NCBI RefSeq assembly: GCF_947499695.1
Contig: NZ_CANMPQ010000001.1
Location: 1,302,001-1,366,000, forward strand
Source: an uncultured Allomuricauda sp.
GTDB lineage: Bacteria > Bacteroidota > Bacteroidia > Flavobacteriales > Flavobacteriaceae
DNA length: 64,000 nucleotides
Direction of reading: 5' to 3'
Positions 1 through 64,000 of the stretch are shown one piece after another. Below the pieces are notes generated by a model, which worked only from the letters and a program-made list of their open reading frames with translations, had not been told where the DNA came from and did not search any database. Position numbers and translations under genes: made by a program. Every line of letters begins with the position of its first letter. Position 1 is the first letter of the stretch.

Positions 1-1
1 A

Positions 2-1102
2 GATGGAACCTTACAAGACGACCAAAACCGTCGTGATTTTACCATCAATGCCATGGCCTTGGCCTTGAATTCATCCAACTTTGGACAATTGTTAGATCCC
101 TTCGGCGGAAGAAAGGATTTAGCTCTGAAGACTATCCGCACTCCGTTGGACCCGAATGTGACTTATTCAGATGACCCACTTCGAATGATGAGAGCCATTC
201 GATTTGCTGCCCAATTGAAGTTCGAAATAGAACCACACTCTCATCAAGCAATAATAGAAAACAAGGAACGCATCAAAATTGTTTCCAAAGAACGAATTGT
301 AGATGAGTTGCATAAAATTTTAATGAGTGAGAAACCTTCTGTAGGTCTCAAATTGATGCATCAAACTGGTTTGTTGCCCTTAATTCTTCCCGAACTTACC
401 GCACTCCAAGGGATAGAGGAAATCGAAGGGCAAAGACACAAGGATAATTTTTGGCATACCCTCGAGGTAGTTGATAATATTTCGGAAAACACCGATAATC
501 TTTGGTTAAGATGGGCCGCTTTGCTTCACGATATTGGCAAGGCGCCTACCAAACGCTTTCATAAAAAACTTGGCTGGACATTCCATGCGCACGAATTTGT
601 AGGTGCTAAAATGGTTTACAAACTCTTCAAGAGATTGCGAATGCCATTGAATGATAAAATGAAATTCGTTCAAAAAATGGTCCTGATGAGTTCAAGACCC
701 ATTGTACTGTCTGAAGAATTTGTTACCGATTCAGCTGTTCGTCGACTGGTGTTTGATGCCGGTGATTATGTGGACGATTTGATGACCCTTTGTGAAGCCG
801 ACATCACTACTAAAAATCCAAATAAGCAACGGAAATACAAGAACAACTTTAAGATTGTTAGACAAAAAATCATTGAAGTTGAAGAAAAAGATCAGGTGCG
901 TAATTTTCAACCTCCGGTATCGGGAGAGGAAATCATGAAAACCTTCAATTTAACACCCTCCAAAGAAATCGGAATCATTAAAGATGCCATAAAGGAAGCT
1001 ATTTTAGAAGGAGAAATCCCAAATGAATATGAAGCAGCTTATAATTTTATGCTTCAAAAAGGTAAAGAAATGAACCTAAATCAAATATCGGATGAAAAGT
1101 AA
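2..1102 (+). CDS. cca: CCA tRNA nucleotidyltransferase / poly(A) polymerase family, HD domain (5' truncated)
   Basis: Adds or repairs the 3' CCA end of tRNAs in the cytoplasm. The reading frame is open from base 2, so the gene begins outside the window; what is visible starts near the end of the nucleotidyltransferase head with the class II signature [10 protein letters not shown], followed by the neck region ([12 protein letters not shown]) and a C-terminal HD domain with [14 protein letters not shown]. The HD domain is common in bacterial CCA enzymes. The stop codon overlaps the start of the heme A synthase gene by 11 bp, so the two are probably co-transcribed. The internal ATG at 53 is not the start, because the RRDFTIN motif lies upstream of it. 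The catalytic DxD motif is outside the window. Confidence 0.93.
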
Positions 1103-2105
1103 CAAATATGTCATCTATTGGCTATTGACCGGATGTGCTCTTATTTTCATTATGGTTGTGGTTGGGGGAATCACCAGATTGACGCATTCAGGGCTTTCCA
1201 TTTCTGATTACAAACTGATTACCGGAACATTGCCTCCAATGAATCAACAGCAATGGGAAGACGCTTTTGAGCTTTACAAACAATATCCTGAGTATCAAAA
1301 ACTGAATTACCACTTCACGATCGAGGATTTTAAAAGCATCTATTTTTGGGAATGGTTACACCGTGTTATTGGGCGGTTGATAGGCGTTGTTTTTATAATC
1401 CCCTTTCTTTTCTTTTTGGTTCGTAAAAAGTTGGACAAATCCACGATAAAAAAATGTCTTGTATTACTTTTTTTAGGTGGATTTCAGGGGTTTTTAGGTT
1501 GGTATATGGTAAAAAGTGGACTTGTTGACCGTCCAGATGTTTCCCATTATAGGTTAGCTGCACATCTGACTACCGCTTTTCTAACCTTTGCCTACAGCTT
1601 GTGGGTAGCGCTCGATTTAAGGTATCCCTCAAGAAAAGAAGTTCAGGTAAAAATCAGAAATTTGATCCGAGTTACATGGGTAGTTTTGGTACTTCAAATT
1701 ATTTGGGGGGCCTTCGTAGCTGGACTAGATGCCGGATTCATTCATAACCACTGGCCGATGATGAGCGAAGGAAAATTGATACACCAAACCGTTTATATAG
1801 AACAACAGCCGGTAATCAGAAACTTTTTTGAGGGAAAAAGCGGAGTGCAATTCGTGCACCGTTATATGGCCTATATCGTAGTCGGTCTAATCGTTTTCCT
1901 TTGGTATCGTACCAAAAAAATGAACTTGACTCCATTGCAAAGCAAGGGAATACTATCATTGCTGATTCTGGTAGGGCTGCAATTTTTGTTAGGTGTACTG
2001 ACCTTGATTTATGCCGTTCCCCTTTGGTTGGGTGTTGCCCATCAAGTATTAGCATTTTTTTTACTGGCCGCCATGACTTTTACCTTGCATAGATTCACCA
2101 AATGA
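1092..2105 (+). CDS. ctaA: Heme A synthase, COX15/CtaA family
   Basis: Converts heme O to heme A in the cytoplasmic membrane for aa3-type cytochrome oxidase. The 337-residue protein is almost entirely hydrophobic, with about eight membrane segments. It opens with the family pattern [13 protein letters not shown] and carries the HRVIGR histidine motif near residue 91, plus later histidines ([18 protein letters not shown]) expected to bind heme. The length fits the long proteobacterial/eukaryotic-like COX15 type. It starts inside the end of cca (ATG at 1092, 11 bp overlap), which suggests translational coupling. No cyoE/ctaB is adjacent. Confidence 0.93.
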
Positions 2106-2119
2106 AAAAGTATTTGTCT

Positions 2120-2127
2120 TAACTTTG
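2120..2127 (+). promoter_or_regulatory. Putative -7 promoter element (TAACTTTG)
   Basis: An exact match to the Bacteroidota -7 consensus TAnnTTTG, 23 nt before the ATG at 2151. No clear -33 TTTG is seen at the usual distance, so this is a motif-based suggestion only. Confidence 0.4.
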
Positions 2128-2150
2128 TCCTCCACTTTAATTTTTAGTGA

Positions 2151-2645
2151 ATGATTTATAAAATCAGGATAATTCTTGATACTGAGGAAGATATCTTTAG
2201 AGATATCGAAATAGAAGCTTCCAATACCCTGGAAGAGTTCCACGATGCCATTACCCAGGCTTTCGGATTTGGTGGCAGTGAAATGGCTTCTTTTTATACC
2301 TGTGATGAAGAATGGACCCAGGATGAGGAAATTGCACTTTTTGATATGAGCGATACGGGGTCGAATGTTAGGTTAATGAACGAGACCTCTTTGGAGGATG
2401 TGCTGACCGAGCAAACTCCAAAATTGATTTATGTATATGACTTTTTAAGCATGTGGACCTTTTTTGTGGAACTGGCCGATATTGTTGAAAAGGAAAACGG
2501 AAGGTCATACCCTAACCTTTTGTTTAGTTTTGGTGAACTTCCTGATTCTCCTCCAGAAAAAAAATTCGAATCCCAGTCCGAAGTGGACTTTGGTGATTCC
2601 CTGGATAGTTACGATGATTTGGATTTTGATGAAAATTGGAACTAA
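2151..2645 (+). CDS. Plasmid pRiA4b ORF-3-like (IS1096-associated TnpR-like) family protein
   Basis: A 164-residue protein whose N-terminal half (IYKIRIIL..., FHDAITQAFGF, ASFYTCDEEW) matches the pattern of the pRiA4b ORF-3 family, small chromosomal proteins found widely in Bacteroidota. The family has no established biochemical role despite its plasmid-derived name. The last 40 residues are strongly acidic, ending in runs of D and S. It has its own candidate promoter at 2120-2127 and no transposon hallmarks nearby, so it should not be read as a mobile element. Confidence 0.75.
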   Translation: MIYKIRIILDTEEDIFRDIEIEASNTLEEFHDAITQAFGFGGSEMASFYTCDEEWTQDEEIALFDMSDTGSNVRLMNETSLEDVLTEQTPKLIYVYDFLSMWTFFVELADIVEKENGRSYPNLLFSFGELPDSPPEKKFESQSEVDFGDSLDSYDDLDFDENWN

Positions 2646-2721
2646 AAAACTCAAAGAAAAATCCAAAGCATTTCCTAACCCTTACTTTGCAACCTAAATT
2701 TCATAAACCCTTTACCAAAAG

Positions 2722-3780
2722 ATGTTAAATCTATATTCTGCCCAAATCGAAAGTGTATCCCTTCATCGTGTGGGAAACAAAAGCAAGAACGAACCCATTT
2801 TTCTATCCTCCGAACCTTTTTCATTGAATGATGAGATGGCCGGGTTGCTCAAGGAGTATTTTTTTAAACCATTTCGCGAGAAGGAAGAAAACTATTTCAA
2901 GTTTGCACATGAAGTGGATTTAGAGTTCAATGAGATTTTTGCATCGGTGTCCGAATTATTTACAGATAATTCTAAGGCCCATGATGTTTCGAAGAAAATT
3001 ACCACTAAACTCTATGAGCAGTCCAATCATCCTCATATTAAAAGCGGTGAAGTCTATATTGTCCATTTTTCCGATATGGTCATTGACAATCAAAAAACAG
3101 ATGCGGTTGGAATTTTCAAAAGTGAACTGAAACATGATTTTCTTCAATTTGAAGAACAAGGGCAAAACCTTGAAATTTTAATTCAACAGGGAATCAACAT
3201 CAACAAACTGGATAAAGGATGCATTGTTTTCAATGTGGAAAAAGAAGAGGGATACAAGGTACTTTCCGTTGATAGCAATCGATACGATGCTAAATATTGG
3301 CTTGAGAACTTTTTGGAGATTGCTCCATTGACTGATGAGAATTTCTACACCAAAAATTATTTAAAGTTCTGTCAGAATTTTGCCAAAGACGTTGTTTTAC
3401 CTGCGGAAGACAAGCAACAGGAGGTGCTGTTCATGAACCGTGCGGTAAATCATTTCGCTAAAAATGATGCGTTTGAGGAAACTTCGTTTTTAAATGAAGT
3501 AATGGAAAACCCAGAGCTTATACCAGAGTTTAAGCATTATAAGGTTGAAAAAGGGCCAAAATTTAGTATTGAAGACGTTTCCAACTTCGATATTGCAAAC
3601 AAGGCCGTATCAGATGCTAGAAAAAAAATAAAGAATGTCATCAATTTGGATACTAATATCCAGATTAAAATGGATTTTATAAATCCTGAATCCGCACAAA
3701 AATTTGTAGAAAAAGGCTGGGATGAAGAGCGCCAGATGTATTATTATTTGGTGTATTTCAACAAAGAGCAGAAAAGCTAG
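2722..3780 (+). CDS. Nucleoid-associated protein, NdpA/YejK (NA37) family
   Basis: A 352-residue soluble protein with features of the 37-kDa nucleoid-associated family: an N-terminal block SLHRVGNKS...EPIFLSSEPFSLND, a central segment with VYIVHFSDM, and KSELKHDF. E. coli YejK binds the nucleoid and has been linked to topoisomerases; the role in Bacteroidota is not established. A TTACTTTG element (2682-2689) is a near match to a -7 box. The stop codon overlaps by 4 bp (CTAG) the stop codon of the convergent kinase-like gene on the minus strand, so neither gene can lengthen without affecting the other. Confidence 0.8.
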   Translation: MLNLYSAQIESVSLHRVGNKSKNEPIFLSSEPFSLNDEMAGLLKEYFFKPFREKEENYFKFAHEVDLEFNEIFASVSELFTDNSKAHDVSKKITTKLYEQSNHPHIKSGEVYIVHFSDMVIDNQKTDAVGIFKSELKHDFLQFEEQGQNLEILIQQGININKLDKGCIVFNVEKEEGYKVLSVDSNRYDAKYWLENFLEIAPLTDENFYTKNYLKFCQNFAKDVVLPAEDKQQEVLFMNRAVNHFAKNDAFEETSFLNEVMENPELIPEFKHYKVEKGPKFSIEDVSNFDIANKAVSDARKKIKNVINLDTNIQIKMDFINPESAQKFVEKGWDEERQMYYYLVYFNKEQKS

Positions 3781-4853
3781 GATTTACCATCCAAGATTTG
3801 CCTCATGCTTACATCCTGGTAATTGCGCTTTACAAAATCAAGGGCCAGAGATAATACTTCGCCCATGGTGGTACTCTTTTTAAAATCCATATCCTTGGTC
3901 AGGTCATAAATCTCAAGCTTCAGTTTGGTAATATTTTCATCTAGTGAAATCTCATCGTCCAAACAGGCATCCAAGAGTCGTTCAATCCGATCTCCGGAAC
4001 TCATAATCCGTTTGGCTACGATAGAACGCTCTTCAATTTTGTATTGGTCAACCGAGTGTTTTTGCAGTTTTCCCCGAACCAGTTCAACCATTTGAAAGTT
4101 TTCTTTAAAGAACTGAGGACGATAAACCTTGAGTTTCCCTTCAAAACATTGTTGATCAAAGTCTATTGCACGTATCTTATAAACCACATGGTCAAAGTCG
4201 TGTGTGGGCACAATCACATAATTGTAAGAACGCATATCGCCCAGTAACCGAATCATGCAGCGTTCATTGAACTTTACAAACTCTTTGGCCAATTGCGCTT
4301 TTTCAGGTTCCGTGCATTTGGGCAGCATATCTTCAATAAAGACATCTCCAGGAATTCCGGCAATATGTTCCTCAATCAGCGTATCTCCGTAAACCAAGAA
4401 GTTAAGGTTATATGGTGACAACATATGTTCCAATTCAAGCCCATAGACCCTTGATGCATCCGCTTTTTTTACATAGAAATAAGTGTAGTTATCATTGAGA
4501 ATGTTCCTTACCTTGATTCGGAAAGGTTTGGAATTTCCAAAGGTGCAATAATCAACAGCATCAATGTTCAAGTATTCCAAAATGCGATTACCCCCATCAG
4601 AATGTAAAATGGAATAGACTTTTTTTAAACTCAAATCGATTTCCTCTCGATCAAAATCGGAATAGTAAGCCCGAACCCAAAGCGTGTCATCGCCTTCAGC
4701 ATCATATACGACAACAGAACCCGCAAAACGAAGCAAATCATCGTAAAAAATAGGAATCTCAATTTTTCGATTGTATCGCTCCAGATATCCATCCAATTTT
4801 TTATTGACTGGATATGCCGGTTTTTTCTTTGACATCAACTTTTCATCAGACAT
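3777..4853 (-). CDS. Uncharacterised protein with protein-kinase-like fold residues
   Basis: About 358 residues, starting at MSDEKLMSKKK (ATG at 4853; a start at 4874 would add seven residues). I do not recognise a named family. Residue patterns are reminiscent of HipA/APH/kinase-like folds: a beta-strand lysine in FYVKKAD (about K129/130), a following acidic helix LELEHML (E140/142), a hinge-like GDTLIEEHIAGIPGD, a possible catalytic loop GDMRSYNYVI (D206 and N211), and AIDFDQQ (DFD at about 231-233) in the position of the kinase DFG metal-binding motif. No signal peptide or membrane segment is seen. It ends tail to tail with the NdpA-like gene and is divergent from an ABC transporter. The kinase assignment is inference from motif order, not a confirmed hit. 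Confidence 0.6.
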   Translation of the reverse strand: MSDEKLMSKKKPAYPVNKKLDGYLERYNRKIEIPIFYDDLLRFAGSVVVYDAEGDDTLWVRAYYSDFDREEIDLSLKKVYSILHSDGGNRILEYLNIDAVDYCTFGNSKPFRIKVRNILNDNYTYFYVKKADASRVYGLELEHMLSPYNLNFLVYGDTLIEEHIAGIPGDVFIEDMLPKCTEPEKAQLAKEFVKFNERCMIRLLGDMRSYNYVIVPTHDFDHVVYKIRAIDFDQQCFEGKLKVYRPQFFKENFQMVELVRGKLQKHSVDQYKIEERSIVAKRIMSSGDRIERLLDACLDDEISLDENITKLKLEIYDLTKDMDFKKSTTMGEVLSLALDFVKRNYQDVSMRQILDGKS

Positions 4854-4927
4854 TCTTTCCCTATTTTGTAACAAATTCTAGAATACCTCGTCAAGTTACT
4901 ATAAACAAATCAAAAAACGATTCCAGC

Positions 4928-5824
4928 TTGGAAACTATACTGACCGTAAGCAATCTGACAAAAAAGTTTGGTTATCTCACCGCCGTAAAGGATTTATCCT
5001 TCACTATTGAAAAAGGAAATGTCTATGGCATTTTAGGCCCCAATGGAAGTGGTAAATCCACCACTTTGGGCATTATCTTAAATGTGGTTAACAGAACCGC
5101 AGGAGAATTTAGTTGGTTCAATGGAACCACTACCACGCACGATGCACTAAAAAAGGTTGGAGCCATTATTGAAAGGCCCAATTTTTATCCGTACATGACC
5201 GCAATCCAAAACTTGAAACTGGTCTGTAAAATCAAGGAGGTCCCTTCTGAAAAGATTGAAGAGAAACTTGAACTTGTTGGTTTATGGGACAGGCGAAACA
5301 GCAAATTCAGAACCTATTCCTTGGGGATGAAACAACGTTTGGCAATAGCTTCAGCACTGCTCAATGACCCTGAAATTTTGATTTTGGATGAACCCACCAA
5401 TGGTCTAGACCCGCAAGGAATTCATCAGATTAGACAAATCATCAAAAAAATTGCCGGTCACGGTACCACTATTCTTCTTGCATCACACCTGTTGGACGAG
5501 GTAGAAAAAGTCTGCTCTCATGTAGTTATTCTTAGAAAAGGCGAAAAACTATACTCTGGTCCTGTGGACGAAATGTTGTCAAGCCATGGTTTTTTCGAGT
5601 TGCGAACTTCCGATATGGAAAAGTTGCACAAGCTTCTTGAGAAGAATGCAAGTTTTGGAAAAATAACTCAAGAGAATGGCACTATGACTGCCTTTTTGAA
5701 AGAGGAAATGAATGCGGAGGAGTTAAACAAAATGCTGTTTGATAAGGGGATGGTGCTGTCACACCTTGTAAAACGCAAAGAAAGTCTTGAAGAACAATTT
5801 TTAACCTTGACCAAGAACAACTAA
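4928..5824 (+). CDS. ABC transporter ATP-binding protein (ABC-2 type exporter)
   Basis: A cytoplasmic ATPase of about 298 residues powering the permease encoded next. It has Walker A GPNGSGKST, signature YSLGMKQRL, Walker B LILDEPTNGLDP and the switch histidine in LLASHLLDEVEKV. An open frame reaches back to an ATG at 4814, but that would add residues antisense to the start of the divergent gene that do not look like an ABC N-terminus. The domain begins at ETILTVSNLTKKFG, so the TTG at 4928 is the likely start. The 3-nt gap to the permease gene indicates an operon. The substrate cannot be read from the sequence; relatives include lantibiotic/bacitracin-immunity and NatA-like exporters. Confidence 0.88.
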   Translation: METILTVSNLTKKFGYLTAVKDLSFTIEKGNVYGILGPNGSGKSTTLGIILNVVNRTAGEFSWFNGTTTTHDALKKVGAIIERPNFYPYMTAIQNLKLVCKIKEVPSEKIEEKLELVGLWDRRNSKFRTYSLGMKQRLAIASALLNDPEILILDEPTNGLDPQGIHQIRQIIKKIAGHGTTILLASHLLDEVEKVCSHVVILRKGEKLYSGPVDEMLSSHGFFELRTSDMEKLHKLLEKNASFGKITQENGTMTAFLKEEMNAEELNKMLFDKGMVLSHLVKRKESLEEQFLTLTKNN

Positions 5825-5827
5825 GAA

Positions 5828-6661
5828 ATGGTACGCTTACTACAAATAGAATTTATAAAACTTTGGAATAACAGAGCAAGTAAAATATTGATCAGCTCGT
5901 ATTTTATTTTGTTGACATCTATCGCTTTGGTCGCTGCCATTAAGTTTGATATTGGCCCGGTACAATTCCATCTCGCCGATCAAGGAATCTTTAATTTTCC
6001 TTATATCTGGCACTTCAACACCTTTATGACCGCGATTTTCAAGCTTTTTCTAGCCATTGTAATCGTTTCTATGATGGCCAACGAATACAGCAATAAAACC
6101 ATCAAACAAAACCTAATCGATGGGCTCTCCAAAAAGGAATTCATCCTTTCCAAATTTTTGACCGTCATCTCGTTTGCGTTGATTTCCACCGTGTTCGTTT
6201 TTTTGGTGTCCATGATTTTGGGGTTAATCTATTCAGACTATAATGAATTGTCAATCATATTTTCCGATATGGAATTTTTGTTGGCCTTTTTTATAAAATT
6301 GGTTGGATTCTTTTCTTTTTGTCTCTTTCTTGGAATTTTGGTCAAAAGATCGGCTTTCGCTCTTGGCTTTCTTATTATATGGGCCGTTTTGGAACAACTT
6401 ATTTTTGGTTTATTGGGTTGGAAAATAATGAGCTGGGACAATGCCAAGTTGGTTAAGGATTTCTTTCCCCTTCAGTCCATGACCAATTTAATAAAGGAAC
6501 CTTTCACAAGACTTTCTGCGGTTCAAAATATTGGAGAGCAAATAGGGGAAAACATGAAATTTGATTACCATGTATACTGGTACGAGTTTTTAATCGTGTT
6601 CTTCTGGACGGCACTTTTTGTCTATTTATCCTATGCATTATTGAAAAAGCGCGATTTGTAG
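5828..6661 (+). CDS. ABC-2 type transporter permease
   Basis: A 277-residue integral membrane protein with about six hydrophobic segments, paired with the ATPase just upstream (3-nt gap). The layout is typical of ABC-2 permeases: one N-terminal helix (ILISSYFILLTSIALVAAI), a cytoplasmic stretch with NEYSNKTIKQNLIDGLSKKEFILSK, then four helices and a final C-terminal helix. NEYSNKT(I)KQN is the coupling-like motif seen in many Bacteroidota ABC-2 permeases. Function is export of an unidentified substrate, or membrane immunity. Confidence 0.85.
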   Translation: MVRLLQIEFIKLWNNRASKILISSYFILLTSIALVAAIKFDIGPVQFHLADQGIFNFPYIWHFNTFMTAIFKLFLAIVIVSMMANEYSNKTIKQNLIDGLSKKEFILSKFLTVISFALISTVFVFLVSMILGLIYSDYNELSIIFSDMEFLLAFFIKLVGFFSFCLFLGILVKRSAFALGFLIIWAVLEQLIFGLLGWKIMSWDNAKLVKDFFPLQSMTNLIKEPFTRLSAVQNIGEQIGENMKFDYHVYWYEFLIVFFWTALFVYLSYALLKKRDL

Positions 6662-6689
6662 TATCTTGTGAGGTGCTGTAAATCGCAGA

Positions 6690-9407
6690 ATGCTATATAG
6701 AAATTGCTTCATATTAATTCTTTGCTTGTCTTCCTATACCCTTTTTGGTCAAGGACAGACCGCTAATTGGTACTTTGGAAATGGTGCCGGTGTCAGTTTT
6801 AATAACGATGGTACCGTGACAGCTCTGAACAATGGACGAATCAGCACCTTTGAAGGTTGTGCTTCTATTTCCGATGCAGCTGGTAATCTTATCCTATATA
6901 CGGACGGAATTCGTGTTTTTGATAGGAACCATAACATCATGCAAAATGGTGGTGGTTTGTTTGGGGACCCATCCAGTACCCAATCAGCCATAATTGTAGA
7001 AAAACCTAACGATCCAGACATTCTTTACATTTTCACAGTTGATACTTCGACATTTGAGGGAGACCCAGACAGAGGGTTGAATTATTCAACCGTAGATCTC
7101 ACCATGAATAATGGCGATGGAGCTATTATTGAAAAGAATGTCAACCTTTTAAGAGATTGCTCGGAAAAAATAGCAGCTGTGGTAAAGGATTGCTTTGATA
7201 AATCCATTTGGGTAGTAGCCTTGGGAAAAGAAAATAATGCTGATGACCGTTTTGACACTTATTATGCTTTTGAAATAACAGCAACTGGAGTAAACACAGC
7301 TCCAGTGGCAAGTACATTTAACACTCTCAATGTTCAGGACCCAAGGGGATATCTTAAGTTTTCTGCCGATGCGAGTACTTTAGCAAGTGCCAACTCCTCC
7401 TCTGGTCTATACTTATATGATTTTGATGTCAACACCGGTATGTTGTCCAATCAAGAACGTATTTTGGTAAATGCTCCCAACAAATTCCCCTATGGAATTG
7501 AATTTTCTTCCAATCTGCGGTTCTTATATGCGCATACTTCCAATAATGCCCCCGCTGGTCAAGAAGGAGGACATTCATCTTCATTGGTGCAATACGATTT
7601 AACCGCTGCAGATATAGCAGCTTCAGAAATTGAAATAGACAGACGATCGATATACCGAGGAGCCCTTCAGATGGCACAAAATGGAAAGATTTACAGAACC
7701 ATAGCAGAAAATTATCTCAGGGGAACTCCTTTTTTAGGGGTCATAGAAAGTCCGAATGAATTAGGCGCTGCAGCCAATTACATTCACAATGCAGTTTCTT
7801 TGAACGGAAGGAATGCCACTCAAGGCCTTCCTCCTTTTATCCAATCATTTTTTGACCGGGTGGATATTATACAAAATGCCGATGGATCAAGTGGTTCGTC
7901 TTTAAGTATATGTGAAGGAGAACAATTCACGCTGGCCGCAGAAAGTATTCCAAATGCCACTTACAATTGGGAAAAAGATGGTAACCCTATTGCCAATTCG
8001 ACCAATACACTTATCGTGGATCCAGCTGGAGTTGCGGATTCAGGTCGGTATAGTTTAGAGGTGATTCTAGCAGACCCTGGGGAATGTCCCATAATTGGGG
8101 AGGCTTTTATCTCGGTCAATCCCCTACCTCAAGCATCTCCGGAGGTATTGATACAATGTGACGCTTCTTCTACCAACTCAACCGATGGTATAGCACCGTT
8201 CAATCTGGAACAAGCAATAACATCAGAAGACTATACCTATTCTTTCTATGAAACGGCTGCCGATCTAAATTCTGACAATCCGATTAGCGATCCAATAGGT
8301 TTTATCAATACAAATCCGTTTAATCAGACCATCTATTATAAAATTGTCGATGACAATGGTTGTGAAGATTCATCTACTTTGGAATTGCAAGTAAGGTCTG
8401 TTGTGTTCAGCCCCAACGACGAGCGAAATTATTACGTCTGTAATGAGGACCCAGAGGACTTGTTATTGGATGGAACTTTTGACCTTGATGCATTATTAAA
8501 TCAAGAGTATCCGAACACTGATGTAGTTCTTTACACCTCATTGGAAGATGCTTCATTGGAGCAACTGCCTATAAGTGGAAATTATAGAACTGAATCCACA
8601 TCGATATACGCACGAATAGAAAATTCTAACGTTTGTGAGGATATTGATGTCATAAACCTTATTGTCAATCCAACACCATTGTTCACTTTTGAGGAGGAAG
8701 TTCTCTGGTGTACAGATGGACCCCCTATTTTTTTGGAAGCACCAGCTGGTTTTGACTTGTATAGATGGTATAAAAACGATGGTGGTAGCAGGCAAGAGGT
8801 GAGCACACAGCAAACCACGGAAATTTCTGAAATTGGTGATTATGTTCTTGAAGCTGGATATAGATATGTAACCAATGAAGGCACTTTTGATTGTATGAAT
8901 GAGGTTAGTTTTATCGTGAATCCTTCAAACAGAGCCATGATAGAAGATGTTTTGGTTGAAGACATATCGGACAACAACAAACTTGAGATTTTAGTCTCCG
9001 GGGATGGTAATTACGAGTACGCCATAAACGATGAGTTCAGTTATCAAGATTCGCCAATGTTTGAAAATGTCGACCCTGGATTTGTAACCGTCTTTGTTCG
9101 AGATAAAAATGGATGTGGAGTGTCCCAGGAAATTGTTTCCGTGATTGGTTATCCTAAATTTTTTACGCCTAATGGCGACAATGTCAACGATACATGGCAA
9201 ATTATTGGTATCGATACACAATTTCAATCTGAAAGTATTATTTCCATTTACAATAGATATGGAAGATTAATGGCCCAAATAAGTCCTAGAACAGGTGGAT
9301 GGAATGGAACATATAACAATAGTATCCTTCCCGCTGCCGATTATTGGTTTAAAGTGGCTTTGGAAGATGGACGAATTTTTAAAGGTCATTTTGCCTTAAA
9401 ACGATAA
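6690..9407 (+). CDS. Secreted T9SS type B sorting-domain protein with propeller-like and Ig-like regions
   Basis: A 905-residue exported protein. It starts with a signal peptide ending around YTLFGQ, then a 340-residue region (NWYFGNGAGVSFN, LILYTDGIRVFDRNH, LYIFTVD) resembling beta-propeller-type adhesins common in Flavobacteriia, then an Ig-like module (CEGEQFTLAAES...YNWEKDGN, about 405-480), further cysteine-poor beta modules, and the gliding-motility/T9SS type B C-terminal domain (FFTPNGDNVNDTW to the final HFALKR, about 825-905). The C-terminal domain directs transport across the outer membrane by T9SS and possible cell-surface attachment. The next gene encodes a second such protein, 45 nt downstream, so the two may be expressed together. 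Ligand unknown. Confidence 0.88.
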   Translation: MLYRNCFILILCLSSYTLFGQGQTANWYFGNGAGVSFNNDGTVTALNNGRISTFEGCASISDAAGNLILYTDGIRVFDRNHNIMQNGGGLFGDPSSTQSAIIVEKPNDPDILYIFTVDTSTFEGDPDRGLNYSTVDLTMNNGDGAIIEKNVNLLRDCSEKIAAVVKDCFDKSIWVVALGKENNADDRFDTYYAFEITATGVNTAPVASTFNTLNVQDPRGYLKFSADASTLASANSSSGLYLYDFDVNTGMLSNQERILVNAPNKFPYGIEFSSNLRFLYAHTSNNAPAGQEGGHSSSLVQYDLTAADIAASEIEIDRRSIYRGALQMAQNGKIYRTIAENYLRGTPFLGVIESPNELGAAANYIHNAVSLNGRNATQGLPPFIQSFFDRVDIIQNADGSSGSSLSICEGEQFTLAAESIPNATYNWEKDGNPIANSTNTLIVDPAGVADSGRYSLEVILADPGECPIIGEAFISVNPLPQASPEVLIQCDASSTNSTDGIAPFNLEQAITSEDYTYSFYETAADLNSDNPISDPIGFINTNPFNQTIYYKIVDDNGCEDSSTLELQVRSVVFSPNDERNYYVCNEDPEDLLLDGTFDLDALLNQEYPNTDVVLYTSLEDASLEQLPISGNYRTESTSIYARIENSNVCEDIDVINLIVNPTPLFTFEEEVLWCTDGPPIFLEAPAGFDLYRWYKNDGGSRQEVSTQQTTEISEIGDYVLEAGYRYVTNEGTFDCMNEVSFIVNPSNRAMIEDVLVEDISDNNKLEILVSGDGNYEYAINDEFSYQDSPMFENVDPGFVTVFVRDKNGCGVSQEIVSVIGYPKFFTPNGDNVNDTWQIIGIDTQFQSESIISIYNRYGRLMAQISPRTGGWNGTYNNSILPAADYWFKVALEDGRIFKGHFALKR

Positions 9408-9452
9408 TACAATAAAAAAAATTACTAACTTAAAATGTTTGATTCTGATCAA

Positions 9453-11186
9453 ATGTTAAAAAAATTGCTTCTCATAACCGTCCTCTGCGTTACCGCCGTT
9501 GGAACTGCGCAGCAATGTCCAGACTTATTAAGTCCTTTGGATGGGGCTACTAATGTGCCGGTTGAAACTATGATTGCGTGGGAATCGGTTCCGGGAGTTC
9601 CTGCCTATCGCATACGGTTAGGGCTTACTCCTGGAGGAGCGGAAATTCTTGACCGTTCAGTTGGGAATTCCACATCCTTTACACCACCTTTGGGATTGCC
9701 AGAGAACACACAAATTCACGTTACTATTATTCTGGATTTTCTTTTTGATAGTAATCCCGACATTATCTGCTCAAACCAATCCTTTACCACGGAAGATGTG
9801 ACAAGTCCACCGAACTGCACTTCCATAAGAACCCCAGTTGATGGTGCCACCAATGTTAGCGTGTTTTCAAACCTCGTTTGGAATTATGCTCCAAAAGCTA
9901 CCGGGTATTCCGTCCAATTAGGAACAACTCCGGGGGGCAGTGACATCCTTCCATTGACTCCAGTAGGAAATGTACTATCTTATAATCCTCCGGGTGAATT
10001 TCCTGCAAATACACTGATTTACGTCTCCATATTTCCGACGAATGAAAATGGGTCTGCATCGGGCTGCATGGAAACCAGTTTTACTACTGGTGCATTGGCG
10101 ACCATACCTGGATGCACAAACCTTATGAGTCCATCAAATGGTGATACAAATGTGCCTCTTACCCCATTGCTTGAGTGGTTCCCAGTACCAGGAGCCACAG
10201 GATATCGGGTAACCATTGGATCATCTCCAGGCGTAGCCGATGTCTTGGATAACACCTCTTTTCCAACAAATTCTACATTCGTTTTGGAATTTGAGCCCAA
10301 CAGAACATTTTTTATTACCATTGTCCCTTTCAACTCGGCCGGGGATGCAATTGGATGCGGACAAGAAAGTTTTTCAACCTTATTGGGTTGTGGACCATAT
10401 TTGGACACAACAACGGGAGAATTTGTATCCTTGAACCCCGAAATCACTTTCCCAGATACCATTTCATTATGTTCAAATCAAGTCCCGCAAACCTTTACTT
10501 CAACAGATGTAGCAGATGGATATCGGTGGTATCAAATTGATCCATTTGGGAATGAGAGTTTAATCTCATCCACCGCCGATGTTGACCTCAGTGAAAATGG
10601 CATGTACCGATATGAGGCTTATACAAATGTCGCCCAATCCGGACAACTCATTGAATGCCCATCAACCAAGCTGTTCGAAGTAGTTTCTTCGGAAGTTGCT
10701 ACCATAAATAGTCTAGATAGTCAAGATTCCGGACAGAATATACGGGTGACCGTCAATCCCTCCGGAGGAGGGGATTACGAATATGCCGTGGATGACATCA
10801 ATGGGCCATATCAAAATAGCAATGTATTCAATGTAACACCTGGAACTCATACCTTTTATGTTAGGGATAAAAATGGTTGCGGTATCGTTGAAGAAACTTT
10901 TTCCCAAGACCTGACAGTTGAGGGGTTCCCAAAATTCTTTACCCCCAACGGAGACAGTGTCAACGATTTTTGGCAATTTATTCAACCTAGAGGTTCAGAA
11001 ACCATTGTTTTCCAATCTATTCGAATCTTCAATCGATATGGTATGTTTCTTCAAGAAATCTCTCAAAATTCCCTAGGATGGGATGGAAATTTTGGTGGCC
11101 GTCCTTTACCTTCAGGGAGTTACTGGTTCAGGGCTGTTGACAATACAAATCGAGAAATACAAGGGTACTTCGCGCTTAAAAGATAA
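9453..11186 (+). CDS. Secreted T9SS type B sorting-domain protein with three tandem Fn3-like repeats
   Basis: About 577 residues; the ATG at 9453 gives a clean signal peptide (MLKKLLLITVLCV...TAQ), while an in-frame ATG at 9435 adds six polar residues. Three repeats of roughly 100 residues follow, each opening with C-x-x-L/I-x-x-P-x-x-GxTNVP, a W-x-x-VPGA-x-x-YR/SV strand, and a (S/T)PGG(A/S)-x-(I/V)L turn: beta-sandwich modules of fibronectin III character. A linker with two beta modules then leads to the type B C-terminal domain (GFPKFFTPNGDSVNDFW to GYFALKR). It shares this ending with the preceding gene and with the gene at 24.9 kb. Probably a surface adhesin or matrix protein exported by T9SS; the binding partner is unknown. 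Confidence 0.88.
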   Translation: MLKKLLLITVLCVTAVGTAQQCPDLLSPLDGATNVPVETMIAWESVPGVPAYRIRLGLTPGGAEILDRSVGNSTSFTPPLGLPENTQIHVTIILDFLFDSNPDIICSNQSFTTEDVTSPPNCTSIRTPVDGATNVSVFSNLVWNYAPKATGYSVQLGTTPGGSDILPLTPVGNVLSYNPPGEFPANTLIYVSIFPTNENGSASGCMETSFTTGALATIPGCTNLMSPSNGDTNVPLTPLLEWFPVPGATGYRVTIGSSPGVADVLDNTSFPTNSTFVLEFEPNRTFFITIVPFNSAGDAIGCGQESFSTLLGCGPYLDTTTGEFVSLNPEITFPDTISLCSNQVPQTFTSTDVADGYRWYQIDPFGNESLISSTADVDLSENGMYRYEAYTNVAQSGQLIECPSTKLFEVVSSEVATINSLDSQDSGQNIRVTVNPSGGGDYEYAVDDINGPYQNSNVFNVTPGTHTFYVRDKNGCGIVEETFSQDLTVEGFPKFFTPNGDSVNDFWQFIQPRGSETIVFQSIRIFNRYGMFLQEISQNSLGWDGNFGGRPLPSGSYWFRAVDNTNREIQGYFALKR

Positions 11187-11234
11187 TACCACGTTTTGCT
11201 TCATTTTGGTGTATCCCTTTAGTATTTTTATGGG

Positions 11235-13223
11235 ATGAAATTTCAAGTTGTTTCAGATTTTAAACCAACGGGCGATCAACCCCAGGCTATTGCAGAATTA
11301 GTCAAGGGCCTCCATGAAAATGAACCGCACCAAACACTTCTTGGCGTAACGGGATCAGGAAAAACATTTACGGTTGCCAATGTGGTGGAAAGCGTACAGC
11401 GGCCCACCTTGGTTTTGGCTCACAATAAAACCTTGGCGGCACAGCTTTACTCTGAATTCAAACAGTTCTTTCCCAACAATGCGGTTGAATACTTTGTATC
11501 CTATTACGATTATTACCAGCCTGAAGCCTATATTCCTACCAGCGGACTTTATATTGAGAAAGATTTATCCATTAATGAGGATATCGAAAAGCTCCGTTTA
11601 AGCACAACCTCTTCCCTACTCTCTGGACGCAGGGATGTTATCGTAGTAGCCTCTGTATCTTGTTTATACGGAATTGGAAATCCCATTGAATTTCAAAAAA
11701 ATGTCATTTCCATTAGAAGGGATCAGGTGATATCAAGAACAAAATTTCTGAAACAGTTGGTACAAAGTCTCTATTCCAGAACCACCGCAGATTTTAGAAA
11801 CGGAAATTTTAGGGTGAAAGGAGATGTAGTCGATGTATTTCCTGGCTATGCTGACCATGCATTTAGAATTCATTTTTTTGGGGATGAGATAGAGGAAATT
11901 GAGGCCTTGGATCCTTTCAACAATAAGGTCATTGAGATTTATGATGCCTTAAATATCTATCCTGCGAACATGTTCGTGACCTCTCCTGATGTTCTTCAAA
12001 ACGCAATTCACCTCATTCAGGATGATTTAGTCAAACAAATCGCTTATTTCAAGGAAATCGGAAGGCCCTTAGAAGCAAAGCGACTAGAGGAACGCACGAA
12101 TTTTGACCTGGAAATGATTCGAGAACTCGGCTACTGTTCCGGAATCGAAAATTACTCACGCTATTTGGATGGCAGGGAACCCGGAACACGTCCTTTCTGT
12201 CTTTTGGATTACTTTCCAGACGACTATTTAATGGTGATTGATGAAAGTCATGTGACGATTCCTCAGGTACATGCCATGTACGGTGGTGACCGTTCAAGAA
12301 AGGAGAACTTGGTGGATTATGGATTTCGACTCCCGGCAGCAATGGACAATAGACCGCTAAAGTTTGAAGAATTTGAAGCTTTGCAGAACCAAGTGCTTTA
12401 TGTAAGTGCCACCCCAGCAGATTACGAATTGCAGCTGAGTCAAGGTGTTTATGTAGAACAGGTCATCAGACCTACGGGATTGTTGGACCCTATTATTGAA
12501 GTACGTCCCAGCTTGAACCAAATTGATGATTTAGTAGAAGAAATTCAGCAACGAGTGGAATTGGATGAAAGGACATTAGTTACGACCTTGACCAAACGTA
12601 TGGCCGAAGAATTAACTAAATATCTGTCTAGAATCAATGTACGTTGCAGGTATATCCATAGTGATGTGGACACTCTGGAACGGGTAGAAATCATGCAAGA
12701 TTTGAGAAAGGGTTTGTTTGATGTTTTGATTGGGGTTAATTTACTTCGTGAAGGCCTTGATCTTCCAGAAGTTTCCCTTGTTGCCATTTTGGATGCTGAC
12801 AAGGAAGGTTTTTTACGCAGTAACCGTTCACTGACCCAAACAGTTGGAAGGGCAGCCCGAAATCTAAATGGTAAAGCAATAATGTATGCGGATACCATTA
12901 CGGACAGCATGCAGAAAACGATTGATGAAACGAATTACAGAAGAGAAAAGCAAATCATCTATAACAAGGAAAACAATATTGTACCAAAAGCTTTGAAAAA
13001 AAATCTGGATAGCGCGTTGGCTAAAAATTCTGTTTCCACCTATCATTTCCAAAAAGAAGAATTGCGAGCAGCTGAGCCGGATTTGGAATATCTGACCCAA
13101 GATCAAAAGGAGAAATTGATTCGGGAAAAGCGGAAAGCCATGGAAAAAGCGGCCAAAGAATTGAATTTCATGGAGGCCGCAAAACTAAGGGACGAAATAA
13201 AAATGCTACAGGAACAAGAGTAG
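11235..13223 (+). CDS. uvrB: Excinuclease ABC subunit B
   Basis: The DNA damage-verification helicase of nucleotide excision repair; works with UvrA and UvrC. At 662 residues it has the family length. Visible elements are Walker A GVTGSGKTFTVANV (about 39-52), the beta-hairpin region YYDYYQPEAYIP that clamps DNA, the DESHVTIPQ helicase motif II, motif VGRAARN near residue 540, and the C-terminal UVR motif (RKAMEKAAKELNFMEAAKLRDEI) used to contact UvrC. It is monocistronic, 48 nt after the T9SS gene and followed by a hairpin at 13227-13254. uvrA and uvrC are not in the window. Confidence 0.97.
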   Translation: MKFQVVSDFKPTGDQPQAIAELVKGLHENEPHQTLLGVTGSGKTFTVANVVESVQRPTLVLAHNKTLAAQLYSEFKQFFPNNAVEYFVSYYDYYQPEAYIPTSGLYIEKDLSINEDIEKLRLSTTSSLLSGRRDVIVVASVSCLYGIGNPIEFQKNVISIRRDQVISRTKFLKQLVQSLYSRTTADFRNGNFRVKGDVVDVFPGYADHAFRIHFFGDEIEEIEALDPFNNKVIEIYDALNIYPANMFVTSPDVLQNAIHLIQDDLVKQIAYFKEIGRPLEAKRLEERTNFDLEMIRELGYCSGIENYSRYLDGREPGTRPFCLLDYFPDDYLMVIDESHVTIPQVHAMYGGDRSRKENLVDYGFRLPAAMDNRPLKFEEFEALQNQVLYVSATPADYELQLSQGVYVEQVIRPTGLLDPIIEVRPSLNQIDDLVEEIQQRVELDERTLVTTLTKRMAEELTKYLSRINVRCRYIHSDVDTLERVEIMQDLRKGLFDVLIGVNLLREGLDLPEVSLVAILDADKEGFLRSNRSLTQTVGRAARNLNGKAIMYADTITDSMQKTIDETNYRREKQIIYNKENNIVPKALKKNLDSALAKNSVSTYHFQKEELRAAEPDLEYLTQDQKEKLIREKRKAMEKAAKELNFMEAAKLRDEIKMLQEQE

Positions 13224-13226
13224 AAG

Positions 13227-13254
13227 AAAGCCCCACCAAAAGGCAGGGCTTTCC
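13227..13254. terminator. Hairpin between convergent uvrB and hsp20
   Basis: Inverted repeat GAAAGCCC / GGGCTTTC with an inner CC-AAAA-GG stem, between the uvrB stop and the hsp20 stop. The T-tail is weak on the plus strand (TTTCCTC) and moderate on the minus strand (TTTCTTCT), so it may serve both converging transcripts. Confidence 0.45.
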
Positions 13255-13317
13255 TCAACTAACCAACTAAACCAACCATCATGAAACACCTAGACAGGTG
13301 TTCTCCTAAAAGTTATA

Positions 13318-13743
13318 CTATCCGATTGTAATCAATCTTTTGGGTTCTGGCAGTGCTTCTTCCTTTTTGGGAAGGGCCACTTTTAAAATCCCATCTTCGT
13401 ATTTAGCATCAATCTTGGAACCGTCTACGGTTTCGGGCAAGGTAAAAGCCCTTTTAAAAGATGCATACGTAAATTCTTTTCTTGTGTAATTTTCCTTGGT
13501 TTCTGTATCCTTGGATTTTACTTCGCTTGAAATTGTCAGGATATCGTTTTCCACTTCAATTTTAAAATCTTTTTTCTTTCCTCCCGGGACGGCTAATTCA
13601 AGTTCAAAACCTTCGGTATTGTCCTTAATGTTAACTGCAGGAGCAGAAGTTTTCCAATTATCAACTCCTCCAAACCAATCGGGATTTAAAAATTCGTCCA
13701 TAATGGATGGAAAAAACAAGTTATTTCTTTTGACTAGACTCAT
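13318..13743 (-). CDS. Small heat-shock protein, Hsp20/alpha-crystallin family
   Basis: An ATP-independent holdase of about 141 residues that keeps unfolding proteins soluble. The alpha-crystallin domain spans the centre and C-terminus, with LELAVPGGKKKDFKIEVENDILTISSE, FKRAFTLPETVD, and the conserved YEDGILKVALPK. I chose the ATG at 13743 (MSLVKRNNLFFP, then MDEF), which is the usual opening in Bacteroidota; upstream ATGs would add a hydrophobic stretch lying in the promoter region. Immediately upstream are two TGTCA-N3-TGACA inverted repeats and a TTGG...TTTG promoter-like element that is also present before grpE. Confidence 0.93.
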   Translation of the reverse strand: MSLVKRNNLFFPSIMDEFLNPDWFGGVDNWKTSAPAVNIKDNTEGFELELAVPGGKKKDFKIEVENDILTISSEVKSKDTETKENYTRKEFTYASFKRAFTLPETVDGSKIDAKYEDGILKVALPKKEEALPEPKRLITIG

Positions 13744-13785
13744 GTGATCAAATTTTATATTAAACATGTAAATCACCCTGATATA

Positions 13786-13858
13786 GACAAAGGTTATACC
13801 AATAGAAATATTATGTCATTTTGACATTTTTTTAACAAAATTAACTGTCAATATGACA
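13786..13858 (-). promoter_or_regulatory. hsp20 promoter region with two TGTCA-N3-TGACA inverted repeats
   Basis: Reading on the minus strand: an inverted repeat TGTCA-TAT-TGACA (13846-13858), a second, ATGTCA-AAA-TGACAT (13813-13827), 32 bp centre to centre (three helical turns), then 11 nt, then TTGGTATAACCTTTGTC (13786-13802). The last element resembles a sigma-54 -24/-12 site (GG and GT 12 nt apart) but also nearly matches a Bacteroidota -7 box (AACCTTTG). The same arrangement with the same 11-nt spacing precedes grpE. The regulator is unknown. Confidence 0.6.
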
Positions 13859-14260
13859 CTAATTGTAATGTGCTTTGAAGATATTGATCAACACTTCTGC
13901 CGGAACTACCTTGTCTGGGTACTTATGCATCACCTCTAACACTTGTCCTATTGCTGACGGAGGAAGTCCCATGGTCAGTCCAATATTATACAATGTATTG
14001 ATCTCTTTTTGATGTTGTTCTTGGTCAACATTCATTAAAAGTAAAAGTCTATGAAATTGCACTATACGCTCAGCTTGTGACTTCAAAGTCACCTTGGGAG
14101 ATTTTTGATTCAATAGCTTTTCGAAGGTCATTTCATCAATTCCAAGGTTTGATGCCACTCCACGCAAAAACTGATATTCAGAATCCTTTAAGGTATAGTC
14201 TACCCGTGCAAAAGCAATCATTTCGGAAAGTATACTTAATTTTTCCTTGTAGGTTCCCAT
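13859..14260 (-). CDS. TerB-like (tellurite resistance TerB family) protein
   Basis: A 133-residue all-helical soluble protein. The pattern KLSILSEMIAFARVDYTLKDSEYQFLRGVASNLGI resembles the helical TerB domain, where an early acidic pair often binds a metal; here only D21-like and D27-like acids are seen, so metal binding is uncertain. The C-terminal half has the second helical repeat (EINTLYNIGLTMGLPPSAIGQVLEVM). It lies directly upstream of hsp20 on the same strand, its stop adjoining the hsp20 upstream repeats, but the hsp20 promoter separates them. No other ter genes are present, so a tellurite role should not be assumed. Confidence 0.6.
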   Translation of the reverse strand: MGTYKEKLSILSEMIAFARVDYTLKDSEYQFLRGVASNLGIDEMTFEKLLNQKSPKVTLKSQAERIVQFHRLLLLMNVDQEQHQKEINTLYNIGLTMGLPPSAIGQVLEVMHKYPDKVVPAEVLINIFKAHYN

Positions 14261-14344
14261 ATCGGTTGGAGCTGATTCTTAATTAGATAACTCCAAAACA
14301 TGACCTTTTAGTGTGCAGACCGGCTAGGTTATGTCATTAAACAA

Positions 14345-14377
14345 AAAAAAAGCAACGTTGAATAACGTTGCTTTTTT
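14345..14377 (-). terminator. Rho-independent terminator after sucC
   Basis: A 9-bp stem AGCAACGTT / AACGTTGCT with a 4-nt loop, flanked by A-runs and T-runs on both sides, 20 nt after the sucC stop. On the minus strand it ends in eight or more T, so it should stop sucC transcripts efficiently. Confidence 0.85.
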
Positions 14378-14397
14378 GTATCATTTAAGAAGAATGT

Positions 14398-15591
14398 TTA
14401 GTTCAATACTTCTTTTACCTTGTCTGCTGCCTCTTGGAATTGAACTGCTGAGTGAACCGCTAAACCGGAATTGTCAATAATTTCTTTGGCCAATTCGGCA
14501 TTTGTTCCTTGTAACCTAACAATAATAGGGACCTGAATCGCGTCTCCCATATTTTTGTACGCATCAACAACACCTTGGGCCACACGGTCACAACGCACGA
14601 TTCCTCCAAAAATATTAATTAAAATAGCCTTCACGTTCGGGTCTTTCAAAATAATCCTGAAAGCTTCTTCAACACGTTTTGCATCTGCCGTTCCACCTAC
14701 ATCCAAAAAGTTGGCTGGTTCTCCACCCGCCATTTTTATCAAATCCATGGTCGCCATCGCAAGTCCTGCTCCATTAACCATACAACCTACATTTCCATCT
14801 AGGTCAACATAGTTAAGACCCACCTCACGTGCTTCTACCTCAATGGCATTTTCCTCACGTAAATCCCTCATTTCAGCATATGCCTTTCTCCTATACAGGG
14901 CATTATCGTCAATGGATACTTTAGCATCTACTGCCATTATCTTATCATCTGATGTCTTCAAAACTGGGTTGATTTCAAACATACTTGAATCACTTTCAAC
15001 ATATGCCTTATAAAGTGATGAAACAAACTTTGTCATTTCTTTGAAAGCCATACCGGACAATCCAAGATTAAAAGCAATCTTTCGTGCTTGAAAAGGCATT
15101 AATCCCGTTGCTGGATCAATCTCTTCGGTAAAAATTAAATGTGGGGTTTTTTCCGCAACCTCTTCTATGTCCATTCCTCCTTCGGTGGAATACATTACCA
15201 TATTTCTACCAGAAGACCTATTCAATAAGACCGACATGTAAAACTCATTGGTCTCACTATCGCCTGGATAATAAACATCTTCGGCAACAAGCACCTGATG
15301 TACTTTTTTACCTTCTGCAGATGTTTGTGGCGTAATCAAATTCATCCCGATAATGCTACCAGCAATTTCTTCAACTTCTTTCAAGTTTTTGGCCAACTTT
15401 ACACCACCACCTTTTCCACGTCCACCGGCATGCACCTGTGCTTTAATAACGTGCCATCCTGTACCCGTTTCTTGGGTAAGTCTTTTGGCAGCATCAACGG
15501 CTTCTTTGGCATTACGCGCAACAATACCGCGTTGGATTCTTACTCCAAAACTGGATAAAATTTCTTTTCCTTGATATTCGTGAAGATTCAT
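14398..15591 (-). CDS. sucC: Succinyl-CoA synthetase (ADP-forming) beta subunit
   Basis: A TCA-cycle enzyme subunit that carries the nucleotide- and CoA-binding ATP-grasp domain and interconverts succinyl-CoA and succinate with substrate-level phosphorylation. The 397-residue length is standard. Visible signatures are MNLHEYQGKEIL at the N-terminus, VKAQVHAGGRGKGGGVK, FEINPVL, GLNYVDLDGNVGCMVNGAGLAMATMD, and NIFGGIVRCD near the C-terminus. It is monocistronic, with its own -7-like element (15617-15624) and terminator; the alpha subunit sucD is not adjacent, which is common in Flavobacteriia. Confidence 0.97.
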   Translation of the reverse strand: MNLHEYQGKEILSSFGVRIQRGIVARNAKEAVDAAKRLTQETGTGWHVIKAQVHAGGRGKGGGVKLAKNLKEVEEIAGSIIGMNLITPQTSAEGKKVHQVLVAEDVYYPGDSETNEFYMSVLLNRSSGRNMVMYSTEGGMDIEEVAEKTPHLIFTEEIDPATGLMPFQARKIAFNLGLSGMAFKEMTKFVSSLYKAYVESDSSMFEINPVLKTSDDKIMAVDAKVSIDDNALYRRKAYAEMRDLREENAIEVEAREVGLNYVDLDGNVGCMVNGAGLAMATMDLIKMAGGEPANFLDVGGTADAKRVEEAFRIILKDPNVKAILINIFGGIVRCDRVAQGVVDAYKNMGDAIQVPIIVRLQGTNAELAKEIIDNSGLAVHSAVQFQEAADKVKEVLN

Positions 15592-15616
15592 TTGTGAATT
15601 GACTTTTAATTGGGGA

Positions 15617-15624
15617 CAAAAATA
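15617..15624 (-). promoter_or_regulatory. Putative sucC -7 element (TATTTTTG)
   Basis: Exact TAnnTTTG match on the minus strand, 25 nt before the sucC ATG. A TTTG lies 14 nt upstream, shorter than the usual spacing, so the -33 box is uncertain. Confidence 0.4.
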
Positions 15625-15724
15625 GAAAACGACTTTGACAAATTGAAGATGAATATGGATTAATTAAGCTCGAACATAAACTATCATCTAACAGAGGTGA
15701 TGGAATAATCAACTACAGTATGCA

Positions 15725-16363
15725 CTACATTCTGAAATCCTCGAAATCCAATGGATCAAAATTCTTGAAGTGACCGTTCATTTCAATTATGTCCTTTGTT
15801 CGATTGACTTCACTCAGCACTGTCGATGTAGTTTCTAAATGTTTTTTAATAAACAACAATCTTTCTGTTTCACTGGGTATTTGAAGCAATTGGTACTCTT
15901 GCTCGAAGGAGAGTCCCATTTTATGGGCAAGAGTATAACTATTGAATTGTTTTTCAGGGATTTTTGTGAAAGGAACATCCATCAGCTCATATAAGTTTTC
16001 AACCTTTTGCAAGACCTCAAGCTTTATCTCTTCATCATTATCGTTTTCCGAATCCAAAAATTCAACCTCCCCTCCAGCGTATAACTTTCCATCCATCTGA
16101 TTTTCAAAAGACAGAATTTTAAACACCTGTCGAGCCACACATACCACATCCATTTCGCCATTTTCATATGTAGTAACCACCTCAGCCAACTGTACTTCAG
16201 TACCATAGGCAATGGTATTGTCGATAAAGACAGGTATCCCAAATGTAATCGCCTCTTGCCTACAATCACGAATCAATTGCTTATACCGCTCTTCAAAAAT
16301 GTGGAGCGGTACAGTCTCTCCGGGAAAGAAAACCGTCTGAAGCGGAAATAGGGGTAATTTCAT
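15725..16363 (-). CDS. LON peptidase substrate-binding (Lon N-terminal domain) protein
   Basis: A stand-alone Lon N-terminal-like protein of 212 residues, with the typical opening MKLPLFPLQTVFFPGETVPLHIFEERYKQLIRDC and later VVTTYENGEMDVVCVARQVFKIL. It lacks the AAA+ and serine protease domains of Lon, so it is not a protease itself; family members are thought to bind substrates or act as adaptors, without firm proof. An upstream in-frame ATG at 16396 adds 11 residues that break the conserved opening, so the ATG at 16363 is preferred. It is divergent from lysA. Confidence 0.85.
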   Translation of the reverse strand: MKLPLFPLQTVFFPGETVPLHIFEERYKQLIRDCRQEAITFGIPVFIDNTIAYGTEVQLAEVVTTYENGEMDVVCVARQVFKILSFENQMDGKLYAGGEVEFLDSENDNDEEIKLEVLQKVENLYELMDVPFTKIPEKQFNSYTLAHKMGLSFEQEYQLLQIPSETERLLFIKKHLETTSTVLSEVNRTKDIIEMNGHFKNFDPLDFEDFRM

Positions 16364-16477
16364 GCTGCGAATTTCGCCTAAATGTACGATGCGCACTTTA
16401 AAAGAACAAGCAGGCGAAAATGTTAAATGTTGTTTTTAAAACAATTTGTTATATTAATATGATTTAGTGTCATATTC

Positions 16478-16508
16478 TTGTCAAACTTACCAGCAAGTTT
16501 TAGATTTG
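16478..16508 (+). promoter_or_regulatory. Putative lysA promoter (-33 TTG, -7 TAGATTTG)
   Basis: TTG at 16478-16480 and an exact -7 box TAGATTTG at 16501-16508, separated by 20 nt, which is within the normal Bacteroidota range. The start codon is 19 nt downstream of the -7 box. No lysine riboswitch structure is apparent in the 130-nt gap. Confidence 0.55.
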
Positions 16509-16527
16509 CTTTAAACAAAGATAGCAT

Positions 16528-17766
16528 ATGAACTCTCAAAATTTATTGAAGCTAGCCACCCAATTTGGTGCTCCTCTATATGTATATGATGCTGAAAAGA
16601 TTTCATCTCAATTTCAGCGTTTGACCAAAGCTTTTACTGGTGTTGAAAGTCTTAGGTTAAACTATGCCGCCAAAGCACTTTCAAATATTTCTATTTTGAG
16701 ATTAATGAATAGCCTTGGAAGTGGATTGGACACCGTTTCTATTCAAGAAGTTAAGCTTGGGCTTATGGCCGGTTTTAAGCCTGAATCTATCATATTTACC
16801 CCCAATGGAGTTTCCTTGGAGGAAATAGAAGAAGCATCCGCCCTGGGTGTTCAAATTAATATTGATAACCTTTCCATATTGGAACAATTTGGGAGCAAAC
16901 ACCCGGATGTTCCTGTGTGTATTCGAATAAATCCACATGTGATGGCCGGTGGAAATTCGAAAATATCTGTGGGTCATATCGATTCCAAGTTTGGAATCAG
17001 CATCCATCAAATACCACATTTATTGCGAATCGTGGAACTCACCAAAATGAACATCAACGGTATCCATATGCATACGGGGAGTGATATTTTGGATATTGAT
17101 GTATTCCTATATGCTTCGGAAATCTTGTTTGAAACCGCTAAAAATTTCAAAAACCTAGAGTTTATCGATTTTGGTAGCGGGTTTAAGGTTCCTTATAAAG
17201 CTGGAGATGTTGAAACTAACATTGAAGAATTGGGCAAAAAACTAACCAGTAAATTCAATGAATTTTGCAAAGAGTATGGAAAAGATTTGACACTAGCCTT
17301 TGAACCTGGTAAGTTTTTGGTCAGCGAGGCTGGTCACTTTTTAGCAAAAGTGAACGTCGTGAAACAAACCACTTCTACAGTGTTTGCCAGTGTGGATTCA
17401 GGTTTCAATCATCTTATTCGTCCAATGCTTTATGGGTCTTCTCATGAAATCGTTAATCTATCAAACCCGAAGGGCAAAGAACGTTATTACTCCGTTGTTG
17501 GTTATATTTGTGAAACGGATACTTTTGGTAGTAACCGGAGAATCAACGAGATTTCGGAAGGCGATGTCCTCTGCTTTAAAAATGCCGGGGCCTATTGTTT
17601 TACCATGTCGAGCAATTACAACTCCAGATATAGGCCCGCGGAGGTGCTTTGGAGCAAAGGAAAAGCTCATCTTATTCGTCAAAGGGAAACATTTGATGAC
17701 ATTCTAAAAAATCAAGTTGATATAAAAGATTTGTTCGAGAAACCTAAGGCAGCTGCTATAAAATAA
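16528..17766 (+). CDS. lysA: Diaminopimelate decarboxylase
   Basis: Catalyses the last step of lysine synthesis, decarboxylating meso-diaminopimelate with pyridoxal phosphate. The 412-residue fold type III enzyme shows the PLP lysine in LNYAAKALSN (about K49), the HMHTGSDI glycine/histidine region, DFGSGFKVPY, the EPGKFLVSEAG phosphate-binding segment, and CETDTFGSNR, which carries the cysteine contributed across the dimer interface. Its stop is 1 nt before the start of a DUF3995 membrane protein, which is therefore likely co-transcribed, although no functional link is known. Candidate promoter at 16478-16508. Confidence 0.95.
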   Translation: MNSQNLLKLATQFGAPLYVYDAEKISSQFQRLTKAFTGVESLRLNYAAKALSNISILRLMNSLGSGLDTVSIQEVKLGLMAGFKPESIIFTPNGVSLEEIEEASALGVQINIDNLSILEQFGSKHPDVPVCIRINPHVMAGGNSKISVGHIDSKFGISIHQIPHLLRIVELTKMNINGIHMHTGSDILDIDVFLYASEILFETAKNFKNLEFIDFGSGFKVPYKAGDVETNIEELGKKLTSKFNEFCKEYGKDLTLAFEPGKFLVSEAGHFLAKVNVVKQTTSTVFASVDSGFNHLIRPMLYGSSHEIVNLSNPKGKERYYSVVGYICETDTFGSNRRINEISEGDVLCFKNAGAYCFTMSSNYNSRYRPAEVLWSKGKAHLIRQRETFDDILKNQVDIKDLFEKPKAAAIK

Positions 17767-17767
17767 C

Positions 17768-18181
17768 ATGGATGTATTGGCCATACTAATTTCAATTGTT
17801 CTAATTGTTCTGGCAATACTTCATTTTTTTTGGGCATTATTTGGCATCAAAGAGCCTGAAGCTGTAGTTCCAACTTCTATAGGCAGCAATCAGGTAAAAA
17901 CTCCAAATAAAATCATGGCTGTTCTTGTTGGGTTGATTTTACTTGGTTTCGCTTTCGTATTTATAAACAAAATCAGCAATTACGTCGATTACGCCTGGCT
18001 ACGATATGTTTCTATAGGTATAGGCGTGATTTTTATTATACGCGCCTTTGGTGACTTCAAATATGTTGGATTCTTTAAAACTGCGAAGAACAGTAAATTT
18101 TCAGCGCTTGACACCAAGTACTACTCCCCACTATGCTTGCTCATGGGTGTTCTTGTCCTTATTCTCGAGTTTATTGGCTAA
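17768..18181 (+). CDS. DUF3995 family membrane protein
   Basis: A 137-residue protein with four hydrophobic segments (about 5-25, 48-67, 75-95, 118-136) and the DUF3995-type motif IRAFGDFKYVGFFKTAKNSKFSALDTKYYSPLCL between segments 3 and 4. The function of the family is not established. It starts 1 nt after the lysA stop, so it sits at the distal end of a two-gene unit. Confidence 0.75.
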   Translation: MDVLAILISIVLIVLAILHFFWALFGIKEPEAVVPTSIGSNQVKTPNKIMAVLVGLILLGFAFVFINKISNYVDYAWLRYVSIGIGVIFIIRAFGDFKYVGFFKTAKNSKFSALDTKYYSPLCLLMGVLVLILEFIG

Positions 18182-18250
18182 ACACTATTTTGGCATAATT
18201 TTCGTTAGTTTTGATATAGTCTGCGGACTAAACCCTCAAAATTCGGAACG

Positions 18251-18775
18251 ATGCGTGCAGTTTTTACCTACTTAACTAAGATCAGTCTTTTCACACTACT
18301 TTTTATTGGATTTCAATCCCATGCGCAAAATGTAAAATGGCTCAGCTGGAATGAAGCGGTCGCATTATCCCAAACTGATACCAATCCCAAAAAAATATTT
18401 GTTGATGTATATACAGATTGGTGCGGATGGTGCAAAAAAATGGACAAGGATACTTTCCAAAAACCAGAAGTGGCCAAGTACATGCAAGAAAATTTTTATA
18501 TGGTGAAGTTGGATGCCGAAGGAAAAGACCCTATTGAATTTAAGGGAAACACTTTTAAGTTTGTTCCTTCAGGAAGAAGAGGTTACCACGAATTTGCGGC
18601 AGCTTTGTTGCAAGGAAAAATGAGCTATCCAACAGTAGTTTTTCTTGATGAAAAATTGAATATGTTATCCCCTGTTCCAGGATATCAGAAAGTGAAACCT
18701 TTTATGGAAATTGCCCGTTACTTTGGAGATGATATCTACAAAACCAAAGATTGGCAAGCTTACGCTGGCAAGTAA
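18251..18775 (+). CDS. Secreted thioredoxin-fold protein (DUF255/thioredoxin_7-like) with CGWC motif
   Basis: A 174-residue periplasmic thioredoxin-like protein. A signal peptide (about 1-25, ending GFQSHAQ) precedes WLSWNEAVALSQ and the redox motif DWCGWCKKMDKDTF. The cis-proline region reads SYPTVVFLDE. The CGWC centre and K-rich helix are typical of Bacteroidota exported thioredoxins that reduce or isomerise disulfides; the exact partner is unknown. It faces guaB tail to tail with 4 nt between the stops. A TAGTTTTG element (18206-18213) may be the -7 box. Confidence 0.85.
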   Translation: MRAVFTYLTKISLFTLLFIGFQSHAQNVKWLSWNEAVALSQTDTNPKKIFVDVYTDWCGWCKKMDKDTFQKPEVAKYMQENFYMVKLDAEGKDPIEFKGNTFKFVPSGRRGYHEFAAALLQGKMSYPTVVFLDEKLNMLSPVPGYQKVKPFMEIARYFGDDIYKTKDWQAYAGK

Positions 18776-18779
18776 ATCT

Positions 18780-20252
18780 TTATCTACTATAGTTTGGACT
18801 TTCCTTGGTGATCGTCACATCATGTGGGTGACTTTCATTGATTCCACTTGCGGTTATCTTAACAAACCTGCCCGAATCTTTTAGGGTTTCAATGTCTTTG
18901 GCGCCACAATAGCCCATACCAGCACGCAGTCCTCCAACAAATTGATGTATGCTTTCATACAATTCTCCTTTATACGGCACGCGACCAACAATACCTTCAG
19001 GGACCAATTTTTTAATGTCATCTTCCACATCTTGGAAATAGCGGTCCTTACTTCCTTCTTTCATGGCTTCAACTGACCCCATTCCGCGATACGACTTGAA
19101 CTTTCGTCCTTCATAAATAATCGTCTCACCTGGAGATTCTTTGGTTCCTGCAAGCAAAGAACCCAACATAACAGTATCAGCACCGGCCGCAATGGCCTTT
19201 GGAATATCTCCTGTATAGCGAATACCTCCATCAGCAATGACAGGAACTCCACTACCTTTTATTGCGGCAGCTACTTCCAATACCGCCGAAAACTGCGGAA
19301 ACCCAACTCCAGCGACCACACGTGTCGTACAAATTGAACCTGGACCTATACCAACTTTAACGGCATCCGCTCCAGCTTCCACCAAATACTTGGCTGCCTC
19401 TCCGGTGGCGATATTTCCAACAATGACCTCCAATTCAGGATAATTGGCTTTTACTTCTTTAAGCACGCTTACAACACCTTTGGTATGTCCATGAGCCGTG
19501 TCAATAACAATAGCATCCACTCCGGCATTGACCAAAGCTCCTGCCCTATCCACTGCATCTTGGGTCACTCCAATTGCGGCCGCAACTCTTAATCTACCGT
19601 AGTGGTCTTTGTTAGCTATGGGTTTTTGGGTCAATTTGGTGATATCCCTAAAAGTGATAAGTCCCACCAGTTCGTCATTTTGGTTAACTACGGGAAGCTT
19701 TTCGATTTTATTTTCTTGGAGAATTACCTCGGCTTGTTCCAGGGAGGTTCCTTCACCAACAGTTACCAAGTTTTCGGAGGTCATTACCTCACTTATTGGC
19801 CTACTGTTGTTTTTTTCAAACCTTAAATCACGATTGGTGACAATCCCAATAAGCTTGTTACTTTCATTGACAATGGGAATACCCCCAATACTATGTTCTC
19901 TCATACTTGCCTTGGCGTCCATCACCAAAGCATCCTGCGTTAACGTAACAGGATCCAGAATCATACCACTTTCCGCTCGCTTCACCTTTCTTACCTTAAT
20001 GGCTTGCTGCTCAATGGTCATATTCTTGTGTAACACTCCAATGCCTCCTTCACGAGCCATGGCAATGGCCATTTGTGACTCAGTAACGGTATCCATAGCC
20101 GCGGATACTATAGGAACATTAATGGTGATGTTTCTGGTAAACTTTGTTTGAATATTGACCTCTCGGGGAAGTACTTCGGAATATGCCGGCACAAGTAGGA
20201 CATCATCATAAGTTAGTCCTTCGCCAACAATTTTGTTTAGGTGGGCTTCCAT
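18780..20252 (-). CDS. guaB: Inosine-5'-monophosphate dehydrogenase
   Basis: Oxidises IMP to XMP with NAD+, the committing step of GMP synthesis. The 490-residue protein has the TIM-barrel opening [21 protein letters not shown], a pair of CBS domains inserted at about 95-210 ([42 protein letters not shown]) and the catalytic loop [18 protein letters not shown] containing the nucleophilic cysteine. The C-terminal segment [27 protein letters not shown] is complete. Likely monocistronic, with a -7 box at 20276-20283. Confidence 0.97.
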
Positions 20253-20275
20253 TGCAATTACGGATTAATTGCGTG

Positions 20276-20283
20276 CAAATATA
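20276..20283 (-). promoter_or_regulatory. Putative guaB -7 element (TATATTTG)
   Basis: Exact TAnnTTTG match on the minus strand, 23 nt upstream of the guaB ATG. The nearest TTG upstream is only 12 nt away, so no convincing -33 box is proposed. Confidence 0.42.
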
Positions 20284-20340
20284 CCACTTTTAATTCAAGT
20301 ATAAATCTTATTGGTTTTTTGGTAAATTTTAATTTATTTT

Positions 20341-20361
20341 TATTTAGACTTATTATAAATA
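20341..20361. promoter_or_regulatory. Palindromic operator, site A (TATTTAGA, 5 nt, TATAAATA)
   Basis: Two 8-nt arms around CTTAT, 7 of 8 arm positions complementary, followed 5 nt later by a -7-like TATATTTA (20367-20374). One of four copies in the 20.3-23.2 kb region (others at 21794, 23054, 23121). Binding here would cover the promoter of the DUF6686-like gene, suggesting repression. Confidence 0.6.
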
Positions 20362-20396
20362 ATAAATATATTTACATGATAAAACAGCAGAGAATT

Positions 20397-20747
20397 ATGT
20401 GCGAGTCCCAAAAAATCCTTAGTCAAACTAAAAATGGAACATTGACCTTTTGTGATAAAAGCAAGCTTTTTCAAATGGTCTATAACAATCTATGCTTTGA
20501 GTTATACGAATGGGAATTGGATTCATTTAAATCCTATATCTCCCAACTGGATATCTCTTATTGGGAAAACGAGTTTAAAAATTGGATCCATGAACGTAAA
20601 ATACCAATCTCTGTGGGTCAAAAGCACTTTATTATTTTAGTAAGCAAATGTGAAATTCTGGAGATTAAACGCCTGTTGTCTATTAACCTCAACCAGCTGA
20701 AGCTTCTCGCTTATAAAGAAATAAACTACACCTTTATTGAGAATTGA
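20397..20747 (+). CDS. Small DUF6686-like protein with operator-controlled promoter
   Basis: A 116-residue soluble protein opening MCESQKILSQTKNG, with LTFCDKSKLFQMVYNNLCFELYEWELDSF; the Cys near the start, the NG-x-L-x-x-C pattern and the NNLCFELYEWE stretch resemble the Bacteroidota DUF6686 group, whose function is unknown. The ATG at 20376 is in frame but lies almost at the predicted transcription start, so the ATG at 20397, after AGCAGAGAA, is preferred. Five cysteines could bind metal. Its 3' end overlaps by 14 bp the convergent membrane-protein gene, and it shares an operator motif with that operon. Confidence 0.6.
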   Translation: MCESQKILSQTKNGTLTFCDKSKLFQMVYNNLCFELYEWELDSFKSYISQLDISYWENEFKNWIHERKIPISVGQKHFIILVSKCEILEIKRLLSINLNQLKLLAYKEINYTFIEN

Positions 20748-21249
20748 GGTCTTTACCTTTTTTACTACTTCCCACGCACTGTAAAAAGACTAGTGCAGCG
20801 GAAAAAGTAAAGGTAAGCGTCATAAGAGTACCTGAAAAAATAACGATGTATTTCATCCATGATATACCTTTCCACATAAGATATATGCCCCCAAAGGTCA
20901 ACAGAACTGAAAGAAAAGGTTCTATGGTCAAAAACAGCTTCCAGTTCTTGGGAAACTTGGCAATCCAAACCAATCCACCTAACAAGAAGAAAATAAACGA
21001 CATGGATAAGATATGGGTATGGACAATGGTAAGCATCTCCCGCTCCCCTTTTCGAAACTTCATGACCGTCGCACTCTCATCCTCTTCATTGCCCAAATAA
21101 TTCTCCTCTAAACCAGCTGGTGTTGTGGCCTCTGTCTGCCCTATAAACAAAAGCCCTGTAAAAAAGCCTATGGAAAGTACTATAACAAATACCGCAATAA
21201 AAAGTCGGAGTTCTTTCGGGAAATTAGTCAGAAGACCGTTATATTCCAT
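20734..21249 (-). CDS. Four-helix membrane protein, partner of the FMN-binding protein
   Basis: A 171-residue membrane protein with four predicted helices (about 15-38, 72-95, 104-127, 130-158). Helix 2 starts with IVHTHIL, two histidines that could bind heme, and an exposed loop between helices 1 and 2 (TEATTPAGLEENYLGNEEDE) is long and acidic. I do not recognise a named family. The start ATG overlaps the stop of the FMN-binding protein gene by 1 nt (TAATG), so the two are translationally coupled. An electron-transfer role with the flavoprotein is a reasonable inference, not shown by the sequence. Confidence 0.6.
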   Translation of the reverse strand: MEYNGLLTNFPKELRLFIAVFVIVLSIGFFTGLLFIGQTEATTPAGLEENYLGNEEDESATVMKFRKGEREMLTIVHTHILSMSFIFFLLGGLVWIAKFPKNWKLFLTIEPFLSVLLTFGGIYLMWKGISWMKYIVIFSGTLMTLTFTFSAALVFLQCVGSSKKGKDLNSQ

Positions 21250-21779
21250 TATAACTGTTCTTTTTCCTGAAGAATCCCAATAGTTTGTAAAAGATTATCC
21301 ATGGATTTTGTCATGGAACGGACGGAGATGGTAGCTCCGGAAATAGCATCAATATTAGTTTCATCACTTACCCGGTCACCGCCAGTTTTCCCAACAAATT
21401 GCTTAAGCCATCTTTTACTGCCTATTTCCCCGCCATATTCTTCACGATATATAAGCACTTTGGAATTCAAGACTTTTAAATCACCATCAAAAACTACCAA
21501 ATAATCAAATTTGGCCGTTTTGCTCGGTGCCTGATCGACAAAAGCATAACCCAATATCGAATCTTGAAGGTCAATCTTGTAGAAATTATCCCCAGAAATT
21601 TTGGTGGGAAGTGCTTCATTAATTTCCTGGGTAACCGTAACTGGAGTCAAACTGAAGTCGGAGACCTCAAAAGTCTTCTCAACTTCCTTTATAACCCTTT
21701 TATGGACTCCTTTTGGAATACCAAATCCAAAGAAAAGTAACAAAACAAAAAGTGTTGCAAATGGTTTGACAATTTTCAT
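21249..21779 (-). CDS. Exported FMN-binding domain protein
   Basis: A 176-residue exported protein: N-terminal hydrophobic helix (about 5-22), then an FMN-binding domain. The segment DAISGATISVRSM near the C-terminus holds the S-G-A-T motif in which the threonine receives FMN covalently from an ApbE-type transferase in this family (established for NqrC/RnfG-like proteins). It is the first gene of a coupled pair with the four-helix membrane protein. The -7-like box TATATTTG (21784-21791) lies only 5 nt before the ATG, so the transcript may be nearly leaderless, and operator site B overlaps the promoter. No nqr/rnf genes are adjacent. Confidence 0.78.
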   Translation of the reverse strand: MKIVKPFATLFVLLLFFGFGIPKGVHKRVIKEVEKTFEVSDFSLTPVTVTQEINEALPTKISGDNFYKIDLQDSILGYAFVDQAPSKTAKFDYLVVFDGDLKVLNSKVLIYREEYGGEIGSKRWLKQFVGKTGGDRVSDETNIDAISGATISVRSMTKSMDNLLQTIGILQEKEQL

Positions 21780-21783
21780 GCCT

Positions 21784-21814
21784 CAAATATATTAATTTAG
21801 ACTTATTATGAATA
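21784..21814 (-). promoter_or_regulatory. Promoter and operator site B of the FMN-binding operon
   Basis: The -7-like TATATTTG (21784-21791, minus strand) is preceded after 2 nt by the 8-5-8 operator AATTTAGA, CTTAT, TATGAATA (21794-21814), the weakest of the four copies (5 of 8 arm positions complementary). The site lies where the -33 region would be. Confidence 0.5.
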
Positions 21815-21845
21815 AAAATAAGCCGAATAATCTTTCAACAGCACG

Positions 21846-21873
21846 AAAAAAAAGGTGTGGTTAAAACCACACC
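21846..21873 (-). terminator. Terminator overlapping the end of the porin gene
   Basis: A 9-bp perfect stem GGTGTGGTT / AACCACACC with a 2-nt spacer, followed on the minus strand by eight T. The porin stop codon (21861-21863) lies inside the hairpin, so the last codons (Val-Trp-Phe-stop) double as the terminator stem. It also insulates the downstream FMN-binding operon. Confidence 0.85.
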
Positions 21874-23039
21874 CCTATTCCAAAATTAAGTCTGTCGGTA
21901 ACATCGTCACCGTCCAAAGCGTTGCTCCTGAACTGATAATCTCCTTTGATTACCACGCCAGGGGCGATATGATAGGTAAGTCCTGTTGTTACATCTGTAC
22001 GGTCGTACGCTTCATTTTCTACCAAAGCACCATCGGTATTGGCATGGGTGTCATATTTTTCGTAGCGTGCGAAAGCGAATAGTTTTTGTCTTTTACCTGA
22101 CGGGAGTAGATTATAAGCACCCTCAACATACCATCCTTGTAGGGCACTACCCAAATCTCTTCCTGTTAGATTGTTATAGGCTTCAGTATCTGACAAAGAA
22201 GCATGGATAAATTGTCCACGTGCGGTAAAACGTTGATAAGCGTATCTTGCATCAAGTCCAAACATTGCCATTCCAATGTCGGAACCATCAAATTGTTCTA
22301 CATCATCGGCTGCTTGTGTACGTCCAAAATAAGTTGAAAACCCAAGACGCAAACCACGAATTCCATAATAGTCCAACTTGGTGGACAGATTTGGACTATC
22401 AATAGTTGAGCGAATACCTTTCTGTCTTCCGCTTCTTAATCCATTCGAGCCTCTTAAAATTCCAGAAACTCCTCCTTCGCCATCTGCTTCTGAGGATTTA
22501 AAACCGTTAAATAGATACGCTTGATAGCCAAGAGAAATAGAATTGAATCTGCCTGTTACCCCTACTCCAAGTTCTCTCCAGGTTGTGGGTACAATTACAT
22601 TATCTACCATAGGTCTTTCTGTTCCGTTGAAGGTTGTAGGTTCGTGAAATTCATTCACAATACCCATAGGAACAAGCATTAAACCCCCTCTAATATTTAA
22701 GTTAGGTGCCGCATTATAGTTTACAAATGCCTGCTCAACAAAAACTTCTTCTACGTGCTCAAACTCAATTTCTGTTACAAACTGGGTACGGTCATCAAAA
22801 CGATATCCAAAGAGTATTACCAGACGTTGCACATCTATTTCACCATTTTGACCATTTGGCTGATTGTACAACATCTCCCCATAAGCCCCAACTGTAACCG
22901 CCGAAGCATAATTTCCCGAAAGAAGTCGTTGCGCCGCATTGATTTGTTTTTGAGGATCCAAGGTAATGGAATCGGTTTGCGTCTGCGCAAAAATTGATGT
23001 TGAAACTAGCAATGCTAAAAGAAGGGTGTACTTCCTCAT
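21861..23039 (-). CDS. Outer-membrane porin (phosphate-selective-porin-like)
   Basis: About 392 residues starting at MRKYTLLLALLVS (ATG at 23039), with signal peptide cleavage near IFAQ. The mature protein has alternating hydrophobic/polar strands (YGEMLYNQ, VILFGYRFDDRTQFVTEIEFEHVEEVFVEQAFVNY, GGLMLVPMGIVNEFHEPTTFNG) and ends in phenylalanine (GIGVWF), the typical beta-barrel terminus. Substrate unknown. Upstream there is a well-formed promoter (TTTG at 23115-23118, 20 nt, TATATTTG at 23087-23094) flanked on either side by operator copies C and D. Co-regulation with the FMN-binding operon suggests uptake of a limiting nutrient, possibly iron. Confidence 0.82.
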   Translation of the reverse strand: MRKYTLLLALLVSTSIFAQTQTDSITLDPQKQINAAQRLLSGNYASAVTVGAYGEMLYNQPNGQNGEIDVQRLVILFGYRFDDRTQFVTEIEFEHVEEVFVEQAFVNYNAAPNLNIRGGLMLVPMGIVNEFHEPTTFNGTERPMVDNVIVPTTWRELGVGVTGRFNSISLGYQAYLFNGFKSSEADGEGGVSGILRGSNGLRSGRQKGIRSTIDSPNLSTKLDYYGIRGLRLGFSTYFGRTQAADDVEQFDGSDIGMAMFGLDARYAYQRFTARGQFIHASLSDTEAYNNLTGRDLGSALQGWYVEGAYNLLPSGKRQKLFAFARYEKYDTHANTDGALVENEAYDRTDVTTGLTYHIAPGVVIKGDYQFRSNALDGDDVTDRLNFGIGVWF

Positions 23040-23053
23040 TTGTTTGTTATTAT

Positions 23054-23141
23054 TATTTAGATTGATTTTAAATAAATTGATGGCAGCAAATATATTTCGA
23101 CCGTTGGAATGGACCAAATTTATTTAGACTTAATTTAAATA
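23054..23141 (-). promoter_or_regulatory. Porin promoter with operator sites C and D
   Basis: -33 TTTG (23115-23118) and -7 TATATTTG (23087-23094) with a 20-nt spacer. Operator D (TATTTAGA, CTTAA, TTTAAATA; 23121-23141) sits just upstream of the -33 box, and operator C (TATTTAGA, TTGAT, TTTAAATA; 23054-23074) just downstream of the expected start site. Arms are 7 of 8 complementary in both. The flanking arrangement fits a repressor that bridges or blocks the promoter. Confidence 0.62.
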
Positions 23142-23190
23142 AATTTTAATATTTAACATTTTGGTGACTTAGGAAGCAACCTGTAGTCAA

Positions 23191-24054
23191 TTAATGATAG
23201 GCCGAAAAAAGTTCAGTGGCCTTGTTGTAAGCGGCTTCAAAAACCATCCAATTAACCCCTGTCTCTGCCTTTTGTGAAGTAAAATACGAGAGCATTTTCT
23301 CGGTTGGCATATTTCCGGTAAGTTCATCTTTAGCCATGGGACATCCTCCAAAACCTTGGACCGCTCCATCGAAACGTCGACATCCAGCTTGGTAAGCTGC
23401 ATCCACTTTCTCATGCCATTTTGTAGGTGTGGTATGTAAGTGAGCACCAAATTCAATATCCGGATATTTTGGAATCAGGTTGGAAAATAAATAGTCGATA
23501 ACTTCTGGAGTAGAACTACCAATGGTATCGGAAAGCGATAAAATTCTGGCTCCCATAGTCGCTAATTTTTCCGTCCATTCCCCTACAATTTCCACATTCC
23601 AAGGGTCCCCATAGGGATTGCCAAATCCCATAGAAATATAAGTGACTACTTCCTTATCATTGGTGTTGGCAATTTCTAAAATACCTTTAAGCGTTTCCAC
23701 AGATTGGTCAATGGTCTTATGGGTATTCCGCATCTGAAAGTTCTCCGAAATGGAAAAAGGATACCCCAAGTAGTCAATAGCCTGATGCTGTGCAGCATCA
23801 TTGGCTCCCCTCGTATTGGCCACAATGGCCAACAACTTACTTTTTGTTTTCGAAAGATCAAGTTGTTCCAAAACTTTTGCAGTATCCACCATTTGAGGAA
23901 TAGCTTTGGGAGAGACAAAAGATCCGAAATCGATGGTGTCAAACCCGCACCCCAATAGTGATTGAATGTACCGCACCTTTTCCTCAGTGGGAATAAAGGT
24001 TTTGATTCCTTGCATGGCGTCCCGTGGACATTCTATTAACTTTACCTCTGCCAT
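23191..24054 (-). CDS. Hydroxymethylglutaryl-CoA lyase
   Basis: Cleaves HMG-CoA to acetyl-CoA and acetoacetate, the last step of leucine breakdown. The 287-residue TIM-barrel protein (DRE-TIM family) begins MAEVKLIECPRDAMQGI; the ECPRDA/Q stretch holds the catalytic Arg-Asp pair, SDTIGSS and GAHLHTT follow with the metal-binding histidines, and GFGGCPMAKDELTGN is the glycine-rich active-site loop with its cysteine. An ATG at 24063 adds three residues. It starts 10-20 nt after the LysE-family gene on the same strand, suggesting co-transcription. Confidence 0.92.
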   Translation of the reverse strand: MAEVKLIECPRDAMQGIKTFIPTEEKVRYIQSLLGCGFDTIDFGSFVSPKAIPQMVDTAKVLEQLDLSKTKSKLLAIVANTRGANDAAQHQAIDYLGYPFSISENFQMRNTHKTIDQSVETLKGILEIANTNDKEVVTYISMGFGNPYGDPWNVEIVGEWTEKLATMGARILSLSDTIGSSTPEVIDYLFSNLIPKYPDIEFGAHLHTTPTKWHEKVDAAYQAGCRRFDGAVQGFGGCPMAKDELTGNMPTEKMLSYFTSQKAETGVNWMVFEAAYNKATELFSAYH

Positions 24055-24073
24055 TGTCTGCATAAAATTACCA

Positions 24074-24700
24074 CTATTTATCAGATAAGATCAAATAGAT
24101 AGCTATTCCAACAAAAACAAAAATCTGCATCCATTTTAAGTAAAATCCCGTTTTTGAATTTCTCTTGAGATAGTTGGAAATAGCTCCGGCCAAAACGGCA
24201 ATTGTTCCAAAAATGACAAAGGCAATCAGCATAAAAAGCAAGCCAAGAACATAAAATTGAATAACCGGATGAAGTTCTGTACTGAACAAAAATCCTGGAA
24301 AAAATGCCAGGAAAAAAATGGTCACCTTTGGGTTCAACACATTCATGGTAAATCCTTTCCAAAACAATTGGCCCAATCCTCTTGAAGAAACCCCTTTCTT
24401 ATCCAAAGAAATTGTAGCATCACTCCGATATACCATCACAGCCAAGTAGAGTAGATAAGCTGCTCCAAACAATTTGATTCCCCAAAACAAGGTATCACTT
24501 CTTTTGATGACTTCAGAAATGCCAAAGGCCAATAAAGTTGTATGTACCAAACATCCGCTTACTAAACCTGCAACTGTGGCCAGTCCAGATTTCACCCCAT
24601 TGGAAATACTTTGACTAAGAACAAAAATGTTATCAGGGCCCGGAGCAATCGCCAATATGGCGGCAGCCATGCAAAATCCTATTAAAATTTCATAATTCAA
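24074..24700 (-). CDS. LysE/RhtB family amino acid exporter
   Basis: A 208-residue membrane protein with about six helices and the family signature near the N-terminus, AIAPGPDNIFVLSQSISNGVKSGL, plus the later motif KGFTMNVLNPKVTIFFLAFFPGF. RhtB-type proteins export amino acids or related compounds by proton exchange; the substrate cannot be read here. It is immediately upstream of HMG-CoA lyase, so a link to branched-chain amino acid metabolism is possible but only from position. Confidence 0.9.
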   Translation of the reverse strand: MNYEILIGFCMAAAILAIAPGPDNIFVLSQSISNGVKSGLATVAGLVSGCLVHTTLLAFGISEVIKRSDTLFWGIKLFGAAYLLYLAVMVYRSDATISLDKKGVSSRGLGQLFWKGFTMNVLNPKVTIFFLAFFPGFLFSTELHPVIQFYVLGLLFMLIAFVIFGTIAVLAGAISNYLKRNSKTGFYLKWMQIFVFVGIAIYLILSDK

Positions 24701-24912
24701 GATAGAAGTGTTTCAGTTGGAAATGTACAAAAATAATGCAGTCTGGCTTGTTGTTTTTGACTTGTTCAAACTTGATATGTATCGCCGTAATGTCAAGAAT
24801 TTCGGCAATCCGCTAAACTTTTTCACACAAATCAGCTCTTTAAATAATATCCATTATATTTATCCTTGCCCTTTTATTTGGGTATACGATTAGATAGCTA
24901 GCTCAACGTGTT

Positions 24913-26988
24913 GTGAAAAAAACCTCAGTACTATATTTACTGTTCTGTTGCATTTGTGCACCCTGTTTTGGACAAATCCTTGTTGATCCTAACTATACAG
25001 TGGAGCGTTTGGTAAATGAGGTTCTTGTAAACAGCAGCTGCGCAGAAACTTCCAATTACAGGTCCTCTACTGGTACTAATTTTGGTGTAAATGGGATTGG
25101 TTATTTTGAATCCAATGGAAGTAAGTTTCCCTATCGAGAAGGTATTGTAATCTCCACAGGCAATGCGATAGATGCGATGGGACCAAATATTGATATTAAA
25201 ACCGCTGGGGACGAGGCTTGGTTGGGCGATAATGATTTGTCGGCTGCAACCGGTGTCTCAAGTCTTTTTAATGCGTCGTATATCGAATTTGACTTTGTTC
25301 CCAAAACCAACAATATAAGTTTCAATTTTCTTTTTGCATCCGAAGAATATTCGGAAGCCTACCAGTGTACCTATTCCGATGTTTTTGCATTCATCTTAAC
25401 AGACTCAAGTGGTATTTCCACCAATCTTGCCCTTGTTCCAGAATCAGAGGATCGAGTTTCGGCAACAAGTATTAGGCCTGGGGTTCCGAATACTTGCGAA
25501 GCAAGCAACAATAAATACTTTGGAGGTATCAATGGAGACGGTTCTGCTATTTCCATGACGGGAAAAACAAAAAGTTTAGTAGCTGAATCCTTAGTGAACC
25601 CTGGAGAAACTTATACCATAAAACTTGTCATAGCGGATAACTTGGATACTGCGTTGGATTCCGCCGTCTTTTTGGACGGAGGGAGTTTTTCCATCGATGT
25701 TTCCCTAGGTGAAAATAGAACCGTAAGAACTGGAAATCCGCTTTGTGATGGAGAAATTTTTGAAATGGATGCCACTGCATCAGGAGCGGCACATTATAGA
25801 TGGTTCCGAGATGGTGCTCGGCTGCACCATTTTGATGATTTACCTATAGTATCGGTAACAGAGGATGGCACCTATGAGGTGGAAGTTGAGTTTTCTGCCA
25901 CATGTGTTTCTGAGGGAAGAGTAGAAATTGAGTTTATAGCTCCTCCACAGGTTGCAGAGCCACCCATAGATTTAAACGTATGTGATTTTGAAAGTGAAGG
26001 TCAAGGACTAGTTGACCTTTCTGAAAATACTCCTCGAATTGTTGGAGGTCAAGACTCGAGTATTTATCGAGTATACTATTATAGGTCCATGGAAGATGCC
26101 GAAAACTTCGAAAATGTAATTGGTGTTCCCGGAAGATATTTAATGAGTCAACCCACTGAAACCATTTATGCACGAATTTCTTCAGGAAGAAGCTGCCACG
26201 AGATAGCCTCTTTTACCATCAATCTGCGTCAGTTAGATTTTTCATCGACTTTGCAGGAAGAATATATTTTATGTTTAGATGGTGAAGGGAGTCCTATTGA
26301 ACCGCGACCGCAAATGGATACAGGGCTTTCCTTAACGGATTACTCTTTTACTTGGTATCATAATTCGATAAGTGCAGGGAATTTAATTACAAATGAAAAC
26401 CAACCTTTCCTTATTCCTTCCGAATCTGGAATTTACCATGTTGTGGCTCAAAATCTCCTGTACAATTGCGAAATATCTCTATCAACAAGTGTAATCACAT
26501 CGGAACCTCCAACGCTTTTTGAGGTGAATATTTTGAGTGACCTGTTTGCGGATAACCATTCTATTTCTATTGATGTTGAAGGGCCTAGTGAGTATATGTT
26601 CAGTTTGGACGGATTTACCTTTAGTGAAAACAACGTTTTTTCCAATCTGAATCCAGGAGGTCATATTGCATATGTTCAAGATTCAAATGAGTGCAGTATC
26701 CTATCCAAAAAATTCTTTATTGTGGATTATCCTCGATTTTTCACTCCTAACGGTGATGGCATAAATGATACTTGGAAAATTGTAAGTCTATTTGAAATTG
26801 AGAATCCTGAAATAATCATTTTTGACCGATATGGTGTGATTCAACATCAATTTAACAATGAAATGGGATGGGATGGTACCACTAGAGGGAATAAAGCTCC
26901 CTCAACAGATTATTGGTTCAGTCTCACCTACGATACCAAAGAAGGAACTAGAAAAGTGTTTAAAAGTCACTTCACCCTAAAGCGATAG
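24913..26988 (+). CDS. Secreted choice-of-anchor L protein with T9SS type B sorting domain
   Basis: A 691-residue exported protein starting at GTG 24913 (KKTSVLYLLFCCICAPCFGQ signal peptide). Residues about 25-265 form a choice-of-anchor L type domain (GIGYFESNGSKFPYREGIVISTGNA, FDFVPKTNNISFNFLFASEEYSEAY, FAFILTDSSG), a surface module frequent in Flavobacteriia. Ig-like and other beta modules follow, and the T9SS type B C-terminal domain (YPRFFTPNGDGINDTW to HFTLKR) closes the protein. It is the third type B protein in the window and shares the FFTPNGD and final KR hallmarks with those at 6.7 and 9.4 kb. Monocistronic, convergent with pyrD. Confidence 0.87.
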   Translation: MKKTSVLYLLFCCICAPCFGQILVDPNYTVERLVNEVLVNSSCAETSNYRSSTGTNFGVNGIGYFESNGSKFPYREGIVISTGNAIDAMGPNIDIKTAGDEAWLGDNDLSAATGVSSLFNASYIEFDFVPKTNNISFNFLFASEEYSEAYQCTYSDVFAFILTDSSGISTNLALVPESEDRVSATSIRPGVPNTCEASNNKYFGGINGDGSAISMTGKTKSLVAESLVNPGETYTIKLVIADNLDTALDSAVFLDGGSFSIDVSLGENRTVRTGNPLCDGEIFEMDATASGAAHYRWFRDGARLHHFDDLPIVSVTEDGTYEVEVEFSATCVSEGRVEIEFIAPPQVAEPPIDLNVCDFESEGQGLVDLSENTPRIVGGQDSSIYRVYYYRSMEDAENFENVIGVPGRYLMSQPTETIYARISSGRSCHEIASFTINLRQLDFSSTLQEEYILCLDGEGSPIEPRPQMDTGLSLTDYSFTWYHNSISAGNLITNENQPFLIPSESGIYHVVAQNLLYNCEISLSTSVITSEPPTLFEVNILSDLFADNHSISIDVEGPSEYMFSLDGFTFSENNVFSNLNPGGHIAYVQDSNECSILSKKFFIVDYPRFFTPNGDGINDTWKIVSLFEIENPEIIIFDRYGVIQHQFNNEMGWDGTTRGNKAPSTDYWFSLTYDTKEGTRKVFKSHFTLKR

Positions 26989-27000
26989 CAAAATGTGCTA

Positions 27001-28038
27001 TTATGACTTTGCTAGAATGGCTTGATTGATGCTCTTTACCAAAGCAGGGCCTTCATATACAAAACCGGTATAAAGCTGAATTAAATCTGCACCGGCATCC
27101 AATTTTTCCAGCGCATCTTCGGCAGTGTGTATCCCCCCTACTCCAATAATAGGAAAAGCTTTATTGCTTTTTTCGGCCAAGAATCGAATTACTTCAGTGC
27201 TCCTATTGGCCAATGGTTTTCCGCTAAGTCCTCCTTTTTCCTCGGTCAAAATGAGATGTGATTTCAGTCCTTTGCGTGAAATAGTCGTATTCGTTGCAAT
27301 TATTCCATCAATCTTAGTGTCCTTTACGATTAAAATAATGTCCATTAATTGGTCATCACTTAAATCAGGAGCAATTTTTAAAAGAATCGGTTTTTCCTTT
27401 TGATCTCCCTTTTTGGCTTGTTTCGCGTTTTCCCGTTTTAATTTTTTTAGCAGGTTGGTCAATGGTTCTTTGTCTTGCAACTCACGCAATCCAGGAGTAT
27501 TCGGAGAACTTACATTAACCACAAAATAGTCCACATGATCAAAAAGGGCCTCAAAACAAATCAGGTAATCCTTTATGGCATTTTTATTGGCCGTTACTTT
27601 ATTCTTACCAATGTTTCCGCCAATCAACACGCGATGATTTTTTTTCAGCTGTTCTACTGCTTCAAAAACACCTTTGTTGTTGAATCCCATCCGGTTGATG
27701 ATTCCTTGATCATCCAACAAACGGAATAATCGTTTTTTAGGGTTTCCTTCTTGTGGTTTTGGCGTTAACGTGCCAATTTCAACAAAGCCGAAGCCAAAAT
27801 CGGATAATTCGTTATAAAGACGGGCATCTTTGTCAAAACCTGCCGCAAGACCAACAGGGTTTTTAAATTTCAGTCCAAAAACCTCTCTTTCCAGTCGTGG
27901 GTCGTTTACAGCCCATATCTTTCGGAAAAGGCGGTTAAATCCAAACTTGGAAAGCGTCCGAATGGCCCAAAAAGAAAAATGGTGTGCAGTCTCAGCATCG
28001 AGCAAGAAAAGCAGAGGACGTATAAGGAGCTTGTACAT
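27001..28038 (-). CDS. pyrD: Dihydroorotate dehydrogenase (quinone), class 2
   Basis: Oxidises dihydroorotate to orotate in pyrimidine synthesis, passing electrons to quinones. The 345-residue length and the N-terminal amphipathic region ([20 protein letters not shown]) for membrane association mark the class 2 type. Visible are [23 protein letters not shown], the active-site loop [14 protein letters not shown] with the class 2 serine, IATNTTISR, and [33 protein letters not shown] for FMN phosphate binding. Monocistronic; no other pyr gene is nearby. Confidence 0.96.
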
Positions 28039-28092
28039 TTAAAAAATTTTGAACAAAAATATAAACTCTAAATTCACATTTTAAGAAATTGG

Positions 28093-28512
28093 TTATTTTT
28101 CGTTAACTGACCTATCCAAATGTATAGGTTGTAACATCATTTGTCCGCACAACTCCATATAAAGGTTGTATTGTTTGTCATTGAAAATAGAAAGCAGTCT
28201 TTTGTCCAGCATTCGCACATTTTGCTTCATGCTATCTAAAAGGCCGCGATATTTATAGGATAGGGATAGCAACGCTTCGGGAGAGCTTTCTGCATTACGC
28301 TTTAGAAGAAATTTTGCTTGATCCTTCAAAAGCTCATTTCTATACCTTAATTCAGCACTCCAGTTTTTCAGTTTTTCCAATTGCGACTCGTTCAATTGAA
28401 AAACTTCCGCAATAGAATCATCGTTTCCTCCTCCTATTCCCAACGCACATTCTTGTTGGGCTGAGCAGAAAATCCCAGACATCAATATAATAGACAAAAA
28501 AGTCTTTCTCAA
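28093..28512 (-). CDS. Small exported helical protein of unknown function
   Basis: A 139-residue protein with a signal peptide (MRKTFLSIILMSGIFCSAQQ). The mature part is short and helical, rich in Leu, Lys and Glu (LNESQLEKLKNWSAELRYRNELLKDQAKFLLKRN), ending MLDKRLLSIFNDKQYNLYMELCGQMM. The size, export signal and Leu-x-x-x-Q-x-x-x-Leu-like spacing (LNESQLEKL) recall CpxP/Spy-type periplasmic chaperone-like proteins, but similarity is too low to assign. It is divergent from pepT. Confidence 0.55.
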   Translation of the reverse strand: MRKTFLSIILMSGIFCSAQQECALGIGGGNDDSIAEVFQLNESQLEKLKNWSAELRYRNELLKDQAKFLLKRNAESSPEALLSLSYKYRGLLDSMKQNVRMLDKRLLSIFNDKQYNLYMELCGQMMLQPIHLDRSVNEK

Positions 28513-28608
28513 CTTGGTGGTTATTCAGAAATGGGAAGATACCTTTTAGAGCATCTTTTTTCTTAAAATCACGATTGAATAAACGTTATTTTTGATGAAA
28601 TGCACATT

Positions 28609-29841
28609 ATGGAAAAATTATTACCCCGATTTCTTGAATATGTGTCCATAGACACCCAAAGTGACCCCTACTCAAAATCCACCCCCAGTACAGAAAAGCA
28701 ATGGAATTTGGCCAAAAAACTGGTTATGGAACTCCACCAGATTGGAATGCAAGAGGTTTCCATAGACGAACATGCCTACATCATGGCGACGTTGCCCAGC
28801 AACATCGAAAAACCAGTTCCGACTATAGGCTTTATCTCGCATTTTGACACCACGCCGGATTTTAGTGGAAAAAATGTAAAACCTCAGATCATACAAGATT
28901 ATGACGGTTCGGACATCATTCTAAATAAAAAGAAGAATATTGTGCTTTCTCCGGATTACTTCGAGGATCTTTTACAATATGGAGGGCAAACATTGATCAC
29001 CACAGACGGAACAACGCTTCTTGGTGCTGATGACAAGGCAGGAATCGCAGAGATTATTACCGCCATGGAGTATTTGATAAAGCACCCAGAAATCAAACAT
29101 GGAAAAATTAGAATTGGATTTACTCCAGATGAAGAAATAGGGCGTGGAGCCCATAAGTTTGATGTTGAAAAGTTTGGTGCGGATTGGGCCTACACCATGG
29201 ATGGAAGCCAGGTTGGTGAGTTGGAGTTCGAGAATTTTAATGCCGCAAGTGCCAAAATAGTTATCACAGGAAAAAGCGTTCATCCAGGCTACGCTAAAGG
29301 AAAAATGGTAAATGCCATTGGTGTCGCCAATGAGTTTTTAGGATTGCTTCCTTTAAGGGAAGTCCCAGAACATACTACCGATAGAGAAGGTTTCTTCCAT
29401 GTACACAAAGTCAATGGTGAAATTGAAAACGCGGAAATTAATCTAATCATTCGTGACCATGACAAAGAACATTTTGAAGCTCGAAAAGAATTATTGCAAG
29501 ACATTGCAAACAAGCTGTTGAAGAAATATGGTGATGATTGTATTCAATTACAAATTGAAGATCAATACCGAAACATGCGCGAGAAGGTAGAACCGGTATT
29601 TCATATTGTAGAAATCGCAAAAGAGGCTATGGAATCTTTGGGCATAGAACCTATTATCAAGCCCATCCGAGGCGGTACCGACGGTTCCCAGCTGAGTTTT
29701 ATGGGTCTACCCTGCCCTAATATTTTTGCTGGAGGACATAACTTTCATGGGAAATACGAATACGTTCCTTTGGAAAGTATGGAAAAGGCAGTGCAAGTAA
29801 TCGTGAAAATCTGTGAGCTTACAGCTGAACAAATAAGGTGA
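28609..29841 (+). CDS. pepT: Peptidase T (tripeptide aminopeptidase)
   Basis: An M20-family zinc aminopeptidase that removes N-terminal residues from tripeptides. The protein of about 410 residues shows [10 protein letters not shown] (first metal histidine), [11 protein letters not shown] (bridging aspartate), [14 protein letters not shown] (catalytic and metal glutamates), a dimerisation domain, and the C-terminal [18 protein letters not shown] histidine region. ATG 28609 (MEKLLPRF) is preferred over 28600, which would place the start at the probable transcription start after the TATTTTTG box (28587-28594). Coupled to the downstream YdeI-like gene by a 1-nt gap. Confidence 0.95.
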
Positions 29842-29842
29842 T

Positions 29843-30436
29843 ATGGAAAAGACTCAAAAACTAGAGGCGTATTACCAAACCGAGCATCATTTTAAAGCAG
29901 AAATCAATGCATTGAGAAAATTGGCGCAGCAAACAGAAGCCATTGAAGCCTATAAATGGAACTTTCCCGTGTATACCGTAAATAACAAAAATGTATTCGG
30001 CATCTGTAAGTTCAAAAACCATTTTGGGGTTTGGTTTTTTAATGGAGCTTTCCTAGGCGACCCCAAAAAAGTATTAAGCAATGCCCAAGAAGGAAAAACC
30101 AAAGGCATGCGACACTGGAAGTTTGAATCAATGGATGCCATTGATACGAAAGAAGTCCTTAACTATCTGAATGAGGCCATAGAAAATCAGAAAAAAGGAC
30201 TTTCCATTGTTCCCAAAAAAGCTTCAAAAGCACTGAAGATTCCAATTCTTTTAGAAAAAGCTCTAACAGAAAATCACACTTTTAAAACCGCCTTTGAAAA
30301 CTTTTCGCCTTACAAGCAAAAAGAATTTTGCGAATATATCACTGAGGCCAAACAAGAAAAGACCAAAGTCCGAAGATTGGAAAAAATTTTACCAATGATT
30401 GAAAAGGGAATAGGCTTGAATGATGCTTATCGCTAG
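29843..30436 (+). CDS. YdeI/OmpD-associated (DUF1801-type) family protein
   Basis: A 197-residue soluble protein with a DUF1801-like N-terminal region (EAYKWNFPVYTVNNKNVFGICKFKNHFGVWFFNGAFL) and a C-terminal YdeI-type helical tail (FSPYKQKEFCEYITEAKQEKTKVRRLEKILPMIEKG). The biochemical function of the family is unclear; it is often found as a small accessory gene in Bacteroidota. It begins 1 nt after the pepT stop and is probably co-transcribed with it. Confidence 0.8.
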   Translation: MEKTQKLEAYYQTEHHFKAEINALRKLAQQTEAIEAYKWNFPVYTVNNKNVFGICKFKNHFGVWFFNGAFLGDPKKVLSNAQEGKTKGMRHWKFESMDAIDTKEVLNYLNEAIENQKKGLSIVPKKASKALKIPILLEKALTENHTFKTAFENFSPYKQKEFCEYITEAKQEKTKVRRLEKILPMIEKGIGLNDAYR

Positions 30437-30522
30437 GGGATTTAAAATCTATTATCTCACTTGTTATTTGCGTACATAGGCTATCATCTGGATTTTAATT
30501 TAAAATTTCCGAACTTCACTTG

Positions 30523-30544
30523 CCCAAGGATTTAAATCCTTGGG
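30523..30544. repeat. Perfect 22-bp palindrome upstream of a serine hydrolase gene
   Basis: Two 11-nt arms (CCCAAGGATTT and its exact complement) with no loop, 20 bp before the lipoprotein start at 30565. There is no T-tail, so it is not a classical terminator. It could be an operator for a dimeric regulator or a fold in the 5' leader. Confidence 0.6.
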
Positions 30545-30564
30545 TTATGTCAAATTACCAAGAA

Positions 30565-32007
30565 ATGAACTTCCTTAAAAACTACGGTGTCCTTTTAATT
30601 CTAACCTTATTTTTTTTATATGGTTGTAACGATGAGAAATCAACTAAGGAAGAAGGATCATCTGACCTAAAAGTAAAAATAGATTCCATCGGGGAAAGGT
30701 ACATCCATGATGGTAAAGTAATGGGCTTGTCAATTGCCGTCGTAAAAGCCGACAGTATATTATACAATAACAGCTTTGGGTATGTTGACTCTTTGAAATC
30801 CGTTTCCACTACAAATGACCATTATTTTTTAATGGCATCTATTTCAAAATTAGTGGGCTCTACGATAGTCATGAAATTGGTTGAAGAGGGCGTCCTGGAT
30901 CTTGATGATAAACTATCTGATTTATTGCCAGATTATCCAAATAAAAAACAAGCGGAAAAAATAAAACTACGGCATTTAATTTCAATGACCTCCGGTCTCA
31001 AAGAATACGCAACTACGATAGATAGTATTTATATCGCGACCGGCAAAAGTCCATCAAAGCAAGACTACTATAGATTCTTAAACTCACACGAATTGGAGTT
31101 TGAGCCCGGTTCTCACTACAAGTATGTTAATTCCGGTTTTGTTCTTATGGCAATGATAGTAGAAAGAGCTACTAAAAAGTCATTTCAGAGCAATATTGAT
31201 CGAATTATTAATGAGCCCACAGGTTTTAATATTGAATTGATTTCGGAACGATTGAAAAATCCTATGATGAGTCAATATTTTCAATTAAATAAAGGAAAAA
31301 TCTCAAAAAGGAAACACTGGCCTTGGATAAAAGGGGATGGAGGCATGACCAATACCGCATTGCAACTGGCTAAATATCCAACTAAATGGATGGATGGAAC
31401 AATCATAACTCCGAAATCTTTCGAACAAATGATATCAGATACATACCTTAGTTCGGGTTATTCATCAGAATATGGGCTCGGTGTTAAAAATGGTAGTTTT
31501 GAAGGAGAACCCATGTTTGGACATTCAGGAGGTGATGCTACGACATATAGCATGATGTTTCATTTTCCAAAAAAATCGACGACAATAGTTGCCATGATCA
31601 ACACCAACAATACTCCCGCAAATGCTAGGCAAATATTTTCGGAAACTGCCTTGATAGTGCTGGATAAAGGCAGACCTGATTTTAGTAAAAATGAACGTAC
31701 CAATGAAAATCTTATTGATTTTCTTGGTGCATATCTCAGTCCTGGAGATCCAGAAAATGGTACGGCATTTATAGTAGAAAACAATCAAAATGGACACTTG
31801 TATTACACTTTTGATAAAAATCCTGATAATGGCCAAAGAATGTATAGTTTGGGCAATGGTATGTTCTGGATTAAAAAATGGCCTTATGATCGGATTCAGT
31901 TTGTTAGAGATAATTCGAATAACGTAGTGGCTCTAAAAGAGTTTTATGGAGGATACATGTCAAAAATTAGACCCAAGATAGCAGCGCATAACGACCAAAA
32001 AGAATAA
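30565..32007 (+). CDS. Serine hydrolase lipoprotein, beta-lactamase/class C PBP-like
   Basis: An exported lipoprotein of 480 residues; the ATG at 30565 gives MNFLKNYGVLLILTLFFLYGC with a lipobox cysteine, better than the TTG at 30520. The catalytic domain shows the S-x-x-K motif in FLMASISKLVGS, the Y-x-N motif in YKYVNSGFVL, and the HSGGD segment equivalent to K-T-G. The C-terminal 120 residues form a separate beta-rich domain (FIVENNQNGHLYYTF). Such proteins include D-aminopeptidases, esterases and peptidoglycan hydrolases; beta-lactam resistance should not be inferred. A perfect palindrome precedes it. Confidence 0.87.
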   Translation: MNFLKNYGVLLILTLFFLYGCNDEKSTKEEGSSDLKVKIDSIGERYIHDGKVMGLSIAVVKADSILYNNSFGYVDSLKSVSTTNDHYFLMASISKLVGSTIVMKLVEEGVLDLDDKLSDLLPDYPNKKQAEKIKLRHLISMTSGLKEYATTIDSIYIATGKSPSKQDYYRFLNSHELEFEPGSHYKYVNSGFVLMAMIVERATKKSFQSNIDRIINEPTGFNIELISERLKNPMMSQYFQLNKGKISKRKHWPWIKGDGGMTNTALQLAKYPTKWMDGTIITPKSFEQMISDTYLSSGYSSEYGLGVKNGSFEGEPMFGHSGGDATTYSMMFHFPKKSTTIVAMINTNNTPANARQIFSETALIVLDKGRPDFSKNERTNENLIDFLGAYLSPGDPENGTAFIVENNQNGHLYYTFDKNPDNGQRMYSLGNGMFWIKKWPYDRIQFVRDNSNNVVALKEFYGGYMSKIRPKIAAHNDQKE

Positions 32008-32090
32008 CCAGTATTTATAGCTAACCGAACTCAAATTCCTGCGATTGAATTAATCCCAACCTTAATGAAATACAGCAGTATAAAAACTTG

Positions 32091-33437
32091 CTATTTTGTC
32101 GGCAACTTCCAGCCGTTATGATATGTTGTATTAAGCAACTCATCAGCCTTGTTATCATTAAAGCTTGATTTCTCATTATCCCAGAACAATCTTTCTCCTG
32201 TTTTGTAGGCAATGTTACCCATATGGCAAACTTTGGCCGCATCGTAACCCACTTTTATCGGAGCCCTTAATATGGTCTTATCCCGATTTTTAACTGCCTC
32301 CACAAAGTTAGCCGTATGCAAATCCAATCCGTTTCCAGTATTTGGCTGTAATGGAATCGGTTCAATTTTGGGTCCGAGGTCCTCACTCCAATTGGGTCGG
32401 TTTCTCTCTGGAATAACCTCCCAGCCACCACGATCTAACACCAAGGTTCCATTATTACCAATAAATGCGATTCCATGGTTGCGTCCATAATTACCCCCAT
32501 CAATTCCGGTAGCATGCTCCCATAACAAGGTGAAATCGTCAAACTCATAGACCGTTTGCAACGTATCTGGAGTTTCTGAGGCATCATTTGGATAGGCAAA
32601 TTTTCCACCCAAAGCCATAACAGACTTAGGTGTCGATGCTTTCATTCCATACAGGGCATAATCGATAAGATGAACCCCCCAGTCGGTCATTAATCCGCCA
32701 GCATAATCCCAAAACCATCGAAAATTAAAATGAAATCTATTTTGATTGAACGGACGATTCTGAGCCGGCCCAAGCCACATTTTATAATCCACACCATTCG
32801 GAACAGTACTATTTTCATACACAGGTACAGGTTGCATCCAACCTTGGAATGCCCAAGCTTTGGTCATCCGTATTTTGCCCAAAGCTCCCGAGTGCACATA
32901 ATTTATGGCATCTACGAAGTGAGGCTGACTACGCTGCCATTGTCCTATTTGAACCATTCGGTCACTTGCGTTAACCCGATTCAACATGGCATCACATTCA
33001 GTAATCGAATTTGCAATGGGTTTTTCACAATACACATCCATACCTGCATCTATAGCATCAACCAATTGAAGGCAATGCCAATGGTCGGGCGTGCCGATAA
33101 TCACAACATCCAAATCCTTGTTTTCCAAAAGCTTTCGATAGTCTTTATATAGCTTTGGTTTTTTGATACCTGCCTTTTCCAAATCTGCAACACGTTGTTT
33201 TAGCACACTTTCATCAACATCGCATAGCCCTAAAACATTGATTTCAGACATTTTTAGCATGGAGGTCAAGTTGGAAAAGCCCATGCCTTTGCATCCTATT
33301 AAGCCCACATTGATTCTATCGTTAGCTCCAACGGGTTTTCGAATGGTTCCCAAAAGCTCTAACGGGAACAGCATTGAGGTCGCAACTCCACCAATGAACA
33401 AAGTGTTTCGTTTAATAAAATTCCTGCGGTTTTCCAT
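32091..33437 (-). CDS. Exported Gfo/Idh/MocA-family oxidoreductase
   Basis: A 448-residue protein starting at MENRRNFIKRNTLFIGG (ATG 33437), a twin-arginine signal, indicating export in folded, cofactor-bound form. The Rossmann domain has NVGLIGCKGMGFSN, GLCDVDESV, the conserved VVIGTPDHWHCLQLVDAIDAGMDVYCEKPIANSITECD, and the C-terminal half the GGLMTDWGVHLIDYALY segment typical of Gfo/Idh sugar oxidoreductases. These enzymes act on sugars or glycosidic bonds with bound NAD(P). An upstream ATG at 33491 would overlap the yajC terminator. No polysaccharide utilisation locus is adjacent. Confidence 0.9.
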   Translation of the reverse strand: MENRRNFIKRNTLFIGGVATSMLFPLELLGTIRKPVGANDRINVGLIGCKGMGFSNLTSMLKMSEINVLGLCDVDESVLKQRVADLEKAGIKKPKLYKDYRKLLENKDLDVVIIGTPDHWHCLQLVDAIDAGMDVYCEKPIANSITECDAMLNRVNASDRMVQIGQWQRSQPHFVDAINYVHSGALGKIRMTKAWAFQGWMQPVPVYENSTVPNGVDYKMWLGPAQNRPFNQNRFHFNFRWFWDYAGGLMTDWGVHLIDYALYGMKASTPKSVMALGGKFAYPNDASETPDTLQTVYEFDDFTLLWEHATGIDGGNYGRNHGIAFIGNNGTLVLDRGGWEVIPERNRPNWSEDLGPKIEPIPLQPNTGNGLDLHTANFVEAVKNRDKTILRAPIKVGYDAAKVCHMGNIAYKTGERLFWDNEKSSFNDNKADELLNTTYHNGWKLPTK

Positions 33438-33489
33438 GATAAAATTGATATTCAACAAGTTATCACTTTTTATGGTCTTGACCCAAAAC

Positions 33490-33516
33490 AAAAAAGCACC
33501 CTAAAGGGTGCTTTTT
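33490..33516 (-). terminator. Terminator after yajC
   Basis: 7-bp stem GCACCCT / AGGGTGC with a 2-nt spacer and A/T runs on each side, 20 nt after the yajC stop on the minus strand; it ends the nusB-DUF1573-yajC unit. Confidence 0.85.
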
Positions 33517-33536
33517 CATCAATTATTGATTTCTTT

Positions 33537-33824
33537 TTACTTTTTTGGCGGAGCGTTCAATTTTTTGCTCATCTCCATGGAAATTGCAGAGCGATCAAAT
33601 TTTAATCGGCCTGCCATGGTTTCAATGACGCAAGAAAAATCTTTGTCATTCAATTCAGTTATTTTTCCATGCAGCCCGCTTTTTGTGATAACCTTATCAC
33701 CTTTTTTGAGCTCCGAAGTAAATTTTTTCTCATCCTTCTGACGTTTTATTTGTGGGCGAATCATAAAAAAATACGCCACTACAAAAATCAATATCAGTGG
33801 GAAAAACTGTCCTAGGTTGTCCAT
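33537..33824 (-). CDS. yajC: Preprotein translocase accessory subunit YajC
   Basis: A 95-residue membrane protein with one N-terminal helix (FFPLILIFVVAYFFMI) followed by RPQIKRQKDEKKFTSELKKGDKVITKSGLHGKI, the signature of YajC, which associates with SecDF during protein export. It ends in a short basic and proline-rich tail. It follows the DUF1573 lipoprotein by 14 nt and has its own terminator, so it is the last gene of a nusB-DUF1573-yajC operon. Confidence 0.95.
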   Translation of the reverse strand: MDNLGQFFPLILIFVVAYFFMIRPQIKRQKDEKKFTSELKKGDKVITKSGLHGKITELNDKDFSCVIETMAGRLKFDRSAISMEMSKKLNAPPKK

Positions 33825-33838
33825 CTAAATTTTAACTC

Positions 33839-34321
33839 TTATTTAACAGGACCAGCCTGCTGAGCTGCATCTTTTGGGTTAACAAATGCCTTTATTCTTA
33901 ACAATTCGGTTCCTTTCTCCGTATTGGCGGTAACCGTAATTGTTTTGGTAACTTGATTTTGTCCAGAACCATTAAATTTCACCAAAAGTTCTCCTGTTGC
34001 ACCTGGCGCAATTGGAGTGTTTTTTGGGTAATCTGGAACTGTACAACCACAGCTACTTTTTGCATCTGTAATAATCAATGGTGCGCTACCTGTATTCGTG
34101 AATTTAAATACGGTCTCCTGCGGTGTTCCTTGGGCTATAGAGCCAAAATCATGCTCAGATTTTTCAAAACTCATAATAGGAAGCTGCTTTTGCGCTTCGT
34201 CTCTATCCGTAGCATTTTCAACGTTGTCTGCAACTATTTTGTTCGAGGCCTTGTCTTTGCAGGATACGCTTACTAGCGCCATTGCCATAATCAAACTTAA
34301 AATTGTTGTTATTTTCTTCAT
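33839..34321 (-). CDS. DUF1573 family lipoprotein
   Basis: About 160 residues; starting at MKKITTILSLIMAMALVSVSCKD gives a lipobox cysteine at residue 20. The rest is a single DUF1573 Ig-like domain (FEKSEHDFGSIAQGTPQETVFKFTNTGSAPLIITDAKSSCGCTVPDYPKNTPIAPGATGELLVKFN), with the CGC pair typical of the family. The function is unknown; such domains are frequent in Bacteroidota envelopes. The upstream ATG at 34342 is less likely, as it would lengthen the signal sequence. Same operon as nusB and yajC. Confidence 0.87.
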   Translation of the reverse strand: MKKITTILSLIMAMALVSVSCKDKASNKIVADNVENATDRDEAQKQLPIMSFEKSEHDFGSIAQGTPQETVFKFTNTGSAPLIITDAKSSCGCTVPDYPKNTPIAPGATGELLVKFNGSGQNQVTKTITVTANTEKGTELLRIKAFVNPKDAAQQAGPVK

Positions 34322-34359
34322 GATAAAATTTAATTTTTTCAAAAATAAAGAAATATTGT

Positions 34360-35307
34360 TTATTGAAGTCCTCTTCCCATTTTTTGCAACCTTCCAGTTG
34401 ACTTATATTCCTTTGCCAATTTATCTAAGACTCCATTGATAAAAATGCTGCTTTTGGGGGTGGAGTATTCTTTGGCAATTTCCAGATATTCATTTAAGGT
34501 AACCCGCTCCGGAATGGATGAAAAATTAAGCAATTCACAAATGGCCATCTTTAAGACAATCGAGTCTATCTCTGCGATACGGTCATTGTCCCAATTAGGG
34601 GTTTTGCCTTCGATTTCCTTTTCCCATTGTTCGTCGTTCAACAGGGTTTTGGTCAATAGCTTATTGGCATATTCCATGTCTTGCTCATCTTTGAGCAAAG
34701 AAGGCAAAAAGAAACTTTCATTGGATGTCGCTTTGGCTTTACGAAGTCTTTTTACCAAAAACGTATTTACGATAGGTACATCATCCACCCATGTAAGCTT
34801 GTCATCTTCAAAATATTCATAGATCTTATCGTTGGGAGCAATGATCTCTTTATAGAGTTGTAGTATGGTTTCTTTGTCATGCTCATAATCGGTTTTTCCA
34901 TCGAACATGTACTTTTTGTAGATATCACTTGCAACTACCTCTTTGTAGATGATTTTCACATACTCTTCATTAAGGTACCAGTTGTTGAGCTTTCTTTTGG
35001 AAAGCTCTTTTTGTAACAATTGGTTGTTTGAAATTTGAATGAGGAGTTGATTGTTGATGAATTTGCTTGGATCTGGGAAATTGTCTTCCTCGGTGGCCAG
35101 GTATTTTTTTGAAGCATGCTTAGCATGCTTTTCGGCAAGTTTATGAAGTTCTGCCAGTAAACTCAAAACAAGCAGATACAACACATACATATTGTCTATA
35201 CTGACCTTTAGAAATTTCTGTTGTTTTTCCAAAGAATCATCTTTGGATTGGACCAATGCATAAATACACTGCATCACTTTTACTCGGATATGCCTTCTGG
35301 TTAGCAT
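34360..35307 (-). CDS. nusB: Transcription antitermination protein NusB, long Bacteroidota form
   Basis: NusB binds BoxA RNA with NusE (S10) and promotes rRNA transcription. The C-terminal third is the canonical NusB fold (ELLNFSSIPERVTLNEYLEIAKEYSTPKSSIFINGVLDKL). At 315 residues it is about twice the length of E. coli NusB: the N-terminal MLTRRHIRVKVMQCIYALVQSKDD is NusB-like but is followed by a long helical insertion (about 40-210) known in Bacteroidota. First gene of the operon; a -7 box lies at 35349-35356. Confidence 0.93.
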   Translation of the reverse strand: MLTRRHIRVKVMQCIYALVQSKDDSLEKQQKFLKVSIDNMYVLYLLVLSLLAELHKLAEKHAKHASKKYLATEEDNFPDPSKFINNQLLIQISNNQLLQKELSKRKLNNWYLNEEYVKIIYKEVVASDIYKKYMFDGKTDYEHDKETILQLYKEIIAPNDKIYEYFEDDKLTWVDDVPIVNTFLVKRLRKAKATSNESFFLPSLLKDEQDMEYANKLLTKTLLNDEQWEKEIEGKTPNWDNDRIAEIDSIVLKMAICELLNFSSIPERVTLNEYLEIAKEYSTPKSSIFINGVLDKLAKEYKSTGRLQKMGRGLQ

Positions 35308-35348
35308 TTTTAAAGAACTTTTAAAGTCAATGATTGGCTTTCACTGCG

Positions 35349-35356
35349 CAAAAGTA
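35349..35356 (-). promoter_or_regulatory. Putative nusB -7 element (TACTTTTG)
   Basis: Exact TAnnTTTG on the minus strand, 41 nt before the nusB start, with TTGG-containing sequence about 15-20 nt further upstream as a possible -33 box. It is divergent from the ABC exporter promoter. Confidence 0.45.
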
Positions 35357-35431
35357 ATCTTATATTTCAATCCAACCTACCAAAGTTGCTTTCTTATCAG
35401 TTTTATAACATTTACTTTGTAAACGATGGTA

Positions 35432-35439
35432 TATATTTG
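35432..35439 (+). promoter_or_regulatory. Putative ABC exporter -7 element (TATATTTG)
   Basis: Exact TAnnTTTG match 47 nt before the ABC exporter start. A TTTG at 35416-35419 is 12 nt upstream, closer than usual, so the -33 box is uncertain. Confidence 0.45.
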
Positions 35440-35486
35440 CTGAATTGTCGTTACAAAACCACACCTAAAACACGTCAATTCTTTCC

Positions 35487-37238
35487 ATGAAGGAACTTAA
35501 ACATCTCAATAAATATTTCAAAAAATACTGGGTTAAACTAGTCATAGGAATTTTAATCACTGTAATTGCCCGAGTTTTTTCGTTGGTAATGCCTTCCTAT
35601 GTGAGCAAGTCCATAAAAACAGCTGAGGATGCATTCGCGAATATTATTTCGGGCTCGGAAGCCAAGCAACTACTGTTTGAATATATACTGATTATTTTAG
35701 GTGCAGCACTGTTGTCGGCCCTCTTTACTTTTTTAATGCGCCAGACAATAATCAATGTATCGCGCTACATCGAATTTGATCTAAAAAATGAAGTCTTTGA
35801 CCACTATCAACGACTCAGTTTGGCCTTCTATAAAAAGAATCGAATAGGAGACCTTATGAATCGTATAAGTGAAGACATCAACCAGGTAAGGATGTATGTC
35901 GGGCCTGCCATTATGTACGGCATGAACACCTTGACCATGTTTGTTTGTATTATTCCGCTAATGTTCATAAAAGCGCCAAGTCTTGCTGCTTATGCCCTGA
36001 TCCCATTGCCGATATTGTCTGTTTTGATTTATCAAATCAGTAAAATCATACATAAACGGAGTACCAAGGTCCAAGAGTTTTTATCGACCCTCTCCACGTT
36101 TACGCAAGAATCATTTTCAGGGGTTGCGGTCATTAAAGCGTATACGCTTGAACCCAAAATAAACCGGGAACTTGAAGATTTGGCGGTTGAAGGAAAAGAC
36201 ACGAGTATGGACCTTGCCAAGGTCAATGCCTGGTTTTTTCCACTCATGATTTTATTGATCGGAATCAGTAACATTTTCGTAATCTATATAGGTGGAAAAC
36301 AGTATATCGATGGTGAAATAGCCTCAATTGGTATAATCGCAGAATTCATCCTTTACGTAAACATGCTAACATGGCCCGTTGCTATTGTTGGCTGGCTTAC
36401 TTCCATTATCCAACGAGCCGAAGCTTCCCAAAAGCGAATAAATGAGTTTTTAAGGGAAGAACCCGCTATTAAAAATGAAATCGTCGAGGCTACTCCAATT
36501 ACAGGTAATATCGAATTTAAAGATGTGACTTTTACCTATGACGATACCAATATCACCGCATTGAAAAACCTGTCTTTTACCATAAATGCGGGAGAGACTG
36601 TTGCCTTTTTGGGAAAAACCGGGTCTGGTAAATCCACTATTTTGGATTTGGTCGCAAGATTATATGATGTGACCTCCGGTCAGGTTCTTGTAGACGGAAC
36701 GCCGGTTCAAAAGTTGAACCTAGATAGTCTTCGAAGTTCTATTGGTGCTGTTCCCCAAGATGCATTTCTTTTTTCCGATACCATTGAAAACAACATCCGT
36801 TTTGGTAATGAAAATGCTTCGATTGAGGAGATTACGACGGTAGCCAAAAAGGCTGTGGTCCATGAGAACATCGAAGGATTTGCAAAAAAATATGACACGG
36901 TTCTTGGCGAAAGAGGCATTACCCTAAGTGGGGGTCAAAAGCAAAGAGTTTCCATTGCCAGAGCTCTATTGAAGAATCCTAGGATATATCTTTTTGATGA
37001 TTGTTTATCAGCTGTAGATACCGAAACGGAAGAAGAGATATTGAATAATCTAAAGCGAGTTTCAGAGAACAGAACAACCTTGATAGTAAGCCACAGAGTA
37101 TCTTCTGCCAAGAATGCAGATAAGATAATTGTTTTGGAAAATGGAGAAATAATTCAGGAGGGAACTCACGAACAGTTAAATAATATGGAAGGTTACTATA
37201 AAGAACTTTACTTGAACCAACTCTCTGAGAAAGAATAG
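35487..37238 (+). CDS. ABC exporter, fused membrane and ATPase domains, degenerate Walker B
   Basis: A 583-residue half-transporter: six membrane helices in residues about 15-310, then an ATPase domain with Walker A GKTGSGKST, signature LSGGQKQR and the switch histidine in IVSHRVSSAKNAD. The Walker B reads IYLFDDCLSAVD: the catalytic glutamate expected after the Asp is itself Asp, the state found in the degenerate half of heterodimeric exporters such as MdlA-, BmrC- or TM287-type proteins. No second half is adjacent. Substrate unknown; lipid or drug export is typical. It lies divergent from nusB, with a candidate promoter at 35432-35439. Confidence 0.9.
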   Translation: MKELKHLNKYFKKYWVKLVIGILITVIARVFSLVMPSYVSKSIKTAEDAFANIISGSEAKQLLFEYILIILGAALLSALFTFLMRQTIINVSRYIEFDLKNEVFDHYQRLSLAFYKKNRIGDLMNRISEDINQVRMYVGPAIMYGMNTLTMFVCIIPLMFIKAPSLAAYALIPLPILSVLIYQISKIIHKRSTKVQEFLSTLSTFTQESFSGVAVIKAYTLEPKINRELEDLAVEGKDTSMDLAKVNAWFFPLMILLIGISNIFVIYIGGKQYIDGEIASIGIIAEFILYVNMLTWPVAIVGWLTSIIQRAEASQKRINEFLREEPAIKNEIVEATPITGNIEFKDVTFTYDDTNITALKNLSFTINAGETVAFLGKTGSGKSTILDLVARLYDVTSGQVLVDGTPVQKLNLDSLRSSIGAVPQDAFLFSDTIENNIRFGNENASIEEITTVAKKAVVHENIEGFAKKYDTVLGERGITLSGGQKQRVSIARALLKNPRIYLFDDCLSAVDTETEEEILNNLKRVSENRTTLIVSHRVSSAKNADKIIVLENGEIIQEGTHEQLNNMEGYYKELYLNQLSEKE

Positions 37239-37320
37239 GAAAAAAGTTGCTGGATTAGCATTTTTTTTACATTTTTGGTAGAATTATATACCGTTGTACT
37301 AAACAGATACACTAGACCAT

Positions 37321-37695
37321 ATGAGCGAAAAAGATATAATGGATCAAGAAGAGATTTACTCCAAAGTCTTAAGAGCCGGAAGAAGAACCTACTTTTTTGA
37401 TGTTAGAAGTACAAAAGCTGGAGATTATTATTTGACCATCACAGAAAGCAAAAAATTCACTCATGACGATGGTTCTTTTCATTACAAAAAACATAAAATC
37501 TACTTGTATAAAGAAGATTTCAGTTCCTTTAGAGATATTATGGAGGAGATGATGGATTATATCATTGACGAAAAAGGACATGAGGTAATTTCTGAACGCC
37601 ATCAAAAAGATTTTAAAAAGGACGAAGAAACCAAACCAAGTGAAAATGGCTCTACAACAGAGAATTTCACAGATGTGGATTTTGACGATATTTAA
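37321..37695 (+). CDS. PUR-like nucleic acid-binding protein (DUF3276)
   Basis: A 124-residue protein of the bacterial PUR-alpha-like family: SKVLRAGRRTYFFDVRSTKAGDYYLTITESKKF forms the strand-rich half and IYLYKEDFSSFRDIMEEMMDYI the helix, as in PUR repeats that bind RNA and single-stranded DNA. The C-terminal 35 residues are acidic and disordered. Highly conserved in Bacteroidota, with an unsettled cellular role. Monocistronic with a strong terminator at 37721. Confidence 0.88.
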   Translation: MSEKDIMDQEEIYSKVLRAGRRTYFFDVRSTKAGDYYLTITESKKFTHDDGSFHYKKHKIYLYKEDFSSFRDIMEEMMDYIIDEKGHEVISERHQKDFKKDEETKPSENGSTTENFTDVDFDDI

Positions 37696-37720
37696 ACCTG
37701 AATCATTAAAAAAATGATAA

Positions 37721-37750
37721 AACGGCCTGCTTTGAGCAGGCCGTTTTTTA
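37721..37750 (+). terminator. Strong rho-independent terminator after DUF3276
   Basis: 11-bp stem AACGGCCTGCT / AGCAGGCCGTT with a 3-nt loop and six T, 25 nt after the DUF3276 stop. Confidence 0.92.
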
Positions 37751-37784
37751 TTTTTAACCTAACTAATTCTTTCAAATCAATCAC

Positions 37785-40304
37785 ATGAAGCAACTCAGCT
37801 TGTTATTGCTGGCCTTTTTGGGTTTCAGCCTGTCCGCACAAAATGTAAAACTAGATTACTACTTGCCAGACGATGTAACCTATGATTCTACAATACCAAA
37901 ACCCTCCGATGTCATTGGTCACGAAGTAGGTGAATGGCATGTAACTCATGACAAACTTGTTTATTATATGCAGCAGCTCGCTACTTCCAGTGATAGAATA
38001 ACTATTGAGGACAGGGGAAAAACCTACGAGGGAAGACCTATTCTTTTACTTACCGTCACCACCCCAGAAAACCATCAAAACATTACATCTATTCGAGAAC
38101 AACATTTCGCACTATCCGAAGAAAACAATTCTTTGAATACCTCCGATATACCCATAGTTGTCTATCAAGGATTCTCAATTCATGGGAATGAAGCCAGTGG
38201 ATCTAATGCTGCTTTGGCCTATGCATATTATTTGGCTGCAGCCCAAGGTCCACAAATTGAAGAGATGTTGGATAATATGGTCATTCTTTTAGATCCCAGT
38301 TTCAATCCAGATGGCTTACAACGTTTTGCCTATTGGGCGAATGTTAACAGGAGTCAAAATCTTAATCCGGATAAAAATGAACGTGAATATCATGAAGTAT
38401 GGCCCGGAGGTAGAACCAACCACTATTGGTTTGATATGAATCGAGATTGGCTTCCTGTGCAATTGCCGGAAAGCCGCGCCAGAATAGCCACGTTCCATAA
38501 ATGGTTACCTAATATTCTTACGGACCATCATGAAATGGGAACCAATTCCACATTTTTCTTTCAACCTGGCGAACCTTCAAGAGTTAATCCACTAACACCA
38601 GCCATAAATCAAGAATTGACGCGAGAAATTGGCACCTATCATGCCAAGGCATTGGATAAAATCGGGTCGTTGTATTATTCAGAAGAGAATTATGATGATT
38701 ATTATTATGGAAAGGGGTCAACCTTCCCAGATGTTAATGGAAGCATCGGTATTCTTTTTGAACAAGGAAGTTCTCGTGGACATATTCAAGAAAGCGAAAA
38801 CGGTGTTTTAACATTTCCGTTTACCATACGAAATCAGTTCACCACCGCTTTGTCGACAATTGAAGCTGCTAAGAATATGCGCACCAAAATTTTGGACTAT
38901 CAACGAAAATTCTATTCCGATATGCGCGCTGAAGGGGCACGAAATAAATCAAAGGCCATAATTTTTGGCGATTCCAAAGATGCATCCAAAACATGGCATC
39001 TGGCAGAAATACTGCATCGACATCAGATTAAATTCCATGAACTTGCTTCAGATGTTTCCGTTTCCGGGAAAACGTTCAAAAAAGGACATGGTTATATCGT
39101 ACCATTGAATCAGAAAAATCCAAGACTCATCAACGCCATGTTCGAGAAAAGAACCACGTTTAAGGATAGTCTTTTTTACGATGTTTCCGCTTGGACATTT
39201 CCCTTGGCCTTTAATTTAGATTACGCCAACTTAAGTTCCATGTCAAATGCCGGATCTCAGGTTACCGATTTTGCGCCAAACAAGGGCAATGTTGACAAGA
39301 AAAGTAACTATGCTTATTTATTTGAATGGCATGAGTATTATACTCCAAAGGCCTTGAACAAGATTTTGGAAAAAGGATTACGGGCCAAAACAGCTAAATC
39401 TACATTTACCCTTGAGGGAAAGAAATATGATTACGGAACCATTATGATTCCAGTACAAAATCAACGCTTAGCCCCAGAAAAACTTCATGATTTCCTGAAT
39501 CAAGTAGCCAAAGAAAGTGGAATTCAGATAACCGGCGTGTCTACAGGGCTTACTCAAGGAATCGACCTCGGAAGCAACGATTTTGACCCCGTTAAAAAAC
39601 AAAAAGTTGCCATCTTGGTGGGAGACGGAGTACGTTCCTATGATGCAGGGGAAATTTGGCACCTGTTTGACACACGCTATGGAATGAAAATCACAAAGTT
39701 GGATACCAAATATTTTAAATCCGTTGATTTAGACAGATATACAGACTTGATTTTACCAAGCGGTTGGGGCAGCAACATTTTAGATAAGAAAGGAGCTGAA
39801 AAGATAAAAGATTGGGTTAAAAAAGGTGGTACTGTGATTGGATATCGAACAGTGGCCAATTGGTTTAAAACAAACGAGTTGATGCCATTAGAACTAAAAG
39901 TAGATACTTTAGTGGCCAAAAACATTGCTTTCGACCAGAAGAATAGTTTCAGTGGTGCACAAGTAACCGGAGGTGCAATTTTTGAAACCAAACTGGACCG
40001 TTCACATCCTATCAATTACGGGTACAAAAATGACAAACTAGCTTTGTTCAGAAACACAAATATTTACCTAAAACCGGAAAAGAACAGCTATGACAATCCC
40101 ATTCAATACACCAATAATCCTTTGTTAAGCGGTTATATTTCAGAAGAGAATGCGGAGTTAATTAAAAACAGCGTTCCCTTCAAGGTCAATAGAATGGGTA
40201 AAGGAAGGGTTATCCTATTTACCGACAACACCAATTTTCGAGCCTTTTGGTATGGAACCAACAAACTCTTAATGAATGCTATTTTCTTCGGTCAGATGAT
40301 GTAG
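37785..40304 (+). CDS. Secreted M14 zinc carboxypeptidase-like protein
   Basis: An 839-residue exported protein (signal MKQLSLLLLAFLGFSLSAQ). Residues about 60-330 are an M14 carboxypeptidase domain: the zinc motif H-x-x-E in YQGFSIHGNEASGSNA, NPDGLQRF, NHYWFDMNRDW, and TDHHEMG with the third zinc histidine. The catalytic glutamate region GILFEQGSSRG follows. The C-terminal part (from about 600) has a class I glutamine-amidotransferase-like fold (VAILVGDGVRSYDAGEIWHLFD, DLILPSGWGSN) without an obvious catalytic cysteine. Likely a periplasmic or surface peptidase processing peptides; common in Flavobacteriia. Confidence 0.9.
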   Translation: MKQLSLLLLAFLGFSLSAQNVKLDYYLPDDVTYDSTIPKPSDVIGHEVGEWHVTHDKLVYYMQQLATSSDRITIEDRGKTYEGRPILLLTVTTPENHQNITSIREQHFALSEENNSLNTSDIPIVVYQGFSIHGNEASGSNAALAYAYYLAAAQGPQIEEMLDNMVILLDPSFNPDGLQRFAYWANVNRSQNLNPDKNEREYHEVWPGGRTNHYWFDMNRDWLPVQLPESRARIATFHKWLPNILTDHHEMGTNSTFFFQPGEPSRVNPLTPAINQELTREIGTYHAKALDKIGSLYYSEENYDDYYYGKGSTFPDVNGSIGILFEQGSSRGHIQESENGVLTFPFTIRNQFTTALSTIEAAKNMRTKILDYQRKFYSDMRAEGARNKSKAIIFGDSKDASKTWHLAEILHRHQIKFHELASDVSVSGKTFKKGHGYIVPLNQKNPRLINAMFEKRTTFKDSLFYDVSAWTFPLAFNLDYANLSSMSNAGSQVTDFAPNKGNVDKKSNYAYLFEWHEYYTPKALNKILEKGLRAKTAKSTFTLEGKKYDYGTIMIPVQNQRLAPEKLHDFLNQVAKESGIQITGVSTGLTQGIDLGSNDFDPVKKQKVAILVGDGVRSYDAGEIWHLFDTRYGMKITKLDTKYFKSVDLDRYTDLILPSGWGSNILDKKGAEKIKDWVKKGGTVIGYRTVANWFKTNELMPLELKVDTLVAKNIAFDQKNSFSGAQVTGGAIFETKLDRSHPINYGYKNDKLALFRNTNIYLKPEKNSYDNPIQYTNNPLLSGYISEENAELIKNSVPFKVNRMGKGRVILFTDNTNFRAFWYGTNKLLMNAIFFGQMM

Positions 40305-40343
40305 TCCATACCCGAAATAAACATTATAAACAAATCAAAAAAG

Positions 40344-40904
40344 ATGGCAAGAACCCCCAGCAATATGCTTCCCCTTAACACTGCTGCACCAGATTTTGAC
40401 TTGATTGACACTATAACCGACAAGCAACTAACCTTAGGGGATATTGCAGGTGAAAAGGGCACGGTAATCATGTTTATCTGCAACCATTGTCCTTTTGTTA
40501 TTCATGTCAATCCCGAGATTGTTAAAATGGCACAGGAATATCAACCTAAGGGTATTGGTTTTGTTGCAGTTTCCAGTAACGACATCATCAACTATCCCCA
40601 AGATGCTCCTCATTTAATGAAGCAAAAGGCCGCGGAAGAAGGTTACACTTTTCCTTATCTCTTTGATGAAACCCAGGAGGTAGCCAGGGCTTATGATGCT
40701 GCTTGCACGCCGGATTTCTATTTGTTTGATTCCGACCTTAAGCTTGCTTACAGGGGGCAATTGGATGATTCAAGACCCGGTAACGGAGTTCCTTTAACCG
40801 GTTCGGATTTGAGAAATGCGATGGAAGCGCTTTTAAAGGGTGATGCCATCGATTCTAACCAAAAACCAAGTATTGGTTGTAACATAAAATGGACTGCCGA
40901 TTAA
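40344..40904 (+). CDS. Thioredoxin-like protein of AhpC/TSA type with CNHCPF motif
   Basis: A 186-residue cytoplasmic protein with the peroxiredoxin/thioredoxin fold: LPLNTAAPDFDLIDTITDKQLTLGDI, then VIMFICNHCPFVIHVNPEIVKMA (C-x-x-C), the TPDFYLFDSDLKLAYRGQLDDSRPGN segment, and a terminal PSIGCNIKW. Proteins with this CNHCPF motif are annotated as thioredoxin family; whether they reduce peroxides is not established. First gene of a run with DinB, cupin and GNAT genes spaced 1-34 nt apart. Confidence 0.87.
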   Translation: MARTPSNMLPLNTAAPDFDLIDTITDKQLTLGDIAGEKGTVIMFICNHCPFVIHVNPEIVKMAQEYQPKGIGFVAVSSNDIINYPQDAPHLMKQKAAEEGYTFPYLFDETQEVARAYDAACTPDFYLFDSDLKLAYRGQLDDSRPGNGVPLTGSDLRNAMEALLKGDAIDSNQKPSIGCNIKWTAD

Positions 40905-40919
40905 CCAAGATGCTAATCA

Positions 40920-41450
40920 ATGAAATTCAACTTAGAAGAAAGTATTCAAATACTGGCCAAAACGCCTCTTATTATTTCAAATTTGCTTAAAGGATTACCT
41001 GAAGCATGGGTAATGACCAATGAAGGGGGAGATACATGGAGCCCATTTGACGTGGTCGGACACTTAATCCATGGTGAAAAAACGGACTGGATTCCCAGAA
41101 CCTTAATAATTCTTAGCGAAACTGAAAACAAGGCATTTGAGGCTTTTGACAGGTTCGCCCAGTTCAAAAATAGCAAGGGGAAAAACCTCGAACAATTGTT
41201 ATTGGAGTTTAGCGAACTGCGCATTGAAAATCTCAAAAAGTTGAAAGCTTTACCTATCGACGAGATGACCTTAGTGAAAACAGGAGTTCACCCGGAGTTT
41301 GGGCCTGTAACGCTCAAACAATTGTTGGCTGCTTGGGTGGTTCACGATTTGGGACATATTAATCAGATTTCCCGTGTATTGGCAAAAAACTACAAGGTTG
41401 AAAGTGGTCCATGGCCTAAATACCTTGCGATACTCCAAGAGAAAAAATAA
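40920..41450 (+). CDS. DinB-family protein
   Basis: A 176-residue helical protein of the DinB/YfiT four-helix superfamily: LLKGLPEAWVMTNEGGDTWSPFDVVGHLIHGEKTDW carries the first metal histidine region, and AAWVVHDLGHINQISRVLAK the two later histidines. Members are thiol transferases or metal-dependent enzymes acting with small thiols; the substrate here is unknown. Part of a cluster with thioredoxin-like, cupin and GNAT genes. Confidence 0.82.
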   Translation: MKFNLEESIQILAKTPLIISNLLKGLPEAWVMTNEGGDTWSPFDVVGHLIHGEKTDWIPRTLIILSETENKAFEAFDRFAQFKNSKGKNLEQLLLEFSELRIENLKKLKALPIDEMTLVKTGVHPEFGPVTLKQLLAAWVVHDLGHINQISRVLAKNYKVESGPWPKYLAILQEKK

Positions 41451-41484
41451 AAGTCAGTTTGATGAGATAAAATCGAAGTGTTAA

Positions 41485-41805
41485 ATGAAAATAAATGCCC
41501 AAAATGCCTTGAAAAAATTGGCAACTCATGATTCACCGTTCCTAACATTATTTGAACATGGAACCTTAGCTGTGGAAATCTATAAACCTGAAAAGGTAGA
41601 TCTTCAACAGCCACACACCAGAGACGAAGTATATGTGGTGGTCTCAGGCACGGGTGAATTTATAAATGGTGATACACGAACGACATTTGAGCCAGGAGAT
41701 TTTCTCTTTGTCCCGGCTGGAGTAGAGCATCGTTTTGAAAACTTTACAGACGATTTTTCAACATGGGTATTGTTTTATGGACCAGAAGGAGGAGAAAAAG
41801 AATAA
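41485..41805 (+). CDS. Cupin-domain protein
   Basis: A 106-residue single-domain cupin: PHTRDEVYVVVSGTGEFING (first motif with His and Glu) and FEPGDFLFVPAGVEHRFENF (second motif with His) are the classic metal-binding cupin motifs. Function unassigned. It ends 1 nt before the start of the GNAT gene. Confidence 0.87.
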   Translation: MKINAQNALKKLATHDSPFLTLFEHGTLAVEIYKPEKVDLQQPHTRDEVYVVVSGTGEFINGDTRTTFEPGDFLFVPAGVEHRFENFTDDFSTWVLFYGPEGGEKE

Positions 41806-41806
41806 A

Positions 41807-42334
41807 ATGGACGAGAAAATTACTTTAGAAGAGGTAAGTGCCTCAACAATCTCCACCTACATTGCCGTTGGTAAAAAATCCTACTGTCAACACTATTTGC
41901 ATTTATGGGAAAACGAAAATCCCGACCCTTACATCAACAATAGTTTTACGGTTCCAATTCTGGAAAAAGAGCTACTAGATTCAAACTGTGTCAACTTTTT
42001 GGTCAAATCAAATGGCAATACTATTGGCATTGTAAAGCTGAAAATAGATGCTGGTATTGATGAGCATCCATCAAACACATCACTTTTAGCCGAAAAAATA
42101 TACTTGCTCAAGGAATTTTCAGGCAAGGGTTTTGGAAAAAAAATCCTTTTTGAAATTGAGAATTATGCCAAAGGATTGGGCAAGCAAATCTTATGGCTGG
42201 ATACCATGCAGAAAGGGAATCCCATCAATTTTTATTTGAAGTCCGGTTTCACCATTAAAAAGGAAAGCACTTTAAAGTTACCCCGAGCTAAGTCTTCCGA
42301 AAAGGCCATGTGGGTTCTTACAAAAGCACTTTAA
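41807..42334 (+). CDS. GNAT-family N-acetyltransferase
   Basis: About 175 residues starting at MDEKITLEEVSAS (ATG 41807, 1 nt after the cupin stop). The acetyl-CoA binding motif is AEKIYLLKEFSGKGFGKKILFEIENYAKGLGKQILWLD, and the terminal strand pattern NPINFYLKSGFTIKKE is typical of GNATs. Substrate unknown. The ATG at 41735 used by an alternative reading is inside the cupin gene and not needed. Confidence 0.87.
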   Translation: MDEKITLEEVSASTISTYIAVGKKSYCQHYLHLWENENPDPYINNSFTVPILEKELLDSNCVNFLVKSNGNTIGIVKLKIDAGIDEHPSNTSLLAEKIYLLKEFSGKGFGKKILFEIENYAKGLGKQILWLDTMQKGNPINFYLKSGFTIKKESTLKLPRAKSSEKAMWVLTKAL

Positions 42335-42335
42335 A

Positions 42336-42878
42336 TTACCAACCTTTACGTTTTATCAGGTTTTCAATATGTGCAAAATGATGACTGCCATGCCACGCAT
42401 AACGACCAACGTTCTCTGCTAATGTGGTTTCTTCATTTCCATCTGGATGGGTGAATTTCCGCTGCAAATCATCATTGGAAAGTCCTTTCAGCAGATGTAC
42501 CAATTTAGCATGTACCGCTTTTAGATGGTCAATTGACATTTGAATGGGAGCCGACTGCGCATCAAACAATTTGGACCATTCTTTTTCAAAATAAGGTTTA
42601 ATAACTGGATTATCCTCCGTTAAACCCCATTTAAAACGGGTATAACTATGGTGATGACTGTCCGAAATATGGTGAACCAACTGTCTCACGGTCCATCCTT
42701 CTGGACGATACGGGGTTTCCAGTTGTTCGTCAGAAAGAGGACTGACCATATCTTCCAATCGTTGTGGCAAATGCTCCAAAATATCAATCCATTGGTCCAG
42801 ATGTTCCTGGGTAATAGTTTCTGGGATTCTGTAGGTTCCAATCGGATATTGAAGTTGTTGTAAAGTATCTTTTTCCAT
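42336..42878 (-). CDS. YfiT-type bacillithiol/metal-dependent transferase, DinB superfamily
   Basis: A 180-residue four-helix bundle of the YfiT branch: opens LQYPIGTYRIPETITQEHLDQWIDILEHLPQRLEDMVSPLSDEQLETPYRPEGWTVRQLVHHISDSHHHSY and ends YAWHGSHHFAHIENLIKRKGW, giving the three metal histidines. Bacillus YfiT binds nickel; bacillithiol S-transferase activity has been proposed for the family and fits a bacillithiol-using Bacteroidota, but this is inference. Convergent with the GNAT gene at its tail (1-nt gap). Confidence 0.88.
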   Translation of the reverse strand: MEKDTLQQLQYPIGTYRIPETITQEHLDQWIDILEHLPQRLEDMVSPLSDEQLETPYRPEGWTVRQLVHHISDSHHHSYTRFKWGLTEDNPVIKPYFEKEWSKLFDAQSAPIQMSIDHLKAVHAKLVHLLKGLSNDDLQRKFTHPDGNEETTLAENVGRYAWHGSHHFAHIENLIKRKGW

Positions 42879-43043
42879 ACCCTAAAAGTAGTAAACTTTG
42901 ACATTCATTTATTCCGAAACCTGATCAAAATCATTGTCCAAAAAGAAAGTTTAATAGAGTTTTAACTTCTCTAAAATTATACACATAAAATATCTACTAA
43001 TTTTATAGGAATTTAAATTTCAACAATCTAAAAAAATAACATT

Positions 43044-43679
43044 ATGGCTATACGTTTAGGAGATGTAGCTCCTGACTTTACCGCTGAAACCTCGCAAGGA
43101 ACATTGAACTTTCATGATTACCTCGGGGATGGATGGGGAATCCTTTTCTCACATCCAGCTGATTTTACTCCAGTTTGCACAACTGAATTGGGTACCGCTG
43201 CAAAATTTAAGGCAGAATTTGAAAAACGGAACGTAAAAATGATAGCATTGAGTGTGGACGGTACAGCCTCCCATGCTGAATGGATAAAAGACATTAATGA
43301 GACCCAGAACACTGTAGTCAACTTCCCTATTATTGCCGACGAGGACAGGAAAGTCTCAGATCTTTATGATATGATTCATCCCAATGCCAATGATACGTTA
43401 ACTGTGCGCTCTGTATTTATCGTTGGACCTGATAAAAAAGTAAAGCTTACACTTACATACCCAGCATCAACCGGACGAAATTTTTATGAGCTCTTGAGGG
43501 TTGTGGATTCCCTTCAACTTACGGCAAACCATAAGGTAGCAACACCAGCCAATTGGGAACATGGTGAAAAGGTAGTGGTAAGTCCTGCTATACCTACAGT
43601 TGAGGCCAAAGAAATTTTCTCCCGTGGTGTTGAAGAAATAAAGCCTTATTTAAGATTGACTCCAGATCCAACAACGTAA
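43044..43679 (+). CDS. 1-Cys peroxiredoxin (Prx6 type)
   Basis: A 211-residue peroxiredoxin: MAIRLGDVAPDFTAETSQG, then LFSHPADFTPVCTTELG with the peroxidatic cysteine in P-x-x-x-T-x-x-C, and RSVFIVGPDKKVKLTLTYPASTGRNFYELLRVVDSLQLT. The C-terminal extension (VVVSPAIPTVEAKEIFSRGVEEIKPYLRLTPDP) is that of the 1-Cys Prx6 group. Reduces hydrogen and organic peroxides in the cytoplasm. Monocistronic. Confidence 0.93.
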   Translation: MAIRLGDVAPDFTAETSQGTLNFHDYLGDGWGILFSHPADFTPVCTTELGTAAKFKAEFEKRNVKMIALSVDGTASHAEWIKDINETQNTVVNFPIIADEDRKVSDLYDMIHPNANDTLTVRSVFIVGPDKKVKLTLTYPASTGRNFYELLRVVDSLQLTANHKVATPANWEHGEKVVVSPAIPTVEAKEIFSRGVEEIKPYLRLTPDPTT

Positions 43680-43772
43680 TTTTAATTTTTTTTGAAGAAA
43701 AAGTACAAAAATGCTAATTCACCACAATTAAATCTTATCTTCGCGATCTATTTAATTTTTTAATATTTAATA

Positions 43773-43967
43773 ATGAGTAAAGGAACAGTAAAATTCTTCA
43801 ATGATTCAAAAGGCTACGGCTTTATCACAGAAGACGGTTCAAACACAGATCACTTCGTACATGTTTCAGGTTTAATCGATGAAATTAGAGAAGGTGACGT
43901 TGTAGAATTCGAACTACAACAAGGTAAAAAAGGATTGAACGCCGTAAATGTACAAGTTACAGATTAA
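43773..43967 (+). CDS. Cold-shock-domain protein
   Basis: A 64-residue cold-shock protein with KGTVKFFNDSKGYGFITEDGSNTDHFVHVSGL (RNP-1 KGYGFI and RNP-2 HFVHVS), an RNA chaperone. The AT-rich 92-nt leader contains TATCTTCG, a near -7 box. Ends 27 nt before a good terminator. Confidence 0.95.
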   Translation: MSKGTVKFFNDSKGYGFITEDGSNTDHFVHVSGLIDEIREGDVVEFELQQGKKGLNAVNVQVTD

Positions 43968-43994
43968 GTCAACAACACACTTTTTTATAAGACC

Positions 43995-44023
43995 AACCCG
44001 GATGTAACCATCCGGGTTTTTTT
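43995..44023 (+). terminator. Terminator after the cold-shock gene
   Basis: 10-bp stem AACCCGGATG / CATCCGGGTT with loop TAAC and seven or more T. Confidence 0.93.
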
Positions 44024-44200
44024 GTTTATTATTTTAAATGGTTTTCGCGCAACCTATTTAATATTTGCAATCTTCTTTATGAACTTTAAACACATATTTG
44101 TCAATTCAAATATGCCAATTGTTGATTAAGTGACTCGATTTGAATCATTTAATTCTAATTTGTTAAGGTTCCCCCGACAACCAATAAACAAACTTGTACT
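44024..44200. other. Long AT-rich leader region before the first micro-ORF
   Basis: About 177 nt without a recognisable ORF. It contains short inverted repeats (for example TTTGTCAATTCAAAT-like) but no clear riboswitch or promoter. Part of a 569-bp gap (43968-44536) whose only coding content appears to be two micro-ORFs. Confidence 0.4.
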
Positions 44201-44287
44201 ATGAGTACCTTTTTTGCAATTCTCTCTGTTTTGCTTGTCATTAATTTAGTGTTGCTACTATTGAGTGTAAACAGTACCAAAAAATGA
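44201..44287 (+). CDS. Micro-protein 1, 28-residue hydrophobic peptide
   Basis: ATG at 44201, stop TGA at 44285-44287. The predicted peptide starts MSTFFAILSVLL and ends SVNSTKK: one hydrophobic helix of about 18 residues, then a short polar basic tail. It shares 17 of 27 positions with the second micro-ORF 115 bp downstream (same MSTFF start and SVN-x-x-K end), and the first codons differ at synonymous sites (ACC/ACT), which supports real coding. AATAAACAAA precedes both ORFs. No function is known to me; a single-pass membrane regulator or toxin-like peptide is possible. Confidence 0.6.
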   Translation: MSTFFAILSVLLVINLVLLLLSVNSTKK

Positions 44288-44402
44288 ATTTAAAGCTATA
44301 GTGCTCTATTTCAATGATTTTGTAGTCATTGTAGACAATAAGTAGGGTTTTTCTGCGTTGGGTTGTTAATAAACAAAAGACACTAGCTAAATTTCTATAA
44401 CC

Positions 44403-44486
44403 ATGAGTACTTTTTTTACTGTTTTACTTTTATTACTCGCTCTAAATCTTTGCTTGCTTTTAGTAAGTGTAAATAGATCAAAATAA
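44403..44486 (+). CDS. Micro-protein 2, 27-residue hydrophobic peptide (paralogue of micro-protein 1)
   Basis: ATG at 44403, stop TAA at 44484-44486. It starts MSTFFTVLLLLL and ends VSVNRSK, with a hydrophobic core of about 18 residues and a C-terminal basic tail, matching micro-protein 1 in length, order and most residues. A strong terminator follows 2 nt after the stop codon. The adjacent duplicate suggests tandem duplication and later divergence. Between the two ORFs are short inverted repeats (ATTGT-AG-ACAAT at 44328-44339), of unknown meaning. Confidence 0.62.
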   Translation: MSTFFTVLLLLLALNLCLLLVSVNRSK

Positions 44487-44488
44487 AA

Positions 44489-44518
44489 AGCCCCTCTTAA
44501 AGGGGCTTTCTTTTTTTC
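44489..44518 (+). terminator. Terminator after the micro-ORFs (possibly bidirectional)
   Basis: 9-bp stem AAAGCCCCT / AGGGGCTTT with a 5-nt loop, then C and seven T. In the other orientation it may also terminate the peptidyl-prolyl isomerase gene, whose stop is at 44537. Confidence 0.92.
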
Positions 44519-44536
44519 AAAAATGGATGAAATAAT

Positions 44537-45469
44537 TTATTTCACATCCATTAGTTCAACATCAAAAACCAAAGTTGCATCTGGAGGAATAACTCCACCG
44601 GCGCCGGCGCTTCCATAAGCCAAATCAGATGGAATTACAAAGCGTGCCTTATCACCAACTTTTAGCAACCCTATACCTTCATCCCAACCCGGGATTACTT
44701 GACCAATACCCAAAGTAAAATCAATGGGTTGATTTCTACTATAGGATGAATCAAAAACTTGTCCATTGGTCAAACTGCCTTCGTAATGCACGGAAACGGT
44801 TTTCCCTTTTTCTGCTTTAGCACCACTCCCATGTTGTATCATTTTATATTTGAGACCACTTTCTGTTGTATCAAAGCCTGCTGCCAATTTCTCCATTTCA
44901 GCCTCTGCCTTTGCTTTGGCCTCTGCAATTCTTTTTTCGCGGGCTCCTTCAAAAGTTCTGAAAGCTTCAACGGCATTCCAAGTCTGCGCATCATCACCTA
45001 CCCTTACAATTTCTAAACTATCTACAGCGTCGCCCTGTGCAATAGCGTCCACAACTTCCTGCCCGTGTTCTACATGACCAAAGACGGTGTGTTTATTGTC
45101 CAACCAGGGAGTAGCTACGTGAGTAATGAAAAATTGGCTTCCGTTTGTTCCAGGACCTGCATTAGCCATAGAAAGTACACCTGGGCCTTCATGCGTTAAT
45201 TCTGGGTGAAATTCATCATCAAATTTATATCCTGGATCTCCAGTTCCCGTACCTTGGGGACATCCACCCTGAATCATAAAATCAGGAATTACCCTATGGA
45301 ATTTAAGTCCATCATAATATGGGTTTCCTTGTGGTTTGGCTGTATTTTCTAAATTCCCTTCGGCCAAGGCCACAAAATTTCCCACGGTGCCAGGTGTTTT
45401 ATCATGGGTTAATTTCACCAATATCTCCCCTTTTGTTGTATTGAATTTTGCGTAGATTCCGTCTTGCAT
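44537..45469 (-). CDS. Peptidyl-prolyl isomerase, cyclophilin-FKBP fusion
   Basis: A 310-residue cytoplasmic protein without signal peptide. Residues 1-160 are a cyclophilin with [14 protein letters not shown] (active-site Arg59) and [19 protein letters not shown]; 165-205 are a helical charged linker ([22 protein letters not shown]); 222-309 are an FKBP domain ([61 protein letters not shown]). Both domains keep the residues expected for activity. Two isomerase folds joined in one chain are unusual but known in some Bacteroidota. A -7 box lies at 45499-45506. Confidence 0.94.
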
Positions 45470-45498
45470 GGTATCTGTATAATTAAAATTTTAGGCCG

Positions 45499-45506
45499 CA
45501 AAGATA
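45499..45506 (-). promoter_or_regulatory. Putative cyclophilin-FKBP -7 element (TATCTTTG)
   Basis: Exact TAnnTTTG on the minus strand, 29 nt before the start codon; TTG at 45532-45534 is a possible but rather distant -33 box. Confidence 0.42.
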
Positions 45507-45594
45507 GCGGTTTTAATTGGTTGAACTTGACCAACATGCCATTCTAATTTGTCAGTCACTATCTAACCGTCTATAATCGCCGATTTCTGTGGAA

Positions 45595-48402
45595 TTAGTT
45601 ATTCACTTTCTTTATTAAACAAATCCAATCTTGCGGAATTGAATTATCGTCCTTTGAAGGTGGGTTACCCAATCGCGACACTTGTCCTCCATTAATTTTC
45701 TCAATAGACCCCGTTTGCAAAGCACCTCCATTTAACGGATTGTACCATTTCACTATAAAATCGCCTTGAACATTGGTCAAATCAATCGTGTTACGACTTG
45801 ATCTAGGTAAGTAAATTGCATAAATCTCTCCAGTCTTTCTAAGGCAATATGCATCTTTAGAGTTGATCAATTTATGTTCTGGTTCCATTTCCCAGTAAGG
45901 CAGATTCTCTTCAAAAAAGATTATTGCATTATTAGTTAACTCCCAAAGACGATCTCTTTGCCGCCAATCCTCGGAAGTCAAGTCATTATGTGGATGTTTA
46001 GCTCCAAAATACCATTCAACTCCCGCCCCTCCAGACAACATGGTTCCCCAAAGTGCGTATTGCCGAAGGGTATTGTGGTTTGTATCTTGGACGTCGGGCA
46101 ATGCAGCCGTATGCCACATTCCAATTTCATCCATTGTAATCAACCATTCATGTCCGGATTCTTTGGCCTTGGACCTCCAAGTTTCCACAACTTCAGCTGC
46201 CATTTCCCTTTTTTCTTGTTGAAGGGATAGTCCATCCAAATATGGGTATCCGATTATCGAATCCAAAATTGAACTTCGCAAGGGATCATGGGAATGTGTA
46301 TGCAACAATACTGGGTGATTATTGGGGTCCGTTTCTTTTAGAAATTTTGCCATGGCTTTTCGTTGAGCATCGTTCTGACCAACCGGAGACCATGAAGCCG
46401 GTCCGTTTTCTTCACCCAAATTCCAGTTTAATGCCAAATGATGTCCAAAACGAGCTATCATTTCCCTGAAGTATAGTTGCCGCATTGGTCCTGTGTCACC
46501 ATCGTCCAACATGGTTTCATTTTCTGTTTCTTGCAATACAAAATGAAGTAATATCCCTTTGGACTGCATATGCCGAAAAACGATTTCCCATTGTTCCAAT
46601 TTACTTACATCAAAACGCGTAACATCATCTGGATTCGAATAAGGCCAAACGTCCTTTCCGTCACCTAGTATATTCATTGTCAGGAAGTAGGAAGAATTCA
46701 TACCCTTTGAAGCTAAATAGTTTACTGCTCCAATCAACGATTTACCTTTTCCGTTTTTCCAACTGGGATCACCCGTTTTCCAATCTTTTAAATGAGGTTT
46801 GTAGGCATGTAATTCCATAGTGGTACTTGCTTCACCATCATTATTTGAGGCCTGAATACGATAAGTGTCGTCAAAGTCTTTGTACCCCAACAAATTCTCT
46901 GGACTATTGGCTCCACCCTTAATCCAATACTTGTCAGAGCCCTTGAATTTGTAATACCCCTTATATGCTTCAAGTCTTCCATAGGCTCGAAAATCAGTTC
47001 CCTCTTTATCTGATTCGGCTACAACGAATTTTCCGTTGGCATTTGATATTGAAGTGACCTTCCCGTTGATTGAAGCCGCTTTAAGTGCAAGACTATCTCC
47101 ATATTGCAATTCAGCGGAATAGGTCCATTCACCAATGTGTTCTGGAGTAAATCTTACTTTCCAGATATTTCCTGCTTTGGCGCTTGTTTGGGCAGCGTTC
47201 CCATCAGCAGCATAAAAACCTCTAATAGTATATTCTTTTTCAGCATGTTTAAAAATAACGGCTAAGCGATAATTCAAAAAGGGATTATTTTGATCAGTCT
47301 CGGAAGTCGCAGGTCCCTCGAAAGCAATCTCGACTGTATGCCATTGTTTATGAACTAAAGTCTTGTCTACGCTCTTACTTTTATTCGCCGTGTCTCCTTT
47401 GGGTAATTTCAAGCGTTCTATGGTTGTAAGTTCTGGACCTCCACCGCGATTGCCGCTTCCGGAAGCGATGTAGACGTAGTCTCCGACTATTCCATAGCCT
47501 GAACCATGCCGCCCTTCTATCATAGATGGCCATTTTTGCCAAGTTCCAGTTTTACTATTAAATGCTTCCACTTCATTATGTGCAACTTCGTGTGCCAAAC
47601 TCTCACCTCCACCTATTATAATTTCATTATTCCATACAAAAGCAGCATTTCCTGCTCGTTGGGTTGGTATTTCCAAATTGTTAGTTACTGGCATCCATGT
47701 ACCACTAGCGAAATCATAAACATTCCCATGATTGCTGGTCAGCGCCATATCTTGATTTGTAATCGTTGAAGTACGTCTGCCTGCAAAAACAAATAATTGA
47801 TTGTTACATACCATTGCTTGAAAGTGATCTCGGGCATCAGGAGCGTTAGGTAGTACCTTCCAATCCCCTGTTTTTGGATCATATTCGTCCAACCATGGTT
47901 GGTAACCGTTCATATGCCCTTTGGTGATACCTCCAACCAAATAGATTTTATCGTTGTAATAAACAACTCCTGCGCCACCTCGTCGTCTGTTTTCTGGAAT
48001 GGTGTGCCCGAATTCGTAGAGGTCTTCTTTGGGATAGTATTTTATTACTCTATCTAGTGGTTTTTCATTTGGCCATTTTCCCGTCATGGCACCAATCAAA
48101 TAAATGGTGTCCTCTACAACCACAGGTTGAAAATGGTGCAATTCGATGGGAGTTGCTGATTTTTGAGTCCAAGTATTTGTTTTTGTATCAAAAAAATCTG
48201 TTGGATTGATTCTTCTACCTCCCATTAAAATGAGTTTGTCCTTATAAGCTACAAATCCAGCTTCATGGCGTGCTGTAGGAACTCCATTAGCTTCAACCGT
48301 CTCCCATTTCCAATTTGAAGGGATTTTGGTGTTGCAAGCGAATAGCAATACGCTGCTTACCACAAGCATCTTGATTCTTAATAATGGAAACCCATTTTTC
48401 AT
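45595..48402 (-). CDS. Kelch-repeat and DUF5060 glycoside-hydrolase-like lipoprotein
   Basis: A lipoprotein of about 935 residues (start chosen at 48402; lipobox VSSVLLFACN). Residues about 25-345 are Kelch repeats making a beta-propeller (LILMGGRR, IYLIGAMTGK, IYLVGGITKGH, QLFVFAGRR). Then DUF5060 (about 350-450: WHTVEIAFEGPATSE...RFTPEHIGEWTYSAEL), and a TIM-barrel glycosidase-like domain (YWIKGGANSPENLLGYKDFDDTY, HLALNWNLGEENGPASW with the Glu pair, SGHEWLITMDEIGMWH). A C-terminal DUF4038-associated collagen-binding-like domain completes it. Probably degrades a plant or algal polysaccharide at the surface; the Kelch fusion is not typical for DUF5060 proteins. Confidence 0.82.
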   Translation of the reverse strand: MKNGFPLLRIKMLVVSSVLLFACNTKIPSNWKWETVEANGVPTARHEAGFVAYKDKLILMGGRRINPTDFFDTKTNTWTQKSATPIELHHFQPVVVEDTIYLIGAMTGKWPNEKPLDRVIKYYPKEDLYEFGHTIPENRRRGGAGVVYYNDKIYLVGGITKGHMNGYQPWLDEYDPKTGDWKVLPNAPDARDHFQAMVCNNQLFVFAGRRTSTITNQDMALTSNHGNVYDFASGTWMPVTNNLEIPTQRAGNAAFVWNNEIIIGGGESLAHEVAHNEVEAFNSKTGTWQKWPSMIEGRHGSGYGIVGDYVYIASGSGNRGGGPELTTIERLKLPKGDTANKSKSVDKTLVHKQWHTVEIAFEGPATSETDQNNPFLNYRLAVIFKHAEKEYTIRGFYAADGNAAQTSAKAGNIWKVRFTPEHIGEWTYSAELQYGDSLALKAASINGKVTSISNANGKFVVAESDKEGTDFRAYGRLEAYKGYYKFKGSDKYWIKGGANSPENLLGYKDFDDTYRIQASNNDGEASTTMELHAYKPHLKDWKTGDPSWKNGKGKSLIGAVNYLASKGMNSSYFLTMNILGDGKDVWPYSNPDDVTRFDVSKLEQWEIVFRHMQSKGILLHFVLQETENETMLDDGDTGPMRQLYFREMIARFGHHLALNWNLGEENGPASWSPVGQNDAQRKAMAKFLKETDPNNHPVLLHTHSHDPLRSSILDSIIGYPYLDGLSLQQEKREMAAEVVETWRSKAKESGHEWLITMDEIGMWHTAALPDVQDTNHNTLRQYALWGTMLSGGAGVEWYFGAKHPHNDLTSEDWRQRDRLWELTNNAIIFFEENLPYWEMEPEHKLINSKDAYCLRKTGEIYAIYLPRSSRNTIDLTNVQGDFIVKWYNPLNGGALQTGSIEKINGGQVSRLGNPPSKDDNSIPQDWICLIKKVNN

Positions 48403-48673
48403 TTTTACTATTTTTTGATTACTCATATTGATCATTTACTTGAAACAATGGATATCAATTCCTTGTTTTCTTCAATGCTTGATAAATTTAGGCAATGATA
48501 TTTTTTTGCAACTCAAAATTGTCAAATTGTCAAAATAATATTTGTATTAGGGAATTCCCCAATCGTGATTTCATATATTTCATAAATGATTTGGGGCAGT
48601 AAGAGTGCTGATTACATCGAAACTGCCATTTACATTTAACCTCCATCAGCAGTGTCTACAGCAAAAAAGTAAA

Positions 48674-49714
48674 ATGAAAGCAATAGTTTTTGAAGAGTTT
48701 CAAGGTGTTCTTACACTTAAAGACGTTCCAGAACCTACTCCCAGCGACGATGGAGTTGTCATAAAAGTCAACGCAACCGGACTTTGTCGAAGTGATTGGC
48801 ATGGTTGGATGGGGCACGATCCTGATATTAAATTGCCGCATGTTCCTGGCCATGAGCTAGCTGGAACGATTGCCGCAATTGGAAAAAGTGTACAAAATGT
48901 TAGCATTGGTGATAGGGTGACCGTTCCTTTTGTATGTGGCTGCGGAAGCTGTGGCCAATGCAGGTCGGGCAACCATCAAGTATGTGATAACCAAACACAA
49001 CCAGGCTTTACGCATTGGGGTTCTTTTGCGGAATATGTGGCCATTGAAAACGCAGACATAAACGTCGTGAAAATCCCAGATGAAATTTCCCATATTGAGG
49101 CTTCAATTTTAGGGTGTCGTTTTATTACTTCATATCGGGCTGTTGTAGATCAGGGAAAAATTAAAAGTGGACAGTATGTGGTTGTTCATGGCTGCGGAGG
49201 TGTGGGGCTTTCCACCATTATGATTGCAAATGCTAAAGGAGCTCAGGTGATTGCCGTGGACATCCATGATGACACATTGGATTTCGCTCGCGAAATGGGT
49301 GCCGTATCAACCATAAATGCATCCAAAACTCCAGACCTTGTATCCGAAGTCAAAGCACTGACCCACGGAGGCGCACATATTTCATTGGATGCCCTTGGAA
49401 GTCAGACCACTTGCTTCAATTCTATTGCCAATTTAAGAAAACGAGGAAAACATATTCAGGTAGGTCTAATGACCGGAAGTCATCAACATCCAAAAGTCCC
49501 TATGGGCTTGGTTCTCGCCAACGAGCTGGAAATTATAGGAAGTCACGGAATGCAAGCCCATAGATATCCAGAACTTTTAGAACTTATTCGCATTGGTAAA
49601 CTCAACCCAATAAAACTTATCGATCGGACCATCTCTTTGGAAGAAGTTTCAGTAGCATTGCCACAAATGGACAAATTTGAAAATAAAGGAGTAACAGTTA
49701 TTGACACATTTTAA
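48674..49714 (+). CDS. Zinc-dependent alcohol dehydrogenase (medium-chain)
   Basis: A 346-residue MDR alcohol dehydrogenase. The ATG at 48674 gives the standard [11 protein letters not shown] opening. The catalytic zinc ligands are in [11 protein letters not shown] and [11 protein letters not shown], the structural zinc site is [20 protein letters not shown], and the NAD-binding Rossmann motif is [21 protein letters not shown]. The [22 protein letters not shown] tail matches. Substrate is an unidentified alcohol or aldehyde. An NTF2-like gene follows after 20 nt. Confidence 0.93.
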
Positions 49715-49734
49715 ACCAAAATCAACTATAACTA

Positions 49735-50112
49735 ATGGACTTGCAAAGAAACAAGGAAAACGCAATAGCATTTTATAAAATGGCCTATGAAGGAAACCCG
49801 AAAAAGGCTGTGCAGCTATATATCGGAAAAGAATACATTCAGCATAATCCTGATGTTGCCGATGGCACACAAGGATTTATCAGCTATTTTGAGCGAATGC
49901 AGAAAGAATATCCCAACAAAGACATTGAATTTGTAAGATGTATAGCCGAAGGTAATTTAGTAGCGCTCCATACACACCAAACTTGGCCTGGAAACGACCA
50001 ATATGTTACCATGGATTTTTTTCGATTTGATGAAACAGGAAAAATCCGTGAGCATTGGGATGCTATTCAACAGATTCCAAAGAAATCTGCAAACCCAAAC
50101 ACCATGTACTGA
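49735..50112 (+). CDS. NTF2/SnoaL-like protein
   Basis: A 125-residue protein of the cystatin-like NTF2/SnoaL fold: NKENAIAFYKMAYEGNPKKAVQLYIGKEYIQHNPDVADGTQGFISYFERM, with VALHTHQTWPGNDQYVTMDFFRFDETGKIREHWDAIQQIP. Such folds include polyketide cyclases, isomerases and non-catalytic binders. It follows the alcohol dehydrogenase in probable co-transcription. Confidence 0.8.
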   Translation: MDLQRNKENAIAFYKMAYEGNPKKAVQLYIGKEYIQHNPDVADGTQGFISYFERMQKEYPNKDIEFVRCIAEGNLVALHTHQTWPGNDQYVTMDFFRFDETGKIREHWDAIQQIPKKSANPNTMY

Positions 50113-50192
50113 AGATTCTTCTTCATATCTTTTAAATTGTTAAAGTTTCAACCAAGTTTTATATATTGAAAGTCCAACCTAACTTTCAACAT

Positions 50193-50810
50193 ATGAATAA
50201 GCTAATCACCCTGATACTTATTACACTGAGCATCTCTGCCTGCTCAAACGATCAAGAAACCGCAGAGATAGACGAAAATATAGGTATTCTGTTTATTGGA
50301 AATAGCCTTACCTATTTCAACGACCTGCCTGTTCTTGTAAGGGAAAGAGTCCAAGCTCAGGGAAAAGAAGTGACAGTTAGAATGGTGGCTTATCCTAACT
50401 ACGCGATAGTGGACCACTGGGCTGATGGAGAGGTTCAACAACTCATTTCGAGCCAAGATTATGACTATGTAATTATACAACAAGGTCCATCATCTCAAAG
50501 TGATGGAAGGCAAATGCTTATCGAATCCGGAAAACTATATAGCGACTTATGCGAACAAAACAATGCCAAGCTGTGTTATTTTATGGTTTGGCCATCAATC
50601 AACAACTATAGCACTTTTGACGGTGTTATTAAAAATTATACGGATGCAGCGGCAATGAACAATGCAATCTTACTTCCCGTAGGTGAAATTTGGAAAGCAT
50701 ATATTGACAATACAAACAATTACGAATACTATGGCCCAGACGGATTTCATCCCTCAGAGAAGGGAAGCGAAGTAGCTGCGGACATTATTGTTGAGCGATT
50801 GTTTAACTAA
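50193..50810 (+). CDS. SGNH/GDSL hydrolase lipoprotein
   Basis: About 205 residues; ATG 50193 gives MNKLITLILITLSISACSN, with lipobox cysteine. Block I IGNSLTYFNDLP (nucleophile Ser), YVIIQQGPSSQSDGR, and block V DGFHPSEKGSEVAADI (Asp-His pair) show an SGNH esterase/lipase or acetylxylan-esterase-like fold. The substrate is unknown. No terminator seen; a convergent M28 peptidase gene lies 20 nt away. Confidence 0.88.
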   Translation: MNKLITLILITLSISACSNDQETAEIDENIGILFIGNSLTYFNDLPVLVRERVQAQGKEVTVRMVAYPNYAIVDHWADGEVQQLISSQDYDYVIIQQGPSSQSDGRQMLIESGKLYSDLCEQNNAKLCYFMVWPSINNYSTFDGVIKNYTDAAAMNNAILLPVGEIWKAYIDNTNNYEYYGPDGFHPSEKGSEVAADIIVERLFN

Positions 50811-50829
50811 ACTGCCCTTTTTAGCAAGT

Positions 50830-52227
50830 TTATCCCTTAATTTTCTTCGTAGGAATTGTGCCGTATTTGTCTATTAAATAGACTAAACTGGTCATAGTTG
50901 CTGCCCCAAGTTCCAATTCCCGTTTGTTCACATGTTCAAAGGTGTCATTTTCGGCATGGTGATGGTCAAAATATCTTTGCGAATCTGGTCGTAAACCTGC
51001 CAATACCAAATCTTGATCTAGTAGCGGCCTAATATCGGCTCCACTATATCCTTTAACAAACATATGTATCAAATAGGGTTCAAATAAACTCTTCCAGCTC
51101 TGAATCTGTGCCAAGTTTTCATCGGAACAATTGAAAGAAAAGCCTCGAGGTGTAAAACCCCCTGAATCGCTTTCAAGGGCAAAAACATGTTTTTCATTCC
51201 TATTTCGGGCAACCTCTGCGTATTTATTTCCTCCTCTTAACCCATTTTCTTCATTCATGAACAACACAACTCGCAAAGTGCGCTTGGGTCTATATCCTGT
51301 TTCTTTTAATAATCGAAGTACATCCATACTTTGTACACAACCAGCTCCATCATCATGAGAACCATCTCCTAAATCCCAGGAATCCAAATGTCCACCAACG
51401 ACCATTATTTCGTTGGGATAGGTAGACCCTCGAATTTCCCCAATGACATTATAAGATTCAACATCATCAAATTGCTTGCAATTTTGTCGAAAGTAGAATT
51501 TGATGTCTGGATTAAGCTTCAACGTTGTGCTCAATAATTCTGCTCCTTTAGTGCTAATCGCCGCGGCCGGAATCCTATCTGAAACAGGTGTGTCTCCATA
51601 GCTCATCGACCCCGTATGCGGGTAATTATCCAAGCGCAGCGTCATAGAACGCACAATTATGCCGGCAGCACCATATTTGCCTGCTTCTGCCGCCCCAGAA
51701 TACCTTTGGTCCACACAACCCGAGTATGACTCAAAAGTGCTAATAAGTTTGGGGTCCATCGGCCTGTTGTAAAAAACAATTTTCCCCTCAATCTTTTCTC
51801 TTCCTAGTTTTTCAAGGTCTTCAATTCCGCTTACCTCAACAATATTGGTTTTTAATCCTCCATCAGGAGTGGCAACAGATCCCCCAAGAGCACAAATGGG
51901 CACATTAGTGGTAAGCCCCGGTTTAGTTTCAAAATAGGCGAATTCGGGAGTACCTCTTACCCATTTTGGCACCATAACTGGTTGCAGCCAAACTCTATCA
52001 AGACCTAGAGAATCTAATTGACCTTTTGTATAGTCTATGGCCTGCTGCGCCTGAACTGATCCAGAAAGTCGACCTCCAATTTGATTCGAAAGGTGGTTAA
52101 GCCAATCATGGGCCTTACCATTGGTCAGTGCTTGATCATAGATCGCCCTGATTTGTTTTTCATCATCTGATTGTGCTAACAAAGATGTGGATGCCAATAA
52201 AAAGGTGAAAAGTAGGATTGTTCTCAT
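50830..52227 (-). CDS. Exported M28-family metallopeptidase with PA domain
   Basis: A 465-residue exported zinc aminopeptidase (signal MRTILLFTFLLASTSLLAQ). The PA domain region (IEGKIVFYNRPM, AAGIIVRSMTL) is inserted before the peptidase domain, which has VVGGHLDSWDLGDGSHDDGAGC (first zinc His and bridging Asp), FMNEENGLRGGNKYAE (Glu), and DHHHAENDTFEHVN (final His). It probably releases N-terminal amino acids in the periplasm or outside. Its start codon overlaps the stop of the PPK2 gene (ATGA), so the two are translationally coupled. Confidence 0.92.
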   Translation of the reverse strand: MRTILLFTFLLASTSLLAQSDDEKQIRAIYDQALTNGKAHDWLNHLSNQIGGRLSGSVQAQQAIDYTKGQLDSLGLDRVWLQPVMVPKWVRGTPEFAYFETKPGLTTNVPICALGGSVATPDGGLKTNIVEVSGIEDLEKLGREKIEGKIVFYNRPMDPKLISTFESYSGCVDQRYSGAAEAGKYGAAGIIVRSMTLRLDNYPHTGSMSYGDTPVSDRIPAAAISTKGAELLSTTLKLNPDIKFYFRQNCKQFDDVESYNVIGEIRGSTYPNEIMVVGGHLDSWDLGDGSHDDGAGCVQSMDVLRLLKETGYRPKRTLRVVLFMNEENGLRGGNKYAEVARNRNEKHVFALESDSGGFTPRGFSFNCSDENLAQIQSWKSLFEPYLIHMFVKGYSGADIRPLLDQDLVLAGLRPDSQRYFDHHHAENDTFEHVNKRELELGAATMTSLVYLIDKYGTIPTKKIKG

Positions 52228-53108
52228 TCAGATTCTTTTTCCAGTTCTTGTTTATAGTTTTCTAAGTTACTTTTTATTTTATCACTCAACTCGGGTTCCT
52301 CTATATCTTTATATTTTTTTAACGATTCCAGTAGAATTGACGCTACAATTACTCTAGCAGCCTTCTTATTATCTGCTGGAATCACAAACCAAGGAGCGTA
52401 TTCTTTCGACGTTTTATTTATGGCCTCTTGGTAACAATCTTGATAGTCATCCCAAAGCTTTCTTTCCTTGAGGTCTCCTGCAGAAAATTTCCAATTTTTT
52501 TCCTTTAATCTTAGCCTTCTTAACAAACGTTGGCGTTGCTCTTCTTTGGACAAATGCAGGAAAAATTTGAATATTAAGGTGCCGTTTTCGGCTATATGCT
52601 TTTCAAAATCGTTGATTTGGCGGTATCGATGCTCCCAAAAAGTAGCATTGATGTCTTCAACCGAGTCAATTCCAGGGATATTTTCACCGAGAATATATTC
52701 GGGATGCACCTTAGTAACCAGTACATTTTCGTAGTGAGTGCGGTTGAATACACCGAACTTTCCCCTTGCTGGTAAAGCAATATAGTGCCTCCACAGGTAA
52801 TCATGTTTCAATTCCAGTTCGGTTGGAACCTTAAAACTATGTACTTCCACTCCTCTAACATTGAAATCCTTGAAAACCTCTCGAATTAAACTATCCTTTC
52901 CTGAGGTATCCATCCCTTGAAGACATACCAAAACCCCATATTTGCTATGAGCATATAAAATATCCTGAAATTTTCCGAGCTTCTCCCTGATATCCTCCAA
53001 TTCCCTCTTTAATTCCTTGTCCGAAGTTCCAAAATCGGCCAAAGTGGCTTTTTCCGAGAGTTTTATGGCGTTTTTGACCTTATAATCTGCTATATCTACT
53101 TTTTCCAT
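52224..53108 (-). CDS. Polyphosphate kinase 2 family (polyphosphate:nucleotide phosphotransferase)
   Basis: A 294-residue P-loop enzyme that uses polyphosphate to phosphorylate nucleotides. Walker A is CLQGMDTSGKDSLIREVF, followed by DYLWRHYIALPARGKFGVFNRTHYENVLVTKVHPEYIL with the Walker-B-like Asn-Arg-Thr-His patch, and the lid region FFLHLSKEEQRQRLLRRL. The size and PTELELKHDYLWR context resemble class I/III PPK2 of Bacteroidetes, for example the Cytophaga class III enzyme. First gene of a coupled pair with the M28 peptidase; no ppk1 is adjacent. Confidence 0.93.
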   Translation of the reverse strand: MEKVDIADYKVKNAIKLSEKATLADFGTSDKELKRELEDIREKLGKFQDILYAHSKYGVLVCLQGMDTSGKDSLIREVFKDFNVRGVEVHSFKVPTELELKHDYLWRHYIALPARGKFGVFNRTHYENVLVTKVHPEYILGENIPGIDSVEDINATFWEHRYRQINDFEKHIAENGTLIFKFFLHLSKEEQRQRLLRRLRLKEKNWKFSAGDLKERKLWDDYQDCYQEAINKTSKEYAPWFVIPADNKKAARVIVASILLESLKKYKDIEEPELSDKIKSNLENYKQELEKESE

Positions 53109-53286
53109 AGGTCTGAATATAGTTTTTTTTTGTCATTCCTTCAACCATCGCTCAAAAACTACCATTCAACGATCCTTTTTACGTTTCATAGTTTTAGACC
53201 GTTTTTTATCGATTTTTTTAGTCTCTCGCCCAATTCCCAATGTAACTTAGAGTCAATCAAAGACGCAAAGTCCCAAATCTAGCGTT

Positions 53287-53997
53287 ATGAAAACAAGAAA
53301 GATTATCCTACTTATAGTCTTTATAATAGGCGTTCTGAGTCTATTATTGATGGCTTCCTTTACGTATCGAAATGCTTGCGAATATGCCAGTTCCAATATA
53401 GAATATATTAAGGGTGAACTGCAAAGCGCAATAGTTTCCGATGAATTCGAAATGAGTAAATACCATGCTTTCAAAGCTTTGAATGGCATTGAAAAGACTC
53501 GTCTGAACTTTCTGGATTGTGGTTGCTCGGCAGCAATAGAAAGCTTGGAAAAGACTTCTTCATACCTTAAAAGTGCTACTGCCACCAAATCATTTGACGA
53601 TTCTAAGGAATGGTTGCATTTGGCACTGGAAAACACAATTATTGGCATTAAAGTTCTACGAGTTTTTGAGCAGGAAACTTCAAGCGCTTACGGCAATGAT
53701 ATTTTGATATTGAATACCACAGGCGCTGAGGAACATGAAATCGGAACCCTTCTACCTCAAGGGGATTTGAAAAAAATGGTTCACAATTGCCTCTTGGGTT
53801 TCGAATCCTCATTGGACAAAGTAGTAACTGAAGTAGAATGTGAAGAAGCCAACAGATTTATCTCCAAAATCCATGAGGAAGCACAGTCAACTTTGCTTAG
53901 AACGGAGCTTACGACTGCAAAAAAGGAATATCACCATCGCGTAAAGACCATTGCCAAAGAAGCTCTAGATCGTTTGGGCGAATGCCCTGAGGAATAG
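53287..53997 (+). CDS. Exported or membrane-anchored helical protein of unknown function
   Basis: A 236-residue protein with one N-terminal helix (KIILLIVFIIGVLSLLLMASF) that is a signal anchor, then a largely helical, lysine/glutamate-rich domain with four cysteines in the first 140 residues (ACEYASSN, LDCGCSAAIES, VHNCLLGF) and one or two later (ECEEANRF, GECPEE). I do not recognise it. It lies 1 nt from the convergent response-regulator gene and opposite the PPK2 gene across a 178-bp divergent gap. Confidence 0.55.
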   Translation: MKTRKIILLIVFIIGVLSLLLMASFTYRNACEYASSNIEYIKGELQSAIVSDEFEMSKYHAFKALNGIEKTRLNFLDCGCSAAIESLEKTSSYLKSATATKSFDDSKEWLHLALENTIIGIKVLRVFEQETSSAYGNDILILNTTGAEEHEIGTLLPQGDLKKMVHNCLLGFESSLDKVVTEVECEEANRFISKIHEEAQSTLLRTELTTAKKEYHHRVKTIAKEALDRLGECPEE

Positions 53998-53998
53998 G

Positions 53999-55162
53999 TT
54001 ATTTACTCGCAAACAGTTTTACATCATTCTCAGATATTTCTGGACTTCCAAGGATTATTAATCGCTCAACCACATTGCGAAGTTCCCTTACGTTACCGGT
54101 CCAATCATAACCTTTTAAAAGGTCGATGGCCTTCTTAGAGAAGCCTTTTTGGGCCGTACCTTGTTCTGATGCTATTTTCTTTGCGAAATGGTCAATCAAA
54201 ATAGGAATATCATCTCTCCTATCGTTTAATGCCGGTACCTTGATTAAAATTACGGCTAACCTGTGGTACAAATCCTCTCTGAACTTGCCATCGGCTATTT
54301 CCTTTTTAAGGTCTTTGTTGGTCGCAGCCAACACCCTGACATCTACTTTAATATCCCTGTCTGTGCCAACCCTTGAAATCTTGTTTTCCTGAAGGGCACG
54401 AAGCACCTTCGCTTGGGCTGATAAGCTCATATCGCCTATTTCGTCTAAAAAAATGGTGCCTTTGTTGGCTGCCTCAAATTTTCCTGCTCTGTCCTTCACT
54501 GCAGAAGTAAATGCTCCTTTTACATGCCCAAAAAGCTCACTTTCAATCAATTCTGATGGAATTGCAGCACAATTCACTTCAATAAATGGTGCGGAAGACC
54601 TTTGACTTTTTTCGTGCAACCAATGAGCTACCAGTTCCTTTCCTGTTCCATTCGAGCCGGTAATCAACACTCTGGCGTCGGTAGGGGCCACCTTCTCAAT
54701 CATATCTTTTATAACACCAATCTCCTCGCTATCCCCAACCATCTCATAGTTCTTGGAGACTTTCTTTTTAAGAATCTTATTCTCCACTACCAGTTCCTTG
54801 CGGTCCAGAGCATTCCTAACTGTTGTCAGAAGACGGTTTAAATCTGGCGGCTTGGAAATGTAATCAAACGCTCCTAATCGCATAGTGTTCACAGCAGTAT
54901 CAAGATCGCCATGACCAGAAATCATAATGAATGGAACTTCGGGTTTAATTTTTTTAGCCGCCTCCAAGACCTCAACACCATCCATTTTAGGCATTTTTAT
55001 ATCGCAAAGCACTAAGTCAAAATCGTCTTTTTTAATGGCTTCAATACCTTTCAGTCCATCTTCGGCCTCATGCACATCATAAGCATCGCTTTCCTCGCCC
55101 AATATTTTGACCAATACTCTTCTGATGGCTGATTCATCTTCTATCACCAATATTTTTGACAT
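53999..55162 (-). CDS. NtrC-type response regulator with sigma-54 activator domain but no DNA-binding domain
   Basis: A 387-residue protein: receiver domain (phosphoacceptor Asp54 in DLVLCDIKMPKMDG, MISGHG, YISKPP), then an AAA+ sigma-54 activator domain with Walker A TGSNGTGKELVAHWL, loop 1 reading GAFTSA instead of the canonical GAFTGA, Walker B GTIFLDEIGDM and arginine-finger GTDRDIKVDVRVLAATNKDL. The chain ends at ENDVKLFASK with no Fis-type HTH, so it cannot bind a UAS by the usual route. Last of a five-gene operon; no histidine kinase is adjacent. Confidence 0.88.
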   Translation of the reverse strand: MSKILVIEDESAIRRVLVKILGEESDAYDVHEAEDGLKGIEAIKKDDFDLVLCDIKMPKMDGVEVLEAAKKIKPEVPFIMISGHGDLDTAVNTMRLGAFDYISKPPDLNRLLTTVRNALDRKELVVENKILKKKVSKNYEMVGDSEEIGVIKDMIEKVAPTDARVLITGSNGTGKELVAHWLHEKSQRSSAPFIEVNCAAIPSELIESELFGHVKGAFTSAVKDRAGKFEAANKGTIFLDEIGDMSLSAQAKVLRALQENKISRVGTDRDIKVDVRVLAATNKDLKKEIADGKFREDLYHRLAVILIKVPALNDRRDDIPILIDHFAKKIASEQGTAQKGFSKKAIDLLKGYDWTGNVRELRNVVERLIILGSPEISENDVKLFASK

Positions 55163-55172
55163 AGTTTGTTAT

Positions 55173-56036
55173 TTAAAAGATTCCTATTTTGAACCCAGTC
55201 CTAATATAAAGATTTGATTCATCATTCAATAAAAAAACATCTCCTCGTTCATCATTCCTTAACTTACCCTCTTGTTCAAACGTACGGCCAAAAAATGCAT
55301 AGAGAGCCATACGTTTTGAAATGTTGTACTGATATCCCACTGCTCCTACTAAGGCTGATAACGAAATTTTGGATGCCAACTGATTCATGGGTAATGCAAT
55401 ATTATCTTGAATGTTCAAAAAATACCCATCCAAGAATAATGCCATTTCGAATGTATGGTTTTTGGTCACATGATGTTTAAAGTTAGAACGGGGTATTCCC
55501 AGGGTAAAGGACCATTTTGGATGGAACTTTCTGTAATAGCTTACCAAAGGTAGGGGTACCGGTAACCCTGTGGTACTATTGTAGGAAAGCCCTAGAACTA
55601 TTCGATAAGGTTTATCGGCTTTGGCATTTTCCTTCCATAAGGTTGCCGTAGCATTCATAAAGAAATCTTCGGTCATAATGCCGTCGGTAAAATTCGAAGC
55701 CAGTCGAGGAGTTAGAATGGTGACCAAATTCCAATTTTCATTCCATTTAGTAATATAACCTATATTCAAATCGACTACATGAAATCGAATCAGGTCTCTT
55801 TTATCAAATGGAAATTCACGCGAATACCCTATATCGAACCTATTGTATTCCAGACCCGTTATGAGGTAGTCTTTCTTTTCATTTAGTTTGATCGGCAGAT
55901 TGAACAAAAACTTATACCGCTGTGTTTTGATTCCGGTATCATTTTCTGGAATATTTAGATAATCAACCTTAAAAATGTCCGTACTCTGGGCTTGCATTTC
56001 GGCAGCATAAAAGAATCCTGCGGAAGCCAAGAGCAT
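55173..56036 (-). CDS. DUF6268-type outer-membrane beta-barrel protein
   Basis: A 287-residue exported protein made of alternating beta strands (FLFNLPIKLNEKKDYLITGLEYNRFDIGYSR, ITKWNENWNLVTILTPRLASNF) ending in Phe (GFKIGIF), characteristic of an outer-membrane barrel of the DUF6268 group. Starting at ATG 56036 the signal MLLASAGFFYAAEMQAQ has no basic n-region; the frame is open upstream with KTAKYHIVFR, which would supply it, but no ATG, GTG or TTG is available there. Part of the five-gene operon; role unknown. Confidence 0.7.
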   Translation of the reverse strand: MLLASAGFFYAAEMQAQSTDIFKVDYLNIPENDTGIKTQRYKFLFNLPIKLNEKKDYLITGLEYNRFDIGYSREFPFDKRDLIRFHVVDLNIGYITKWNENWNLVTILTPRLASNFTDGIMTEDFFMNATATLWKENAKADKPYRIVLGLSYNSTTGLPVPLPLVSYYRKFHPKWSFTLGIPRSNFKHHVTKNHTFEMALFLDGYFLNIQDNIALPMNQLASKISLSALVGAVGYQYNISKRMALYAFFGRTFEQEGKLRNDERGDVFLLNDESNLYIRTGFKIGIF

Positions 56037-56070
56037 CCTAAAAACAATATGGTATTTTGCTGTTTTTATA

Positions 56071-56967
56071 CTATTGAGGTTTTTGAGGTGGAATTAAATG
56101 AACATCCCTTTGAGGGAATGGAATACTAACACCATTTTCCCTAAATTTAGTATTGATATTGTAACGAATGTCACTTTTTATTTTGGGGTCCCCAAAACTA
56201 TCGTTTGTAAAATAATGCAGTGAAAATAAGAGCGCCGAATCACCAAAATCATCGAAAAGCACAAACGGCTTTGGGTTTTTCAATACTCTTTTTTGTTCTT
56301 CAGCCACTTGTTCCAAAAGTTGGGTAACCAACTCCACGTCACTGCCATAAGCCACTCCAACGTTTACACGTTCTCTTGTGGTTTTATGGTTTTGGGTATA
56401 GTTGAAAACGATATCGCTAATGAATTTGTGATTTGGAATTATAATAACCTTATCATCCCTGGTTATGGCCCGCGTGGTACGAAGTTTAATCTCGAAAACC
56501 TTACCGACCTTGCCATCAACCTCAACGATATCACCTACTTGAAGGGATTTATCTATGATAATGAAAATACCACCAAGAATATCCTGGAACAACTCTTGCA
56601 AGGCTAGCCCCAAACCCACAAAAAGTGCTGCCGAAGCGGTAATTATTATGGTAATATTGATGCCCGCAGCGCTAAGGGTTACTAGCACTACAATAACATA
56701 AATGACATAATTGGTAAACTTAAAAACGCTTGTGAATTTTTGCTTGTCCTCAGTTTCCATTTTCCGAGTAAGCAGGTGTTTAAGCCATTTTAAAAGAAAT
56801 TTGGTCACAATAAATGCAACTACCAAGAGTAACAGCAGGCCAACAGTAAAATGAATAGATTTGTCACCTTCTCCTAAATGGATTCCCCAATTAAGAAATT
56901 CTTTTATAGAACCCCAGATGTCCTCTTGAATGATCTCCTTTATTTCGCTGTTATTATTGTCTTGCAT
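56071..56967 (-). CDS. MscS-family mechanosensitive channel
   Basis: A 298-residue membrane protein with three N-terminal helices and the MscS core: AGINITIIITASAALFVGLGLALQELFQDILGGIFIIIDKSLQVGDIVEVDGKVGKVFEIKLRTTRAITRDDKVIIIPN, where the Ala/Gly-rich pore helix TM3 and the adjacent beta domain are clear. Protects against osmotic downshock by opening under membrane tension. The third gene in the operon with the ABC exporter (6-nt gap). Confidence 0.92.
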   Translation of the reverse strand: MQDNNNSEIKEIIQEDIWGSIKEFLNWGIHLGEGDKSIHFTVGLLLLLVVAFIVTKFLLKWLKHLLTRKMETEDKQKFTSVFKFTNYVIYVIVVLVTLSAAGINITIIITASAALFVGLGLALQELFQDILGGIFIIIDKSLQVGDIVEVDGKVGKVFEIKLRTTRAITRDDKVIIIPNHKFISDIVFNYTQNHKTTRERVNVGVAYGSDVELVTQLLEQVAEEQKRVLKNPKPFVLFDDFGDSALLFSLHYFTNDSFGDPKIKSDIRYNINTKFRENGVSIPFPQRDVHLIPPQKPQ

Positions 56968-56973
56968 CGCTAA

Positions 56974-58305
56974 TTAATACCTTAACCATTTGAACAGTTC
57001 TTTGTAGGTTGGCCTTTTGCCATACATCAAAATTCCGATTCGATAAATTTTTGCTGCCAAGGAAACAATTCCTAAAAAAGTGATTATCAAAAAGGTAATG
57101 GACAGCAATAATTGCCACAAAGGTACACCACCTTCTCCAATACCTCCAGGTAGGCGCATGAGCATAACAATCGGCGACGTAAGAGGAAACAGGGAAAACC
57201 CAACAGCTATTGGTCCGTGAGGATTACTGAACACCGAGAAAAATCCAACATAGATGGCCAACATCAAGGGCAAAATTATCGGAAATATGAATTGTTGGGT
57301 GTCGGTTTCATTGTCCACCGCAGCACCAATGGCCGCATATATTGAGCTGTAAATTAAATAACCCAATATAAAGTACACCAAAAAAGAACCTATTAAAAGT
57401 GTCCAGGGAATATCTATTATTTCTTTGGCATATAACATCATTTCACTATCAAGTTGCGGCATACCCTGCAATCCTGGAGTAGCCAAGTTTGCTTCATTCG
57501 ATAATGCACTTAAATCGATTTTGAAAACCAACATTGAAATAAAAAGGAGCAACGATGCAGAAACTATCCATATGGCGAACTGCGTTATACCCGCTAAAGA
57601 AGTTCCAATTATCTTCCCCAACATCAATTGAAACGGCTTAACCGAAGCAATGATAACCTCAATGATTCTGCTGGTTTTTTCTTCTATTACGCTTCGCATT
57701 ACAAACCCTCCGTAAATGATAATGAACATCATAATGGCATAGCCAAAAACACCACCAATAAAAGCCTTAATCTCGTTGATTCCTTTTACACTTTTCTCTC
57801 CATCAAAACTGGCCAGATTGAGTGCGAATGGTTTTTCAATACTTGAAAATTCCTTTGAAGAAACACCAAGGCCCTCCAATCGCTTTTGTCGTAGTTTTCT
57901 TTGGAAGATATTTTCAAGACTCCCTATTACATTGGTATTTGGATTGTCTTGTGTGAACAGATATGCCCTAGAGGCTGTCTTTTCTAAATTTTCAGATGAG
58001 GGAACGTGAATCAGCCCATAGTAGCCCAGTGCAATGGTTGAATCTTTTGCTTCGTCCAAAGAAAGGTCTTGAAACTGAACATAAGAGGTGTTTTTTGTTG
58101 CCGTAAACTCATTTTGAAAAAAATCACTTTGATTCAGCACCGAAATCACCCGTTTCTCATTGTCATTGATATCGGTTAAAAATGCGATCAATACGATCAT
58201 ACCAACAATCAAGATGGGACTCAAAATCGTCATTACAATAAAGGACTTGTTGCGCACTTTAGCCAGATATTCCCGCTTTATGATCAACCTCAACTTATCT
58301 ATCAT
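56974..58305 (-). CDS. ABC-2 permease, NatB-like
   Basis: A 443-residue membrane protein: first helix (FIVMTILSPILIVGMIVLIAF), a large extracytoplasmic loop (about 45-180), then five helices with RSVIEEKTSRIIEVIIASVKPFQLMLGKIIG, the cytoplasmic coupling-type motif, and FIFPIILPLMLAIYVGFFSVF. NatB-type Na+ or multidrug exporters share this organisation. Its start overlaps the ATPase stop by 11 bp (58295-58305), so both are made together. Confidence 0.92.
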   Translation of the reverse strand: MIDKLRLIIKREYLAKVRNKSFIVMTILSPILIVGMIVLIAFLTDINDNEKRVISVLNQSDFFQNEFTATKNTSYVQFQDLSLDEAKDSTIALGYYGLIHVPSSENLEKTASRAYLFTQDNPNTNVIGSLENIFQRKLRQKRLEGLGVSSKEFSSIEKPFALNLASFDGEKSVKGINEIKAFIGGVFGYAIMMFIIIYGGFVMRSVIEEKTSRIIEVIIASVKPFQLMLGKIIGTSLAGITQFAIWIVSASLLLFISMLVFKIDLSALSNEANLATPGLQGMPQLDSEMMLYAKEIIDIPWTLLIGSFLVYFILGYLIYSSIYAAIGAAVDNETDTQQFIFPIILPLMLAIYVGFFSVFSNPHGPIAVGFSLFPLTSPIVMLMRLPGGIGEGGVPLWQLLLSITFLIITFLGIVSLAAKIYRIGILMYGKRPTYKELFKWLRY

Positions 58306-59233
58306 TGTCCTTCTGGTTTACGGTTTGAATAAAAATGTCATTTGCGGATGGAATAGTTTCCTCAAAACGATTGATGTTTGCATTTTTTGATAGTTCCGCA
58401 ATTATATCTGACGTCTTATTCGATGACAATTGCATTGTGAAATCCAGTTGATTTTCGTTGGCATCAAAATCAGAGGAAAGTATATTGAATTTATCTTCCA
58501 AAGTTTTTAAAAATCCTGCACCGTCTTGTTGAATTTCCAATCCCACATTAAAAATATTGTTTTTGTAGGCTTTTTTTATTTCTGACAACCTGCCGTCCAG
58601 TATTTTCTCTGATTTATGGATAAGTGCAATATACTCGCAAAGTTCTTCCACAGATTCCATGCGATGTGTCGAAAATATAATGGAAGTTCCCTTTTCCTTT
58701 AATTGAAGAATTTCATCTTTGATGATATTGGCGTTGATTGGGTCAAATCCGCTAAATGGCTCATCAAAAATCAATAATTTTGGTTCGTGCAGTACCGTTA
58801 CAATAAACTGTATTTTTTGGGCCATCCCCTTGGAAAGTTCTTGTATTTTCTTGTTCCACCAGTCACCAATTTGAAGACGGTCGAACCAGTACTCAAGCCT
58901 TTTTTTTGCCTCAGCTTTAGAAAGTCCTTTTAATTGTGCCAAATACAATGCCTGCTCACCAACCTTCATACTTTTATAAAGCCCTCTTTCCTCAGGCAAA
59001 TAACCAATGTGGGCAATATGTTCAGGCGCCAACGGTTGACCATCAAAAATCACTTCCCCTGCATCTTGATATATAATCTGATTAATTATGCGGATAAAAG
59101 AGGTTTTTCCGGCGCCATTTGGACCTAAAAGTCCATAAATGCAGTTTTTCGGTATTTTGAGGGAGATATTATTGAGTGCCGTATAGTCTCCGTAGGCCTT
59201 GGAAACGTTTTTGGCAACAAGGATGTCATCCAT
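58295..59233 (-). CDS. ABC transporter ATPase, NatA-like
   Basis: A 312-residue ATPase with Walker A GPNGAGKTSF, signature ELSKGMAQKI, Walker B LLIFDEPFSGFDP and FSTHRMESVEEL. The last 90 residues form the extension with a small beta domain common in NatA/CcmA-type ATPases. First gene of a five-gene minus-strand operon with the ABC-2 permease, MscS channel, outer-membrane barrel and sigma-54 activator. A -7 box (59248-59255) lies 14 nt before the start. Confidence 0.93.
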   Translation of the reverse strand: MDDILVAKNVSKAYGDYTALNNISLKIPKNCIYGLLGPNGAGKTSFIRIINQIIYQDAGEVIFDGQPLAPEHIAHIGYLPEERGLYKSMKVGEQALYLAQLKGLSKAEAKKRLEYWFDRLQIGDWWNKKIQELSKGMAQKIQFIVTVLHEPKLLIFDEPFSGFDPINANIIKDEILQLKEKGTSIIFSTHRMESVEELCEYIALIHKSEKILDGRLSEIKKAYKNNIFNVGLEIQQDGAGFLKTLEDKFNILSSDFDANENQLDFTMQLSSNKTSDIIAELSKNANINRFEETIPSANDIFIQTVNQKDNDR

Positions 59234-59247
59234 TTAAGCTGTTTTTT

Positions 59248-59255
59248 CAAAGATA
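59248..59255 (-). promoter_or_regulatory. Putative promoter of the ABC-MscS-regulator operon (TATCTTTG)
   Basis: Exact TAnnTTTG match on the minus strand, 14 nt before the ABC ATPase start; a short leader is predicted. The -33 element is not clear. Confidence 0.45.
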
Positions 59256-59286
59256 TGTATTTGCCCAAAAAAAAGGGCTTCCCAAT

Positions 59287-59323
59287 AAAAACAAAACCCA
59301 CCCTCAAAAAAATCAAGGATGGG
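59287..59323 (-). terminator. Terminator after dnaJ
   Basis: 8-bp stem CCCATCCT / AGGGTGGG (one G-T pair) with an 11-nt loop, then TTTTGTTTTT on the minus strand, 90 nt after the dnaJ stop. A second hairpin (GCCC, eight A, GGGC; 59263-59278) follows. Confidence 0.75.
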
Positions 59324-59414
59324 AAAAAAATTGCTATGAAAAAGAAAATTAGATATTGGTTTCCCAACATCTAAGTCAAATATACGTTTTTTATTTAAAC
59401 AGTAAACTTTTGGG

Positions 59415-60533
59415 CTAAGAGAACATGTCTTTTACCTTTTCAAAAAAAGATTTGTCCGATTTTTCCGGTTTTGGAACAAAATTTTCATCGTTCTGCATCC
59501 GCTCAAAAAATTCTTTTTGTTCCTTATTTAACTCCTTCGGTGTCCACACATTGACATGCACCAACAAATCGCCACTTCCATATCCATTAATGCTGGAAAT
59601 ACCTTTGCCCCGCAATCTCAAAATCTTTCCTGATTGTATCCCTGGTTCTAGTTTAATACGAACTTTGCCACCTACGGTGTCAATTTCTTTTGAACCTCCT
59701 AGAACTGCTTCTGAAAGACTAATATATAAGTCGTAATGCAGGTTATCACCCTCTCTTTTAAGCGTATCATGTTCCACAGTCTCTATTGCAACCAACAAAT
59801 CACCTGAAATTCCATTCCCTGGTGCTTCATTACCCTTACCGGATACCTTAAGTTGCATACCCTCCTCAACTCCTGGTGGAATCTTGATGGAAACCGTTTC
59901 TTCGTCAACAACCAATCCCTGGGCATCTGCTCCGCTAGGCCTGTTATCAATGCTCTGACCGGCACCTCCACAAGTGTTACAAGTGGCGGCTGTTTGCATT
60001 CTTCCCAAAATGGTATTGGTAATCTTGGTTACCTGACCACTTCCGTTACAGGTTGGGCATGTTTTATAGGTTACTCCTTCGGCTTGCTTTTTTCTTCGAA
60101 CCTTGACTTTTTTCTCAACCCCTTCGGCAACTTCTTCTAAGGTGAGTTTAACACGGATACGAAGGTTACTTCCTTTTACACGACGTTGGCCTCCACCGAA
60201 GCCCCCGAAGCCGCCAAAACCGCCTCCGCCAAAAGCACTACCGAAAATATCTCCAAATTGGCTGAAGATATCATCCATGTTCATACCTCCTCCGCCAAAA
60301 CCAGCTCCTCCTTCAAAGGCAGCATGACCGAATTGGTCGTACTTGGCTTTCTTGTCAGGATCGCTCAGTACTTCATAGGCTTCCGCAGCTTTCTTGAACA
60401 TTTCTTCAGCCTTTGAATCACCGGGGTTTTTATCCGGATGGAATTCAATGGCCTTTTTTCTATACGCCTTTTTTATCTCGGCTGCCGAAGCACCTTTGGA
60501 AACACCTAATATGTCGTAATAATCCTCCTTCAT
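59415..60533 (-). CDS. dnaJ: Chaperone DnaJ (Hsp40), lacking zinc site I
   Basis: A 372-residue co-chaperone that delivers substrates to DnaK and stimulates its ATPase. J domain with HPD at 32-34, Gly/Phe-rich stretch (about 75-117), then the cysteine-rich region and C-terminal substrate-binding domains. Only two CXXCXGXG motifs are present (Cys159/162 and Cys185/188); the usual first and fourth motifs are missing, so one of the two zinc sites is lost. Co-transcribed with grpE (6-nt gap), with dnaK elsewhere. Terminator at 59287-59323. Confidence 0.95.
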
Positions 60534-60539
60534 GTGCTT

Positions 60540-61115
60540 TTAGTTACCGACAACCACTTTAGGATGTCTTATAATGCGGTCTCCAAGTTTAAATCCCTTC
60601 TCGACAACATCTATTATTTTTCCTTTCAATTTTTTATTCGGAGCCGGTATTTGGGTAATGGCATCATGAACTTCAGCATCAAAAACATCACCTTCCTTGA
60701 CTTTTATTTGCTCCAACCCCTTGCCTTTTAAGGTCTCTTTTAATTTATTGTTGATAAGCTCCACTCCTTTGAACATTTCTTTATCCTCTGATTTTGATAT
60801 TTCTTTTAAAGCTCTTTCAAAATCATCCATAACAGGAAGCAATGAGACGATTACCTCTTGTCCTGCCGTTTTAAAAAGATCCATGCGTTCTTTGGAGGTT
60901 CTTTTCTTAAAATTCTCGAATTCAGCAAAAAGTCTAAGGAATTTATCTTTTTCCTTGGCCAGGTCTTCACGCAATTGATCCTCCACAGAAATTTCTTCCT
61001 GAGCATCAACCGCTGATTCATTAGCCGTATTTTCGTCGTTCAGCTCAGGATTTTCTACTGTTTGGGAATCATTAAGTTCCCCATTCATTTCCTCAACCTT
61101 ACTTTTCTTGCTCAT
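60540..61115 (-). CDS. grpE: Nucleotide exchange factor GrpE
   Basis: A 191-residue GrpE that releases ADP from DnaK. N-terminal 50 residues are acidic and disordered, then a long coiled-coil helix (EDQLREDLAKEKDKFLRLFAEFENFKKRTSKERMD), the four-helix dimer region and a C-terminal beta domain (GDVFDAEVHDAITQIPAP, GFKLGDRIIRHPKVVVGN). First gene of grpE-dnaJ; the upstream region carries the heat-shock-like composite promoter. Confidence 0.95.
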   Translation of the reverse strand: MSKKSKVEEMNGELNDSQTVENPELNDENTANESAVDAQEEISVEDQLREDLAKEKDKFLRLFAEFENFKKRTSKERMDLFKTAGQEVIVSLLPVMDDFERALKEISKSEDKEMFKGVELINNKLKETLKGKGLEQIKVKEGDVFDAEVHDAITQIPAPNKKLKGKIIDVVEKGFKLGDRIIRHPKVVVGN

Positions 61116-61143
61116 ATACTCTTGATTTTATCTTTTTTCAAGT

Positions 61144-61184
61144 GGCAAAAGTACTGCCAATTGTCTAAAAATGTCAAAATGTCA
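61144..61184 (-). promoter_or_regulatory. grpE-dnaJ promoter region with TGACA-N3-TGACA and TTGGCA...TTTGCC
   Basis: Minus strand: TGACA-TTT-TGACA (61172-61184), 11 nt, then TTGGCAGTACTTTTGCC (61144-61160). GG and GC are 12 nt apart, as in sigma-54 -24/-12 sites, while TACTTTTG inside it also matches a Bacteroidota -7 box with TTTG 21 nt upstream. Same layout and spacing as the hsp20 promoter. Confidence 0.6.
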
Positions 61185-61194
61185 CTACAAAACA

Positions 61195-61218
61195 TAAAAA
61201 AATCCGCCCTTGGCGGAT
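61195..61218 (-). terminator. Terminator after the TIGR01777-type gene
   Basis: 7-bp stem ATCCGCC / GGCGGAT with a 3-nt loop and a run of seven T on the minus strand, 26 nt after the stop of the epimerase gene. Confidence 0.88.
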
Positions 61219-61243
61219 ATAATATTTCACAATGTATATCACT

Positions 61244-62206
61244 CTAAACAAACTTCTTGTCCAACGATTCAATCTTGGATTCACCATTCCCGCTATTTGG
61301 CTCATAAATTTGTTCCAATGCAGGTCCAATGTTAGGATATTGAAATTGAAATCCCTTTTTCTCGATTCGTTTGCTACTCACCCGTTGCGACGCAAAAAGT
61401 AAATATGCCATTTCACCCAATAGCAATTGCATTACAAATTTTGGTATGTTGGGCAAAATCAAAGGTCTTTCCAGAACTCTTGCCAATTCTTTGGTCATTT
61501 TAGCATGGGTAACCGGATTTGGTGCTACTCCATTAAATGTTCCTTTAAGACTATTTTCAACCACATAAACAAACATTTGTGCCAAATCTGTAATATGTAT
61601 CCAAGATTGCCACTGTGCTCCACTACCGAAAATAGAACCAACAAAATTACGGATTGGACCTGCCATCTTTGGTAATGCTCCACCTAATCCAGATAGCACA
61701 ATTCCTATTCGTATTTTGGATACATTCAATCCAAAGTCCTCAAAAGTGCTTATTTCCTTTTCCCATTTTTTCACAACATCTCCCAAAAAACTATCGTCTA
61801 CCTCAGCCGTTTCTTCGTCATAAAAATTAGACACCGAATTTGGGTAAATTCCAATAGCGGAAGCAGATACAAAGGTGTCAATACTAGACGCATCTATTTT
61901 CTTCATAGCTCCATGGAGCGTCCGAATACTCTGCACCCTACTGTCCATTATTCTTTTCTTGTTAGTTGCTGACCACCTTGTGGCAATACTCGCCCCTGCC
62001 AAATTGATAATGGCACTAACATCTTCAAAGCATTCCAAATCTATCTCGCCCTTGGAAGGGTTCCAATAAAATCCTTGGCAATTCTCCGTCGTGGTAATTT
62101 TCTTTTTGCGAGTGGATAAATAATTGACAGCAATCCCTTTTTCCGTCAAAATTTCAACAATTGCCTTGCCAACCAATCCAGTTGCACCTGTCACCAACAC
62201 CTTCAT
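61244..62206 (-). CDS. TIGR01777-family epimerase/NAD-dependent oxidoreductase
   Basis: A 320-residue extended short-chain dehydrogenase-like protein. The N-terminal Rossmann motif VTGATGLVGKAIVEIL binds NAD(P); SASAIGIYPNS and FYDEETAEVDDSFLGDVVKKWEKE match the TIGR01777/YfcH family, as does the C-terminal DUF1731-like part (FGSGAQWQSWIHITDLAQMFVYVVENSLKGTFNGVAPNPVTHAKMTKELARVL). Substrate unknown. Monocistronic. Confidence 0.9.
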   Translation of the reverse strand: MKVLVTGATGLVGKAIVEILTEKGIAVNYLSTRKKKITTTENCQGFYWNPSKGEIDLECFEDVSAIINLAGASIATRWSATNKKRIMDSRVQSIRTLHGAMKKIDASSIDTFVSASAIGIYPNSVSNFYDEETAEVDDSFLGDVVKKWEKEISTFEDFGLNVSKIRIGIVLSGLGGALPKMAGPIRNFVGSIFGSGAQWQSWIHITDLAQMFVYVVENSLKGTFNGVAPNPVTHAKMTKELARVLERPLILPNIPKFVMQLLLGEMAYLLFASQRVSSKRIEKKGFQFQYPNIGPALEQIYEPNSGNGESKIESLDKKFV

Positions 62207-62341
62207 ACTATCATTTTAGGTTAAAATTAATGGTTTAAATTACTGTATTCCAGTCATTAATTTAGGTTTAACATTAATGTTTAAACTTTAGTTTAATTTA
62301 TCATAATATTTAGATACTCTTTAACATGATATTTGCAAAAA

Positions 62342-63004
62342 CTAATTTTTAGTGCCTCGCAACATTTCCCGCTTTCCTGGAGGTCCCGGAAGACGTTCTA
62401 CATTAAATCCAACAGCCTGCAAGGCTCTGCGAACACTTCCTTTGGCAGCATAGGTGACCAGCACTCCTTTATGCACCAGTGCATTATACATTATTGAGAA
62501 TATTTCTTCCGTCCAGAGTTCTGGTTGCACACGAGCTCCAAAAGCATCAAAATAAATGAGGTTAAACAAATTGATGTCATTTATCGATTTAAAATCCTTT
62601 AACTGCTTCTTTAAACTAAAACCTTCGCTGATTACCGATTGTACTTCCCATGGTGTGTTGTGCATCTTCATAAAGGTTTCGTGATAATTTGGCACGTTCA
62701 ATTGGTCACAATAATCCAACATTTTTACCTCCTCCATTGATACTGGAAACGCTTCAACCCCAACATAGTCAATCTGTAAACCTTGTTTTTCTTTTTCCAA
62801 AATTGTAACCAGTGCATTTAATCCAGTCCCGAAACCTATTTCCAAAATCTTGATATCGGTATCACGGAACAATCGAAGTCCATGGTCTATAAAAACATGA
62901 TACGCCTCTTGAACAGCTCCATGCTTGGAATGGTATTGTTCGTCCCAATCTTCAATTTGGATGGTTTTGGAACCATCGCCTGTAGTAATAATTCTTCTTT
63001 TCAC
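62342..63004 (-). CDS. mnmD: tRNA (5-methylaminomethyl-2-thiouridine)-methyltransferase, MnmD type
   Basis: A 220-residue SAM-dependent methyltransferase that finishes the mnm5s2U34 wobble modification of tRNA. Visible are SAM-binding LEIGFGTGLNALVTI, NLFNLIYFDAFGARVQPELWTEEIF, and the C-terminal TYAAKGSVRRALQAVGFNVERLPGPPGKREMLRG. It lacks the FAD-dependent oxidase half of bifunctional MnmC, as in other Gram-positive and Bacteroidota stand-alone enzymes. Divergent from ilvE. Confidence 0.92.
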   Translation of the reverse strand: MKRRIITTGDGSKTIQIEDWDEQYHSKHGAVQEAYHVFIDHGLRLFRDTDIKILEIGFGTGLNALVTILEKEKQGLQIDYVGVEAFPVSMEEVKMLDYCDQLNVPNYHETFMKMHNTPWEVQSVISEGFSLKKQLKDFKSINDINLFNLIYFDAFGARVQPELWTEEIFSIMYNALVHKGVLVTYAAKGSVRRALQAVGFNVERLPGPPGKREMLRGTKN

Positions 63005-63198
63005 AATAGTTTGGACGGATTTGACTGATAATCAAGCATTCATTCTTCTTTTCCGTTAGACAAGCTTCACCAAAAATGTTAAATACTTTGGAGAATGAAA
63101 AAATCCTAAAATTTCAGCACAAAACTGTTTAATTTTAGTTTAAAAGTAAGCAATGCTATAGCTTATTGTTTAATTTTACCGGTTCAAATCTTTTCAAT

Positions 63199-64000
63199 AT
63201 GGAAACAATGACAAAATCTTTGGTTATAGAAAAGGCAAAAAGCTCCAAAATTCACGATGTAGATTTTAATAATCTAGCTTTTGGTAGTACATACACCGAC
63301 CATATGCTGGTCTGCGATTATGTTGATGGGCAATGGCAGGCACCAAAGGTTGTTCCATATCAGCCTATTACCCTTGAGCCTTCAGCCAAGATATTTCATT
63401 ATGGACAATCCATTTTTGAAGGGATGAAAGCCTACAAAGATGAATCGGGTGATGCTTGGTTGTTCAGACCTATCGAAAACTTTAAGCGATTAAATAAATC
63501 TGCAAAAAGATTAGCGATACCTGAACTTCCCGAAGCCTTTTTTATGGAGGGGTTGACTACACTTTTACAAGTAGAACGTGATTGGATTCCTCAAACACCT
63601 GGAAGTTCTTTATATATAAGACCTTTTATTCTAGCTTCAGGTACTGGATTTCACGCTTCACCAGCAGATGAGTACAAATTCATTATTGCATGTGCTCCTT
63701 CTGGTGCTTACTTTTCAGGAAAGGTAAAAGTATTGATTGAAGAGAATTATTCTAGAGCTGCTAATGGCGGTGTGGGCTATGCAAAGGCCGGAGGAAATTA
63801 TGCCGGGCAGTTTTATCCAACCCAATTAGCGGTTGAAAAGGGTTACCAGCAAGTAATATGGACTGATGATAATAACCATGAATTCATTGAAGAAGCCGGC
63901 GCAATGAACATATTTGTTCGCATTAATGATACATTAATTACTGGGCCTACCAGTGATCGTATTCTTGATGGTATTACAAGAAAGAGCATTTTGGAAATCG
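63199..64000 (+). CDS. ilvE: Branched-chain amino acid aminotransferase (3' truncated)
   Basis: Catalyses the last step of valine, leucine and isoleucine synthesis and the first step of their breakdown, with pyridoxal phosphate. The visible 267 residues show SIFEGMKAY, the fold-type IV PLP pattern with the catalytic lysine in GVGYAKAGGNYAGQ, EEAGAMNIFVRIN, and TSDRILDGITRKSILEI at the window end. The start is ATG 63199 (METMTKSL), although ATG 63208 is also possible. The C-terminus is outside the window. HMG-CoA lyase in the window belongs to the same leucine pathway but is 39 kb away. Confidence 0.95.
   Translation, partial: METMTKSLVIEKAKSSKIHDVDFNNLAFGSTYTDHMLVCDYVDGQWQAPKVVPYQPITLEPSAKIFHYGQSIFEGMKAYKDESGDAWLFRPIENFKRLNKSAKRLAIPELPEAFFMEGLTTLLQVERDWIPQTPGSSLYIRPFILASGTGFHASPADEYKFIIACAPSGAYFSGKVKVLIEENYSRAANGGVGYAKAGGNYAGQFYPTQLAVEKGYQQVIWTDDNNHEFIEEAGAMNIFVRINDTLITGPTSDRILDGITRKSILEI

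Follow-up and report, generated by a model that had tools for sequence, protein, structure and literature searches.

The four palindromic dyads in the window, meaning the whole 64-kb stretch of DNA analysed, are on sequence grounds very probably iron-controlled operators of the genome's own Fur protein, predicted to govern a DUF6686 gene and a cassette of porin, FMN-binding, and four-transmembrane (4-TM) genes. Iron control is well supported, and for the cassette we infer a role in ferric reduction. The kind of operator is already known; the twin-box layout at the porin promoter and the target cassette are apparently undescribed, as no description of either was found in the literature searched. 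In work on a marine relative, iron homeostasis in Bacteroidetes is described as largely unknown (PMC9478572); with a conserved operator to search for, much of the family's iron regulon would become readable from sequence. Such an operator would also turn the 4-TM protein and DUF6686, both uncharacterised families, into concrete iron-uptake candidates.

Dyads and core promoters in the window

With the symmetric core ATTTAGA-N5-TCTAAAT, a 19-bp dyad scored at 14 fixed positions, exactly four places in the 64 kb have at most two mismatches, all of them in promoter regions (Table 1). The sequence-only reading had proposed a dyad in four copies, each at a promoter, and all four 21-mers are present at these positions. 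Their half-sites read as TTTAGA or TTTAWA, the classical E. coli GATAAT hexamers are absent from them, and box 2, with A as its first letter and a G in the right arm, is the weaker copy. In 60 dinucleotide shuffles of the window, sites with at most one mismatch had a mean of 0 (three observed) and sites with at most two a mean of 0.93 and a maximum of 3 (four observed), while the 21-mer pattern of the earlier reading has 7 strand matches in the window vs 1.07 expected.

Table 1. Predicted operators, promoter elements, and genes of the region
Feature	Position	Strand	Details
Box 1	20341..20361		TATTTAGACTTATTATAAATA; Fur-type dyad upstream of DUF6686 gene; 1/14 mismatch
DUF6686 protein, 116 aa	20397..20747	+	PF20391, E 1.3e-39
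4-TM membrane protein, 171 aa	20734..21249	-	H77, H79, and E110 invariant in 30 sequences
FMN-binding protein	21249..21779	-	PF04205, E 3.2e-9; conserved ISGATIS motif
-7-like element	21784..21791	-	TATATTTG; 4 nt before FMN start codon
Box 2	21794..21814		AATTTAGACTTATTATGAATA; dyad upstream of FMN gene; 2/14 mismatches
Porin, 392 aa	21861..23039	-	own match DUF2490 only, below cut-off
Box 3 (box D)	23054..23074		TATTTAGATTGATTTTAAATA; downstream of porin core promoter; 1/14 mismatch
Porin -7 element	23087..23094	-	TATATTTG; 20 nt spacing from TTTG
Porin -33 element	23115..23118	-	TTTG; Bacteroidetes-type core promoter
Box 4 (box U)	23121..23141		TATTTAGACTTAATTTAAATA; abuts porin -33 element; 1/14 mismatch

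The porin -33 and -7 elements follow the Bacteroidetes-type core promoter consensus; they lie on the minus strand between boxes 3 and 4, so the earlier description of a pair of dyads flanking them is borne out. Elements of this -7/-33 type are mentioned in PMC5609570. All 39 porin promoters read across genera (including those of two gene fragments, G008 and G113; the C-terminal fragment in G106 has no upstream sequence) contain at least one box, and 37 have two boxes around the core promoter. In 37 of the 39, box U keeps a distance of 27 or 28 nt to a downstream TAnnTTTG. The box proposed for the FMN/4-TM operon is likewise present in the window, but this FMN-gene copy is kept in just 7 of 30 FMN loci, compared with the 37 of 39 for the porin twin boxes. 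Start-to-start distances in the 37 porin pairs are 58-62 (7 pairs), 66-67 (2), and 69-73 (28), forming two modes about one helical turn apart. As the window's own distance of 67 falls between these modes, helical phasing of the porin boxes is not claimed.

Iron genes among the predicted genomic and cross-genus targets

Across the whole genome, the bare pattern shows no enrichment, with 38 matches per strand at up to two mismatches vs 50 for the backward pattern, and 59 vs 64 on both strands for the pattern of the sequence-only reading at up to three. That the pattern at two to three mismatches does not outnumber its backward control would suit the view that AT-rich promoter sequence resembles the dyad by chance. 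This explanation has nonetheless a next to negligible probability, since shuffles of region 20253-23190 yielded a mean of 0.05 sites (maximum 2, 400 shuffles) against the four observed, and the fixed distance of the porin box to TAnnTTTG and the conservation across genera contradict it. Given the lack of enrichment, raw counts were dropped in favour of a profile trained on 57 boxes exclusively from porin promoters of other genera, and only the top of the resulting ranking is informative. In this genome, the window sites take ranks 1 (box 1, E 1.9e-4), 2 (box 4), 3 (box 3), and 7 (box 2, E 0.022). The remaining six matches (E <=0.134) are at feoAB, a TonB receptor/DUF6607 pair, a gene read as sdhC, hemA, a ferritin-adjacent position, and a 75-aa ORF of unknown function, the last being one of the ten top matches. 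Scatter away from metal genes, named in advance as a refutation of the iron-box reading, did not occur among the top profile matches. Plain repression might fail at some sites, as sdh, hemA, Fe-S, and ferritin genes do not count as straightforward genes of iron uptake. A box at C2:881771 was considered as a ferritin operator and rejected; it lies 3' of the ferritin gene and precedes a Cys-rich ORF of 53 aa.

Exact dyads occur 97 times in 120 genera, vs 17 matches for the backward pattern. Thirty of the 97 were read as loci: 16 are at hemA/AraC, eight at a cytochrome c/SPOR pair, and one each at DUF6686, a ferredoxin, and an Mrp-type Fe-S carrier, and at two (a lycopene cyclase and a fatty-acid-hydroxylase/LysE pair) a connection to iron is not evident. 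A coding-sequence origin of these recurrent exact palindromes with G-rich centres was rejected, because 29 of the 30 loci are intergenic and one lies inside an ORF.

The DUF6686 copies divide by their upstream gap, with thresholds (2 mismatches; gap of 57 or 39 nt) set after the data had been seen. All 12 copies that have at least 57 nt upstream or a divergent neighbour are preceded by a box. None of the 10 copies with a gap of at most 39 nt has one, and these come after a predicted reductase, a TonB receptor, or DUF6607. These counts derive from 27 matches, from which broken or partial copies (L066, L070, L072) and then also L067 and L071 were left out. In four genera, FMN genes also occur outside the porin cassette, in operons with DUF6607 that diverge from TonB receptors and have twin boxes. 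One FMN gene precedes a ferritin-like gene.

Fur and its proposed DNA recognition

As the earlier reading had it, the regulator is encoded outside the window. The genome has one full-length Fur (151 aa, C1:157322, PF01475 E 3.6e-26), and Fur is present in 119 of the 120 genera. The Fur box of Riemerella anatipestifer, ATTTAGAATTATTCTAAAT, is the same dyad, with EMSA on four promoters (PMC5609570), although one of these, sprT, is a poor match in that paper's own table; among the matches listed, the exact 19-mer was found in PMC5609570 only, and a later Riemerella paper cites the E. coli box instead. Transcription of R. anatipestifer rhuH rises in a fur mutant, in a Fur-box mutant, and under iron limitation (PMC5609570/PMC11967795). 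The iron targets there include TonB and haem receptors (PMC5609570, PMC11967795), and feoA/feoB are reported to have a Fur box and to be regulated by Fur (PMC10434265); a box is also found at feoAB here. Unlike in R. anatipestifer, the predicted targets here include the porin-FMN-4TM cassette with its twin boxes, DUF6686, and family-wide boxes at hemA/AraC and the cytochrome c/SPOR pair. Binding by Fur in this species, and the direction of control, we infer.

The earlier suggestion of a Fur- or DtxR-type iron box is upheld, with Fur the better fit. Operators of the DtxR type resemble those of the window in being AT-rich dyads of about this length. A protein of the DtxR/MntR family is encoded in this genome at C2:245100, next to a gene read as a ZIP transporter, and could sense Mn2+ or Fe2+; the C-domain is found in 111 of the 120 genera. 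Control by this protein is nevertheless very unlikely, since the dyad is the one published as the Fur box of Riemerella, the 3.2 kb around its gene (L043) contain no copy with up to three mismatches, and its best NCBIfam match, MntR, is below the cut-off. In addition, a cassette genome (G092; a single genome, 95% complete) has Fur and a porin box and no DtxR C-domain match. It is also unlikely, if a little less so, that the sites belong, alone or together with Fur, to MliR, a MerR-like activator of iron genes in Bizionia argentinensis. In the mliR mutant, a TonB receptor, a cytochrome c, an AraC-type gene, and Mrp are down (PMC9478572), and these genes overlap the box-bearing set of exact-dyad loci. 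Against this, the accessible part of PMC9478572 gives no MliR binding site, and the Riemerella target is derepressed when either Fur or its box is lost.

The classical Fur box, GATAATGATAATCATTATC, is similarly a 19-bp AT-rich dyad at iron promoters with a Fur-family reader, but its half-site is GATAAT instead of TTTAGA. The readers differ as well, as the Fur here has Asn66 and Arg24 at the positions of Arg57 and Lys15 in MgFur. In the Fur of this family, Asn takes the place of the Arg with which a structurally known Fur reads guanine, and this exchange of Asn66 for Arg57 provides a one-residue hypothesis for a changed Fur DNA code.

A candidate route of reductive iron uptake

The porin gene is found in 40 of the 120 genera (matches with E <=1e-30; 47 genomes have any match), every time together with the FMN gene, and is best regarded as heading a porin-FMN-4TM cassette, in which the end of the FMN gene overlaps the start of the 4-TM gene by 1 nt. 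This set of porin and flavin protein, apparently undescribed and found in one in three of the sampled related genera, may help iron uptake. The sites, their conservation, their target set, the cassette linkage, and the genes for Fur, FeoAB, and ApbE are direct observations, on which the following model builds. With iron available, Fe2+-Fur would bind the 19-bp dyad and block the DUF6686 gene and the porin-FMN-4TM operon, the latter both at its main promoter and at another one ahead of the FMN gene. One Fur dimer would sit just upstream of the porin -33 element and another roughly six to seven turns of the helix downstream, past the -7 element, thereby bracketing the core promoter. Under iron shortage, the sites would be empty and the porin, FMN, 4-TM, and DUF6686 proteins would be made. 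The porin may then admit ferric complexes to the periplasm, where the 4-TM protein would hand electrons to the FMN protein, its FMN probably attached by ApbE (two genes in this genome), and Fe3+ would be reduced to Fe2+ for import by FeoAB, whose own gene pair adjoins a box. For this ferric-reduction role, including the electron flow and the reduction itself, the chances seem nearly balanced, leaning slightly against.

A substantial possibility, though clearly short of an even chance, is that the dyads are operators of a cassette that serves another substrate or electron sink and is merely co-regulated with iron genes. Half of the porin relatives (14 of 28, best E 1.4e-9) match Porin_O_P, named a phosphate-selective porin, and the 4-TM protein lacks a known fold or family, with no Pfam or NCBIfam family above cut-off and a weak similarity of its family to DUF2871 (10 of 30 members at E <=10, best 0.011). 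Its predicted structure (mean pLDDT 82.1) has no clear fold match (best Foldseek E 0.49), and VIA-align Z scores of up to 10.0 against unrelated helical proteins are at a level common for helical bundles. What argues for iron is the recurrence of FMN genes beside TonB receptor/DUF6607 pairs with twin boxes, and once before the ferritin-like gene. Sequence searches for solved relatives gave none that is clear for the 4-TM protein or the porin, and only E 0.58 and worse for the FMN protein. The predicted DUF6686 structure (mean pLDDT 77.7) likewise has no clear fold match (best E 0.14). The start of the DUF6686 protein was set by alignment, as its relatives begin at the same methionine; the listed ORF starts upstream.

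The literature searched contained no mention of DUF6686, nothing on an FMN-binding protein with a porin under iron limitation in flavobacteria, and no description of a reductive iron-uptake route of porin, flavoprotein, and 4-TM protein; in a wider search, the cassette is not named in the title or abstract start of the matches listed. Among the closest known systems are the extracytosolic flavinylated ones of PMC8238504, which share an FMN_bind protein with an SGAT motif and ApbE in the genome, are linked to iron assimilation, and include Fur-repressed PepSY-like clusters. They differ in their partners, which here are a porin and a 4-TM protein without a family match above cut-off; none of the partners of the system types named in the available part of that paper is seen with this cassette. 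Taken in its widest form, our reading is plausible but tentative: Flavobacteriaceae Fur, having swapped its guanine-reading Arg for Asn, would read a lineage-specific ATTTAGA-N5-TCTAAAT and control a reductive iron-uptake route of porin, flavinylated periplasmic protein, and new 4-TM electron donor, in which the flavoprotein, with the 4-TM or a DUF6686-like protein, could pair with either this porin or a TonB receptor/DUF6607 locus.

The hfpR/hfpY haem system of Flavobacterium psychrophilum has an iron-repressed promoter (PMC9331221), for which the accessible text of that paper gives no Fur-type box, and combines a TonB receptor with a haemophore instead of a porin with a flavoprotein. In that species, a single Fur gene lies upstream of purA, as it does in the genome studied here.

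Probable Fur-type boxes in the window and in the genome

All four copies of the palindromic operator placed in the window by the sequence-only reading are present at their coordinates (see table), with one, two, one and one mismatches to ATTTAGA-N5-TCTAAAT in boxes 1 to 4, respectively. They are the only sites with at most two mismatches in the 64 kb, versus means of 0.93 sites per window and 0.05 per 2.9-kb region in shuffled controls. Across the 3.73-Mb genome (G000), which contains the window at C1:1302001-1366000, raw pattern counts did not exceed those of a backward-pattern control and were uninformative; a sequence-only profile was therefore trained instead on 57 porin-promoter boxes, taken from other genera with G000 itself excluded. 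This profile gave 17 matches at E-values up to 10, ten of them up to 0.134, values that are rough by the tool's own warning. With feoAB, a TonB receptor, hemA, and a site next to ferritin among the top matches, the earlier proposal that the dyads are iron boxes is supported. Among the next seven matches (E 1.3 to 9) are the cytochrome c/SPOR pair and a further box at the TonB receptor pair. A two-mismatch box directly upstream of an Fe-S assembly gene (PF01521) is absent from the profile list. The 53-aa ORF behind the ferritin gene is basic and Cys-rich and could be a small metal-binding protein.

Coordinates of boxes and associated features (C1 to C3, contigs of G000; L numbers, fetched loci; positions without prefix refer to the window)
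Feature	Position	Strand	Profile rank	Remarks
Box 1	20341-20361		1	before DUF6686 gene
Box 2	21794-21814		7	before FMN-binding protein gene (PF04205)
Box 3 (box D)	23054-23074		3	downstream of porin core promoter
Box 4 (box U)	23121-23141		2	abuts porin -33 element
DUF6686 gene	start 20397, by relatives			PF20391, E 1.3e-39
4-TM gene	20734-21249	minus
FMN-binding gene	21249-21779	minus
TATATTTG	21784-21791	minus		-7-like; 4 nt before FMN start codon (21779-21791 with FMN start)
Porin	21861-23039	minus		promoter bracketed by boxes 3 and 4
feoA-feoB			4	FeoA, FeoB by Pfam
TonB receptor/DUF6607			5	both by Pfam
Gene read as sdhC			6	no Pfam match; adjoining gene read as sdhA
Gap between ferritin and 53-aa ORF	box at C2:881771; ORF L030:5556-5750		8	ferritin by Pfam; ORF directly downstream of box
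hemA/AraC-type dyad	L033:5443 (C2:341441)		9	HemA, AraC-type by Pfam; exact or near-exact in many genera, e.g. L148, L150, L153, L155, L156
75-aa ORF without family	L031:5542-5766 (C2:995767)		10	5 nt behind box; no Pfam match
One-mismatch dyad	L136 (C2:982247)			outside profile list; flanked by gene read as NAD(P)/FAD oxidoreductase and 240-aa exported-looking protein
Cytochrome c/SPOR dyad	L034:5081 (C3:66079)			often G-rich centre; L149, L151, L152, L154, L158, L161, L162, L175
Full-length Fur	C1:157322
Short Fur-like protein	C1:915724
DtxR/MntR-like protein	C2:245100

Conservation of the box across genera

In a survey of 120 genomes, one per genus, the exact dyad ATTTAGA-NNNAN-TCTAAAT gave 97 strand matches in 52 genomes, versus 17 for the backward pattern. 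Thirty of these loci were read, with genes assigned from their proteins and, for examples, from Pfam scans; one falls within an ORF, the other 29 between genes. Divergent hemA/AraC pairs make up 16 of the 30 and divergent multihaem cytochrome c/SPOR pairs eight, and G000 too carries boxes at both. Shared across the family, the dyad that separates haem synthesis (hemA) from the AraC-type gene is apparently a Fur-type operator. Single loci concern a DUF6686 gene, a ferredoxin, and an Mrp-type Fe-S carrier, and two have no evident iron link (one a lycopene cyclase, the other a fatty-acid-hydroxylase gene whose neighbour was read as LysE).

Of the 120 genera, 40 have porin orthologues at E-values of 1e-30 or lower, and all 40 are among the 43 with the FMN gene. 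Every one of the 39 porin promoters read (in batches of 30 and 9) contains a box with no more than two mismatches; when up to three are allowed, all but those of genomes G063 and G092 (37 promoters) contain two boxes. The end of box U is 27 nt before TAnnTTTG in 32 promoters and 28 nt before it in five, this element not being found at the expected place in G052 and G092, and boxes U and D are 58-73 nt apart, start to start. This layout shows a bracketed porin promoter. A dimer bound at box U would lie directly against the -33 element, and a dimer at box D past the -7 element, and we infer that the bracketing boxes repress the promoter.

For DUF6686, 24 promoters were read out of 27 matches, 22 with genomic context, and 13 of the 24 carry a box within two mismatches. 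Such a box is present in 12/12 cases with a gap of at least 57 nt to the same-strand upstream gene or with a divergent neighbour, and in 0/10 with a gap of at most 39 nt. Closely spaced copies follow a flavodoxin/NAD-binding protein (eight similar ORFs, four of these scanned), a DUF6607 gene, or a TonB receptor.

Candidate regulators

G000 encodes one full-length Fur, a short Fur-like protein, and one DtxR/MntR-like protein above the family cut-off. Its Fur shares 97% identity with the Flagellimonas aquimarina protein and 89-97% with at least 80 loci, mostly from Flagellimonas/Allomuricauda and neighbours, which places the host close to these genera. Fur-family matches occur in 119 of the 120 genera and DtxR C-domain matches in 111; the cassette-bearing genome G092 has Fur and a porin box and no DtxR match. 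Fur-regulated promoters of R. anatipestifer yielded the same dyad as a predicted box, and the Fur of that species bound all four promoters tested by EMSA (PMC5609570). In PMC11967795, rhuH transcription was raised by iron limitation as well as by mutation of either fur or the Fur box; we take the rhuH site to be the same in both papers because the distances, 25 and 78 bp, are equal. For R. anatipestifer, a later paper (PMC7976709) quotes the E. coli box, and the published accounts differ on this point. In F. psychrophilum, purA lies downstream of the only Fur gene (PMC9331221), an arrangement also read in G000, with purA read by eye. A possible rival regulator is MliR, a MerR-like activator of Bizionia, whose controlled genes partly overlap the box-bearing set (PMC9478572). 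Fur, rather than DtxR, is most likely the regulator of the dyads.

The motif RVSRATLYN is present in all 31 Fur sequences compared (own and 30 of other genera) and is replaced by ATIYR in the short Fur-like protein. Aligned to chain 4raz, which we take to be the Magnetospirillum Fur, the own Fur keeps Tyr56 as Y65, with Arg57 replaced by N66 and Lys15 by R24. In Magnetospirillum Fur, DNA is contacted by Lys15, Tyr56, and Arg57, the last of which binds a guanine, and the R57A variant showed no binding (PMC4506495; 4raz numbers are two ahead). We hypothesize that the Arg57 to N66 swap explains the half-site TTTAGA.

The FMN-4TM pair and its genomic company

The end of the FMN gene overlaps or abuts the start of the 4-TM gene (-11 to +1 nt) in all 30 FMN loci read, and a box before the FMN gene is kept in seven of 30 loci. 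A transcript from TATATTTG would be leaderless or nearly so, given its proximity to the FMN start. ApbE flavinylates motifs of the ISGATIS type; such a stretch is conserved in the FMN protein, and G000 has two ApbE genes. The 4-TM protein, with H77, H79, and E110 among the residues invariant across 30 sequences, gave no family match above cut-off and no clear fold match.

Pfam assigned FMN_bind and DUF6607 in G104, where the pair follows DUF6607. A gene read as a TonB receptor is transcribed divergently from them, and twin boxes separate the two sides. G108, G018, and G026 carry a second FMN gene between DUF6607 and a DUF6686-like gene, divergent from a TonB-receptor gene; the twin boxes there have a spacing of 43-48 nt. 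Likeness to DUF6686 does not reach the Pfam cut-off, one of the three having no match and one being supported by an alignment that already contained this subgroup. G063 has a second FMN gene after a DUF6607-like gene, with no box in the 5 kb read. In G048, the gene that comes after the pair was read as ferritin. By association, DUF6686 and the FMN gene are candidate iron genes, and a ferric-reduction role of the porin-FMN-4TM cassette is plausible on the same grounds. In G072 (L048:1501-2693), a predicted reductase gene is followed in succession by DUF6686, an ORF resembling it, and a second Fur gene.
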